From Gammaproteobacteria bacterium (lineage in GTDB: Bacteria > Pseudomonadota > Gammaproteobacteria > DSM-16500): a stretch of 36,957 bases of DNA. Below, in pieces: positions 1 through 36,957 of the stretch (its first letter is position 1; every line of letters starts with the position of its first letter). The stretch lies in contig JABDEF010000007.1 of assembly GCA_013287235.1 (NCBI GenBank), forward strand, positions 1 to 36,957, read 5' to 3'. The position numbers were made by a program, and so were the translations under genes. Under the pieces are notes generated by a model, which saw only the letters and a list, made by a program, of their open reading frames with translations, was not told the DNA's origin and ran no database searches.

Positions 1-23
1 AATAAAAATAATAGGGAGTTTTT

Positions 24-1034
24 ATGCAGTCACATACAGAAGAACAAAATAATCCAGAAACTGTTTCATCAGAAAAAGAAAAAAAAGAACTTAAAATTCC
101 TGAATCTTTGCGCTGTCCGGTAACACTTCAAATTTTCCTCCATCCTGTTAATTTATATCCGAGCAATATGGTAGTGGAACAACAAATGGCAGATAATATT
201 ATTCATTCAAATAATCCTATTTGTCCTATCACACGTGAGCCCATTGAATCGTATAAAAGTGCTTTCAAAGTGCAGGAAATTGTAGAAGAATTCTTAAATG
301 TATTTCCAGAAGCAAAAAAAAGTCAGTATGTTCCAGAAGAACCCTTTACTAAGCTATTAGAAAAGCATGTTTCAGATGATAAATCTAAAAAAGCATCACT
401 CAGAGAAGATAAACTTTTACCGGATGCTAAACGCGATAGCCAAAGCAATCATCGGTTTGATTCATCTGTTGAACATAAACATCAACACCAAAGGGATTTT
501 TTCCACCTGAGACCACAAGTCCCAACGCCGCCTCCAGAAAAAAAACCGCTAAATAATGCTGATCAAGAAAAGTTACGTGACGATTTGCTTGATGATATAC
601 AAAATATCATATGGGCATTAAAATTCGAAACAGGACCACAGCCGCAGGGAAGTATTCAAAATTTTTCTCTGCTCTTTTTTGCAATGATTGAGAGCACGCT
701 CCTTCCACCTTTGCCATGGCAAAAAATTCAAGTGGCTGAAGGCCCAAAAAATGAAAGCATGTATGAAATATTAAAAGCCGCAAAGCGTTCACTTAAAGAA
801 CTGGATCCAAGCTTCTTAGTAAATTGTAAAGAGCAATGTATGCATCAATATGATCAAGTGCAACCGTTGCTTACACAAGCTCGATCATTAAGTGATAGTA
901 AATATGCGCGATTTGCGAAAAAAGTAGGGACGGTTTCCAATCAGCCCGGATATTGGGTTTCATCCGTCATAAAAAAGGTGGAAAGCCATCTGCCTGCGCT
1001 TTGTGCTGCAGAGATAAGTTTAAGAAATTGGTAA
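24..1034 (+). CDS. U-box domain protein, candidate secreted E3 ubiquitin ligase
   Basis: A 336-residue protein with a U-box-like segment at about residues 25-95. The segment opens with IPESLRCPVTLQIFLHPVNL, continues with a VVEQ helix and closes with NPICPITREPI, the usual U-box order of a Cys-Pro-[IV] entry, hydrophobic core and CPITR-type second loop, without the zinc-ligand set of a RING. U-boxes recruit E2 ubiquitin-conjugating enzymes; bacteria lack ubiquitin, so such proteins normally act inside a eukaryotic host after secretion (LubX of Legionella is the known example). The rest is charged and helical with a His/Pro-rich stretch near residues 150-175; I recognise no second domain. The ATG at 24 follows AGGGAG at good spacing. 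It ends 47 bp from the convergent rluB. The U-box is fairly certain; ligase activity and secretion are inference. Confidence 0.75.
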   Translation: MQSHTEEQNNPETVSSEKEKKELKIPESLRCPVTLQIFLHPVNLYPSNMVVEQQMADNIIHSNNPICPITREPIESYKSAFKVQEIVEEFLNVFPEAKKSQYVPEEPFTKLLEKHVSDDKSKKASLREDKLLPDAKRDSQSNHRFDSSVEHKHQHQRDFFHLRPQVPTPPPEKKPLNNADQEKLRDDLLDDIQNIIWALKFETGPQPQGSIQNFSLLFFAMIESTLLPPLPWQKIQVAEGPKNESMYEILKAAKRSLKELDPSFLVNCKEQCMHQYDQVQPLLTQARSLSDSKYARFAKKVGTVSNQPGYWVSSVIKKVESHLPALCAAEISLRNW

Positions 1035-1043
1035 TCGGGTCTG

Positions 1044-1067
1044 GGCATCCAAGATGTCCTGGATGCC
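1044..1067. terminator. Short palindrome between convergent genes, fragment of the GGATGCCAGCAT repeat family
   Basis: GGCATCC and GGATGCC face each other around a short loop between the stop of the U-box gene and the stop of rluB. The right part (CTGGATGCCAGCAT) matches the larger perfect palindrome at 24738-24811, so this looks like a decayed or partial copy. It may serve as a weak two-way terminator; there is no long T run. Confidence 0.4.
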
Positions 1068-1080
1068 AGCATATCGACTA

Positions 1081-1809
1081 TTAAACGATTTGCAAAAGGT
1101 TTTTGACGGTTTCTTTGTCTAGTTCCATCCACTTCCCGCGTCGTAACACGCGCGGCAAGGTAATATCGCCAAAACGAATTCGTATGAGGCGGCTAACCAC
1201 GACACCTTGGGATTCCCATAATTTGCGAACAATTCGATTGCGACCTTCTTTGATGATCACATGATACCAGTGATTTGTCCCTTCACCGCCGGCGTCGAGA
1301 ATTTCTTCAAAATGCGCTTCCTTTTGATCAATTTTCACACCTTTTTTTAACTGCTGAATCATTTGAGGTGACACTTGACCTTGAATACGAACCGCATATT
1401 GCCGTTCCATCTCTTTGGAAGGGTGCGTGAGTCGATGCGCCAATTCTCCATCGTTTGTTAAGAGTAGAACACCCGAGGTATTAAAATCCAATCGTCCAAT
1501 CGAAATCCATCGGCCGTTGCGTAGTAAAGGTAAATGATCAAAAATGGTGGGGCGATTTTCGGGATCCGATCGGGTGCAGATTTCACCTTCGGGTTTATGA
1601 TACAAAAGCACGCGTGTTTTTTGGGAAGCACTTTTGATCAATTTAATTTCTCGGCCATCAAAACGGACTTTTGCATCATGGGTGATTCGGTCACCTAATT
1701 TTGCGATTTGACCATTGACGGATATTCTGCCTTCACGTAACCATTTTTCAATTTGTCGACGTGAAGCGAGCCCCGCTGTTGCGAGGACTTTTTGGATTTT
1801 TTCACTCAT
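1081..1809 (-). CDS. rluB: 23S rRNA pseudouridine synthase, RluB type
   Basis: A 242-residue RsuA-family pseudouridine synthase. An N-terminal S4 RNA-binding domain (EKIQKVLATAGLASRRQIEK, residues 3-60) is followed by the catalytic domain with GRLDFNTSGVLLLTNDGELA, whose Asp in GRLD is the family's catalytic residue, and the later GRNRIVRKLWE motif. RluB converts U2605 of 23S rRNA to pseudouridine. It is shorter than E. coli RluB because it lacks the basic C-terminal tail. It overlaps scpB by 8 bp, and the order scpA-scpB-rluB is widely conserved, which supports RluB over its paralogues RluE/RluF/RsuA. It is probably translated by coupling with scpB. Confidence 0.9.
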   Translation of the reverse strand: MSEKIQKVLATAGLASRRQIEKWLREGRISVNGQIAKLGDRITHDAKVRFDGREIKLIKSASQKTRVLLYHKPEGEICTRSDPENRPTIFDHLPLLRNGRWISIGRLDFNTSGVLLLTNDGELAHRLTHPSKEMERQYAVRIQGQVSPQMIQQLKKGVKIDQKEAHFEEILDAGGEGTNHWYHVIIKEGRNRIVRKLWESQGVVVSRLIRIRFGDITLPRVLRRGKWMELDKETVKNLLQIV

Positions 1810-2425
1810 CAGTTGTTATCGTTTGTTCTTCTATAGTATTTATTTCTGAATTGCTGAGTTCAAGCTGCACTTGTAATTTTGCTTCCTGGCTCTCTAAATC
1901 TTTCAATTCTTGAAGGGTGGGTAATTCTTCTAAGCTTTTTAAATTAAAATGATCTAAAAATGCTTTTGTGGTGCCATACATCGCAGGTTTCCCCGGCACG
2001 TCACGAAATCCTAAAACTTTTATCCATTCACGTTCAATGAGTGCTTTAATGATGTGCGAACTTGCTGTGACACCGCGAATTTCTTCAACTTCTGCACGTG
2101 TAATGGGTTGACGATAAGCAATGAGCGACAATGTTTCTAAAAATGCACGCGAATAACGTGGGGGGCGCTCTTCCCAGAGTTTGGAAACCCACGGACTTAA
2201 TTCTACTTTTGCTTGAAATTGATAACCGCTTGCGACTTCACGTAATTCAATCCCAGATCCATCTTGATATTTATCTCGAATGGCTTGAATTGCAGTGCGT
2301 ATTTGATGATTCTCGATGTTAAGCGATTCATCAAATAATTTTTGCATATTTTGCACCGTGAGTGGTCGTCCTGCCACCATTAAGGCAGCTTCTAAGATGC
2401 ATTGTAACTTTTCTGCGTTTATCAT
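1802..2425 (-). CDS. scpB: Segregation and condensation protein B
   Basis: A 207-residue ScpB: two winged-helix domains, with the characteristic RAFLETLSLIAYRQPITRAEVEEIRGV stretch spanning roughly residues 93-119 and GFRDVPGKPAMYGTTKAFLDHF further on. ScpB dimers bind the ScpA kleisin and the SMC ATPase to form the condensin complex that compacts and resolves replicated chromosomes. Its start overlaps the scpA stop by 4 bp (ATGA type), so translation is probably coupled. The last 30 residues are acidic and Gln-rich, as in other members. No SMC gene lies in the window. Confidence 0.93.
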   Translation of the reverse strand: MINAEKLQCILEAALMVAGRPLTVQNMQKLFDESLNIENHQIRTAIQAIRDKYQDGSGIELREVASGYQFQAKVELSPWVSKLWEERPPRYSRAFLETLSLIAYRQPITRAEVEEIRGVTASSHIIKALIEREWIKVLGFRDVPGKPAMYGTTKAFLDHFNLKSLEELPTLQELKDLESQEAKLQVQLELSNSEINTIEEQTITTDE

Positions 2426-3231
2426 GGTGCTTTCACTTTTAAATGAATAGGTCCAAAAGCCGTTGTTTGCACGAACTCAATAAGATGGTCTTTCAATAAT
2501 TCTAGCATGGCTAAAAAGGTCACAACAACGCCTAATCGGCCTTCGTTGAATGTAAACAAACTTGAAAATACCACAAATTCATTTTCTTGTAACGCAGATA
2601 AAATATGCGACATTCGATCGCGCACAGAGAGTGCTTCTAAGTGAATTTGATGAGACATGTGGAGTTCTGCACGCATGATGACATCGACAAATGCGCGTAA
2701 TAATTCTTCTAAAGAGACTTGTGGTTTTGGTTTTTCAAAGACTTTATCTTGAATAATGGCGTTCGCGACAAACGTATCACGACCATGGCGGGGCAGTTGA
2801 TCGAGGTTTTCAGCTGCCAATTTGAAGCGTTCATATTCTTGTAAACGGCGAATCAATTCTGCACGAGGGTCTTCTTCTGTGCCTTCTATATTTTCAGGTC
2901 GTGGCAGCAATAACCGTGACTTAATTTCGGCTAAAACAGCGGCCATGACGAGGTATTCCGCGGCGAGCTCAAGGGAGATCGATTTCATGAGTTCGACATA
3001 TTCCATATATTGTCGGGTGACTTCGGCGATAGGAATATTTAAAATGTCTAAATTTTGCTTCTTAATCAGGTAGAGAAGGAGATCCAATGGGCCTTCAAAT
3101 GCCTCTAAAAAAACCTTCATGGCATCGGGTGGAATATAGAGATCTTTTGGCAGTTGCAGATATGCCTCTCCTCCTACAAAGGCGATCGGGGTCACATTTT
3201 CCGTTGAAACGGCAACTTCAGTCGTATTCAT
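2422..3231 (-). CDS. scpA: Segregation and condensation protein A (kleisin)
   Basis: A 269-residue ScpA. The signature FEGPLDLLLYLIKKQNLDIL lies near residues 45-64, followed by IPIAEVTRQYMEYVE and the helical block ending in AEIKSRLLLP. The C-terminal winged helix (RLGVVVTFLAMLELLKDHLIEF) binds the SMC head. It is the kleisin subunit of SMC-ScpAB. It has an N-terminal extension of about 40 residues before the core domain, not needed for the fold. It is first in the scpA-scpB-rluB operon and divergent from tsaC; the roughly 67-bp gap at 3232-3298 must hold both promoters. The ribosome binding site is weak. Confidence 0.92.
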   Translation of the reverse strand: MNTTEVAVSTENVTPIAFVGGEAYLQLPKDLYIPPDAMKVFLEAFEGPLDLLLYLIKKQNLDILNIPIAEVTRQYMEYVELMKSISLELAAEYLVMAAVLAEIKSRLLLPRPENIEGTEEDPRAELIRRLQEYERFKLAAENLDQLPRHGRDTFVANAIIQDKVFEKPKPQVSLEELLRAFVDVIMRAELHMSHQIHLEALSVRDRMSHILSALQENEFVVFSSLFTFNEGRLGVVVTFLAMLELLKDHLIEFVQTTAFGPIHLKVKAP

Positions 3232-3298
3232 ACGTGGTATTTTACCGGAAAATGGGGAAAAGATGTAGAATATTTAAAAAACATGTGGAGTGGGGTCG

Positions 3299-4231
3299 AT
3301 GAATGAAATAACACGTGCAGTAGAAATCCTCAAACAAGGTGGCCTAGTCGCCTTTCCCACCGAGACAGTCTATGGCTTAGGGGCGGATGCAGGGAATCTG
3401 GTTGCTATTCAAAAGATTTTTAAGGCGAAAAACCGGCCGATAGACCATCCTTTGATTGTGCATTTCGGAAAAAGTGCTGAAATGACCGATTGGGCCGTGG
3501 AAATTCCAGAGATTGCATGGCAGCTCGCCAAGGTATTTTGGCCCGGGCCTTTGACCCTTATTTTAAAAAAAGCGCCGCATGTTTCGCCGCTTTTAACAGG
3601 GGGCCAAGAGACCATTGGTCTTCGAGTGCCGAATCACCCTGTGGCGCTTGAGTTATTAAAGCAATTTGGAAGAGGAATAGCAGGACCTTCTGCGAATCGG
3701 TTTCAGAAAATTAGCCCTACTACCTGCGAGGCCGTGGAAGAAGAATTGGGAAAAACGGTTGATTGGGTATTAGACGGCGGAAGTTGTCAAGTGGGGCTGG
3801 AATCGACCATTCTTGATGTGAGTGGGGAAGTGCCTATGATTTTACGTCCCGGCATGATATCCGGAAATCGCATTGAAGAAGTCTTGAGAATTCCACTCGG
3901 CAAAAAAAACGCTGCATCACCCAGAGCCTCCGGTTCTCATGCATTACATTATGCGCCTCGCACAAAAACCCGTGTCATGATGCGGTCGGATTTATTACAT
4001 CTTTTGCAAAACGAAACAAAACGCTCGGTGTGTTTACTTCGATCACCTGCTTTTATAGAAAAGCATGAAATCATTTTGATGCCGGATAATCCTAAAGAAT
4101 ATGCACGTCTCCTCTATCACACCTTACGAAACATTGATAAAAAAAACCTTTCACAAATATGCATTGAATCATTACCAGAAACATCCGAATGGGATGCAAT
4201 TCGTGACCGACTCGAACGGGCTTCATCATGA
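3299..4231 (+). CDS. tsaC: L-threonylcarbamoyladenylate synthase, Sua5 type
   Basis: A 310-residue enzyme making threonylcarbamoyl-AMP from threonine, bicarbonate and ATP, the first step of t6A37 modification of ANN-decoding tRNAs. The YrdC domain (residues 1-200) shows GGLVAFPTETVYGLGADA, KNRPIDHPLIVH and GPSANRFQKISPTT. A Sua5-type C-terminal domain follows a linker with GSHALHYAPRTKTRV, so this is the long (Sua5/TsaC2) form and not the short YrdC form of E. coli. A GTG in frame at 3290 extends the frame, but the ATG at 3299 has GGAG about 8 nt upstream, so I start there. A clear hairpin follows the stop. Confidence 0.92.
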   Translation: MNEITRAVEILKQGGLVAFPTETVYGLGADAGNLVAIQKIFKAKNRPIDHPLIVHFGKSAEMTDWAVEIPEIAWQLAKVFWPGPLTLILKKAPHVSPLLTGGQETIGLRVPNHPVALELLKQFGRGIAGPSANRFQKISPTTCEAVEEELGKTVDWVLDGGSCQVGLESTILDVSGEVPMILRPGMISGNRIEEVLRIPLGKKNAASPRASGSHALHYAPRTKTRVMMRSDLLHLLQNETKRSVCLLRSPAFIEKHEIILMPDNPKEYARLLYHTLRNIDKKNLSQICIESLPETSEWDAIRDRLERASS

Positions 4232-4268
4232 TAGAGTGGAATTAAAAAAATCCACTCTATGATTTTTA
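4231..4268. terminator. Bidirectional intrinsic terminator after tsaC
   Basis: A perfect 10-bp stem (ATAGAGTGGA at 4231-4240 with TCCACTCTAT at 4251-4260), an A-rich 10-nt loop and a short T run on the plus side (4262-4268). It starts on the last base of tsaC. It lies between the convergent ends of tsaC and the unknown gene at 4273-5412, so it can serve both. Confidence 0.75.
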
Positions 4269-4272
4269 CACT

Positions 4273-5412
4273 TTAACGGATTGCATGTTTTGTTGTGGTA
4301 TGTTCAAGAGTTTTTTTACAAGAAGATTCCGAAAAAAAAGTGATCTGCCATGTTTGTTCTCTTTCGGAGAGTAGATTTTTTTGTTTTCGATCTTTAGGTA
4401 TTGCGTAGTAATCCAATATATCGGATTGTTCAGTTTGATCTGTGTTTGGTTCCCGAGCCATTTTTCCAAAAAAAACATTGAAGATATGTTCCTCATAAGC
4501 CGATTTAATTAAATCATTTCTTATTGTGGATAGAAGAAAATCCGGGTGTTTATCTGTCCATTCTTTTATAACACTATTTAGATGACCGTCAAATATTTCT
4601 TTAAGTTCGTTTTCTTTTTTAAAGAGTTCTTCCGTTAAAGCGTAGAGATCAATTTTTGCCTTTTCGTCTGGTATTGTTAATTTTTTTTCTGCGGGTTTTA
4701 GTATTTTTTTTGCTTGTATTTTTGTTTTTATTAATTGTTGATAATATTCGTTTGTATTTGTATTTAAAAATAATTGCTTAAGAATTTCAATTTCATCACC
4801 TGTCAGTCGGGAAGTGTTTTTTGTGGCACCAATCGTTGTAGGCGGTCTCGTGATTGGTAGATAGGTTTCTATGGATTTTGAGTGTTTTTGTAGGGTTTCT
4901 TTATTTAAATGATCTAAAAAAAATGTGATGTATCTGTTATAGATGGTTTCATATTCGTATGCGTTTGATTGGATGATTTCATGAAAAATTTCTTTAATAG
5001 CCGAGGCTGGATTTCCTGAAAGCGAGATTTGTAAAAATTTTTCTGTGTGTGATATGAATGTTTCGAAATCATTCTCAGGAAATTTCGTATTTAATATATT
5101 TTTTAAAGAGCTATCAGAATTTTTTTTTATGATTTGTATTCGTATGATTATTAAATTTGTAATAAAATTCCCTGCAAGTTTTGCCTTCGTTCCATCAAGC
5201 GTTTTTGAAAGTAAACGAATGATTTCTTGATTAATTTTTTTGGATTGTGTTAATAATAAAGTATGAGATGTCGCTAATTGTATTCTTTGAATGGTATCTT
5301 TATAAAATTGTTCGGGTGTATCCATTCCTTTATTTAATTCTTGCGCCTGTAAATATACATCCTGAATTTCTGCGGTTAATGTTTCTTTAAAATGAGGATC
5401 TAGTTGTGGCAT
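4273..5412 (-). CDS. Uncharacterised helical protein, effector-like
   Basis: A 379-residue protein I do not recognise. It is Lys/Glu/Ile/Asn-rich and predicted almost wholly alpha-helical from composition, with no signal peptide and no convincing membrane segment. A Thr/Pro-rich break (YLPITRPPTTIGATKNT) near residue 190 separates two helical halves. The C-terminal 50 residues are polar and Ser/Lys/Glu-rich (LLSEREQTWQITFFSESS), compatible with a Dot/Icm-type translocation tail, but that signal is too loose to prove by eye. The region is more AT-rich than its neighbours. An inverted repeat (5440-5467) and a TATATT-like -10 precede it, suggesting its own promoter. Function unknown. Confidence 0.65.
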   Translation of the reverse strand: MPQLDPHFKETLTAEIQDVYLQAQELNKGMDTPEQFYKDTIQRIQLATSHTLLLTQSKKINQEIIRLLSKTLDGTKAKLAGNFITNLIIIRIQIIKKNSDSSLKNILNTKFPENDFETFISHTEKFLQISLSGNPASAIKEIFHEIIQSNAYEYETIYNRYITFFLDHLNKETLQKHSKSIETYLPITRPPTTIGATKNTSRLTGDEIEILKQLFLNTNTNEYYQQLIKTKIQAKKILKPAEKKLTIPDEKAKIDLYALTEELFKKENELKEIFDGHLNSVIKEWTDKHPDFLLSTIRNDLIKSAYEEHIFNVFFGKMAREPNTDQTEQSDILDYYAIPKDRKQKNLLSEREQTWQITFFSESSCKKTLEHTTTKHAIR

Positions 5413-5439
5413 AGTTATTATCCTTTTTTAATATATTTG

Positions 5440-5467
5440 AATTTGTGACTCATTAAGATCACAAATT
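5440..5467. promoter_or_regulatory. Inverted repeat upstream of the unknown gene
   Basis: AATTTGTGA (5440-5448) and TCACAAATT (5459-5467) form a perfect 9-bp inverted repeat around a 10-bp spacer, between the icd stop and the start of the gene at 5412. There is no T run, so it looks more like an operator-type site or an mRNA hairpin than a terminator. On the minus strand a TATATT lies just downstream, placing the repeat over the expected -35 region. Confidence 0.4.
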
Positions 5468-5480
5468 TAGTAGACCACAA

Positions 5481-6941
5481 CTATTGCCCTTGCGCCAGTG
5501 AAAATCCAATTTTGCCATCGAAGGTATATAGATTTTCTGTTTTGATGACATCGATTTTGTGTTTATCGAATTCATTTAATAAGTGAATGATGTCCGCATG
5601 CGTAATCGGTTTTAAATGATGCACATCTTCACTCGATTGAAAACGGCAGCTACAATGCTGCATATCAGGCGTATCAATCATGCAGTTTGGCCAGATTTTT
5701 AAACCACGACTTGAAATGACGATTAATTGAAGATTTGTTTGGAGAGATTTCAGTTTTTCGCCCAGTGTATCCGGATTGTGAATAGGATTATCAATAAAAA
5801 TATCGACGCCGACCAATTCTTTTTTACTGATCACTTTTTTATGTTCACCATAACATTCAATGCGCGTGCGTATGTCTTGTTTATAATTGACAGGCTTAAA
5901 GTGGAGAGGTTGTTGTCCTAAACGTGCGATGACGGCATTTGCAAATTCTTTTGTGCCGACTTTTTGTTTGCTATATTCTTCAGTGAAGATATCTCCCGTA
6001 TGAATGCCATCTTCTAGTGTTTTTAACCAAGCATTTTCTATGCGTTCTGCAGATTCTCCCTGATTAATGTGGATTAACATTTGAATCGCGCCGTGAATGA
6101 GTCCCGAGGGGTTTGCCATATTTTTATGGGCAATGTCGGGTGCGGATCCATGTATGGCTTCAAACATGGCCATGTGGTTTCCTACATTCGCAGATCCCGC
6201 AAGTCCGACGGACCCTGCAATTTGTGCCGCCACATCCGATAAAATATCACCGTACAAATTAGATGTCACAATCACATCGAAACGTAGCGGATCGGATGCA
6301 AGTCGCGCCGTCCCAATATCAATAATATAATGATCGGATTGAATATCTGGGTACTCTTTAGAAATTTCATTAAATACGGTATGAAAAATGCCATCCGTCA
6401 TTTTCATGATATTATCTTTACTCATGCAGGTGACTTTTTTGCGATTAAATTTACGTGCATACTCAAAAGCATAATGAATCACACGCTCACACCCGGGACG
6501 CGTGACGAGTTTTAAACATTGATACACATCATCGGTTTGACGATGTTCAATGCCGGCATAGGTGCCTTCTTCATTTTCCCGCACAATCACTAAATCCATT
6601 CCAGGAAATTTGGTGGGAATGTAAGGAGAGTAGGAGACCGTTGGACGTACGTTCGCAAAAAGTCCCAATGTTTTACGCAATGTGACATTTAAACTTTTAT
6701 AACCGCCACCTTGTGGGGTTGTGATAGGACCTTTGAGTAAAACTTTGGTACGTTTCAAGGAGTCCCAGGCACTGTCAGGAATACCTGAAGAAAAACCTTG
6801 GACGTATAATTTTTCCCCGATTTCAATCACTTCAGGCTCGATGGCAGCATTTGCTTCATTCAAAATTTTTAAGGTGGCCGCCATAATTTCTGGACCAATG
6901 CCATCTCCAAAAGCTATTGTGATAGGTGTTTTTAATGGCAT
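5481..6941 (-). CDS. icd: Isocitrate dehydrogenase, Rickettsia/Thermus type
   Basis: A 486-residue beta-decarboxylating dehydrogenase oxidising isocitrate to 2-oxoglutarate in the TCA cycle. Visible sites: substrate loop SLNVTLR (Ser83, Asn85, Arg89), NVRP at 97-100, YAGIEHR (Tyr128), KDNIMK (Lys175, Asn177), metal-binding Asp208, Asp232 and Asp236 (NLYGDILSD). After residue 345 there is an extra C-terminal domain of about 140 residues, present in Thermus and rickettsial enzymes but absent from the 416-residue E. coli Icd. At the cofactor-selecting site the sequence is HGSAPDIA (Asp269-Ile270) where NADP enzymes of the E. coli type have Lys-Tyr, so NAD use is possible. It lies 13 bp after murF with a GAGG ribosome site inside the murF end, so the two are co-transcribed. 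Confidence 0.9.
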   Translation of the reverse strand: MPLKTPITIAFGDGIGPEIMAATLKILNEANAAIEPEVIEIGEKLYVQGFSSGIPDSAWDSLKRTKVLLKGPITTPQGGGYKSLNVTLRKTLGLFANVRPTVSYSPYIPTKFPGMDLVIVRENEEGTYAGIEHRQTDDVYQCLKLVTRPGCERVIHYAFEYARKFNRKKVTCMSKDNIMKMTDGIFHTVFNEISKEYPDIQSDHYIIDIGTARLASDPLRFDVIVTSNLYGDILSDVAAQIAGSVGLAGSANVGNHMAMFEAIHGSAPDIAHKNMANPSGLIHGAIQMLIHINQGESAERIENAWLKTLEDGIHTGDIFTEEYSKQKVGTKEFANAVIARLGQQPLHFKPVNYKQDIRTRIECYGEHKKVISKKELVGVDIFIDNPIHNPDTLGEKLKSLQTNLQLIVISSRGLKIWPNCMIDTPDMQHCSCRFQSSEDVHHLKPITHADIIHLLNEFDKHKIDVIKTENLYTFDGKIGFSLAQGQ

Positions 6942-6954
6942 GGATGTATTCCTC

Positions 6955-8307
6955 TTATTTTAATGTGGGCACAATGGCGGCAATCACTTTTTCCATTTGC
7001 ATACCGCGAGAACCTTTGACTAAAAGAACCGCATCTTTTTTAAGATAAGGTTTCAATGCATAAATGAGTGCATCATGCTTATCAAAATGCTGTGCATTTT
7101 TCCCGAATGCGCGAGATGTTTCTTGTGATAGCTCGCCGCAAGTAAATAAATAATCGATTCGCTGGTCGCGAATTTTTTCCCCGGCTGTTTTATGGTATTC
7201 GAGCGCGTCAGGTCCCAGCTCTCGCATATCACCTAACACGAGAATTTTAGTACCGGATAATGCAGCGAGCGTATCGACAGCGGCTTGTAATGAAAAAGGA
7301 TTGGCGTTATACGTATCATCGATCACGCGTACCCCCGTATCTAAGATATATTCTTGCATGCGGCCTTTCGCAGGTGTTACTGTTTCAAGACCTTTTTTAA
7401 TGGTTGCGAGATCTTGATGTAATGCGACACTGCTTGCCGCGGCTGCGAGTGCATTCATGCGATTGTGCATGCCGAGCAAAGGCAATCGAATGTCAATAGA
7501 ACCAGTTGGTGTATGTAAAATCATTTCACCTGAATCGGGAGAGGTTGCATAAATATCCGCGTTCTTTTGTAATCCAAAACTGAGAAACTGGTGATTTCCA
7601 ATTAATCCACGCCAATAATCAAAAAATACATCATCACGATTTAAAATTGCGACACCCTCCATTTGCAATCCGGAAAAAATTTCTCCTTTGGCTTTTGCAA
7701 CGCCTGCGAGATCTTTGACACCTTCTAAATGGCAAGCGGCTGCATTGGTGATAACAGCAACTTTGGGCTTTGCAATGTGCGTGAGATAATCAATTTCGCC
7801 TAGATGATTCATACCCATTTCGATGACTGCATAACGGTGTGCATTGTTGAGGGTGAGAAGTGTCAGCGGTAATCCAATTTGATTGTTAAAATTGCCATAG
7901 GTTGCGAGAACGGCATCCTCATTATCAGAGGCCGCTTTTAAAATGGAGGCCAGCATATTTTTTAAGGTGGTTTTCCCATTACTGCCAGTGACGCCAATCA
8001 AAGGAATATCGAAACGAGACCGCCAGTCGGCAGCTAATTTTCCAAGGGCAATCAAGGTATCATCGACGATGATTTGCGGGGCATCAAGCGGGAGTTTTTG
8101 GGAAACTAAAAGACAAGATGCGCCTTTTTGAAGTGCACTTTCTGCGAAATCATGACCATTAAATTTTTCACCGTGTAAAGCGACAAATAAATTTTCTTCT
8201 TTGAGTGTGCGGGTGTCTGTACTGACTCCTTGGAAGTATAAATTGGGAGAACCTGGGGAAGGTGTTTTTAGGATGTTCCCTAATTCATGGAGTGACATTT
8301 TGATCAT
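6955..8307 (-). CDS. murF: UDP-N-acetylmuramoyl-tripeptide--D-alanyl-D-alanine ligase
   Basis: A Mur ligase of 450 residues that adds D-Ala-D-Ala to the UDP-MurNAc-tripeptide in the cytoplasm, the last soluble step of peptidoglycan precursor synthesis. It has the three-domain Mur ligase plan: N-terminal uridine-binding domain (GVSTDTRTLKEENLFVALHGEKFNGHDF region), the ATP loop GVTGSNGKTTLKNML, VIEMGMNHLGEI, and the C-terminal DDTYNANPFSL and GDMRELG motifs. The frame extends to a TTG at 8322; I prefer the ATG at 8307, which has GAGAG 8 nt upstream, while the ATG at 8298 is also possible. It is separated from the usual dcw cluster and paired with icd. Confidence 0.92.
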   Translation of the reverse strand: MIKMSLHELGNILKTPSPGSPNLYFQGVSTDTRTLKEENLFVALHGEKFNGHDFAESALQKGASCLLVSQKLPLDAPQIIVDDTLIALGKLAADWRSRFDIPLIGVTGSNGKTTLKNMLASILKAASDNEDAVLATYGNFNNQIGLPLTLLTLNNAHRYAVIEMGMNHLGEIDYLTHIAKPKVAVITNAAACHLEGVKDLAGVAKAKGEIFSGLQMEGVAILNRDDVFFDYWRGLIGNHQFLSFGLQKNADIYATSPDSGEMILHTPTGSIDIRLPLLGMHNRMNALAAAASSVALHQDLATIKKGLETVTPAKGRMQEYILDTGVRVIDDTYNANPFSLQAAVDTLAALSGTKILVLGDMRELGPDALEYHKTAGEKIRDQRIDYLFTCGELSQETSRAFGKNAQHFDKHDALIYALKPYLKKDAVLLVKGSRGMQMEKVIAAIVPTLK

Positions 8308-8508
8308 GTCGAAAACTCTCAAAATATGACCGTATCAAGTATACCGTAATTTTGTGGGTAAGGCCAGATGCCTGCTTTTATTTTACTCGCAAGTTATTTA
8401 TAATAAAAAAATATCTATTGCTTACAGAAAGTCACATATTAATAACATAATATCATCTTCTGTATATTTTAAACATGAAAGATAGAAAAACTTGAGGATT
8501 AAATTTCA

Positions 8509-8546
8509 GATAAGTCTTTCGGTCGCTTTTTACCAAAAGACTTATC
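8509..8546 (+). promoter_or_regulatory. Hairpin in the pabBA leader
   Basis: GATAAGTCTTT (8509-8519) and AAAGACTTATC (8536-8546) form a perfect 11-bp stem with a 16-nt loop, ending 20 nt before the ATG of pabBA. It has no T run. Its position in the untranslated leader, in a frame that can be read from an upstream TTG (8492), supports starting the protein at 8567. Regulatory use is a guess. Confidence 0.35.
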
Positions 8547-8566
8547 AGAAATTCTATATAGGTACT

Positions 8567-10657
8567 ATGTTTTATCCTTGCATACAAGAAATTTCTTATC
8601 AAGATCCATCGCATTTGTTCTCTCATTTTTTTCATAAGAGTGGTAGTCTTCTTTTGGAAAGTGTAGAGCGGAGGGAGAATACCGGCCGTTATAGTTTTAT
8701 CGCAATTGATCCTTTCGCCATATTAAAAAGTAAAGCAAACAAAATAGAGTGGAATGGAGAAAAATTCGAGGGGAATCCATTTTATTTTTTAAAAGAAATG
8801 TTAAGTCGCTATCGACTTTCAACGATAGAAGATTTACCACCGTTTCAGGGAGGCGCTGCAGGATTTTTTTCATATGGTTTATTGCATCATTTAGAAAAAA
8901 TAACCGTTCAGCAAGAAGATAGAATGCAATTCGATGATATGGCGATTGGATTTTATGATATCGTCATTGGATTCGATCATCTTTTAAAACGTGCATGGAT
9001 TTTTTCGAGTGGATTTCCTGAAGAGACGCCTCGAAAAAGAGAAAGACGCGCACAAGAAAGATTGGAAAGTATATGTGAAAAAATAAAAAATTTACCGGTA
9101 TCAAATAAATTCAATTCGACATTTCGTATCGATGAAAAAGAGATTATCTCGAATTTTACGCGAGAAGAATATATGACGAAAGTTCGGGAAGTTGTCGACT
9201 ATATTTTAAAAGGCGATATTTTCGAAGCAAATATTTCACTCTGTTTTTCATCCACTTTACCTACCGATGTAAATGCGTATGATCTTTATCAACGCTTACG
9301 TTTTTTAAACCCAGCACCTTTTTCTGCATTTCTTCATTTTAATGAAACACAATTGGTTTCTGCATCGCCTGAACGATTTTTAAAAGTGAAAAATAAGACG
9401 GTTGAAACACGTCCCATCAAAGGCACACGAAAACGCGGAAAAACTCCGCTTGAAGATAGGATGCTTGAGACCGAATTATTACAAAGCGAAAAAGATCATG
9501 CGGAAAATATCATGATTGTGGATTTGTTGCGAAATGATTTATCCCGTGTTTGTGAAGAAGGAAGCGTCAATGTGCCACAATTATGTGGGTTAGAAAGTTT
9601 TGCGACCGTACACCATTTAGTGTCTATTGTCACAGGAAAGTTAAGAGAAGAGGCATCCCCTATCGATTTGATGATGGCGGCTTTTCCAGGTGGCTCCATC
9701 ACGGGTGCACCCAAAATTCGTGCAATGGAAATTATTGCAGAAATAGAACCCACAACAAGAGGTCCTTATTGCGGGAGTATCGGTTATTTGGGATTTAATG
9801 GTGATATGGATAGTTCTATCGTGATTCGAACGTTTGCAATAAAAAATCAGGATGTGACTTTTCAAGCGGGTGGGGCAATCGTCTTGGATTCGGATCCTGA
9901 ATCGGAATATGAGGAAGTGTTAACGAAGGCGTATGCTTTGAAAAGAGCGTTGATGGGCGAGGGTGATTTTGCCGTTATTGACTGTAAGTCATTGCGAGGA
10001 GCGTTAGCGACGAAGCAATCCAGCAATACTTTGCTGGATTGCTTCGTCGCTAACGCTCCTCGCAATGACATGAAAGCAGTTCGCGGGTCAAACCTGGTTT
10101 TACTTATCGATAACTATGATTCCTTTGTATACAACCTTGCACGTTATGTAGGAGAATTGGATTTTCCTTATCTTGTAAAAAGAAATGATGCGATTTCATT
10201 AGAAGAAATTGCGCAATTAAAACCACATAAAATTATTATTTCACCAGGGCCCGGCATTCCATCAGAGGCGGGTATTTCTTCTGATATTATTCGTTATTTT
10301 GGTGCAACGATTCCCATATTAGGCGTGTGTTTGGGTCATCAGGCAATCGGAGAAATTTTCGGTGGTGTGGTGAAAAGTGCAAAATTTCCTATGCATGGGA
10401 AAGCATCTGATATTATCCATGAGGGAAAAGGTTTATTTCAAAGTTTAAAAACACCTTTTCGTGCGGCACGCTATCATTCTTTGATCGTCGATGATGAAAA
10501 TTTTCCGGCTTGTTTAAAAGTGACGGCTCGCTCTGACACGAATGAAATCATGGCATTAGAACATCGTAAATTCCCTATTTTTGGTGTCCAATTCCATCCC
10601 GAGTCTGTATTGACCTCGGGAGGATATCAGTTGTTGCAGAATTTTTTAAGTTATTAA
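8567..10657 (+). CDS. pabB: Fused aminodeoxychorismate synthase PabB-PabA with a repeat-encoded linker
   Basis: A 696-residue fusion. Residues 1-465 are the chorismate-binding PabB part (SPERFLKV, LLRNDLSRVC, FPGGSITGAPK, PYCGSIGYLG). Residues 509-696 are a class I glutamine amidotransferase, PabA/TrpG type, with SPGPGIPSEAG, catalytic Cys588 in GVCLGHQ, and His677/Glu679 in FHPES. The motif RPIKGT carries Lys285, the residue specific to aminodeoxychorismate synthase; anthranilate synthases normally have Ala there, so this is folate (p-aminobenzoate) and not tryptophan synthesis. Residues 474-501 (SLRGALATKQSS through LLDCFVANAPRND) are translated from a perfect 39-bp inverted repeat. The ATG at 8567 is chosen because the domain begins there (AGG 4 nt upstream); a TTG at 8492 would add 25 unlikely residues. 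The end overlaps the convergent GHKL-like gene by 12 bp. Confidence 0.9.
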   Translation: MFYPCIQEISYQDPSHLFSHFFHKSGSLLLESVERRENTGRYSFIAIDPFAILKSKANKIEWNGEKFEGNPFYFLKEMLSRYRLSTIEDLPPFQGGAAGFFSYGLLHHLEKITVQQEDRMQFDDMAIGFYDIVIGFDHLLKRAWIFSSGFPEETPRKRERRAQERLESICEKIKNLPVSNKFNSTFRIDEKEIISNFTREEYMTKVREVVDYILKGDIFEANISLCFSSTLPTDVNAYDLYQRLRFLNPAPFSAFLHFNETQLVSASPERFLKVKNKTVETRPIKGTRKRGKTPLEDRMLETELLQSEKDHAENIMIVDLLRNDLSRVCEEGSVNVPQLCGLESFATVHHLVSIVTGKLREEASPIDLMMAAFPGGSITGAPKIRAMEIIAEIEPTTRGPYCGSIGYLGFNGDMDSSIVIRTFAIKNQDVTFQAGGAIVLDSDPESEYEEVLTKAYALKRALMGEGDFAVIDCKSLRGALATKQSSNTLLDCFVANAPRNDMKAVRGSNLVLLIDNYDSFVYNLARYVGELDFPYLVKRNDAISLEEIAQLKPHKIIISPGPGIPSEAGISSDIIRYFGATIPILGVCLGHQAIGEIFGGVVKSAKFPMHGKASDIIHEGKGLFQSLKTPFRAARYHSLIVDDENFPACLKVTARSDTNEIMALEHRKFPIFGVQFHPESVLTSGGYQLLQNFLSY
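9988..10069. repeat. Perfect 39-bp inverted repeat inside pabBA (CATTGCGA family)
   Basis: Arms 9988-10026 and 10031-10069 are exact reverse complements around a TACT loop. The outer end is GTCATTGCGAGGAGCG and the inner part GCAATCCAGCAA. It is open in the pabBA frame and encodes the linker between the two enzyme domains. Related copies lie at 34385-34485 (intact) and 12501-12588 (decayed), sharing GTCATTGCGA ends and an inner CAATCCAG/CTGGATTG. No transposase is encoded, so it is a small non-autonomous palindromic element, comparable in behaviour to the Rickettsia palindromic elements found inside reading frames. Confidence 0.9.
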
Positions 10658-12127
10658 CCTTTGCTTGTAGGTGTTTTTATTCTTTATTTCTTTAATGTTT
10701 TCCATTCCATCAGGATTTTGAAATATCATTATACCCATTTCTGCAGGTGGAATTTGTGTACCATCTAACGTAAGGCTTCCTCTTCTAGAGTTCCCTTGTG
10801 AAGATGTTTCAGACGGTGGAGCACTTCCACTATTCGGTGTCGTGTTTTTAGAATCATCTAATTTTTTCTTTATTTGATCTAAATCAAGCATGGAATTAAG
10901 ATGCATATTTCCAAAGCTTTGCTGATGTTCCTCAAACTGCGATGCTACGATCAAAACGTTTGCGCCTTTTAAACCTCTCCCATCCTTGCCTACACCATTT
11001 CGAATAAGAACATGTCCTTGTTTTGCATCAAGGTCTGAATCTGTTTTATCAAATTTTTTGTAATCCACTTTTTCTCTTATAAAATTTAATTCTATATCAC
11101 CCAATCCACGATGTGATCCTCCGAAACCTCCTCCTAGTTCATTTGCATATCCATAAGAATTATTTTTTTCGTTGATTATTGGCAGTTTAAATGAATTTTG
11201 TTCTTCTATATTTTCTTCCTGTGTGGCTATAGTTATTTTAGTATCAGATGCAGTGTTGTTCAGCAACACAGCTACTCTATCTTTATTCACCGGGTAAGGT
11301 ACAAAATCTAGGGCCGGTTGCAGAGTGTTTTTTTGTTCTACCATGGTGTTAGGAAATCCGCTGCCATCATCTGAAATAAGTACACTTTTTTCTTTAATGA
11401 ATATTTTTAAAGTATTTGCACCTTGGCCTCCGCCGTCAAACGAATTTTTAATAAATTCAGGTACGCTTGGCCCAACATGCTTTTTCCATAAGTCGGTTTC
11501 GAGGAGTGAATCATTTTCACATTCTTCTGTTATTTTACTTTCTAAGCTATTCAAAGAATTATAATGATTTTTTACGTTTCTTGCTCGAATTAAAGGCAGG
11601 ACTATTTTTCGTATTTCTTCAGAAGTGCCTTTTGATAATGCGTCTTTTAATTCGTTTGTTATTTGTGTATCTTTTATTTCAATTCCATCTTTATTATCTT
11701 CTGTTACCAAAAAGAGTTGCGGGGCCTCGTCATCTCTAGTTTGTTTGATGTGTAAAAATCTTTGCTGAGTGTTGTCAACGGTTAAATGTGGCGTTTCAAT
11801 CTTTAAATCAAATGATTCGTATACTTTTCTGAGATCTTGTAAATTATGAATGGTAACGATTATCTCATCTGTTTGTTTAGAGATGCTTCCTGAAATAGAA
11901 TGATCTTTATAGATAAAACTTGAGTCATCCGCAGAGTCATATTGATAAGTAAAGTTGAATGGTTTTCCTTCATCCATTTTTAATGCTTGAGTAGGTATAA
12001 GTACCTGATTAGTTTCTAATTCTGGTTTTACATCCGGTTCGTATACATTCTGATTTACATTATTAGTATTATTAAATGTAGTCATTTCTATTTCATTTGG
12101 CGTATGGAATCCACGTGATGTATTCAT
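10646..12127 (-). CDS. GHKL-type ATPase domain protein, effector-like
   Basis: A protein of about 493 residues with no family name I can give, but with a likely Bergerat (GHKL) ATP-binding fold in the middle. The N box is VPEFIKNSFDGGG (about 222-234; Glu, Asn and Asp placed as in MutL/Hsp90 KELVENSLDAG), the G1 box is ISDDGSGFP (DxGxG, about 252-260), and a Gly-rich lid/G2 region is GGFGGSHRGLGDIE (about 333-346). The N-terminal 200 residues are unassigned; the C-terminal 90 are Ser/Pro-rich and disordered-looking. There is no signal peptide and none of the MutL or Hsp90 downstream domains are seen. The ATG at 12127 has GAG about 11 nt upstream; the ATG at 12136 is an alternative. A PmrA-like box and a TATAAT precede it. 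ATPase assignment is by motif only. Confidence 0.7.
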   Translation of the reverse strand: MNTSRGFHTPNEIEMTTFNNTNNVNQNVYEPDVKPELETNQVLIPTQALKMDEGKPFNFTYQYDSADDSSFIYKDHSISGSISKQTDEIIVTIHNLQDLRKVYESFDLKIETPHLTVDNTQQRFLHIKQTRDDEAPQLFLVTEDNKDGIEIKDTQITNELKDALSKGTSEEIRKIVLPLIRARNVKNHYNSLNSLESKITEECENDSLLETDLWKKHVGPSVPEFIKNSFDGGGQGANTLKIFIKEKSVLISDDGSGFPNTMVEQKNTLQPALDFVPYPVNKDRVAVLLNNTASDTKITIATQEENIEEQNSFKLPIINEKNNSYGYANELGGGFGGSHRGLGDIELNFIREKVDYKKFDKTDSDLDAKQGHVLIRNGVGKDGRGLKGANVLIVASQFEEHQQSFGNMHLNSMLDLDQIKKKLDDSKNTTPNSGSAPPSETSSQGNSRRGSLTLDGTQIPPAEMGIMIFQNPDGMENIKEIKNKNTYKQRLIT

Positions 12128-12166
12128 AATAATCATATCTCGTTAATATGCTTTAATAATTAACTA

Positions 12167-12199
12167 ATTATATAAGGCAATTCTTAAGGTTTTCTTAAT
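12167..12199 (-). promoter_or_regulatory. Promoter with a PmrA-type direct repeat upstream of the GHKL-like gene
   Basis: Read on the minus strand, a TATAAT (12167-12172) lies about 40 nt upstream of the start codon and has no good -35 match. Ten bases further upstream is CTTAAGGTTTTCTTAAT (12183-12199, written on the plus strand), two YTTAA half-sites with an 11-bp period. This matches the enterobacterial PmrA box (CTTAAGGTTCACTTAAT) in both half-sites and 3 of 5 spacer bases. In Legionella and Coxiella PmrA controls dot/icm genes and effectors. The box points away from the gene, which is a caution. Confidence 0.5.
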
Positions 12200-12266
12200 A
12201 AATGATTATTTTTTTAGCAATTGTGAACGGGGACTTTGAGTTTGTATATTTGACGGGGTACTATGG

Positions 12267-12431
12267 CTCGACTTTGGCCATTTTTAAAATGGTGGGCACA
12301 CACTGCGCATGTTTTTGTAGGGTGGGCAAAGGTCGCTCTTTGAGCGTGCCCACCAATAAATCAAATCATATTAAAAATGCGCAGTGTTTTGCCCACCCTA
12401 CATAAAAAATTTAAAAATGGCCAAAGTCGAG
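12267..12431. repeat. Compound palindromic element with interleaved inverted repeats
   Basis: Outer arms 12267-12288 and 12410-12431 are a perfect 22-bp inverted repeat (starting CTCGACTTTGGCC). Inside are three more pairs: TGGTGGGCAC 12290-12299 with 12346-12355; CACTGCGCAT 12301-12310 with 12377-12386; and GTAGGGTGGGCAAA 12317-12330 with 12388-12401. A small CGCTC/GAGCG hairpin sits at 12334-12346. The inner pairs cross one another and do not nest, so mutually exclusive folds or a pseudoknot are possible. No coding sequence. Confidence 0.8.
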
Positions 12432-12500
12432 TATGGATTCTGAATTAGAATTTTAAAATATTGAGCTTACGCAACTCGCAGGCTAATTTAGGCGCATTGT

Positions 12501-12588
12501 AACTATTCACCGTCAATCCAGAAGGTCTCTCTGGATTGCTTCGCCTCGTAAAAAGCACTCGACTCGCAATGACGGTGGTGAATGGTTA
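12501..12588. repeat. Decayed copy of the CATTGCGA-family palindrome
   Basis: The right half keeps CTGGATTGCTTC, CCTCGTAAAAAGCAC and CGCAATGACGG as in the copy at 34385-34485. The left half has lost most of its arm, leaving CCGTCA joined to ATCCAGA. Flanking ATTCACC and GGTGAAT pair as well. It ends at the stop region of the J-like gene (12586), so it sits at a transcript end. Confidence 0.65.
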
Positions 12589-12792
12589 CGGGTGTTTTGT
12601 TATTTTTTCGTAATATCGTTCCCGTTTTGTTTCTTCGTGTAATTCCCGAAATGCACTTTCGATGTCGTTTTTTGTTTTTTCATCTTGCGCTTTTTTTAGT
12701 TTTTCCTTATATCGATGATCGACTTCATCATCTGTGATAAAAAGTAATTCATCTATTTCTATATCTAATATTTTATGTGCATTTTCAAGCAT
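12586..12792 (-). CDS. Small J-domain-like protein lacking HPD
   Basis: A 68-residue protein, MLENAHKILDIEIDELLF onward, whose layout resembles a J domain: an initial I-L-x-I, an ITDDEVDHRYKEKLKKAQ helix in the place of helix II, and AFRELHEETKRERYYEKI resembling helix III with its terminal RERYD-like end. The HPD tripeptide needed to stimulate DnaK is absent, so if the fold is right it is a J-like protein without co-chaperone activity. The ATG at 12792 has a strong AGGAGA 7 nt upstream, so I reject the longer TTG start at 12813, which would overlap parB. It follows the parB stop by 10 bp and is surely in the same transcript. Function unknown. Confidence 0.6.
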   Translation of the reverse strand: MLENAHKILDIEIDELLFITDDEVDHRYKEKLKKAQDEKTKNDIESAFRELHEETKRERYYEKITKHP

Positions 12793-12802
12793 GTTTTTTC
12801 TC

Positions 12803-13603
12803 CTAATCGTCAAGTTTAAACCCTAGTCGTGCAAAATGTCCTTCTAATTCATCTATATTATTGAATCGAATCCGCATGTAACCCCCGCCGCGAGACTCAT
12901 AGCTGATCTCAACATTATTGCCAACATGATCAGAAAGTGCAGTTTCTAATTGTTTGAGATTGGGATCACTATAATGGCCAGAAGCATCCGATATTTGTAG
13001 CTTCTTGGCCTCTGATTCAATTTTACGAACGCTCCAATTTTTTTGAATACAAAATTCTGCTAATTGTACCTGATGTTTGATTTCTAATCCCGCAAGAATT
13101 TTACCATGACCTTCAGAAAGTTTTCCTTCAATTAACCAAGTTTGTACGCGAGCATCTAATTTTAAAAGGCGAAGTGAATTCGTAATGGTCGTTCGAGATT
13201 TTCCAAGTGCCGCTGCTACCTCTTCATGTAAATAATCGAATTCTTCAATGAGACGTTGGTAGGCTTCCGCTTCTTCAATGGGGTTTAAATCAGCGCGATT
13301 GAGATTTTCAATCATGGAAGCTTGCAGGGCTTGTTCATCGGTGTAATGACTGATTAAACAATTGATTTCAGTTAAGCCCGCCAATTGCGCTGCACGCCAA
13401 CGTCTTTCACCCGCGACGATCTCATATCGATTGGCGGAAATTGGTCGGACAACAATAGGTTGAAGTACCCCACCGGTGGTTTTAATGGATTCTGCCAATT
13501 CCTGTAATTGTGCGGGGTCAAAATGACGGCGTGGTTGATATTGCCCTCGCATGAGTTGCTCGATAGAAAGTGATTTCAATTCAGGTTTTGATTTTGGGTT
13601 CAT
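12803..13603 (-). CDS. parB: ParB/Spo0J-family partition protein
   Basis: A 266-residue ParB. The N-terminal CTP-binding domain has QYQPRRHFD (21-29), GGVLQPIVV (44-52) and GERRWRAAQLAG (65-76); ENLNRADLNPIEEA (99-112) follows, then a helix-turn-helix (HEEVAAALGKSRTTITNSLR, 126-145), and a C-terminal dimer domain ending in GFKLDD. ParB clamps load at parS and spread along DNA to organise and segregate the chromosome origin. Chosen start: ATG 13603, with AGGG 7 nt upstream; the frame runs back to 13672 without a better site. No parA or gidAB lies beside it, which is unusual for a chromosomal ParB, so a KorB/Noc-like or plasmid-derived role cannot be excluded. Confidence 0.88.
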   Translation of the reverse strand: MNPKSKPELKSLSIEQLMRGQYQPRRHFDPAQLQELAESIKTTGGVLQPIVVRPISANRYEIVAGERRWRAAQLAGLTEINCLISHYTDEQALQASMIENLNRADLNPIEEAEAYQRLIEEFDYLHEEVAAALGKSRTTITNSLRLLKLDARVQTWLIEGKLSEGHGKILAGLEIKHQVQLAEFCIQKNWSVRKIESEAKKLQISDASGHYSDPNLKQLETALSDHVGNNVEISYESRGGGYMRIRFNNIDELEGHFARLGFKLDD

Positions 13604-13842
13604 AACTAAGCCCTGTAAAACAATTTTTAGCGTCCAATATCTTACCGTCATCTCAATGCGATCTTCAATCACAAGATTGCAAAATAGAAAAGATTATTCT
13701 TCCGATTTTGAAATCAAAAAAATCACTCTAATTGTTCTATATTAAATCAAATAAACGATGCATTATTCTTTTTGCAGACTAATCCACCACTAGGCGTTAA
13801 AATTAAAAAAATATACATGTCATCACCAAGAGGAAAATCAGT

Positions 13843-14880
13843 ATGAAAGCACTCGTTTATCAAGGCCCTGGAAAAAAATCTCTAGAAGAACGACCTATTC
13901 CAACTATTATCAATCCTACGGATGCTATCGTTAAGATAACAAAAACGACCATTTGTGGTACTGACCTTCATATCCTAAAAGGTGATGTATCGTCTTGTCA
14001 GCCAGGAAGAATTCTAGGCCATGAAGGCGTTGGTATAGTCGATAAAATGGGGGCAGGTGTTACGACACTCAAAGTCGGAGATTATGTTCTTATTTCTTGT
14101 ATCACATCCTGTGGAAAGTGTGAATACTGCAAAAAAGGAATGTATTCTCACTGCCTTGATGGTGGTTGGATACTGGGTAATCAAATAGATGGCACACAAG
14201 CCGAGTACGTCAGAATACCACATGCGGATACGAGTCTTTATAAGCTACCGCAAAGTGTTGACTATGATGCCGTGGTAATGTTAAGTGATATTTTACCGAC
14301 GGGTTTTGAATGTGGTGTCCTTAACGGAAAAATCCAACCTGGAAATACCGTCGCGATTGTAGGTGCAGGTCCGATTGGTTTGGCTACGCTATTGACAGCT
14401 CAATTTTATTCCCCTGCACAAATCATCATGATAGATCCCGATAATCACAGGCTTGAGATAGCTAAACGTTTTGGTGCAACAGCAATCGTAAACAATAAAA
14501 ACACAAATGCTATTGATGCAGTCATGGCGTTAACGAATAAACGAGGTGTAGATACTGCCATTGAAGCAGTTGGTATCCCCAAAACGTTTGAGCTTTGTGA
14601 GGACCTTGTAGCGCCCGGTGGTACTATTGCAAATATTGGTGTGCATGGGGGCAAAGCGGATTTACATTTGGAACGATTATGGTCTCATAACATTACCATT
14701 ACAACACGACTTGTTGATACAGTCACTACACCTATGCTTTTAAACACAGTCATCGCTAACAAGATTCATCCTAATTCACTCATTAGCCATCATTTTAAAT
14801 TTGATAATATTATCGAAGCTTATGGCACTTTTAGCAAAGCGGCAGAGACGAATGCGCTAAAAGTAATAATAGAAATCTAA
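13843..14880 (+). CDS. Zinc-dependent alcohol dehydrogenase
   Basis: A 345-residue medium-chain dehydrogenase. Catalytic zinc ligands Cys38 (ICGTDLH), His60 and Glu61 (GHEGVG) and structural zinc ligands Cys90, Cys93, Cys96 and Cys104 are all present, followed by the Rossmann loop VAIVGAGPIGLA and an acidic strand end (MIDPDNHRLE) that favours NAD over NADP. It oxidises a primary or secondary alcohol or reduces the aldehyde; the substrate cannot be read from sequence. The ATG at 13843 follows GAGG. It is 15 bp ahead of an acyl-CoA synthetase/GNAT fusion, so the pair may connect an alcohol or aldehyde to acetate and acetyl-CoA. Confidence 0.88.
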   Translation: MKALVYQGPGKKSLEERPIPTIINPTDAIVKITKTTICGTDLHILKGDVSSCQPGRILGHEGVGIVDKMGAGVTTLKVGDYVLISCITSCGKCEYCKKGMYSHCLDGGWILGNQIDGTQAEYVRIPHADTSLYKLPQSVDYDAVVMLSDILPTGFECGVLNGKIQPGNTVAIVGAGPIGLATLLTAQFYSPAQIIMIDPDNHRLEIAKRFGATAIVNNKNTNAIDAVMALTNKRGVDTAIEAVGIPKTFELCEDLVAPGGTIANIGVHGGKADLHLERLWSHNITITTRLVDTVTTPMLLNTVIANKIHPNSLISHHFKFDNIIEAYGTFSKAAETNALKVIIEI

Positions 14881-14895
14881 GTAGAGATATTTCAC

Positions 14896-17583
14896 ATGGC
14901 GCATTATCTATCTAAGTTCTTTCAACCCAATTCTATTGCTGTGATCGGAGCAAGTGATAGGCCAAATTCCGTTGGAATGAAGGTGTTTAAAAATTTGCTT
15001 GAGGGAAAATTTATTGGAAAATTTTATGCTGTTAATCCTAAGCATACCAATGTTCAAAGCCAACTTTGTTATTCTTCAGTGAAAGAAATTCATGAAAATA
15101 TTGATCTTGCGATTATTACAACACCGAACCATACCGTACAAAAAATCCTTACAGAATGCGGAGAAAAAAACATTCGAGCTGCTGTTATTATCTCCTCAGG
15201 ATTTAGTGAAACAGGAAAGGAGGGGAAGGAATTAGAATTACAAATTTTAAAAATAGCACAGCAAAATCACATTCGTATCATTGGACCAAATTGTTTAGGT
15301 ATTATGCGTCCTCATATAAAAATGAATGCCACCTTTGATAACAATTTTGCATTGCCAGATGGTATTGCTCTCGTTTCACAATCAGGCGCAATCGTAGCCG
15401 CGATTTTAGATTGGGCAGTGAATAAAAAAATAGGTTTTTCATCATTAATATCGCTAGGAAATGGCTCAGATGTTGATTTTGGCGATGTGTTAGATTATTT
15501 AGCGATTGACACAGAAACAAAAAGTATTTTGTTGTATATAGAAGGTATTAAAAATGCCAGACGATTTATGAGCGGACTGCGTGCTGCTGCGCGCACAAAA
15601 CCCGTGATTGCAATAAAAGGCGGCGTTAATCATCAGGGATCACGCGCTGCTTTATCTCATACCGGCGCGATCATTGGTAATGATGATGTATTTGATGCTG
15701 CTTTAAAACGCGCGGGTGTCGTAAGGGTTGTAACGATCGATGAACTTTTTTCTGCTGCTGAAATTCTTTCTGGTCGTCATTATCAAGTGAAAGGCAATCG
15801 TTTGACTATCATTACCAATGGTGGTGGGGCAGGTGTCATGGCTGCTGATCAAGCTTCTAAATTGAATGTCTTATTGCCTGAATTAAGCCAGAAAGCAATA
15901 GAAAGCCTGGATAAGGTTCTTCCCGCACAATGGTCACATCATAATCCAGTCGATATCATTGGAGATGCAACCCCTGAGCGTTATCATGCTGTCCTTGATA
16001 TTTGTTCTCAGGAAGCAGTGGATGGGATATTAAGTATTCTCGTGCCTGTTGCAATGTCTAATCCAATCAAAGTCGCTAAACAAATCATTCGAGATTCCAA
16101 ACGCTCAGAAAAATTAATTTTAGCTTGTTGGATGGGGGAAAAACAGGTTCGATCATCATGGAAATTGTTCGAAAAGCATAAAATACCTTTTTTTAATACG
16201 CCAGAAAAAGCGATCTCTGCCTTTTCCTATTTAGCAGATTATTACTATAATCAACAATTACTTATTCAAATACCAAAACCATTTTCACCGGAGCAACAAT
16301 CCGATGTTGGGATAGCGCGTTCAATGATTGAATTCGCTTTGAATGAAAATAGAAATATACTAACGACCACTGAAACTAAAAAAATATTAAAAGCATTTTT
16401 AATACCTATTTCAGAAGTGCAAGAAGCAAAAACAAAAGATGAAGCCATCACCATGGCAAGAAAGATAGGCTTTCCTCTGGTCATGAAAATCAATTCGCCT
16501 GATATTAGTCATAAACAGGAAGCGCATGGGGTTGCACTTAATATTACGAATGAACAGGCAGTACAAGAAACCTTTGATAAATTAATGGATTCTGCTAAAA
16601 AAACATTTCCTAATGCCCATATTTTAGGCGTGACGCTTGAACCAATGATTAAGAGTCCTAATGATCGTGAATTAATGATCGGCGTGATGAATGATAAGGT
16701 GTTCGGGCCTGTCATCAGTTTTGGCGTAGGTGGCACATTTGTTGAAATTAACAAAGATCGCGCGCTTGCGCTTCCACCTTTAAATAAATTTCTTGCGGAA
16801 CGTTTAATTGCGAGAACAAAAATAGCAAAGGCGTTAAAAAAATTTCGTAATATGCCAGCCGTTAATATGGATGCTGTCATAAATATATTATTACGCATCT
16901 CAGAAATGATATGTGCATTACCTCATATTCAAGAGATGGATATTAATCCTATTATCGTTAATGATAGAAATGCGATTGCTGTTGATGCCAGGATGGTGGT
17001 GCAGAAAGTATCCTCTTCTGTTCCCTATTATCATATGGCCATTCATCCCTATCCTGATTGCCTAATTTCATCTTTTGAAATAGAAAATACACAAATTACA
17101 TTGCGTCCTATACGACCAGAGGATGCAGAATTAGAACAAGCATTCATGGATGATCTTTCTAATCAATCAAAATATTCTCGTTTTATGGGAAATATAAAAG
17201 AATTATCACCCGCAATGTTAGTACGTTTTACGCAAATAGATTACGATAAAGAAATGGCAATGGTTGCATCTTATCACGATGAAAAACACGAAAGGATTAT
17301 TGGTATTACACGATATATCTTTAATCCAGATGGAGAAACAGCTGAATTTGCAATCGTGGTTGCAGATGCTTGGCACCATAAAGGAATTGGATCCAAATTA
17401 TTAACGTCTTTAATCAATATCGCAAAAAATAAGGGAATAAAATCTATCGAAGGTATGGTTTTTTCTAGTAATGCGAGTATGTTAGAACTGGTTCGTCATC
17501 ACGGATTTAATATTTATGATAGTGATGATCGAACAGTTAAATGGGTTAAAAAAATCCTATCGGAACATAACCTTAGGATGTAA
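14896..17583 (+). CDS. Acyl-CoA synthetase (ADP-forming)-like / GNAT acetyltransferase fusion, Pat family
   Basis: An 895-residue fusion. Residues 1-460 are the CoA-binding and ligase-CoA domains of NDP-forming acyl-CoA synthetases (IAVIGASDRPNSVG, GPNCLGIM, VSQSGAI, and His255 in LSHTGAIIG, the residue phosphorylated in active ligases). Residues 470-700 are an ATP-grasp domain (FPLVMKINSPDISHKQEAHGV, DRELMIG). Residues 733-890 are a GNAT acetyltransferase (ITLRPIRPEDAELEQ, HKGIGSKLLTSL, the acetyl-CoA loop). This is the layout of E. coli PatZ/YfiQ and Salmonella Pat, which acetylate acetyl-CoA synthetase. Unlike E. coli PatZ, the ligase His is retained, so some ligase activity is possible. 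Operon with the upstream dehydrogenase. Confidence 0.87.
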   Translation: MAHYLSKFFQPNSIAVIGASDRPNSVGMKVFKNLLEGKFIGKFYAVNPKHTNVQSQLCYSSVKEIHENIDLAIITTPNHTVQKILTECGEKNIRAAVIISSGFSETGKEGKELELQILKIAQQNHIRIIGPNCLGIMRPHIKMNATFDNNFALPDGIALVSQSGAIVAAILDWAVNKKIGFSSLISLGNGSDVDFGDVLDYLAIDTETKSILLYIEGIKNARRFMSGLRAAARTKPVIAIKGGVNHQGSRAALSHTGAIIGNDDVFDAALKRAGVVRVVTIDELFSAAEILSGRHYQVKGNRLTIITNGGGAGVMAADQASKLNVLLPELSQKAIESLDKVLPAQWSHHNPVDIIGDATPERYHAVLDICSQEAVDGILSILVPVAMSNPIKVAKQIIRDSKRSEKLILACWMGEKQVRSSWKLFEKHKIPFFNTPEKAISAFSYLADYYYNQQLLIQIPKPFSPEQQSDVGIARSMIEFALNENRNILTTTETKKILKAFLIPISEVQEAKTKDEAITMARKIGFPLVMKINSPDISHKQEAHGVALNITNEQAVQETFDKLMDSAKKTFPNAHILGVTLEPMIKSPNDRELMIGVMNDKVFGPVISFGVGGTFVEINKDRALALPPLNKFLAERLIARTKIAKALKKFRNMPAVNMDAVINILLRISEMICALPHIQEMDINPIIVNDRNAIAVDARMVVQKVSSSVPYYHMAIHPYPDCLISSFEIENTQITLRPIRPEDAELEQAFMDDLSNQSKYSRFMGNIKELSPAMLVRFTQIDYDKEMAMVASYHDEKHERIIGITRYIFNPDGETAEFAIVVADAWHHKGIGSKLLTSLINIAKNKGIKSIEGMVFSSNASMLELVRHHGFNIYDSDDRTVKWVKKILSEHNLRM

Positions 17584-17590
17584 CAGGATC

Positions 17591-18067
17591 TTAACCCAGT
17601 TGTATGATTGGGGTATGCGTTTCTGTCGGGATTTCAATGCGACAGATGGGACTTTTTTTTACCCAATTCGAGATAAGATTTATTCTACAATCTTTATAAA
17701 GTCCCGCTGAAATAAATTCACTGTTTTTTTCAGATTTTTTAACTAAGTCTTGCTCACTCTTTGTATCGGGAGAGGAAACCATCACATATTCATCATCCAT
17801 AAGGGATTTTGTATTGTAATAGATTTTAGCTTCGAGAAACCATTCTTTTGCTTTGAGATTGCCCATATTTTCTGCGGCTTTAAAAAACAGCAGTGACTTT
17901 CTTATCAGTACTTTCGCGCGTGTTTCGTTACAGTTGGGATTGTCATAATATTGTTTAGCCTGTCGATAATATTTTAAGGCTTCTTGTAACAATATTTCCC
18001 CTGTTTTTGTACTGTCATCTATCGAACTTTCTGTCATAAATTGCGATTGGATTCGTGAGTGTGACAT
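17591..18067 (-). CDS. Small uncharacterised protein with a TPR/Sel1-like helical pair
   Basis: A 158-residue protein not recognised as a family. Residues 23-85 (LLQEALKYYRQAKQYY, then RKSLLFFKAAENMGNLKAKEWF) look like two or three helix-turn-helix units of the TPR/Sel1 sort, with the small-aromatic spacing of those repeats. The second half is polar and includes a Cys pair (DCRIN, ICRIE). No signal peptide. GGGAG lies 8 nt before the ATG. Its stop is only 7 bp from the stop of the convergent synthetase fusion, with no terminator between. Its small size, isolation and composition resemble other effector-like singletons in this window; the function is unknown. Confidence 0.6.
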   Translation of the reverse strand: MSHSRIQSQFMTESSIDDSTKTGEILLQEALKYYRQAKQYYDNPNCNETRAKVLIRKSLLFFKAAENMGNLKAKEWFLEAKIYYNTKSLMDDEYVMVSSPDTKSEQDLVKKSEKNSEFISAGLYKDCRINLISNWVKKSPICRIEIPTETHTPIIQLG

Positions 18068-18104
18068 CCTTTTTACTCCCTTCCTATTAGTAAGACCCCG
18101 TCTT

Positions 18105-18178
18105 CCCGTAATGTTTTTATACGGGACCTCTTGTAGGAGATCTCGGGCAAGAGGTCCCGTATAAAAACATTACGGGAC
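18105..18178. repeat. Perfect 30-bp inverted repeat (TCCCGTAATG family)
   Basis: Arms 18105-18134 (TCCCGTAATGTTTTTATACG and on through GGACCTCTTG) and 18149-18178 are exact reverse complements around a 14-nt loop. The pairing extends outward with one mismatch to roughly 18100 and 18183. It lies in the 122-bp gap between the small gene starting at 18067 and the end of the ABC-F gene (18190). It could end the ABC-F transcript. No second full copy is in the window. Confidence 0.8.
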
Positions 18179-18189
18179 GACGAGAGTGA

Positions 18190-20025
18190 TCAATCATCGC
18201 GGTCATGTGCTTTGAGCCATGCCGCTTCTTTTTCCTGTAACATGGCTGTGATTATGGATTGGTTTTTTAAAAGTTCTTGTAGTTCCGTCTTATTTTGCTT
18301 GCAATAGAGTTGTGTATCATTCAATTTTTGTTGTATGACATCTAACTCTTTTTCCAATTTTTCCATTTCCTTTTCTAATTTTTTTATTTCTTCCATTAAA
18401 GGGGATGACGCTTGCGATTTTTTAGAAGGTTTCGAGGAAAGGATATTTTCTTGTTTACGAAAATCAAATAACCAACGTTCATAATCATTGAGGTCGCCAT
18501 CATACCGATTTAATTTTTGATTTGCAACCAACATTAATTGATCGACGGTACTCCTTACTAAAAAACGATCGTGCGAGACCAGAATCATCGCGCCTTGATA
18601 TTCTTGCAATGCTAAACTCAACGCTTGTCGCATTTCTAAATCTAAATGGTTGGTCGGTTCATCCAACAATAATAAATTGGGTTTTTGCCAAACAATTAAT
18701 GCGAGTGCAAGACGGGATTTTTCACCACCTGAAAAAATCTCCACATTTTCATGTACGCGTTTTTCTGGGAATCCAAAACTGCCTAAATAGGTTCTTAATT
18801 CTTGTTCGCGACTATTCGGTGCCAATTTTTTTAAATGATCCAGTGGCGTTTCAGAAAGATTTAAATGATCGACTTGATGCTGCGCAAAATACCCAATTTG
18901 TAAACCGCTACTGATTTCTCTTATACCGGTACGTGCGGTGATGTCACCTGCCAACAATTTAATTAAACTGGATTTTCCCGCACCATTCGGTCCCAAAAGA
19001 GCAATACGGTCAGAAGGCGCAATGCTCAAGTTGAGATGATCTAATACTAATTTATCACCATACGCGATACTCGCATCTTCTAAACGTAAAAGCGGATTGG
19101 GACACTTTTCCGGTTTTTTAAAGTGAAATTGAAAAACGGATTCTTGTTGCACCGCGCTCACGATTTCTAATCGTTCGAGTGCCTTTACCCGGCTTTGTGC
19201 TTGACGTGCTTTGGAAGCTTTTGCACGAAAACGGTCGATAAATTTTTGTAAATGCGCAATGTGTTTTTGCTGTTTTTCGAATGCCGCTTGTTGTAAAAGC
19301 ATAGCGTCAACGCGTTGTTTTTCGAAGGAAGAATAGTTGCCCGTATATAATTTTAAGATTTGATGTGAAATATGCGCGATGTGATCTACCACACGATCTA
19401 AAAAATCCCTGTCATGTGAAATCAATAACAAAGTACCGGGATAATCCAATAACCATTTTTCTAACCATATCACCGCATCTAAATCCAGATGGTTTGTAGG
19501 TTCGTCTAGTAATAAAATATCACCACGTGCCATCAGTGCTTTGGCAAGATTTAAACGCACACGCCAACCGCCAGAAAATTCACTGACCCGTTGTTCTTGT
19601 TCTTTTTGGCTGAATCCCAAACCATTTAATAATTGTGCCGCACGTGAGGGTGCAGTATAGGCATCAATTTCACCTAATCTTGCATGTAAATGCGCGATTT
19701 GATGTCCATCGTCTTTATCTTCCGCGATGCGCAATGCGTCTTGCAAGGATTGTAGTTCGCTATCCCCTTCTAAAACAAAATCCAATGCGGATTTTTCATA
19801 CGCCGGGGTTTCTTGTGCCACATGGGCGAATTTCAAACGGCGAGGAAGTTCAAGTTCCCCCGTATCGGTTTCTAATTCGCCGAGTAAAAGTGAAAATAAA
19901 CTTGTTTTACCCGAACCATTTTCACCAATGAGACCAATACGCTGTTTATGATAGATCGTCCAATTGACTTCTTTGAGAAGTACACGTGTCCCGCGGCGTA
20001 GAGATACATTCTTTAACGTTATCAT
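18190..20025 (-). CDS. yheS: ABC-F family ribosome-associated ATPase, YheS-like
   Basis: A 611-residue soluble protein with two ABC ATPase domains and no membrane segment. The first has GLIGENGSGKTSL, signature FSGGWRVRLNLAKAL and Walker B LLLDEPTNHLDLD; the second has ALLGPNGAGKSSL, FSGGEKSRLALAL and LLLDEPTNHLDLE. Between them is the basic linker (QKFIDRFRAKASKARQAQSR) that in ABC-F proteins reaches the ribosomal P site. A coiled coil lies near residues 540-600. ABC-F factors bind the E site and adjust translating ribosomes. Length and linker fit YheS better than Uup or EttA. The tRNA-Pro gene lies directly upstream on the same strand. Confidence 0.88.
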   Translation of the reverse strand: MITLKNVSLRRGTRVLLKEVNWTIYHKQRIGLIGENGSGKTSLFSLLLGELETDTGELELPRRLKFAHVAQETPAYEKSALDFVLEGDSELQSLQDALRIAEDKDDGHQIAHLHARLGEIDAYTAPSRAAQLLNGLGFSQKEQEQRVSEFSGGWRVRLNLAKALMARGDILLLDEPTNHLDLDAVIWLEKWLLDYPGTLLLISHDRDFLDRVVDHIAHISHQILKLYTGNYSSFEKQRVDAMLLQQAAFEKQQKHIAHLQKFIDRFRAKASKARQAQSRVKALERLEIVSAVQQESVFQFHFKKPEKCPNPLLRLEDASIAYGDKLVLDHLNLSIAPSDRIALLGPNGAGKSSLIKLLAGDITARTGIREISSGLQIGYFAQHQVDHLNLSETPLDHLKKLAPNSREQELRTYLGSFGFPEKRVHENVEIFSGGEKSRLALALIVWQKPNLLLLDEPTNHLDLEMRQALSLALQEYQGAMILVSHDRFLVRSTVDQLMLVANQKLNRYDGDLNDYERWLFDFRKQENILSSKPSKKSQASSPLMEEIKKLEKEMEKLEKELDVIQQKLNDTQLYCKQNKTELQELLKNQSIITAMLQEKEAAWLKAHDRDD

Positions 20026-20040
20026 AATGTTTGACTTGAG

Positions 20041-20114
20041 TCGGGGTGACAGGATTTGAACCTGCGGCCCCTGCCTCCCGAAAGCAGTGCTCTACCAGGC
20101 TGAGCTACACCCCG
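20041..20114 (-). tRNA. tRNA-Pro (CGG)
   Basis: Read on the minus strand: acceptor CGGGGTG pairs with CACCCCG; the D arm is GCTCAGCCTGGTAGAGC; the anticodon arm CTGCT-TTCGGGA-GGCAG has anticodon CGG in a 7-nt loop; the T arm contains GGTTCAAATCC. The 5' C1 (C1-G72 pair) and anticodon fit tRNA-Pro as in E. coli proK. The 3' CCA is not encoded: after the discriminator A the sequence continues CTC. Confidence 0.93.
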
Positions 20115-20147
20115 TGGTTAAATATAAAAATAAGACCTTGAAACTTA

Positions 20148-20176
20148 TCATGCCAGCATGCTGTAGGGTGGCATGA
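20148..20176. terminator. Hairpin after ispB, fragment of the GTCATGCCAGCATGCT family
   Basis: TCATGCCA (20148-20155) and TGGCATGA (20169-20176) pair around GCATGCTGTAGGG. The first 15 bases match the arm of the repeat at 24738-24811. It lies just beyond the ispB stop on its transcript side and before the tRNA. Confidence 0.45.
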
Positions 20177-20187
20177 CAATGGTTATT

Positions 20188-21147
20188 TTAATAATGCCGC
20201 TCCACCACAAACTGCGTCAGTGTCTTCAACGCTTCTCGATAAGGTGATTCGGGAATATCGATGAGCATTTTAATGGCTTTTTCTGCATGTGATTTTGCAG
20301 CTTCGTGAGTGTACTCGATAGCACCCGTAGATTCAATAATTTCCATAATGGAGTCAAGATTTTCTGATGAGCCATTGCTAATCGCTTGACGCAATACGGT
20401 AGCCGAGGCAACTGACCCTGTACGTAACGCATAAATAATCGGTAAGGTGGGTTTTCCTTCAATTAAATCATTGCCTCTATTTTTCCCGGTGTCGACAGCG
20501 TAGTCCAATGCATCATCAATTAATTGATAAGCAATCCCTAAATGTAATCCATAGTACTGCATGGCTTTTAAATATTTTTCTGTATCTGTTGAGAGTGCCG
20601 CGCCCGTTTGTGTTGCCACTTCAAATAATTTTGCGGTTTTACGTTCTATGACTTCATAATACGCTTCTTCTGTGGTATTGGGATTGTGACAATTAAGGAG
20701 TTGTAAGACTTCACCTTCAGCAATGATATTGGTCGCATTGGCAAAAATATCTAAGATAGGAATATTTTTGAGTTTGACGATCAATTGAAAAGCACGCGAA
20801 TATAAAAAATCTCCCACGAGCACACTTGCCTCATTACCCCATAAGACATTTGCCGTTTGACGGCCGCGACGCATGTTCGAATTATCTACCACATCATCGT
20901 GTAATAATGTGGCGGTATGTATCAATTCGACGGCAGCGGCAAGATCAATATGTTGTTCTTTTTGATGGGCAAAAGCATGTGCTGTCAGTAATACTAAAAG
21001 CGGTCGAATGCGTTTGCCACCACAGTGCAAAATATACTCAATCAACTGATTAATAAATGGAATATCTGATTTTAGTTCATTACAAATGAATCGGTCGGTC
21101 GCGATCAAGTCGTGACTGACCAAGGAACGTATCGATTCCAAGGGCAT
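20188..21147 (-). CDS. ispB: Octaprenyl diphosphate synthase
   Basis: A 319-residue trans-polyprenyl diphosphate synthase that builds the long isoprenoid side chain of ubiquinone. GGKRIRPLL (43-51) is followed by the first Asp-rich motif HDDVVDNSNMRR (Asp84, Asp85, Asp88) and the second, LIDDALDYAVDTGKNRGNDL, which bind magnesium and the allylic substrate. In place of bulky residues five and four positions before the first motif there are Thr and Leu, in line with a long-chain product. The product length (C40 or other) cannot be fixed by eye. ispB is often divergent from rplU-rpmA-obgE in gammaproteobacteria; here the Tgl-like gene has been inserted between them. Confidence 0.9.
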   Translation of the reverse strand: MPLESIRSLVSHDLIATDRFICNELKSDIPFINQLIEYILHCGGKRIRPLLVLLTAHAFAHQKEQHIDLAAAVELIHTATLLHDDVVDNSNMRRGRQTANVLWGNEASVLVGDFLYSRAFQLIVKLKNIPILDIFANATNIIAEGEVLQLLNCHNPNTTEEAYYEVIERKTAKLFEVATQTGAALSTDTEKYLKAMQYYGLHLGIAYQLIDDALDYAVDTGKNRGNDLIEGKPTLPIIYALRTGSVASATVLRQAISNGSSENLDSIMEIIESTGAIEYTHEAAKSHAEKAIKMLIDIPESPYREALKTLTQFVVERHY

Positions 21148-21183
21148 GGGGTTTTTTTCTCAGCAGTTTTTATTCCAGAGGTT

Positions 21184-21209
21184 GCATGCTAGTTTGGAGG
21201 GTAGCATGC
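21184..21209. repeat. Small GCATGCTA inverted repeat upstream of ispB
   Basis: GCATGCTA (21184-21191) and TAGCATGC (21202-21209) form a perfect 8-bp stem around a 10-nt loop. It resembles the core of the GTCATGCCAGCATGCT family. It lies in the ispB upstream region. The rest of the 225-bp gap 21148-21372 is AT-rich and holds the promoter of the next gene. Confidence 0.4.
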
Positions 21210-21288
21210 TGTCAAGTTGGATAGATCGTGGACCCATAATTTAAAATGCATTTATTGATTAATTTTTGCCCTAATTTATGAAAAGCAA

Positions 21289-21316
21289 TTGATTTAATTA
21301 TTTAATATTGTATAAT
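21289..21316 (+). promoter_or_regulatory. Sigma-70-type promoter of the Tgl-like gene
   Basis: TTGATT (21289-21294), a 16-bp AT-only-rich spacer and TATAAT (21311-21316), preceded by TG. It lies 57 bp before the ATG at 21373, which has a GAGG ribosome site. Confidence 0.6.
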
Positions 21317-21372
21317 ATTAAAACATATTATGTTAAATAACAGTTATTTTTAACCAAAATGAGGAAAATAAA

Positions 21373-22842
21373 ATGTCTCTTACCACACGTCAGGCTACTA
21401 GTGAGCTAGAACAAACTTTTACCAAGGCGCTTATTGAAACGATTCAACTCGTAAATTCAACACCTCGAGATCAGCGCGGTGTTTGGTATTATGATGATTA
21501 CCATGCGTACTGTCAGGAACACAAGATTTCTTTTAAGGAAGATCTAAGAACAGGGTTTGCCAATCCAGAATATTGGAAAAAGACTGGCAGATGTACTTTT
21601 GAATTAAAAGATGGAAAAAAGCCTAGCGAAGCTATTAAAGCATTTATGAGTGGTTTTACGATAGCGGATTGTGGCAATATAATTACAGTAGCTAAATATG
21701 CAGCATTGTTAAAAGTTTTGGGGGAAGAAAAGTTTAATTTACTTTTTAGCACTTCCTGCGCATCTTTAATCATTAGTCAAAACCTTTATGAACGTACAGC
21801 ACCCACTTCCTCTTTCTTTTTTGATGTTTTAAATAATGACACTGCAAGCCCAGGTGAAATAGGTTCTCGACCGGTGGTTGCTGGGGATATGTGTCATTTG
21901 AGAGGAGTCTTTTTTTATCGTAATAAACATCCAGCTGGTACCTCAAGCGGATTTAATGTCGTTTGTGTTGGAAAAAATGAAGCTAAAGAAGATCTATTTA
22001 TAGGTTTTGGACCGAACACATTTATTAAGCCTTTAACTGAGCGAGAGTTTCAAGAAGTTTTTATTCGTTATTATAATTTAGATAGGAGTACTTTTGATAT
22101 GGAACTTCTTAGAGGAGCTTCCTTGCGTTTCGAAGAAAAATTATCTTTTCCGGAAGATGCGCCATGCGTAGACGGATTTTTACCTGGATCAGTCGTTCGT
22201 CCTGACTTTAAAAAAATCAATGCGTATGTTTTGGCAGATCAAAATATCGTAGTTAGAAAGTTTTATTCAGAATTGAAAGATGAAGGTGAGTTAAGAACAT
22301 CAAAAGAAAAGTCAGTTTCAGAAGATAAAGGTTTAATATTGCAGATGGAAATGCTGCGCTCACAGTGCTCACACCATACTATGACAAATTACTCAGACCA
22401 TACTATGACAATGTGCTTACAGCTAGATTTAGATTCGCCATCAGTTTCAAAAAGTGAGTTTGATGAATTAAATAAAATATTGGGTAAATATCCAGATAAT
22501 GTTAAAGCGCGGCTTAAAAGAGCGCTTTTTTATAGAAACAAAGCAGAATACAAAAATGCTCTTGATGATTATGATCATGTCTATAAACAGTATAAAACTC
22601 ATCAGGAAGCCTCTGAAGGAGTCGCTTTTTGTAAAAAAATACTAGGGATAGTAAAAAATAAGTCTGAAGGAGCTTCGCTAGCATCAGAAGTTCATTCCGA
22701 AACGGTTGCTCCATCAAGCAGTGCTATTGGTAGTATATATAGCACAGGTTTTACGACATTTTCCTCAACGCTTGCTTCACGAAGATCGGTTGTTTCATCA
22801 ACCCGTTCAGAATGTCCGACACTTTCTTCCTCGGAGGTATAA
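21373..22842 (+). CDS. Tgl-like transglutaminase domain protein with TPR-like region, effector candidate
   Basis: A 489-residue protein whose residues 60-215 resemble the Bacillus spore-coat transglutaminase Tgl as I remember it: YWKKTGRCTFELKDG matches its YW...ELK segment; PSEAIKAF, then IADCGNIITVAKYAALLKVL and GEEKFNLLF follow the order of the Tgl PSKAI, FECATAIVIIYYLAL and GEDKFN blocks, placing Cys100 on the Tgl catalytic Cys. VVAGDMCHLRGVFFYRN and SGFNVVCVGKNEAKE match LGDCLYFKN and GENVILLGEDKYF. Asp99 stands where Tgl has Glu115, and Phe194 where it has Glu187. Residues 365-430 look like TPR helices (NVKARLKRALFYRNKAEY), and the last 50 are Ser/Thr-rich and disordered. No signal peptide. 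Protein crosslinking or deamidation of host proteins is a plausible but unproven role. Confidence 0.7.
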   Translation: MSLTTRQATSELEQTFTKALIETIQLVNSTPRDQRGVWYYDDYHAYCQEHKISFKEDLRTGFANPEYWKKTGRCTFELKDGKKPSEAIKAFMSGFTIADCGNIITVAKYAALLKVLGEEKFNLLFSTSCASLIISQNLYERTAPTSSFFFDVLNNDTASPGEIGSRPVVAGDMCHLRGVFFYRNKHPAGTSSGFNVVCVGKNEAKEDLFIGFGPNTFIKPLTEREFQEVFIRYYNLDRSTFDMELLRGASLRFEEKLSFPEDAPCVDGFLPGSVVRPDFKKINAYVLADQNIVVRKFYSELKDEGELRTSKEKSVSEDKGLILQMEMLRSQCSHHTMTNYSDHTMTMCLQLDLDSPSVSKSEFDELNKILGKYPDNVKARLKRALFYRNKAEYKNALDDYDHVYKQYKTHQEASEGVAFCKKILGIVKNKSEGASLASEVHSETVAPSSSAIGSIYSTGFTTFSSTLASRRSVVSSTRSECPTLSSSEV

Positions 22843-22908
22843 CAGAAACCTTTATCAAACCCGAGCGCTCATTTTTGAAAATTTTATAAACAACCAGATT
22901 TAGCGTAC

Positions 22909-22937
22909 TTGCGATAAATCTTAATAATCTCTATAAT
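22909..22937 (+). promoter_or_regulatory. Promoter of rplU-rpmA
   Basis: TTGCGA (22909-22914), exactly 17 bp, then TATAAT (22932-22937), 45 bp before the rplU ATG. One of the best sigma-70 matches in the window, as expected for a ribosomal protein operon. Confidence 0.75.
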
Positions 22938-22981
22938 CCCACTCCTTTCAGGTGAGTAAAGCATTTTTGGAGTAGATAACA

Positions 22982-23293
22982 ATGTATGCAGTGATTCGGA
23001 GCGGTGGTAAGCAATATCGCGTGATGGAAGGGCAAACCCTCAAATTAGAAAAACTCGATGTTTCTCCCGGTGCGACAGTGGATTTTGATCAAGTATTGAT
23101 GGTGGCCAATGGCGGTGATATTAAAATCGGCCAACCTTTTTTAAAAGACTGCAAGGTTGCCGCATCTGTGATTTCGCAAGGTAGACATGAAAAAATTCGT
23201 ATTATGAAATTTAGACGCCGTAAACATCATCAAAAAGAAACCGGTCATCGGCAGTATTTTACTGAAGTGAAAATCGAAAAGATTGAAGTTTAA
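22982..23293 (+). CDS. rplU: 50S ribosomal protein L21
   Basis: A 103-residue L21 of standard length: [20 protein letters not shown] at the start, the [17 protein letters not shown] strand region, and the signature [23 protein letters not shown] near the C-terminus that contacts 23S rRNA domain V with L20. First gene of rplU-rpmA; GGAG lies 9 nt before the ATG. It is 12 bp ahead of rpmA. Confidence 0.97.
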
Positions 23294-23305
23294 GAGGATT
23301 TTGCA

Positions 23306-23593
23306 ATGGCACATAAAAAAGCGGGCGGTAGTACACGGAACGGACGTGACTCAAACCCGAAATATTTAGGCGTCAAACGTTTCGGCGGACAAGTCGTGAA
23401 TGCCGGTGAAATTATTGTTCGTCAACGCGGCACCCAGTTCCATCCTGGACGCCATGTCGGCATAGGTAGAGACCATACGTTATATGCATTGGTCGCAGGA
23501 AAAGTCGTATTTGGCAGAAAAGGTGCGATGCACAAGCGCTGTGTGAATATTGAGCCGTTGCCTGTGGAAGATAGCACGGAAAGTGCGGCTTAG
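23306..23593 (+). CDS. rpmA: 50S ribosomal protein L27
   Basis: A 95-residue L27. The N-terminus [20 protein letters not shown] reaches the peptidyl transferase centre in the family; it begins directly with AHKKAGG, so there is no cleaved N-terminal extension of the Staphylococcus type. [20 protein letters not shown] is diagnostic. It is about 10 residues longer than E. coli L27, with an acidic tail (EDSTESAA). Co-transcribed with rplU. A palindromic element begins 3 bp after the stop and separates it from obgE. Confidence 0.97.
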
Positions 23594-23596
23594 TTA

Positions 23597-24733
<1,137 letters not shown>

Positions 24734-24737
24734 AGAT

Positions 24738-24811
24738 GTCATGCCAGCATGCTTTTAGCTGGCATCCAGAAAGACCTCTCTGGATGCCAGCTAAAAGCAT
24801 GCTGGCATGAC
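24738..24811. repeat. Perfect 33-bp inverted repeat between obgE and rpsT (GTCATGCCAGCATGCT family)
   Basis: Arms 24738-24770 and 24779-24811 are exact complements with an 8-nt loop (AAGACCTC). It begins 5 bp after the obgE stop and ends 16 bp before the rpsT stop, so it lies between convergent genes and probably ends both transcripts. Partial copies occur at 1044-1067, 20148-20176 and perhaps 21184-21209. Confidence 0.85.
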
Positions 24812-24826
24812 AAGGTGACAATTTCG

Positions 24827-25102
24827 TTAACTCTTCGCTTCACTTAAACGCTTAATATGCGCCACAATACGACTTTTATGTCGTGCTGCTTTGTTTTTAT
24901 GCAGAAAACCTTTACTTGCCATGCGATCAATAACCGGCTGAGCGGCTTTATAGCATTCTTCAGCAAGTTTCGCGTCATTTGCTTCAATGGCGTTGTATAC
25001 TTTTTTAATATAAGTTCGCACCATGGAGCGTAAGCTCGCATTGTGCTGACGGTGTTTTTCTGACTGGCGTGCACGTTTTTTCGCGGATGCAATATTAGCC
25101 AA
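24827..25102 (-). CDS. rpsT: 30S ribosomal protein S20
   Basis: A 91-residue S20, starting (M)[20 protein letters not shown] and containing [20 protein letters not shown], the usual helical 16S-binding protein. The start codon is TTG at 25102, preceded by GGAGG 7 nt upstream; upstream codons in frame (to 25129) have no ribosome site and are not part of S20. E. coli rpsT also uses TTG, where the weak codon takes part in translational autocontrol. It is divergent from murJ, as in many gammaproteobacteria. Confidence 0.95.
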
Positions 25103-25143
25103 GGGAATCCTCCACAATTTTAAAGTCAAATCGAAAGTCCCGT

Positions 25144-25172
25144 AATATGCCTTTCTTTTAGGGTATTGTCAA
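25144..25172 (-). promoter_or_regulatory. rpsT promoter
   Basis: On the minus strand TTGACA (25167-25172), 17 bp, CATATT (25144-25149), about 42 nt before the TTG start. The -35 is a perfect consensus. Confidence 0.7.
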
Positions 25173-25193
25173 ATGTGGTAAATTAGACAGGTT

Positions 25194-25268
25194 CCCGGAT
25201 AAACAAAAGCGTTTTCCGGGATAACGGCTCTTCTAACATAAGCACAATAAAAGGCAATTGTGCTTATG
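25194..25268 (+). promoter_or_regulatory. Two hairpins in the murJ leader
   Basis: CCCGGA (25194-25199) with TCCGGG (25215-25220), then a perfect 12-bp stem CATAAGCACAAT (25237-25248) with ATTGTGCTTATG (25257-25268) around AAAAGGCA. Both lie between the rpsT promoter and the murJ start (25303), which has only a weak ribosome site. There is no T run. Leader control or an operator are both possible. Confidence 0.4.
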
Positions 25269-25302
25269 AGAATTCACGTTATTTGAAAAAATGGAATAGT
25301 AA

Positions 25303-26862
25303 ATGAGTAAAACCCTGGTTAAATCAACGAGTCTTGTCGCAGCGCTCACCATGGTATCGCGAATTTTTGGGTTTGCCCGTGATATGGTGACTGCGCAGTT
25401 TTTTGGTGCATCTGCTGCATTTGATGCGTTTCTCGTCGCATTTAAAATTCCAAATTTTATGCGACGCTTGTTTGCAGAAGGGTCATTTTCACAGGCATTT
25501 GTCCCCGTTTTGTCGGAATATCAAAAACAAAAATCGAAAGAGGATATCAAACAATTTGTCAGTGCGATGGCAGGGACATTGGGATTTGTATTATTGTGTG
25601 TGACTATACTCGGAATAATTTTGTCGCCAGTGATCGTGAAGATTTTTGCAGCTGGCTTTAAATCAGATGATCCACGTTATGCACTCGCAGTCACTATGCT
25701 CAGAATCACATTTCCTTATTTAATGTTGATTTCGTTGACGGCTTTTTCTGGCGCGATTTTAAATACATACAGCCGATTTTGGGTCGCAGCCATTACGCCA
25801 ATATTTTTAAATATTTGTATGATTACGGCAGCCATTTGGGTATCACCGCAATTCCATACACCCATCATTGCATTGGCATGGTCTGTGGCGATTGCAGGAA
25901 TGGTGCAATTGCTTTTTCAATGGCCTTTTTTAAAAAGATTAGGCGTTTTGATGAAGCCCCGCATCGATTTTCGTGATCCTGGTGTTCGGAGAGTTTTAAA
26001 ATTAATGATTCCTGCGTTATTTGGTGTCTCTGTGTCGCAATTGAATTTATTGGTCGATACTTTGTTTGCATCGTTTCTCATGGTGGGCAGTGTCTCTTGG
26101 CTTTATTATTCAGATCGTTTGATGGAATTACCTTTGGGTGTTTTTGGGGTGGCAATTGCAACGGTGATTTTGCCGCATTTATCGAGGCATCATGCAACTA
26201 AATCGCATGAAGATTTTTCTCTCACAATAGATTGGGCGTTACGTTGTGTTTTATTGGTTAGCATTCCCGCAGGTGTTGTATTGGGTGTAATCTCAGGTCC
26301 ATTGTTAAGTACGTTATTTCAGCATGGAAAATTATTTAATGCATACTCTGTTGAAATGGCATCAAAAAGTTTAATGATGTTTGCCATTGGTGTGACACCA
26401 TTTATGCTCATTAAAATTTTAACGGCAGGGTTTTATGCCAAACAAGACATGCGTACACCTGTGCGCATTGGTATTCTTGCGATGATTTCAAATATGGTTT
26501 TTAATGTGATTCTCATTTGGCCGCTCGCACACGCGGGTATTGCCCTTGCAACCTCTTTGGCTTCTCTTGTGAATACTGGTTTTTTACTGTATTTCTTGCA
26601 CAAAAAGCAAATTTATGTGCCGAGCGCTGGGTGGGGATCTTTTACTTTTCGTCTCTTAACAGCAAATGTGATTTTAGCGGTTTGGTTATGGTATGGTGCG
26701 GGTGATTTGCACGAGTGGGTCACGCATGGCGCTTTATGGCGTATCACACATTTATTTTTCTTGCTTTCGATGGGCGTGATTTTTTACTTTATGAGCTTGA
26801 GGCTCACAGGACTACGCGTTCGTGATTTTTTGATACGCGAGAGACAGGCACTCGATTTTTAG
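25303..26862 (+). CDS. murJ: Lipid II flippase MurJ
   Basis: A 519-residue polytopic inner-membrane protein of the MOP exporter superfamily with about 14 hydrophobic segments. It moves lipid II across the membrane for peptidoglycan synthesis. The start MSKTLVKSTSLVAALTMVSR, then FGFARDMVTAQFFGASAAFDAF and FLVAFKIPNFMRRLFAEGSF, are diagnostic; the conserved charged residues of TM1-2 (Arg in SRIFGFARD) line the cavity. PLGVFGVAIATVILPHLS and TAGFYAKQDMRTPVRIGI follow. It is upstream of ribF-ileS-lspA as in many relatives, but an unrelated minus-strand gene now separates it from ribF and overlaps its last 4 bp. Confidence 0.94.
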   Translation: MSKTLVKSTSLVAALTMVSRIFGFARDMVTAQFFGASAAFDAFLVAFKIPNFMRRLFAEGSFSQAFVPVLSEYQKQKSKEDIKQFVSAMAGTLGFVLLCVTILGIILSPVIVKIFAAGFKSDDPRYALAVTMLRITFPYLMLISLTAFSGAILNTYSRFWVAAITPIFLNICMITAAIWVSPQFHTPIIALAWSVAIAGMVQLLFQWPFLKRLGVLMKPRIDFRDPGVRRVLKLMIPALFGVSVSQLNLLVDTLFASFLMVGSVSWLYYSDRLMELPLGVFGVAIATVILPHLSRHHATKSHEDFSLTIDWALRCVLLVSIPAGVVLGVISGPLLSTLFQHGKLFNAYSVEMASKSLMMFAIGVTPFMLIKILTAGFYAKQDMRTPVRIGILAMISNMVFNVILIWPLAHAGIALATSLASLVNTGFLLYFLHKKQIYVPSAGWGSFTFRLLTANVILAVWLWYGAGDLHEWVTHGALWRITHLFFLLSMGVIFYFMSLRLTGLRVRDFLIRERQALDF

Positions 26863-27479
26863 CCTGGTTTTGGTGTACCACCAAACGCAGGTGTCGTCGA
26901 AAGAAGTCTTTGAGCTTCTTTGGGTGGCAAATTTGCCAAGATGTCTCGAAATACGACTCCCATGAGTTCTTCCAACTCGAGTTTTTCATTACCCCATCTT
27001 TTAACTTTCGTTTCAAATGGATCGAGCGTGTTTCTATTTTCATCGCGCATCTCGTGTATTTCTTGGCTTGCTCGAACTGCGTCTGCATTTCCATCTACCA
27101 TGCTTTTTTCGATACGTTGTAAAATTTTTGTATGTCTTTCTTTGATTTCTACGATTAATAAGGCAGCTGCTTCAAGGAGTTCATTTTGTGTTAATTCCCC
27201 TCTTTGCCATTTTTGTTTTAAGTCTTGAAATCGTTGTCTATATCGATCAGCACTGTTTTTGTCAGTGAGGGCAAGTTGTGCATTTGCGCTTTCGACAGCG
27301 GGGACGGGGTTTGAGGTATCATTTAATATTTTTAATAAATCACTTAATCTTTTGTCATCTCTGATAGCCGCATTTAGATCGGCATTGGTTACATGAGGGC
27401 AAGAAGTCTCATCTTTTTTGAATTGAACCAACATTCTTTTAGTACTACTCTCAAATGCGGGTGCCGCCACATGTAACAT
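26859..27479 (-). CDS. Uncharacterised helical protein between murJ and ribF
   Basis: A 206-residue protein I do not recognise. It is charged and helical; residues 75-165 (YRQRFQDLKQKWQRGELTQN and onward) are heptad-like and could form a coiled coil. There is no signal peptide or membrane segment. The C-terminal end is short, Pro/Gly-rich (TTPAFGGTPKPG). A TATAAT on the minus strand (27509-27514) lies about 30 nt upstream and a GAGGG ribosome site precedes the ATG, so it has its own promoter, divergent from ribF. It interrupts the usual murJ-ribF neighbourhood and overlaps the murJ stop by 4 bp, suggesting a later insertion. Function unknown. Confidence 0.6.
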   Translation of the reverse strand: MLHVAAPAFESSTKRMLVQFKKDETSCPHVTNADLNAAIRDDKRLSDLLKILNDTSNPVPAVESANAQLALTDKNSADRYRQRFQDLKQKWQRGELTQNELLEAAALLIVEIKERHTKILQRIEKSMVDGNADAVRASQEIHEMRDENRNTLDPFETKVKRWGNEKLELEELMGVVFRDILANLPPKEAQRLLSTTPAFGGTPKPG

Positions 27480-27551
27480 AAAAACCCTCTTTTGTATGTT
27501 CCCTAGATATTATAGCATAGCATTTTTTAGGAAAAAGCGGGAAGAAAAATT

Positions 27552-28490
27552 GTGATTACTAAATTAATCAGGGGTTTAAGTAATATCACGCCAAAACATC
27601 AAGGGGCGGTTGCAACGATAGGCAATTTTGATGGGGTCCATAAGGGCCATCAAGCGTTGATCGATAGAGTTAAAAATGAATCAAAAATCTTAGGGTCTTC
27701 ATCGCTGGTCATTACCTTTGAACCGCAGCCATTAGAGTTTTTTGCACCCGAAAAGTCGGTAGCACGTTTAACGCGTTTTCGGGAGAAATTCTTTCAACTT
27801 TGCGCATTAGATATTGATCAGGTGCAAGTCTTGCGCTTTAATAAGTCTTTTGCCGAGCTTTCAGCGGAAGCATTTATTACGAAGGTGTTATACGATAGCC
27901 TTCGTGTGAAAAAAGTGATTGTGGGAGAAGATTTCCGCTATGGAAAAGACCGAGAAGGAGATATCACTTTATTAAAAAGATTAGGTAGGGAATTGGGATT
28001 TTCCGTTGAGACAAGTCATAGTGTATTATTTCAAGGGAAACGTGTGAGCAGCACTTGGGTACGTCAAGCGCTGCAAAATGCGGATCACGATCTCGTATTT
28101 GAGTTGCTGGGGCGACCTTATTCGATGATGGGTCGTGTGGTGTATGGCGATCAACGCGGGCGACTCTTAGGATTTCCGACCGCAAATATTTATTTACACC
28201 GAAACGCTTCCCCTGTCCTCGGGATTTATGCGGTACGTATTCATGGGCTGAAAGACGAAGCTTTGACAGGGGTCGCAAATGTGGGGATTCGGCCTACAGT
28301 GGGCGGTACCCGCACATTGTTGGAAGTGCATATTTTCGATTTTAATGAAAATATTTATGGCAAATATGTGACAGTTGAATTTTGTAAAAAATTTCGTGAT
28401 GAAGAACGTTACGCGAATTTAGATTTATTGAGAGAGCAAATTGAGAAAGATGCCATTGAGGCGAGAGAATATTTTAGGAGCGAGGAATGA
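27552..28490 (+). CDS. ribF: Bifunctional riboflavin kinase / FAD synthetase
   Basis: A 312-residue RibF that phosphorylates riboflavin to FMN and adenylates FMN to FAD. The N-terminal nucleotidyl-transferase domain shows IGNFDGVHKGHQALI (HxGH type), GEDFRYGKDREGD and SSTWVRQAL; the C-terminal flavokinase domain shows GRVVYGDQRGRLLGFPTANI and GVANVGIRPTVGG. The start is GTG at 27552 with a weak GGGAAGA site. Its stop overlaps the ileS start (ATGA), so translation is coupled. Confidence 0.94.
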   Translation: MITKLIRGLSNITPKHQGAVATIGNFDGVHKGHQALIDRVKNESKILGSSSLVITFEPQPLEFFAPEKSVARLTRFREKFFQLCALDIDQVQVLRFNKSFAELSAEAFITKVLYDSLRVKKVIVGEDFRYGKDREGDITLLKRLGRELGFSVETSHSVLFQGKRVSSTWVRQALQNADHDLVFELLGRPYSMMGRVVYGDQRGRLLGFPTANIYLHRNASPVLGIYAVRIHGLKDEALTGVANVGIRPTVGGTRTLLEVHIFDFNENIYGKYVTVEFCKKFRDEERYANLDLLREQIEKDAIEAREYFRSEE

Positions 28491-31270
28491 GCGAATACAA
28501 AGACACATTAAATTTACCCAAAACCGATTTTCCCATGAAAGCGAATCTTGCGAAACGCGAACCGGATATTTTAAAAAAATGGGAGGATATCCATCTTTAT
28601 AAAAAATTAAGAGAAGAAGGAAAAGACCGCCAGCGTTTTATTTTTCATGATGGACCCCCTTATGCCAATGGGCATATTCACATGGGAACCGCTGTCAATA
28701 AAATTTTAAAAGATATCGTTGTCAAATCGAAAACCTTAAGTGGTTTTGATAGCGCATTTATTCCCGGCTGGGATTGTCATGGTTTACCGATTGAATTAAA
28801 TGTTGAAAAGAAAGTAGGAAAACCCGGACAAAAAATCACGAAACCTGAATTTCGTAAAGCATGCAGGGATTATGCAAAATCACAGATTGATATCCAACGC
28901 GAAGAATTCAAACGACTCGGTGTAATCGGCGATTGGGAACACCCTTATTTGACCATGGATTTTACCTATGAAGCGGATATTATTCGAAGTCTCGGTAAAA
29001 TTATTGAAAATGGGCATGTACAAAAAGGCGTAAAACCCGTTTATTGGTGTTTGGATTGCGGATCGGCATTGGCAGAAGCCGAAGTAGAATACGCTGATAA
29101 AACATCTCCCGCAATTGATGTGCGGTTTCATGTGCAAGACGAAAAGGCATTTCTTACTGTTTTTAAAACAACGGAAGGAACGGGTCCTATTTCAGTACCC
29201 ATATGGACCACAACGCCTTGGACCTTGCCTGCCAATATGGCAGTTGCATTAAATCCCTCTGTTGCATATGCATTGGTACAGTGTGGAGATCAAGAACGTT
29301 TAGTGATCGCTGTCCCCTTAGTTGAAACGGTCATGCAACGTTATTCTATCGAAGAATATCGCATCCTTGCAGAAGCGCGCGGTGACAGTTTAGAAAATTT
29401 CACATTAAAACATCCTTTTTTTACACGCGATGTACCCCTCATTCTTGCAGATTTTGTGACGGTGGATTCAGGAACGGGTGCCGTGCATGTCGCCGGGGCG
29501 CATGGGCCGGATGATTTTGCTGTCGCACAAAAATATCATCTTCCCCTCATCAATATTTTAAAGGATGATGGATGTTTTCAAAAAGATTTACCATTGATAG
29601 GTGGTATGCATGTCAACAAAGTGAATGATACCATCATAGAAGCATTAAAAAATCAAAATACCTTGTTACATTTTACCACCGTGACACACAGTTACCCGAA
29701 CTGTTGGCGACATAAAACACCTGTGATTTTCCGCGCAACACCACAATGGTTTATTAGCATGGAAAAAAATCAATTACGTGCCATGTCATTGCATGCCATT
29801 TCGGATGCGCAGTGGATTCCGGACTGGGGAAAAAATCGCATTTATTCTATGATTGAAAATCGTCCCGATTGGTGTATTTCGCGGCAGCGAACATGGGGTG
29901 TTCCTATCACGGTATTTTTACATAAAGAAACGGGTGAAATGCATCCTGATACGCAACCCCTTTTTGAAAAGGTTGCAAAACAGGTCGAAAAAGAAGGTAT
30001 TGAAGCATGGTTTGCGATAGATGCAAGTGAATTATTAGGAGAAGACGCGCAACATTATTCAAAATGTGTGGATGTATTGGATGTGTGGTTTGATTCTGGT
30101 GTGAGTCACGAATGTGTGTTACGAAAACGCCACGAATTAGGATTCCCAGCTGATTTATATCTCGAAGGTTCGGATCAACATCGCGGCTGGTTTCATTCGG
30201 CTTTATTAACGTCTATCGCGATGAATAACGTTGCGCCTTACAAAGCCGTTTTAACGCATGGTTATGTGATTGATATTCAAGGTCGTAAAATGTCAAAATC
30301 CCTTGGTAATGTCATTGCGCCAGTTACCATTATTCAATCATTGGGGGCAGATGTTTTACGTTTATGGGCGGCTTCCATTGATTATCGTGGTGATATTTTT
30401 GTGTCGGAAGAAATTTTACATCGCGCGTCCGACACTTATCGACGATTACGGAATACCGCGCGCTTTTTATTGGCGAATTTAGATGGATTTGATCCTAAAA
30501 AACATAAGGTAACGCCGGATAAAATGCTGGCATTGGATCGTTTTATTGTGGATAAAGCGAGGCTTTTACAAAAAGAAATTATCGAAGCCTATGAGACTTT
30601 TCAATTTCATTTAATTTATCAAAAAGTCCATCAATTTTGTTCGATAGATTTAGGCAGTTTTTATTTAGATATTATTAAAGATCGCCAATATACGACGAAA
30701 ACAGATAGTCTTCCCCGACGTTCCACACAAACCGCGATGTTTCATATCATTGAAGCGCTAGTTCGATGGTTCGCGCCTATTTTAAGTTTTACCGCAGAAG
30801 AAATTTGGCAGTATATTCCAGGAGAACGAAATGCATCCGTTTTTTTAAATACATGGTATACAGAATTGCCTGCTTTAGATGAAAATACTGTCATGAATCA
30901 TGTATTTTGGGAAAAAATCCGCGAATTACGAGATCGCGCAAACATTTCCATTGAAAATGTACGTAATAAGGGCGATATTGGGTCATCGCTAGAAGCGGAA
31001 GTGGAAGTTTTTTGTAATGAAGAAACGAAAAAACAATTGGATTTATTAGAAGACGAGTTACGTTTTGTGCTGATTACGTCGAGTGTAAAAGTCCATGTCA
31101 ATCATTCAGCCGAATCACATTTTAAAATTCATTCGTTACGTTCTCTTCAAAAATGTGAACGCTGTTGGCATCGGCGTCAAGATGTGGGACAAAATCCAGG
31201 ATTTCCCACACTTTGTTTACGGTGTGTGGAAAATGTGAGTGGAGAGGGGGAGGTCCGGAAATATGCCTAA
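28487..31270 (+). CDS. ileS: Isoleucyl-tRNA synthetase
   Basis: A 927-residue class I synthetase of bacterial (mupirocin-sensitive) type. The HIGH motif is HMGT within GPPYANGHIHMGTAVNKIL, and KMSKS is in GRKMSKSLGNVI. The editing domain (TTPWTLPANMAVAL, GTGAVHVAGAHGPDDF) clears Val-tRNA. DWCISRQRTWGVPI and the C-terminal zinc motif CERCWHRRQDVG ... CLRC (two CxxC) are intact. It sits between ribF and lspA, overlapping lspA by 8 bp, the order seen in E. coli. Confidence 0.96.
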   Translation: MSEYKDTLNLPKTDFPMKANLAKREPDILKKWEDIHLYKKLREEGKDRQRFIFHDGPPYANGHIHMGTAVNKILKDIVVKSKTLSGFDSAFIPGWDCHGLPIELNVEKKVGKPGQKITKPEFRKACRDYAKSQIDIQREEFKRLGVIGDWEHPYLTMDFTYEADIIRSLGKIIENGHVQKGVKPVYWCLDCGSALAEAEVEYADKTSPAIDVRFHVQDEKAFLTVFKTTEGTGPISVPIWTTTPWTLPANMAVALNPSVAYALVQCGDQERLVIAVPLVETVMQRYSIEEYRILAEARGDSLENFTLKHPFFTRDVPLILADFVTVDSGTGAVHVAGAHGPDDFAVAQKYHLPLINILKDDGCFQKDLPLIGGMHVNKVNDTIIEALKNQNTLLHFTTVTHSYPNCWRHKTPVIFRATPQWFISMEKNQLRAMSLHAISDAQWIPDWGKNRIYSMIENRPDWCISRQRTWGVPITVFLHKETGEMHPDTQPLFEKVAKQVEKEGIEAWFAIDASELLGEDAQHYSKCVDVLDVWFDSGVSHECVLRKRHELGFPADLYLEGSDQHRGWFHSALLTSIAMNNVAPYKAVLTHGYVIDIQGRKMSKSLGNVIAPVTIIQSLGADVLRLWAASIDYRGDIFVSEEILHRASDTYRRLRNTARFLLANLDGFDPKKHKVTPDKMLALDRFIVDKARLLQKEIIEAYETFQFHLIYQKVHQFCSIDLGSFYLDIIKDRQYTTKTDSLPRRSTQTAMFHIIEALVRWFAPILSFTAEEIWQYIPGERNASVFLNTWYTELPALDENTVMNHVFWEKIRELRDRANISIENVRNKGDIGSSLEAEVEVFCNEETKKQLDLLEDELRFVLITSSVKVHVNHSAESHFKIHSLRSLQKCERCWHRRQDVGQNPGFPTLCLRCVENVSGEGEVRKYA

Positions 31271-31766
31271 CGTTGCATTTTTACAAAGTGGGATTCGTTG
31301 GATTTGGGTGACGGTTTTAGTCATCGTTTTAGATCGTTTCACTAAAAATTTTGCCCAAGCATTTTTAAGCATTGGTGACCCATTAAGTATCGTGCCGGGA
31401 TTTAATTTGACGTTATCTTATAATACCGGTGCTGCGTTTAGTTTTTTGGATGGTGCATCGGGTTGGCAAGTGTTTTTCTTTGGAGGTATTGCAACAATTG
31501 CAAGTATCGTATTTATCTATTGGTTATCGCGAATTTCATGGCGAAATTATAGTGAATCCATCGCACTGGCGCTCATTGTGGGGGGTGCTTTGGGAAATCT
31601 TTGGGATCGATTTCTCTATGGGCAAGTGGTCGATTTTATTCAATTGTACGTTTCACATTTTTATTGGCCAACGTTTAATATTGCAGATAGTGCGATTTGT
31701 ATAGGGGCTGTGCTTTTGATTTGTCATGCGTGGTTTAAGAAAGACATATCTATTCACCCCCTTTGA
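31263..31766 (+). CDS. lspA: Lipoprotein signal peptidase II, end supplied by a repeat
   Basis: A 167-residue inner-membrane aspartic peptidase with four hydrophobic segments that removes signal peptides of lipoproteins after diacylglyceryl addition. Conserved sites: IVLDRFTKN, LSYNTGAAFSFL, GGALGNLWDR with VVDFI (first catalytic Asp), and WPTFNIADSAI (second catalytic Asp). The ATG at 31263 has GGGGGAGG about 10 nt upstream; the frame also opens at a GTG (31239) deep inside ileS, which I reject. The last four codons and stop (IHPL-stop) are supplied by a CCCCCTTTGAAAAAGGGGG repeat, so the original C-terminus has been replaced. Confidence 0.94.
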   Translation: MPNVAFLQSGIRWIWVTVLVIVLDRFTKNFAQAFLSIGDPLSIVPGFNLTLSYNTGAAFSFLDGASGWQVFFFGGIATIASIVFIYWLSRISWRNYSESIALALIVGGALGNLWDRFLYGQVVDFIQLYVSHFYWPTFNIADSAICIGAVLLICHAWFKKDISIHPL

Positions 31767-31777
31767 AAAAGGGGGTG
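31755..31777. repeat. Short CCCCCTTTGAAAAAGGGGG palindrome at the lspA end
   Basis: CACCCCCTT facing AAGGGGGTG around a short centre. It contains the lspA stop codon (TGA, 31764-31766) and ends 3 bp before the stop of the convergent membrane-protein gene. As a hairpin it could end both transcripts. Confidence 0.8.
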
Positions 31778-31780
31778 GAT

Positions 31781-33103
31781 TTACGCCTCCAGCGCAATCC
31801 CTTCTGCAAAATTGTCTTCACTCGTGTTGGTACTCTCAAAACGACAGTGGTTAATAATACTTAAATTACGGTTTCCATTGAGGAGTGCACTAATGGAATC
31901 ATCGTCGCGTTGTTTATTTGCAGTAAAAAATTCTATATTTTCCTCCTGTTCTTCTTGCTCTGCGAATACAGCAAGCATATTTTGGGTACTTGTTTTATGC
32001 CGGGAAGGTTTTTCTTTTCGTTCGATTGGAACTTGTACGGGTATAGGTGCAGGCTCAGGTATGGGTTTAGGTTCGACAATGGCTGCTGGTTCAAGTTTCG
32101 GTTTTTCAATAGGAGTACGCTCATCAAAAAGAATTCTTCCCAAACGTGAACAGATCCCTCCCCATGTGCCCGTACAGACAAAGAAAACCCCTGCTGCGGC
32201 AACCAGTGCAAAAAGATAAGGTTGTGTCACAAGAAGCGTGATAATGATGCCGATCGCAATCACAGCGCCAATGGCAACACCAATAGCAGCACCTTTGTAT
32301 TGATATGTTTTACCTGCCATCTCATTTTGTGCTTTTTCATCATTATTGTAAGTCGCTTGAATATAGCTATAGGCTCTTCCGAAATAATCAAATCCTGAAG
32401 CAAAGGAACTCGTATAACTTAAAACGAATAATCCTCCCATGATCCAAAGTGGTAATCCTCCGGTAAGAAAACTAATCCCAGCAATGCCTGTGAATACAGC
32501 AATACCAAGAAGCCAAGTCGTTAAACTAAACGTGAGTCCCACCATGGCACCGATGAGAATGGGTTTTTTTTCATTGACGATGACTGATGAAAGGCGTTCA
32601 AAAAAACGATCACCCTGACTATTTTGTACCGCACTTCCTAATCGATTACCAAAACCGGCAAAGCTTGCGACAGAGGCGAGGATGGTGAATAAAATATCAA
32701 TGATGTCAACCAGACCGCCGAGCGATCCACCACTCAAAAAATCTCCTGCTCCCAGAATGGCTAAGCCGATTCCGACCGTTAACCCAAAGAGTATGCCTAA
32801 GGCTGTGCCGGATTTTTCGTAAGACCGTTGGGGTTTTTGTACGATGAGGTCTGCCTCGCGCCCGAAGTAAGTGCCCCCAGAAATATGATTTCCAATGAAA
32901 GCAGGGATGGTAACAAGCGGAAGAAACCAATCTATCCAGTCAAAGGATATAAATTCACCTATGTCACCAAAAACTAATGAAATAATACAAGCAAAAATAC
33001 CGTAGCCAATCGCAACAATGCCGGTTTTGAAGTAAAAACTGCGTTTTTTGGGGAGTTTTTCTGCTTCAATAGGCGTCTGACTAAATGTTGATCGTGTTGA
33101 CAT
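31781..33103 (-). CDS. Multi-pass membrane protein with Pro-rich linker and Glu-rich tail, effector-like
   Basis: A 440-residue protein not assigned to a family. After a polar N-terminus (MSTRSTFSQTPIEAEKLPKK) come about eight Gly/Ile/Leu-rich hydrophobic segments in residues 25-320, with repeated FG/YFGR and SGG loops (GGTYFGREAD, GFDYFGRAYSY). Residues 330-365 are Pro/Glu/Ile-rich (EPKPIPEPAPIPVQVP), and the soluble tail has EQEEQEENIEFF, resembling the E-block of Dot/Icm substrates, though here about 50 residues from the end. The ATG at 33103 has AGGA 9 nt upstream; the longer frame to 33256 would translate a repeat element and overlap the hydrolase gene, so I reject it. A TATAAT lies just upstream. 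Function unknown. Confidence 0.65.
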   Translation of the reverse strand: MSTRSTFSQTPIEAEKLPKKRSFYFKTGIVAIGYGIFACIISLVFGDIGEFISFDWIDWFLPLVTIPAFIGNHISGGTYFGREADLIVQKPQRSYEKSGTALGILFGLTVGIGLAILGAGDFLSGGSLGGLVDIIDILFTILASVASFAGFGNRLGSAVQNSQGDRFFERLSSVIVNEKKPILIGAMVGLTFSLTTWLLGIAVFTGIAGISFLTGGLPLWIMGGLFVLSYTSSFASGFDYFGRAYSYIQATYNNDEKAQNEMAGKTYQYKGAAIGVAIGAVIAIGIIITLLVTQPYLFALVAAAGVFFVCTGTWGGICSRLGRILFDERTPIEKPKLEPAAIVEPKPIPEPAPIPVQVPIERKEKPSRHKTSTQNMLAVFAEQEEQEENIEFFTANKQRDDDSISALLNGNRNLSIINHCRFESTNTSEDNFAEGIALEA

Positions 33104-33193
33104 TATCCACATTCCTCGTTTATGTGGCAGATTATAAGAAATAATTATTACGGCAAGATGACAAGAGAAGCATTTTTTTGTAATTATCTGTTT

Positions 33194-33214
33194 ACCCCCT
33201 TTTTCAAAGGGGGT
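33194..33214. repeat. CCCCCTTTGAAAAAGGGGG palindrome at the hydrolase 3' end
   Basis: ACCCCCTTT (33194-33202) and AAAGGGGGT (33206-33214) pair around TTC. It encodes the last codons and the stop (33204-33206) of the alpha/beta hydrolase on the minus strand, and lies upstream of the membrane-protein gene. Confidence 0.8.
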
Positions 33215-34364
33215 GAATATTAATGAATTCCAATATTTGATTAGATAAAAATTCAAAATCTGGATTATAAGTAAGTCGTTCGTATTGCATCTCTGTCCAA
33301 TGATGTTTTAATAAAAATTGATTGATTTTTAACTGAAAAGGTGAAAACTCTCCATATTGGGTTTTTTGACGGTGGGTTAAGTGGCTGGCGTACATATAAT
33401 CCCCATTTTCACCATAGTGGGCATTGGAAGGCTCAATAGGTACGCAAAGATGAGAAAAACTGACGATATCGAAGGCAGGATAAACAGAGGATCGCAATAC
33501 AATCCGCGAATCTTCCGGCGTTTGATGGGGAGATTGCGTATATAAAATCATACGACTCTTAGGATTTTTATGTTGTTTAAAATATTGAATACTGTCTTTC
33601 GAGGAGACAGTTGCATCATTTTCACTCATGGTAAACAATAATGGACAAACCGGTTTATCAGGATAGCTTATTTTTTGAATTTCTCGACCCAATCGATAAA
33701 CTTGGTACGCGGCATTAAATGGAATAGAACCATATTTGACATAATCACTTAATTCTTCATTATCGATGTGAAACCATTCGACGCGTTTTGATACAAAACG
33801 AAATAAGCGATACCAATGGGTTGCAAAATCAAAAAAAGAATGTATGCGAAGCGCGGGTGCAATCAATATTAATCCTGCTATTTGACGATGATCTTTTAAT
33901 ACATGATACAAAGCAAGATCGGCGCCTGTGGAGAAACCCACTAAAAAAATTTTATTCACTTCTTTTTTAAGGGAGTGAATGCCGAAACGGACCGTTTCCA
34001 GCCATTGGTGATAATCGACATTTAAAAGAGCACCGGGAATGGTACCATGACCTTGTAGTAAAACTGCTCTGACTAAAAAACCTTCTGTTTCTAGTACTTT
34101 TCCTATCCCTTTCATGACAAATGGAGAATCAAGCAGACCATGAATGAGTAATGCGCCGGCTTTCAGAGGCTTATGCTTAGGCTTTAACTCAAAAGGTGCA
34201 TTGGCGAGGATAATATTTTGTGCATTATTTTTATTGAGATCCCTACGTGTTTTCGAGATAATTTCCGTTGATTCTTTAATGTAATCCGCGAAGCTTAAAT
34301 GATGATTGAGAATAGGGTAGTCTATTTGAGGATCAGTGAATAATTGGCGTTCTTTATGAAACAT
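33204..34364 (-). CDS. Alpha/beta hydrolase (carboxylesterase/lysophospholipase-like)
   Basis: A 386-residue alpha/beta hydrolase. Residues 70-85 carry the oxyanion-hole strand (GALLIHGLLDSPFVM), then LLQGHGTIPG, and the nucleophile elbow VGFSTGADLAL (GxSxG, Ser near residue 155). SENDATVSS holds the likely acid Asp, and SFSHLCVPIEPSNAHYG a likely catalytic His. It resembles monoacylglycerol-lipase/carboxylesterase proteins (COG1647-like); the substrate is unknown, and no signal peptide is seen. ATG 34364 is preferred over 34391, whose first codons lie inside a palindromic repeat. The C-terminus (INIHPL) comes from another repeat and is the same IHPL as in lspA. Confidence 0.78.
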   Translation of the reverse strand: MFHKERQLFTDPQIDYPILNHHLSFADYIKESTEIISKTRRDLNKNNAQNIILANAPFELKPKHKPLKAGALLIHGLLDSPFVMKGIGKVLETEGFLVRAVLLQGHGTIPGALLNVDYHQWLETVRFGIHSLKKEVNKIFLVGFSTGADLALYHVLKDHRQIAGLILIAPALRIHSFFDFATHWYRLFRFVSKRVEWFHIDNEELSDYVKYGSIPFNAAYQVYRLGREIQKISYPDKPVCPLLFTMSENDATVSSKDSIQYFKQHKNPKSRMILYTQSPHQTPEDSRIVLRSSVYPAFDIVSFSHLCVPIEPSNAHYGENGDYMYASHLTHRQKTQYGEFSPFQLKINQFLLKHHWTEMQYERLTYNPDFEFLSNQILEFINIHPL

Positions 34365-34384
34365 AACTATAATACCATTCACTA

Positions 34385-34485
34385 CCGTCATTGCGATGCC
34401 TCGTGCTTTTTACGAGGTGAAACAATCCAGAAAAGCTTTTTGGATTGCTTCACCTCGTAAAAAGCACGAGGCATCGCAATGACGG
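34385..34485. repeat. CATTGCGA-family palindrome between divergent genes
   Basis: A long near-perfect inverted repeat: CCGTCATTGCGATGCCTCG at the left, its complement CGAGGCATCGCAATGACGG at the right, and an inner CAATCCAG/GGATTG pair around AAAGCTTT. It lies between the divergent hydrolase and IcmD-like genes, so it may influence both promoters. Same family as 9988-10069. Confidence 0.85.
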
Positions 34486-34536
34486 CGAAGTTACAAAAAA
34501 ATAGTATATCTTTTTACAACAGGTTATGAAAGTTTT

Positions 34537-34866
34537 ATGAAAATAGTACGTCTACCTTATTTTCTTTTGATACTTTTTTTACAAAGTATTTGTTATGCAA
34601 ATAGCGCGCCCAGTATTGGCGGGTTAGCAAACGAAATGATGGGGCCTGTCGGTATGCTATCGGATTTTATTGGCACGGCGAGCATTATTGTGGGGATCAG
34701 CTGTCTTTTTGCTTCTTTCTTACGTTTTATGCAATATCGTGTTAACCCGCTTGCCTCTCCCATCAGCACCGTGGTTGTCTTATTTATTTTAGGGATTGTG
34801 ACATTATTGTTGCCTTTTTTATATAAATTGGTAGGGTATGGCATTCCATTTTTCGAGCATAAGTAA
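34537..34866 (+). CDS. Small membrane protein resembling Dot/Icm IcmD/DotP (DotV/IcmC group)
   Basis: A 109-residue protein. A probable signal peptide (MKIVRLPYFLLILFLQSICYA, 1-21) is followed by a short soluble part (GGLANEMMGPVGMLSDFIG) and two membrane segments (ASIIVGISCLFASFLRFM; STVVVLFILGIVTLLLPFLY) joined by QYRVNPLASPI. This plan, with a basic NP-x-x-x-PI loop between two helices and a P after the second, is that of IcmD/DotP and its relatives in the Legionella/Coxiella type IVB secretion system (there KFKxHKDNPTQIPIGTP). No other dot/icm gene lies in the window. A VirB2-like or other two-TM protein is the alternative. It is followed 4 bp later by an EexN-like gene. Confidence 0.6.
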   Translation: MKIVRLPYFLLILFLQSICYANSAPSIGGLANEMMGPVGMLSDFIGTASIIVGISCLFASFLRFMQYRVNPLASPISTVVVLFILGIVTLLLPFLYKLVGYGIPFFEHK

Positions 34867-34870
34867 TTAT

Positions 34871-35245
34871 ATGAAATTCATAAAACAGTCTGTCGTCATT
34901 TTATTTTTATCCCTGTCTTTGAGCTGTCATGCAGAATTGTCGTATGACTATTTGATGGAGCATCCAAAAGTCTTGAGTGATCAATACAAACAATGTGAAA
35001 CGGAAGCGACAACAGCATGCGACACCGTGAGACGTGCTGCTTATGATTTTGATGCACTGATTCAAACACAAAATCAAGATCCCGAAGGGTTTGGACGCGA
35101 AGTGATGGATGAGCAAACACAATTGGTAGCGTTAAAAAAAGCGTACGAAACAGAAAAGACATCTACGACAAAACAAGCCTATGAAGATCAACGTGCAAAG
35201 TTACGTCAATTATATGCGGTGATTGCGCTCCGAACGCCGGAGTAA
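34871..35245 (+). CDS. Small secreted protein with an EexN-like Cys motif
   Basis: A 124-residue exported protein. MKFIKQSVVILFLSLSLSCHA is a signal sequence; cleavage after CHA gives a periplasmic protein, or LSLSC could be a poor lipobox. The mature start SYDYLMEHPKVLSDQYKQCE, then TTACDTVRRAAYDFDALI, matches the pattern Y-x-x-HP-x(8-9)-C-x(7)-C-x-x-V/A of EexN-type entry-exclusion lipoproteins of conjugative type IV systems. The rest (residues 65-120) is a charged helix, perhaps a coiled coil. The ATG at 34871 is chosen because it begins the signal peptide; the frame extends to 34838 inside the previous gene. Coupling to the IcmD-like gene 4 bp upstream suggests joint work in an envelope type IV apparatus. 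Confidence 0.55.
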   Translation: MKFIKQSVVILFLSLSLSCHAELSYDYLMEHPKVLSDQYKQCETEATTACDTVRRAAYDFDALIQTQNQDPEGFGREVMDEQTQLVALKKAYETEKTSTTKQAYEDQRAKLRQLYAVIALRTPE

Positions 35246-35251
35246 GAAAAT

Positions 35252-35330
35252 AAATCCCCCCGCCTGTGCCTCGCTCGGCGACCCCCTTTGAAAAAGGGGG
35301 GCGACGAGCGAGGCACAGGCGGGGGGATTT
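35252..35330. repeat. Palindrome with AAATCCCCCCGCC outer arms and a CCCCCTTTGAAAAAGGGGG core
   Basis: Outer arms 35252-35277 and 35305-35330 are a perfect 26-bp inverted repeat; the centre carries ACCCCCTTTGAAAAAGGGGG. The modules are the same as at 23597-23715 but nested inside out. It fills the gap between the convergent EexN-like and rlmH genes and is followed on the plus side by TTTTTT, so it makes a good terminator. Confidence 0.85.
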
Positions 35331-35331
35331 T

Positions 35332-35802
35332 TTACATCCGATGATACGGATGTCCCTGTAAAATACTGATCGCACGATAAAGTTGTTCGACCACTAAAAC
35401 ACGAACAAGTGCGTGGGGGAAAGTGAGGGGTGAGAGTGACCATTTGATATTGGCTTTTTTGAGGCAAGTTTCTGATAATCCATCTGGGCCGCCAATGAGT
35501 AAATCAATATTTTTCCCTTCTGTTTGAAACTGCTTTAATTTTTCGGCTAATTTTTCCGTGGACCAGGATTCTCCTTTCACATCCAACGCAATCATGACAT
35601 GTCCGGGTTTGAGGGCTTTCATGAGTTTTTCACTTTCGTTTTCAATGATACGTGGAATGTTGGATGAGGGGGTGCGCTTTTCAGGCGAAATTTCCAGTAG
35701 TTCGAATGGGTAGGACGGAGGAAACCGTCTCGTGTAGGTTTGAAAACCTTGTTCTACCCATTCTGGCATTTTGTTACCGACCGCCAGTAGACGTACGCGC
35801 AT
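35332..35802 (-). CDS. rlmH: 23S rRNA (pseudouridine1915-N3) methyltransferase RlmH
   Basis: A 156-residue SPOUT methyltransferase of the family's usual size (about 155). It methylates pseudouridine 1915 in helix 69 of 23S rRNA on assembled 70S ribosomes. MRVRLLAVGNKMPEWVEQGF, the SAM-binding trefoil-knot parts IDLLIGGPDGLSE and LSPLTFPHALVRVLVVEQLYRA, and the C-terminal HPYHRM are all diagnostic. Its start lies 29 bp inside the end of rsfS, so translation is coupled. Its stop touches the neighbouring palindrome. Confidence 0.96.
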   Translation of the reverse strand: MRVRLLAVGNKMPEWVEQGFQTYTRRFPPSYPFELLEISPEKRTPSSNIPRIIENESEKLMKALKPGHVMIALDVKGESWSTEKLAEKLKQFQTEGKNIDLLIGGPDGLSETCLKKANIKWSLSPLTFPHALVRVLVVEQLYRAISILQGHPYHRM

Positions 35803-36142
35803 CTTGTTCCCGCATATCGATAATGGGTTCCCAGAGATCTTCTAAATTATAAAAGGCGCGAGTCGCAGGTAGCATGATATGTACGATCACATCTGCAAGG
35901 TCGACGATGACCCATTCACCTTCTTTTTCTCCTTCCGTTTTAATGTAACTGACACGTTGTTCCTTCGCTTTCATAACGACATTTTCAGCGAGTGATTTCA
36001 CGTGACGGTTGGAGCGTCCGCTGCAGATAATCATGATGTCTGTGATGGTGGTTATTTCATGTACATCTAGGGTTATTAAATCGAGGGCTTTTAAATCGTT
36101 GAGTGCGTCGAGTGCGAGGTTTTTCAAATGCTCTGTTTGCAT
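35774..36142 (-). CDS. rsfS: Ribosomal silencing factor RsfS
   Basis: A 122-residue RsfS (YbeB/Iojap) that binds L14 and blocks 30S-50S joining when nutrients are scarce. Core: LNDLKALDLITLDVHEIT, DIMIICSGRSNRHVKSLAENV, WVIVDLADVIVHIMLPATRAFYNLEDLW. The ATG at 36142 has AGGA 8 nt upstream; an upstream in-frame GTG at 36169 is rejected. The C-terminal tail overlaps rlmH by 29 bp. It is the middle gene of nadD-rsfS-rlmH. Confidence 0.95.
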   Translation of the reverse strand: MQTEHLKNLALDALNDLKALDLITLDVHEITTITDIMIICSGRSNRHVKSLAENVVMKAKEQRVSYIKTEGEKEGEWVIVDLADVIVHIMLPATRAFYNLEDLWEPIIDMREQDARTSTGGR

Positions 36143-36174
36143 CCGTTGTATCCTGTATAGTGTACACACTTTTA

Positions 36175-36819
36175 TTATAGCGAATTTGAGTGGTATATGC
36201 CATGTTGCTTTATGTATTCATACACACTATCTGGTAGTAGAAAACGCGGGTTTTTGCCTTTCGCAAGCGCTTTTCGTATCTCGGTTGCAGATATTTCTAA
36301 AGCCGTGACGGGTTGTAAAATAATAGAACCCGATCGGGTTTGATGAATGTCTTTTTTTACGCTATCTTTTAATAAGTGCGCAATCGTGCCATTTTCAGGG
36401 AGTTGATAATCTGGCCGATGCGCAATGATTAAATGCGCAAGTTTTAAAATATCATCATAACGATGCCATTGCGCAAATCCTAACAAGGCATCAATTCCCA
36501 TGATTAAACAAAGTGGTGTTTGATCGGATATGTTTTTGCGAAGTGTTTCTAATGTGTCCACCATGTAAGAGGGCCCTTGGCGCTTGATTTCGCAATCATC
36601 TACTTTGAACGCAGATTCGTCTTTTATTGCTAAAGTGATCATATTGAGTCGATCTTCTGGAGATGCGACTGGACGTTCTCGGTGGACCGGCTGGTAACAA
36701 GGGATAAAACGTACTTCAGCTAACTGGCACGTATCATATATTTCAAGCGCGGTGCGTAAGTGCCCAAAGTGTATGGGATCAAAAGTACCGCCGAAAATGG
36801 CTATGGGTTTTTGAAACAT
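36175..36819 (-). CDS. nadD: Nicotinate-nucleotide adenylyltransferase
   Basis: A 214-residue NadD that joins nicotinate mononucleotide to AMP, forming deamido-NAD. IAIFGGTFDPIHFGHLRTAL holds the GGTFDPxHxGH nucleotide-binding motif; IMGIDALLGFAQWHRYDDIL and ISATEIRKALAKG (the ISSTxIR motif) follow. The ATG at 36819 fits the domain start; the frame extends to 36855 without a ribosome site. First gene of the nadD-rsfS-rlmH operon, 32 bp ahead of rsfS. Beyond it (36856-36957) the window holds no recognisable feature. Confidence 0.95.
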   Translation of the reverse strand: MFQKPIAIFGGTFDPIHFGHLRTALEIYDTCQLAEVRFIPCYQPVHRERPVASPEDRLNMITLAIKDESAFKVDDCEIKRQGPSYMVDTLETLRKNISDQTPLCLIMGIDALLGFAQWHRYDDILKLAHLIIAHRPDYQLPENGTIAHLLKDSVKKDIHQTRSGSIILQPVTALEISATEIRKALAKGKNPRFLLPDSVYEYIKQHGIYHSNSL

Positions 36820-36957
36820 GTGAAAAGCTCGTTTTATAGTAGGACGTGTCGGCAATTACCCTCAAAATCTAAGGTAATTATATCATTATTCAATAAATTT
36901 TATTAAAAAACATTGTATCTGTTCAGCGGTTGCCACTGAACTAATCGTGCCCGTGAG

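Follow-up and report, generated by a model that had tools for sequence, protein, structure and literature searches.

A REP-like palindrome translated in frame between PabB and PabA: a candidate origin for a fused aminodeoxychorismate synthase

Palindromic repeats that lie in frame within genes are well known, as the accessible parts of three papers attest (PMC3733652, PMC2229807, PMC2759123). Rickettsia palindromic elements (RPEs) are inserted within single genes, and the gmk product carrying such an insert is active (PMC2229807, accessible text). CGTC-tagged REPs are units of 20–40 bp with an 8–9 bp stem and a 4–5 nt loop that bear an unpaired CGTC tag (or TGTC/CCTC) at one end; they are found mostly near gene ends and sometimes inside ORFs, Coxiella burnetii is among their hosts, and two Rickettsia elements, RPE-4 and RPE-6, have been assigned to them as CGTC-4 and CGTC-1 (PMC3733652, Di Nocera et al. 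2013; accessible text). A third case is an amidase gene that carries RU-1, a small mobile sequence, at its 3' end; the element appears to have removed the stop codon and so to have lengthened the protein (PMC2759123, Delihas 2007; accessible text).

Here we describe an 82-bp palindrome that is translated in frame between two enzyme domains, PabB and PabA, within a window of 36,957 nt, by which we mean the whole stretch of DNA that was analysed. It shares with the RPEs that a palindrome is translated in frame inside a conserved enzyme gene, and differs from them, as far as the accessible text of PMC2229807 describes their insertion within single genes, in that two enzyme genes are joined. In elements of the RU-1/ERIC type the ORF gains element-encoded residues (PMC2759123, accessible text), whereas in the present gene the following complete enzyme is attached as well. 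RPEs are defined by their presence in Rickettsia genomes, and PabB of the window groups with gammaproteobacterial sequences; the parallel to RPEs that had been drawn in a sequence-only reading of this DNA thus holds by analogy only, and the motifs of the element resemble those of CGTC-tagged REPs. In the literature that was searched, largely without subscription papers, no repeat joining two complete operon enzyme genes was found. It is this joining that appears to be new, in-frame palindromes being known already.

Two-domain aminodeoxychorismate synthases also exist elsewhere, as in PDB 8hx6 (702 aa), where PabA-type and PabB-type parts form one chain as they do here (the PabA-type part is deduced from the chain length and two matched stretches). 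The PabB match in 8hx6 covers positions 299–696 and is hence C-terminal, whereas the present protein begins with PabB and has a repeat as its linker.

The fused gene and its palindrome

8567..10657, + strand: single ORF, PabB-PabA fusion of 696 aa (aminodeoxychorismate synthase components I and II)
9988..10026, + strand: left arm of the palindrome, 39 nt
10027..10030, + strand: loop TACT, 4 nt
10031..10069, + strand: right arm, 39 nt, exactly complementary to the left arm

Exactly complementary arms, a frame open through both of them and the presence of both enzyme domains had all been claimed before, and each was confirmed. The arms are 100% complementary, and the frame is unbroken from the ATG at 8567 through the palindrome to the stop at 10657 (a mechanical ORF list places the first start further upstream, at a TTG at 8492). 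NCBIfam trpE_most is matched from 10 to 454 of 455 and trpG_papA from 2 to 191 of 192, and the Pfam listing for P0002 comprises PF04715, PF00425, PF00117 and PF07722. By family profiles each domain is nearly full length, PabB occupying residues 1–461 and PabA about residues 510–694 of P0001. The translation contains GVCLGHQ, FHPES and PIKGT, which we take to be catalytic motifs.

In a structure model based on 35 aligned proteins (mean pLDDT 83.8), residues 468–506 are the sole stretch below 50. As low values are confined to this stretch, the protein is predicted to consist of two confidently folded domains and a loose linker, made up chiefly of palindrome-encoded residues (SLRGALATKQSSNTLLDCFVANAPRND); the flexible connection between PabB and PabA would be about 40 residues long.

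The palindrome does not represent a chance arrangement, because the predicted fold of the RNA from 9960 to 10110 is more stable than any of 200 shuffled versions (-92.6 kcal/mol vs -40.6, sd 3.9; z -13.4; 0/200 equally stable). Its G+C content is 52%, vs 38% for the gene parts, and among the three frames only that of PabB-PabA is open across the whole 82 bp, the other two containing stops. Of the six inverted repeats in the window whose arms are at least 37 nt long, none of the others is as exact (100% vs 89–97%), so that the earlier suggestion of a recent event is reasonable, if weakly founded. In this natural setting, ribosomes have to traverse a 39-pair hairpin inside a probably metabolically important gene.

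No target duplication of 2–12 nt occurs at the ends of the palindrome, where a single A is the only match; shifting the ends by up to 3 nt gives two 2-nt direct matches, which is chance level. This distinguishes the 82-bp palindrome from a MITE, for which a target site duplication is expected. No transposase family was detected among the window ORFs that were scanned (a part of them), no intrinsic terminator was listed at the palindrome, and an Rfam scan returned a tRNA as its sole match. A weak 5-pair terminator candidate is located at 10084–10096, 15 nt past the palindrome. An outer stem prolonging the palindrome was considered and discarded, the pairing of the flanks being no better than chance (112 of 1729 control pairs were equally stable).

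A dispersed REP-like family

34385..34485: second palindrome, sharing the end motifs CCGTCATTGCGA ... CAATCCAG with the copy at 9988–10069; intergenic, with a 7-nt overlap with one gene start
12510..12575, - strand: degenerate third copy, intergenic

Judged by its letters and their distribution, the palindrome in the fused gene qualifies as a copy of a dispersed REP-like family. The 82-bp query gave matches at E 0.01 or better in 10 of 23 genomes, which were a non-random choice with good PabB hits from the class of L006 (Gammaproteobacteria); the best genome match, in G100, was 82% across the full 82-bp length. When 54 listed places were fetched from six of the genomes, the element was present at the set threshold in 47 and absent in 7. 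Most of these copies (43 of 47) do not overlap any ORF of at least 120 aa, three overlap an ORF end and one (L187) falls within an ORF close to its start, with the reservation that several G406 copies border on a contig end or a run of N, so that ORFs there may be truncated. In the copies that were printed, an outer GTCATTGCGA and an inner AAGCAATCCAG are mostly kept and the stretch between them is variable. At some loci of G406 (L143, L150, L170–L173) the element is nested in a larger inverted repeat (ATCCACTTTAAAATTAGGAGTTTC...), a composite that occurs in many copies.

Matches outside cellular genomes were few. A 36-nt piece of the arm had 0 matches among viral contigs, a phage search gave no match to the element, and a plasmid search returned 2 Methylocystis records with 44% of the query covered. 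The matches listed by a literature search with the letters of the element look like unrelated primers or oligonucleotides.

Each arm reads GTC-ATTGCGAG...AAGCAAT-CCA. The outer GTC, the AT at the start of the stem (ATTGC...GCAAT), the short CCA tail, the arrangement as inverted pairs and the many dispersed, mostly intergenic copies in relatives all have their counterpart in CGTC-tagged REPs, as characterised in the accessible text of PMC3733652. Judged against the same text there are also differences. The first tag base of that family is C, whereas the palindrome in the fused gene has A (AGTC at 9987–9990); the copy at 34385 has the ends CCGTC...GACGG, and in 5 of the 10 printed G100 copies the base preceding GTC (GTG in L158) is T, T, T, G and C. 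By our own reading the tags lie outside, in a tail-to-tail arrangement that is rare for CGTC; a unit with the dimensions given above is not seen by eye; and the element is predicted to fold into a single 39-pair hairpin, unlike the short stem-loop of that family. Finally, two genes are joined by the present copy. Because the tag base is A and a short stem-loop unit is not evident, we call the element REP-like and do not count its CGTC membership as proven.

A search with the linker only (3 proteins from 4 candidates) retrieved, besides the window's own protein, two that are MnmG by Pfam, namely P0242 (817 aa, E 1.8e-4) and P0243 (718 aa, E 6.3, which is not significant alone). Both contain SLRGALATKQS, which points to a related repeat read in the same frame inside another conserved gene. 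Apparent translated repeat segments are found at two places, and they are unlike between the two MnmG proteins.

The pabB/pabA junction and the origin of the fusion

8567..9987, + strand: pabB part; with the palindrome excised, 474 aa followed by TGA
10070..10657, + strand: pabA part, 195 aa counted from the ATG at 10070
10070..10073, + strand: ATGA; with the 82 bp excised, the TGA of pabB overlaps the ATG of pabA
10094..10096, + strand: CTG at the usual PabA start position, relatives having MILLIDN and this protein LVLLIDN

Of the explanations that we considered for the fusion, we favour one in which it was made by insertion of the palindrome, and we would put the probability of this at about 60%. 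We do so because excision of the 82 bp restores ATGA and because in the nearest relatives by the tree PabB and PabA are separate proteins. When exactly 82 bp are excised, the pabB frame reads GAC TGT AAA TGA, and pabA continues from the restored ATG for 195 aa without a further stop; the PabB-only relatives P0004, P0006 and P0009 have 475, 465 and 465 aa. Since 82 is 1 mod 3, a clean insert fuses two frames that overlap by -4 and no other change is needed, which removes the need, stated in the sequence-only reading, for flanking bases to have been gained or lost. By a hand estimate from base composition, the probability of ATGA following an in-frame element is about 0.5%. The empty site is reconstructed from the DNA of the window, not from that of a close relative.

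We infer the order of events, the mode of insertion and a single working polypeptide as follows. Before the insertion, the pabB stop and the pabA start would have overlapped as ATGA. A non-autonomous REP-like repeat, related to CGTC-tagged REPs, would have landed at this operon junction; copies are usually near gene ends, and here the end of pabB would have doubled as the start of pabA. The 82 bp (1 mod 3) would have entered one base 5' of the pabB stop codon, with no target duplication, and would be read in their sole stop-free frame. This would have shifted pabA into the pabB frame, giving one gene and a PabB-PabA protein. PabA's own start would now be dispensable, and its usual position reads CTG.

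The presumed ancestral arrangement is a frequent one. A -4 overlap (NTGA) was found in 31 of 53 distinct junctions from fetched loci with pabB 5' of pabA on the same strand, the other 22 differing, and is the commonest junction type among these loci, a count that includes pairs at a greater distance (around 35% PabB identity), some of which may be trpE-trpG and not pabB-pabA. At a PabB identity of at least 50% the overlap occurs in 3 of 5 (L066, which has part of PabB, L118 and L006; L117 and L133 lack it). Before removal of duplicates the loci comprised 56 with separate genes, one that looked fused (L122), 9 with pabA upstream, 6 with the genes on opposite strands and one with the genes far apart.

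L122, in genome G100, was left out of the 53 junctions because of N bases at its junction. It had been a candidate for a second fusion and was rejected, as its frame is set by two N bases there. That a gap of N produced a false fusion at L122, and that the fusion in the window rests on one record, are reasons to consider an assembly or sequencing artefact, either of the fusion or of the exact palindrome. We regard this as very improbable, since the frame is open on either side, both domains are present and the excised state is biologically sensible. An 82-bp palindrome is also shorter than the usual short read, which counts against an assembly artefact.

The restored pabA start at 10070 precedes the usual PabA start by 8 codons. 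Among the listed PabA proteins, 110 of 120 start at the conserved motif, and another five do so as judged by eye. In L097 an extended PabA has an ATG that forms an ATGA overlap, a precedent by which such an extended start is possible but uncommon. The in-frame ATG immediately 3' of the palindrome could also mean that the element sits at the junction while PabA is made mainly from its own start at 10070, with separate or mixed products. We consider this improbable: no AGGAGG-like site is seen by eye before this ATG, which abuts the 39-pair hairpin, and the pabB stop, through which translation could be coupled, has been moved out of the way.

The fusion is missing from the proteins nearest in the tree. 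With the window's own protein excluded, 118 of the 119 listed PabB relatives have PabB domains only, and for at least 49 of the 119 the longest contig has the same length as that of a separate PabA in the PabA listing, an indirect sign that both proteins are encoded on one contig, though not necessarily side by side. In a careful tree (26 rows), PabB of the window groups with P0006 and P0009 (support 90/89, below the level starred by the tool); the contig-matched PabA proteins of these two, P0124 and P0135, start with MILLIDN and MILVIDN. A quick tree (63 rows) adds P0007 to this group (84). Genome samples of the order, class and phylum, two of which drew on almost one and the same set of genomes, gave a whole-length PabB identity of 56% at best; the 64% of L066 covers just a part of PabB. 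Where the listed hits carry a name, which few do, it is that of Gammaproteobacteria, apart from one Chlamydiales, one Pseudomonadota and one uncultured bacterium. One relative, P0128 (PabA, 208 aa), has a C-terminal tail, RHPERREGSPDKRRVPSLRSR, which resembles a translated repeat of another kind.

The remaining listed PabB relative, P0003 (663 aa), carries both domains and is itself a PabB-PabA fusion, with the palindrome absent from its protein, so a fusion does not need the palindrome. A tree placing P0003 with the window was rejected (p-AU 0.028), a result to be read with caution because P0003 is a long branch. As this pairing was rejected, the fusion has probably arisen at least twice, once without a palindrome visible in the protein.

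The existence of P0003 lends some weight to a reversed order of events, in which a small indel fused the genes and the element later entered the linker in frame and was tolerated. Excision of 84 bp (1+82+1, 2+82 or 82+2) also leaves an open frame, and had the insert been of this length, the fusion would have preceded the element; the end bases of the element do vary among copies, as described above, and the two MnmG proteins appear to contain in-frame copies. We nevertheless think this order rather unlikely, as it calls for two events, the second of which would have had to hit a site immediately next to a leftover ATG, there is no support for P0003 as the sister of the window protein, and relatives with PabB domains only prevail. 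The earlier proposal that a mobile element was inserted in the linker, or made it, is upheld in that the palindrome is a copy of a dispersed family. Of the two readings offered with it, tolerance in a pre-existing linker fits less well than the making of the fusion by the element, because exact excision restores ATGA.

If insertion of the palindrome made the fusion, this would illustrate, in one small case from nature, how dispersed repeats can give rise to fusion proteins, here from two neighbouring folate-making genes. We tentatively extend this to other translationally coupled gene pairs joined by ATGA, for which it is conceivable, at somewhat less than even odds, that a stop-free insert of 1 mod 3 yields a bifunctional protein in one step, palindromic repeats at gene ends being a route to fusion enzymes and pabBA an example caught in the act. 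Should short repeats fuse -4 pairs in one step, some bifunctional enzymes would have a concrete, testable origin, and the place to look would be 1 mod 3 repeats at formerly overlapping junctions.

Other repeats and proteins in the window

Long inverted repeats in the window tend to be located at gene borders, with 5 of the 6 lying within 7 nt of an ORF end or overlapping one by at most 8 nt, as measured on 32 ORFs picked from 44 (by those 32, the window is 92% coding). Four of these belong to other sequence types and are 0–7 nt from an ORF end or overlap it by at most 8 nt:

18099–18182: long inverted repeat
23594–23718: long inverted repeat
24737–24812: long inverted repeat
35249–35333: long inverted repeat

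A set of nested inverted repeats is found at 12267–12431, where exact 22-nt arms are 121 nt apart and enclose two more pairs of arms. Two proteins may also be mentioned. The one encoded at 21373–22842 (489 aa) matches PF20085 (protein-glutamine gamma-glutamyltransferase) over residues 51–127 only. The other, at 24–1034, contains a U-box domain (PF04564), which is a domain of eukaryotic type and hints at a host-associated life.
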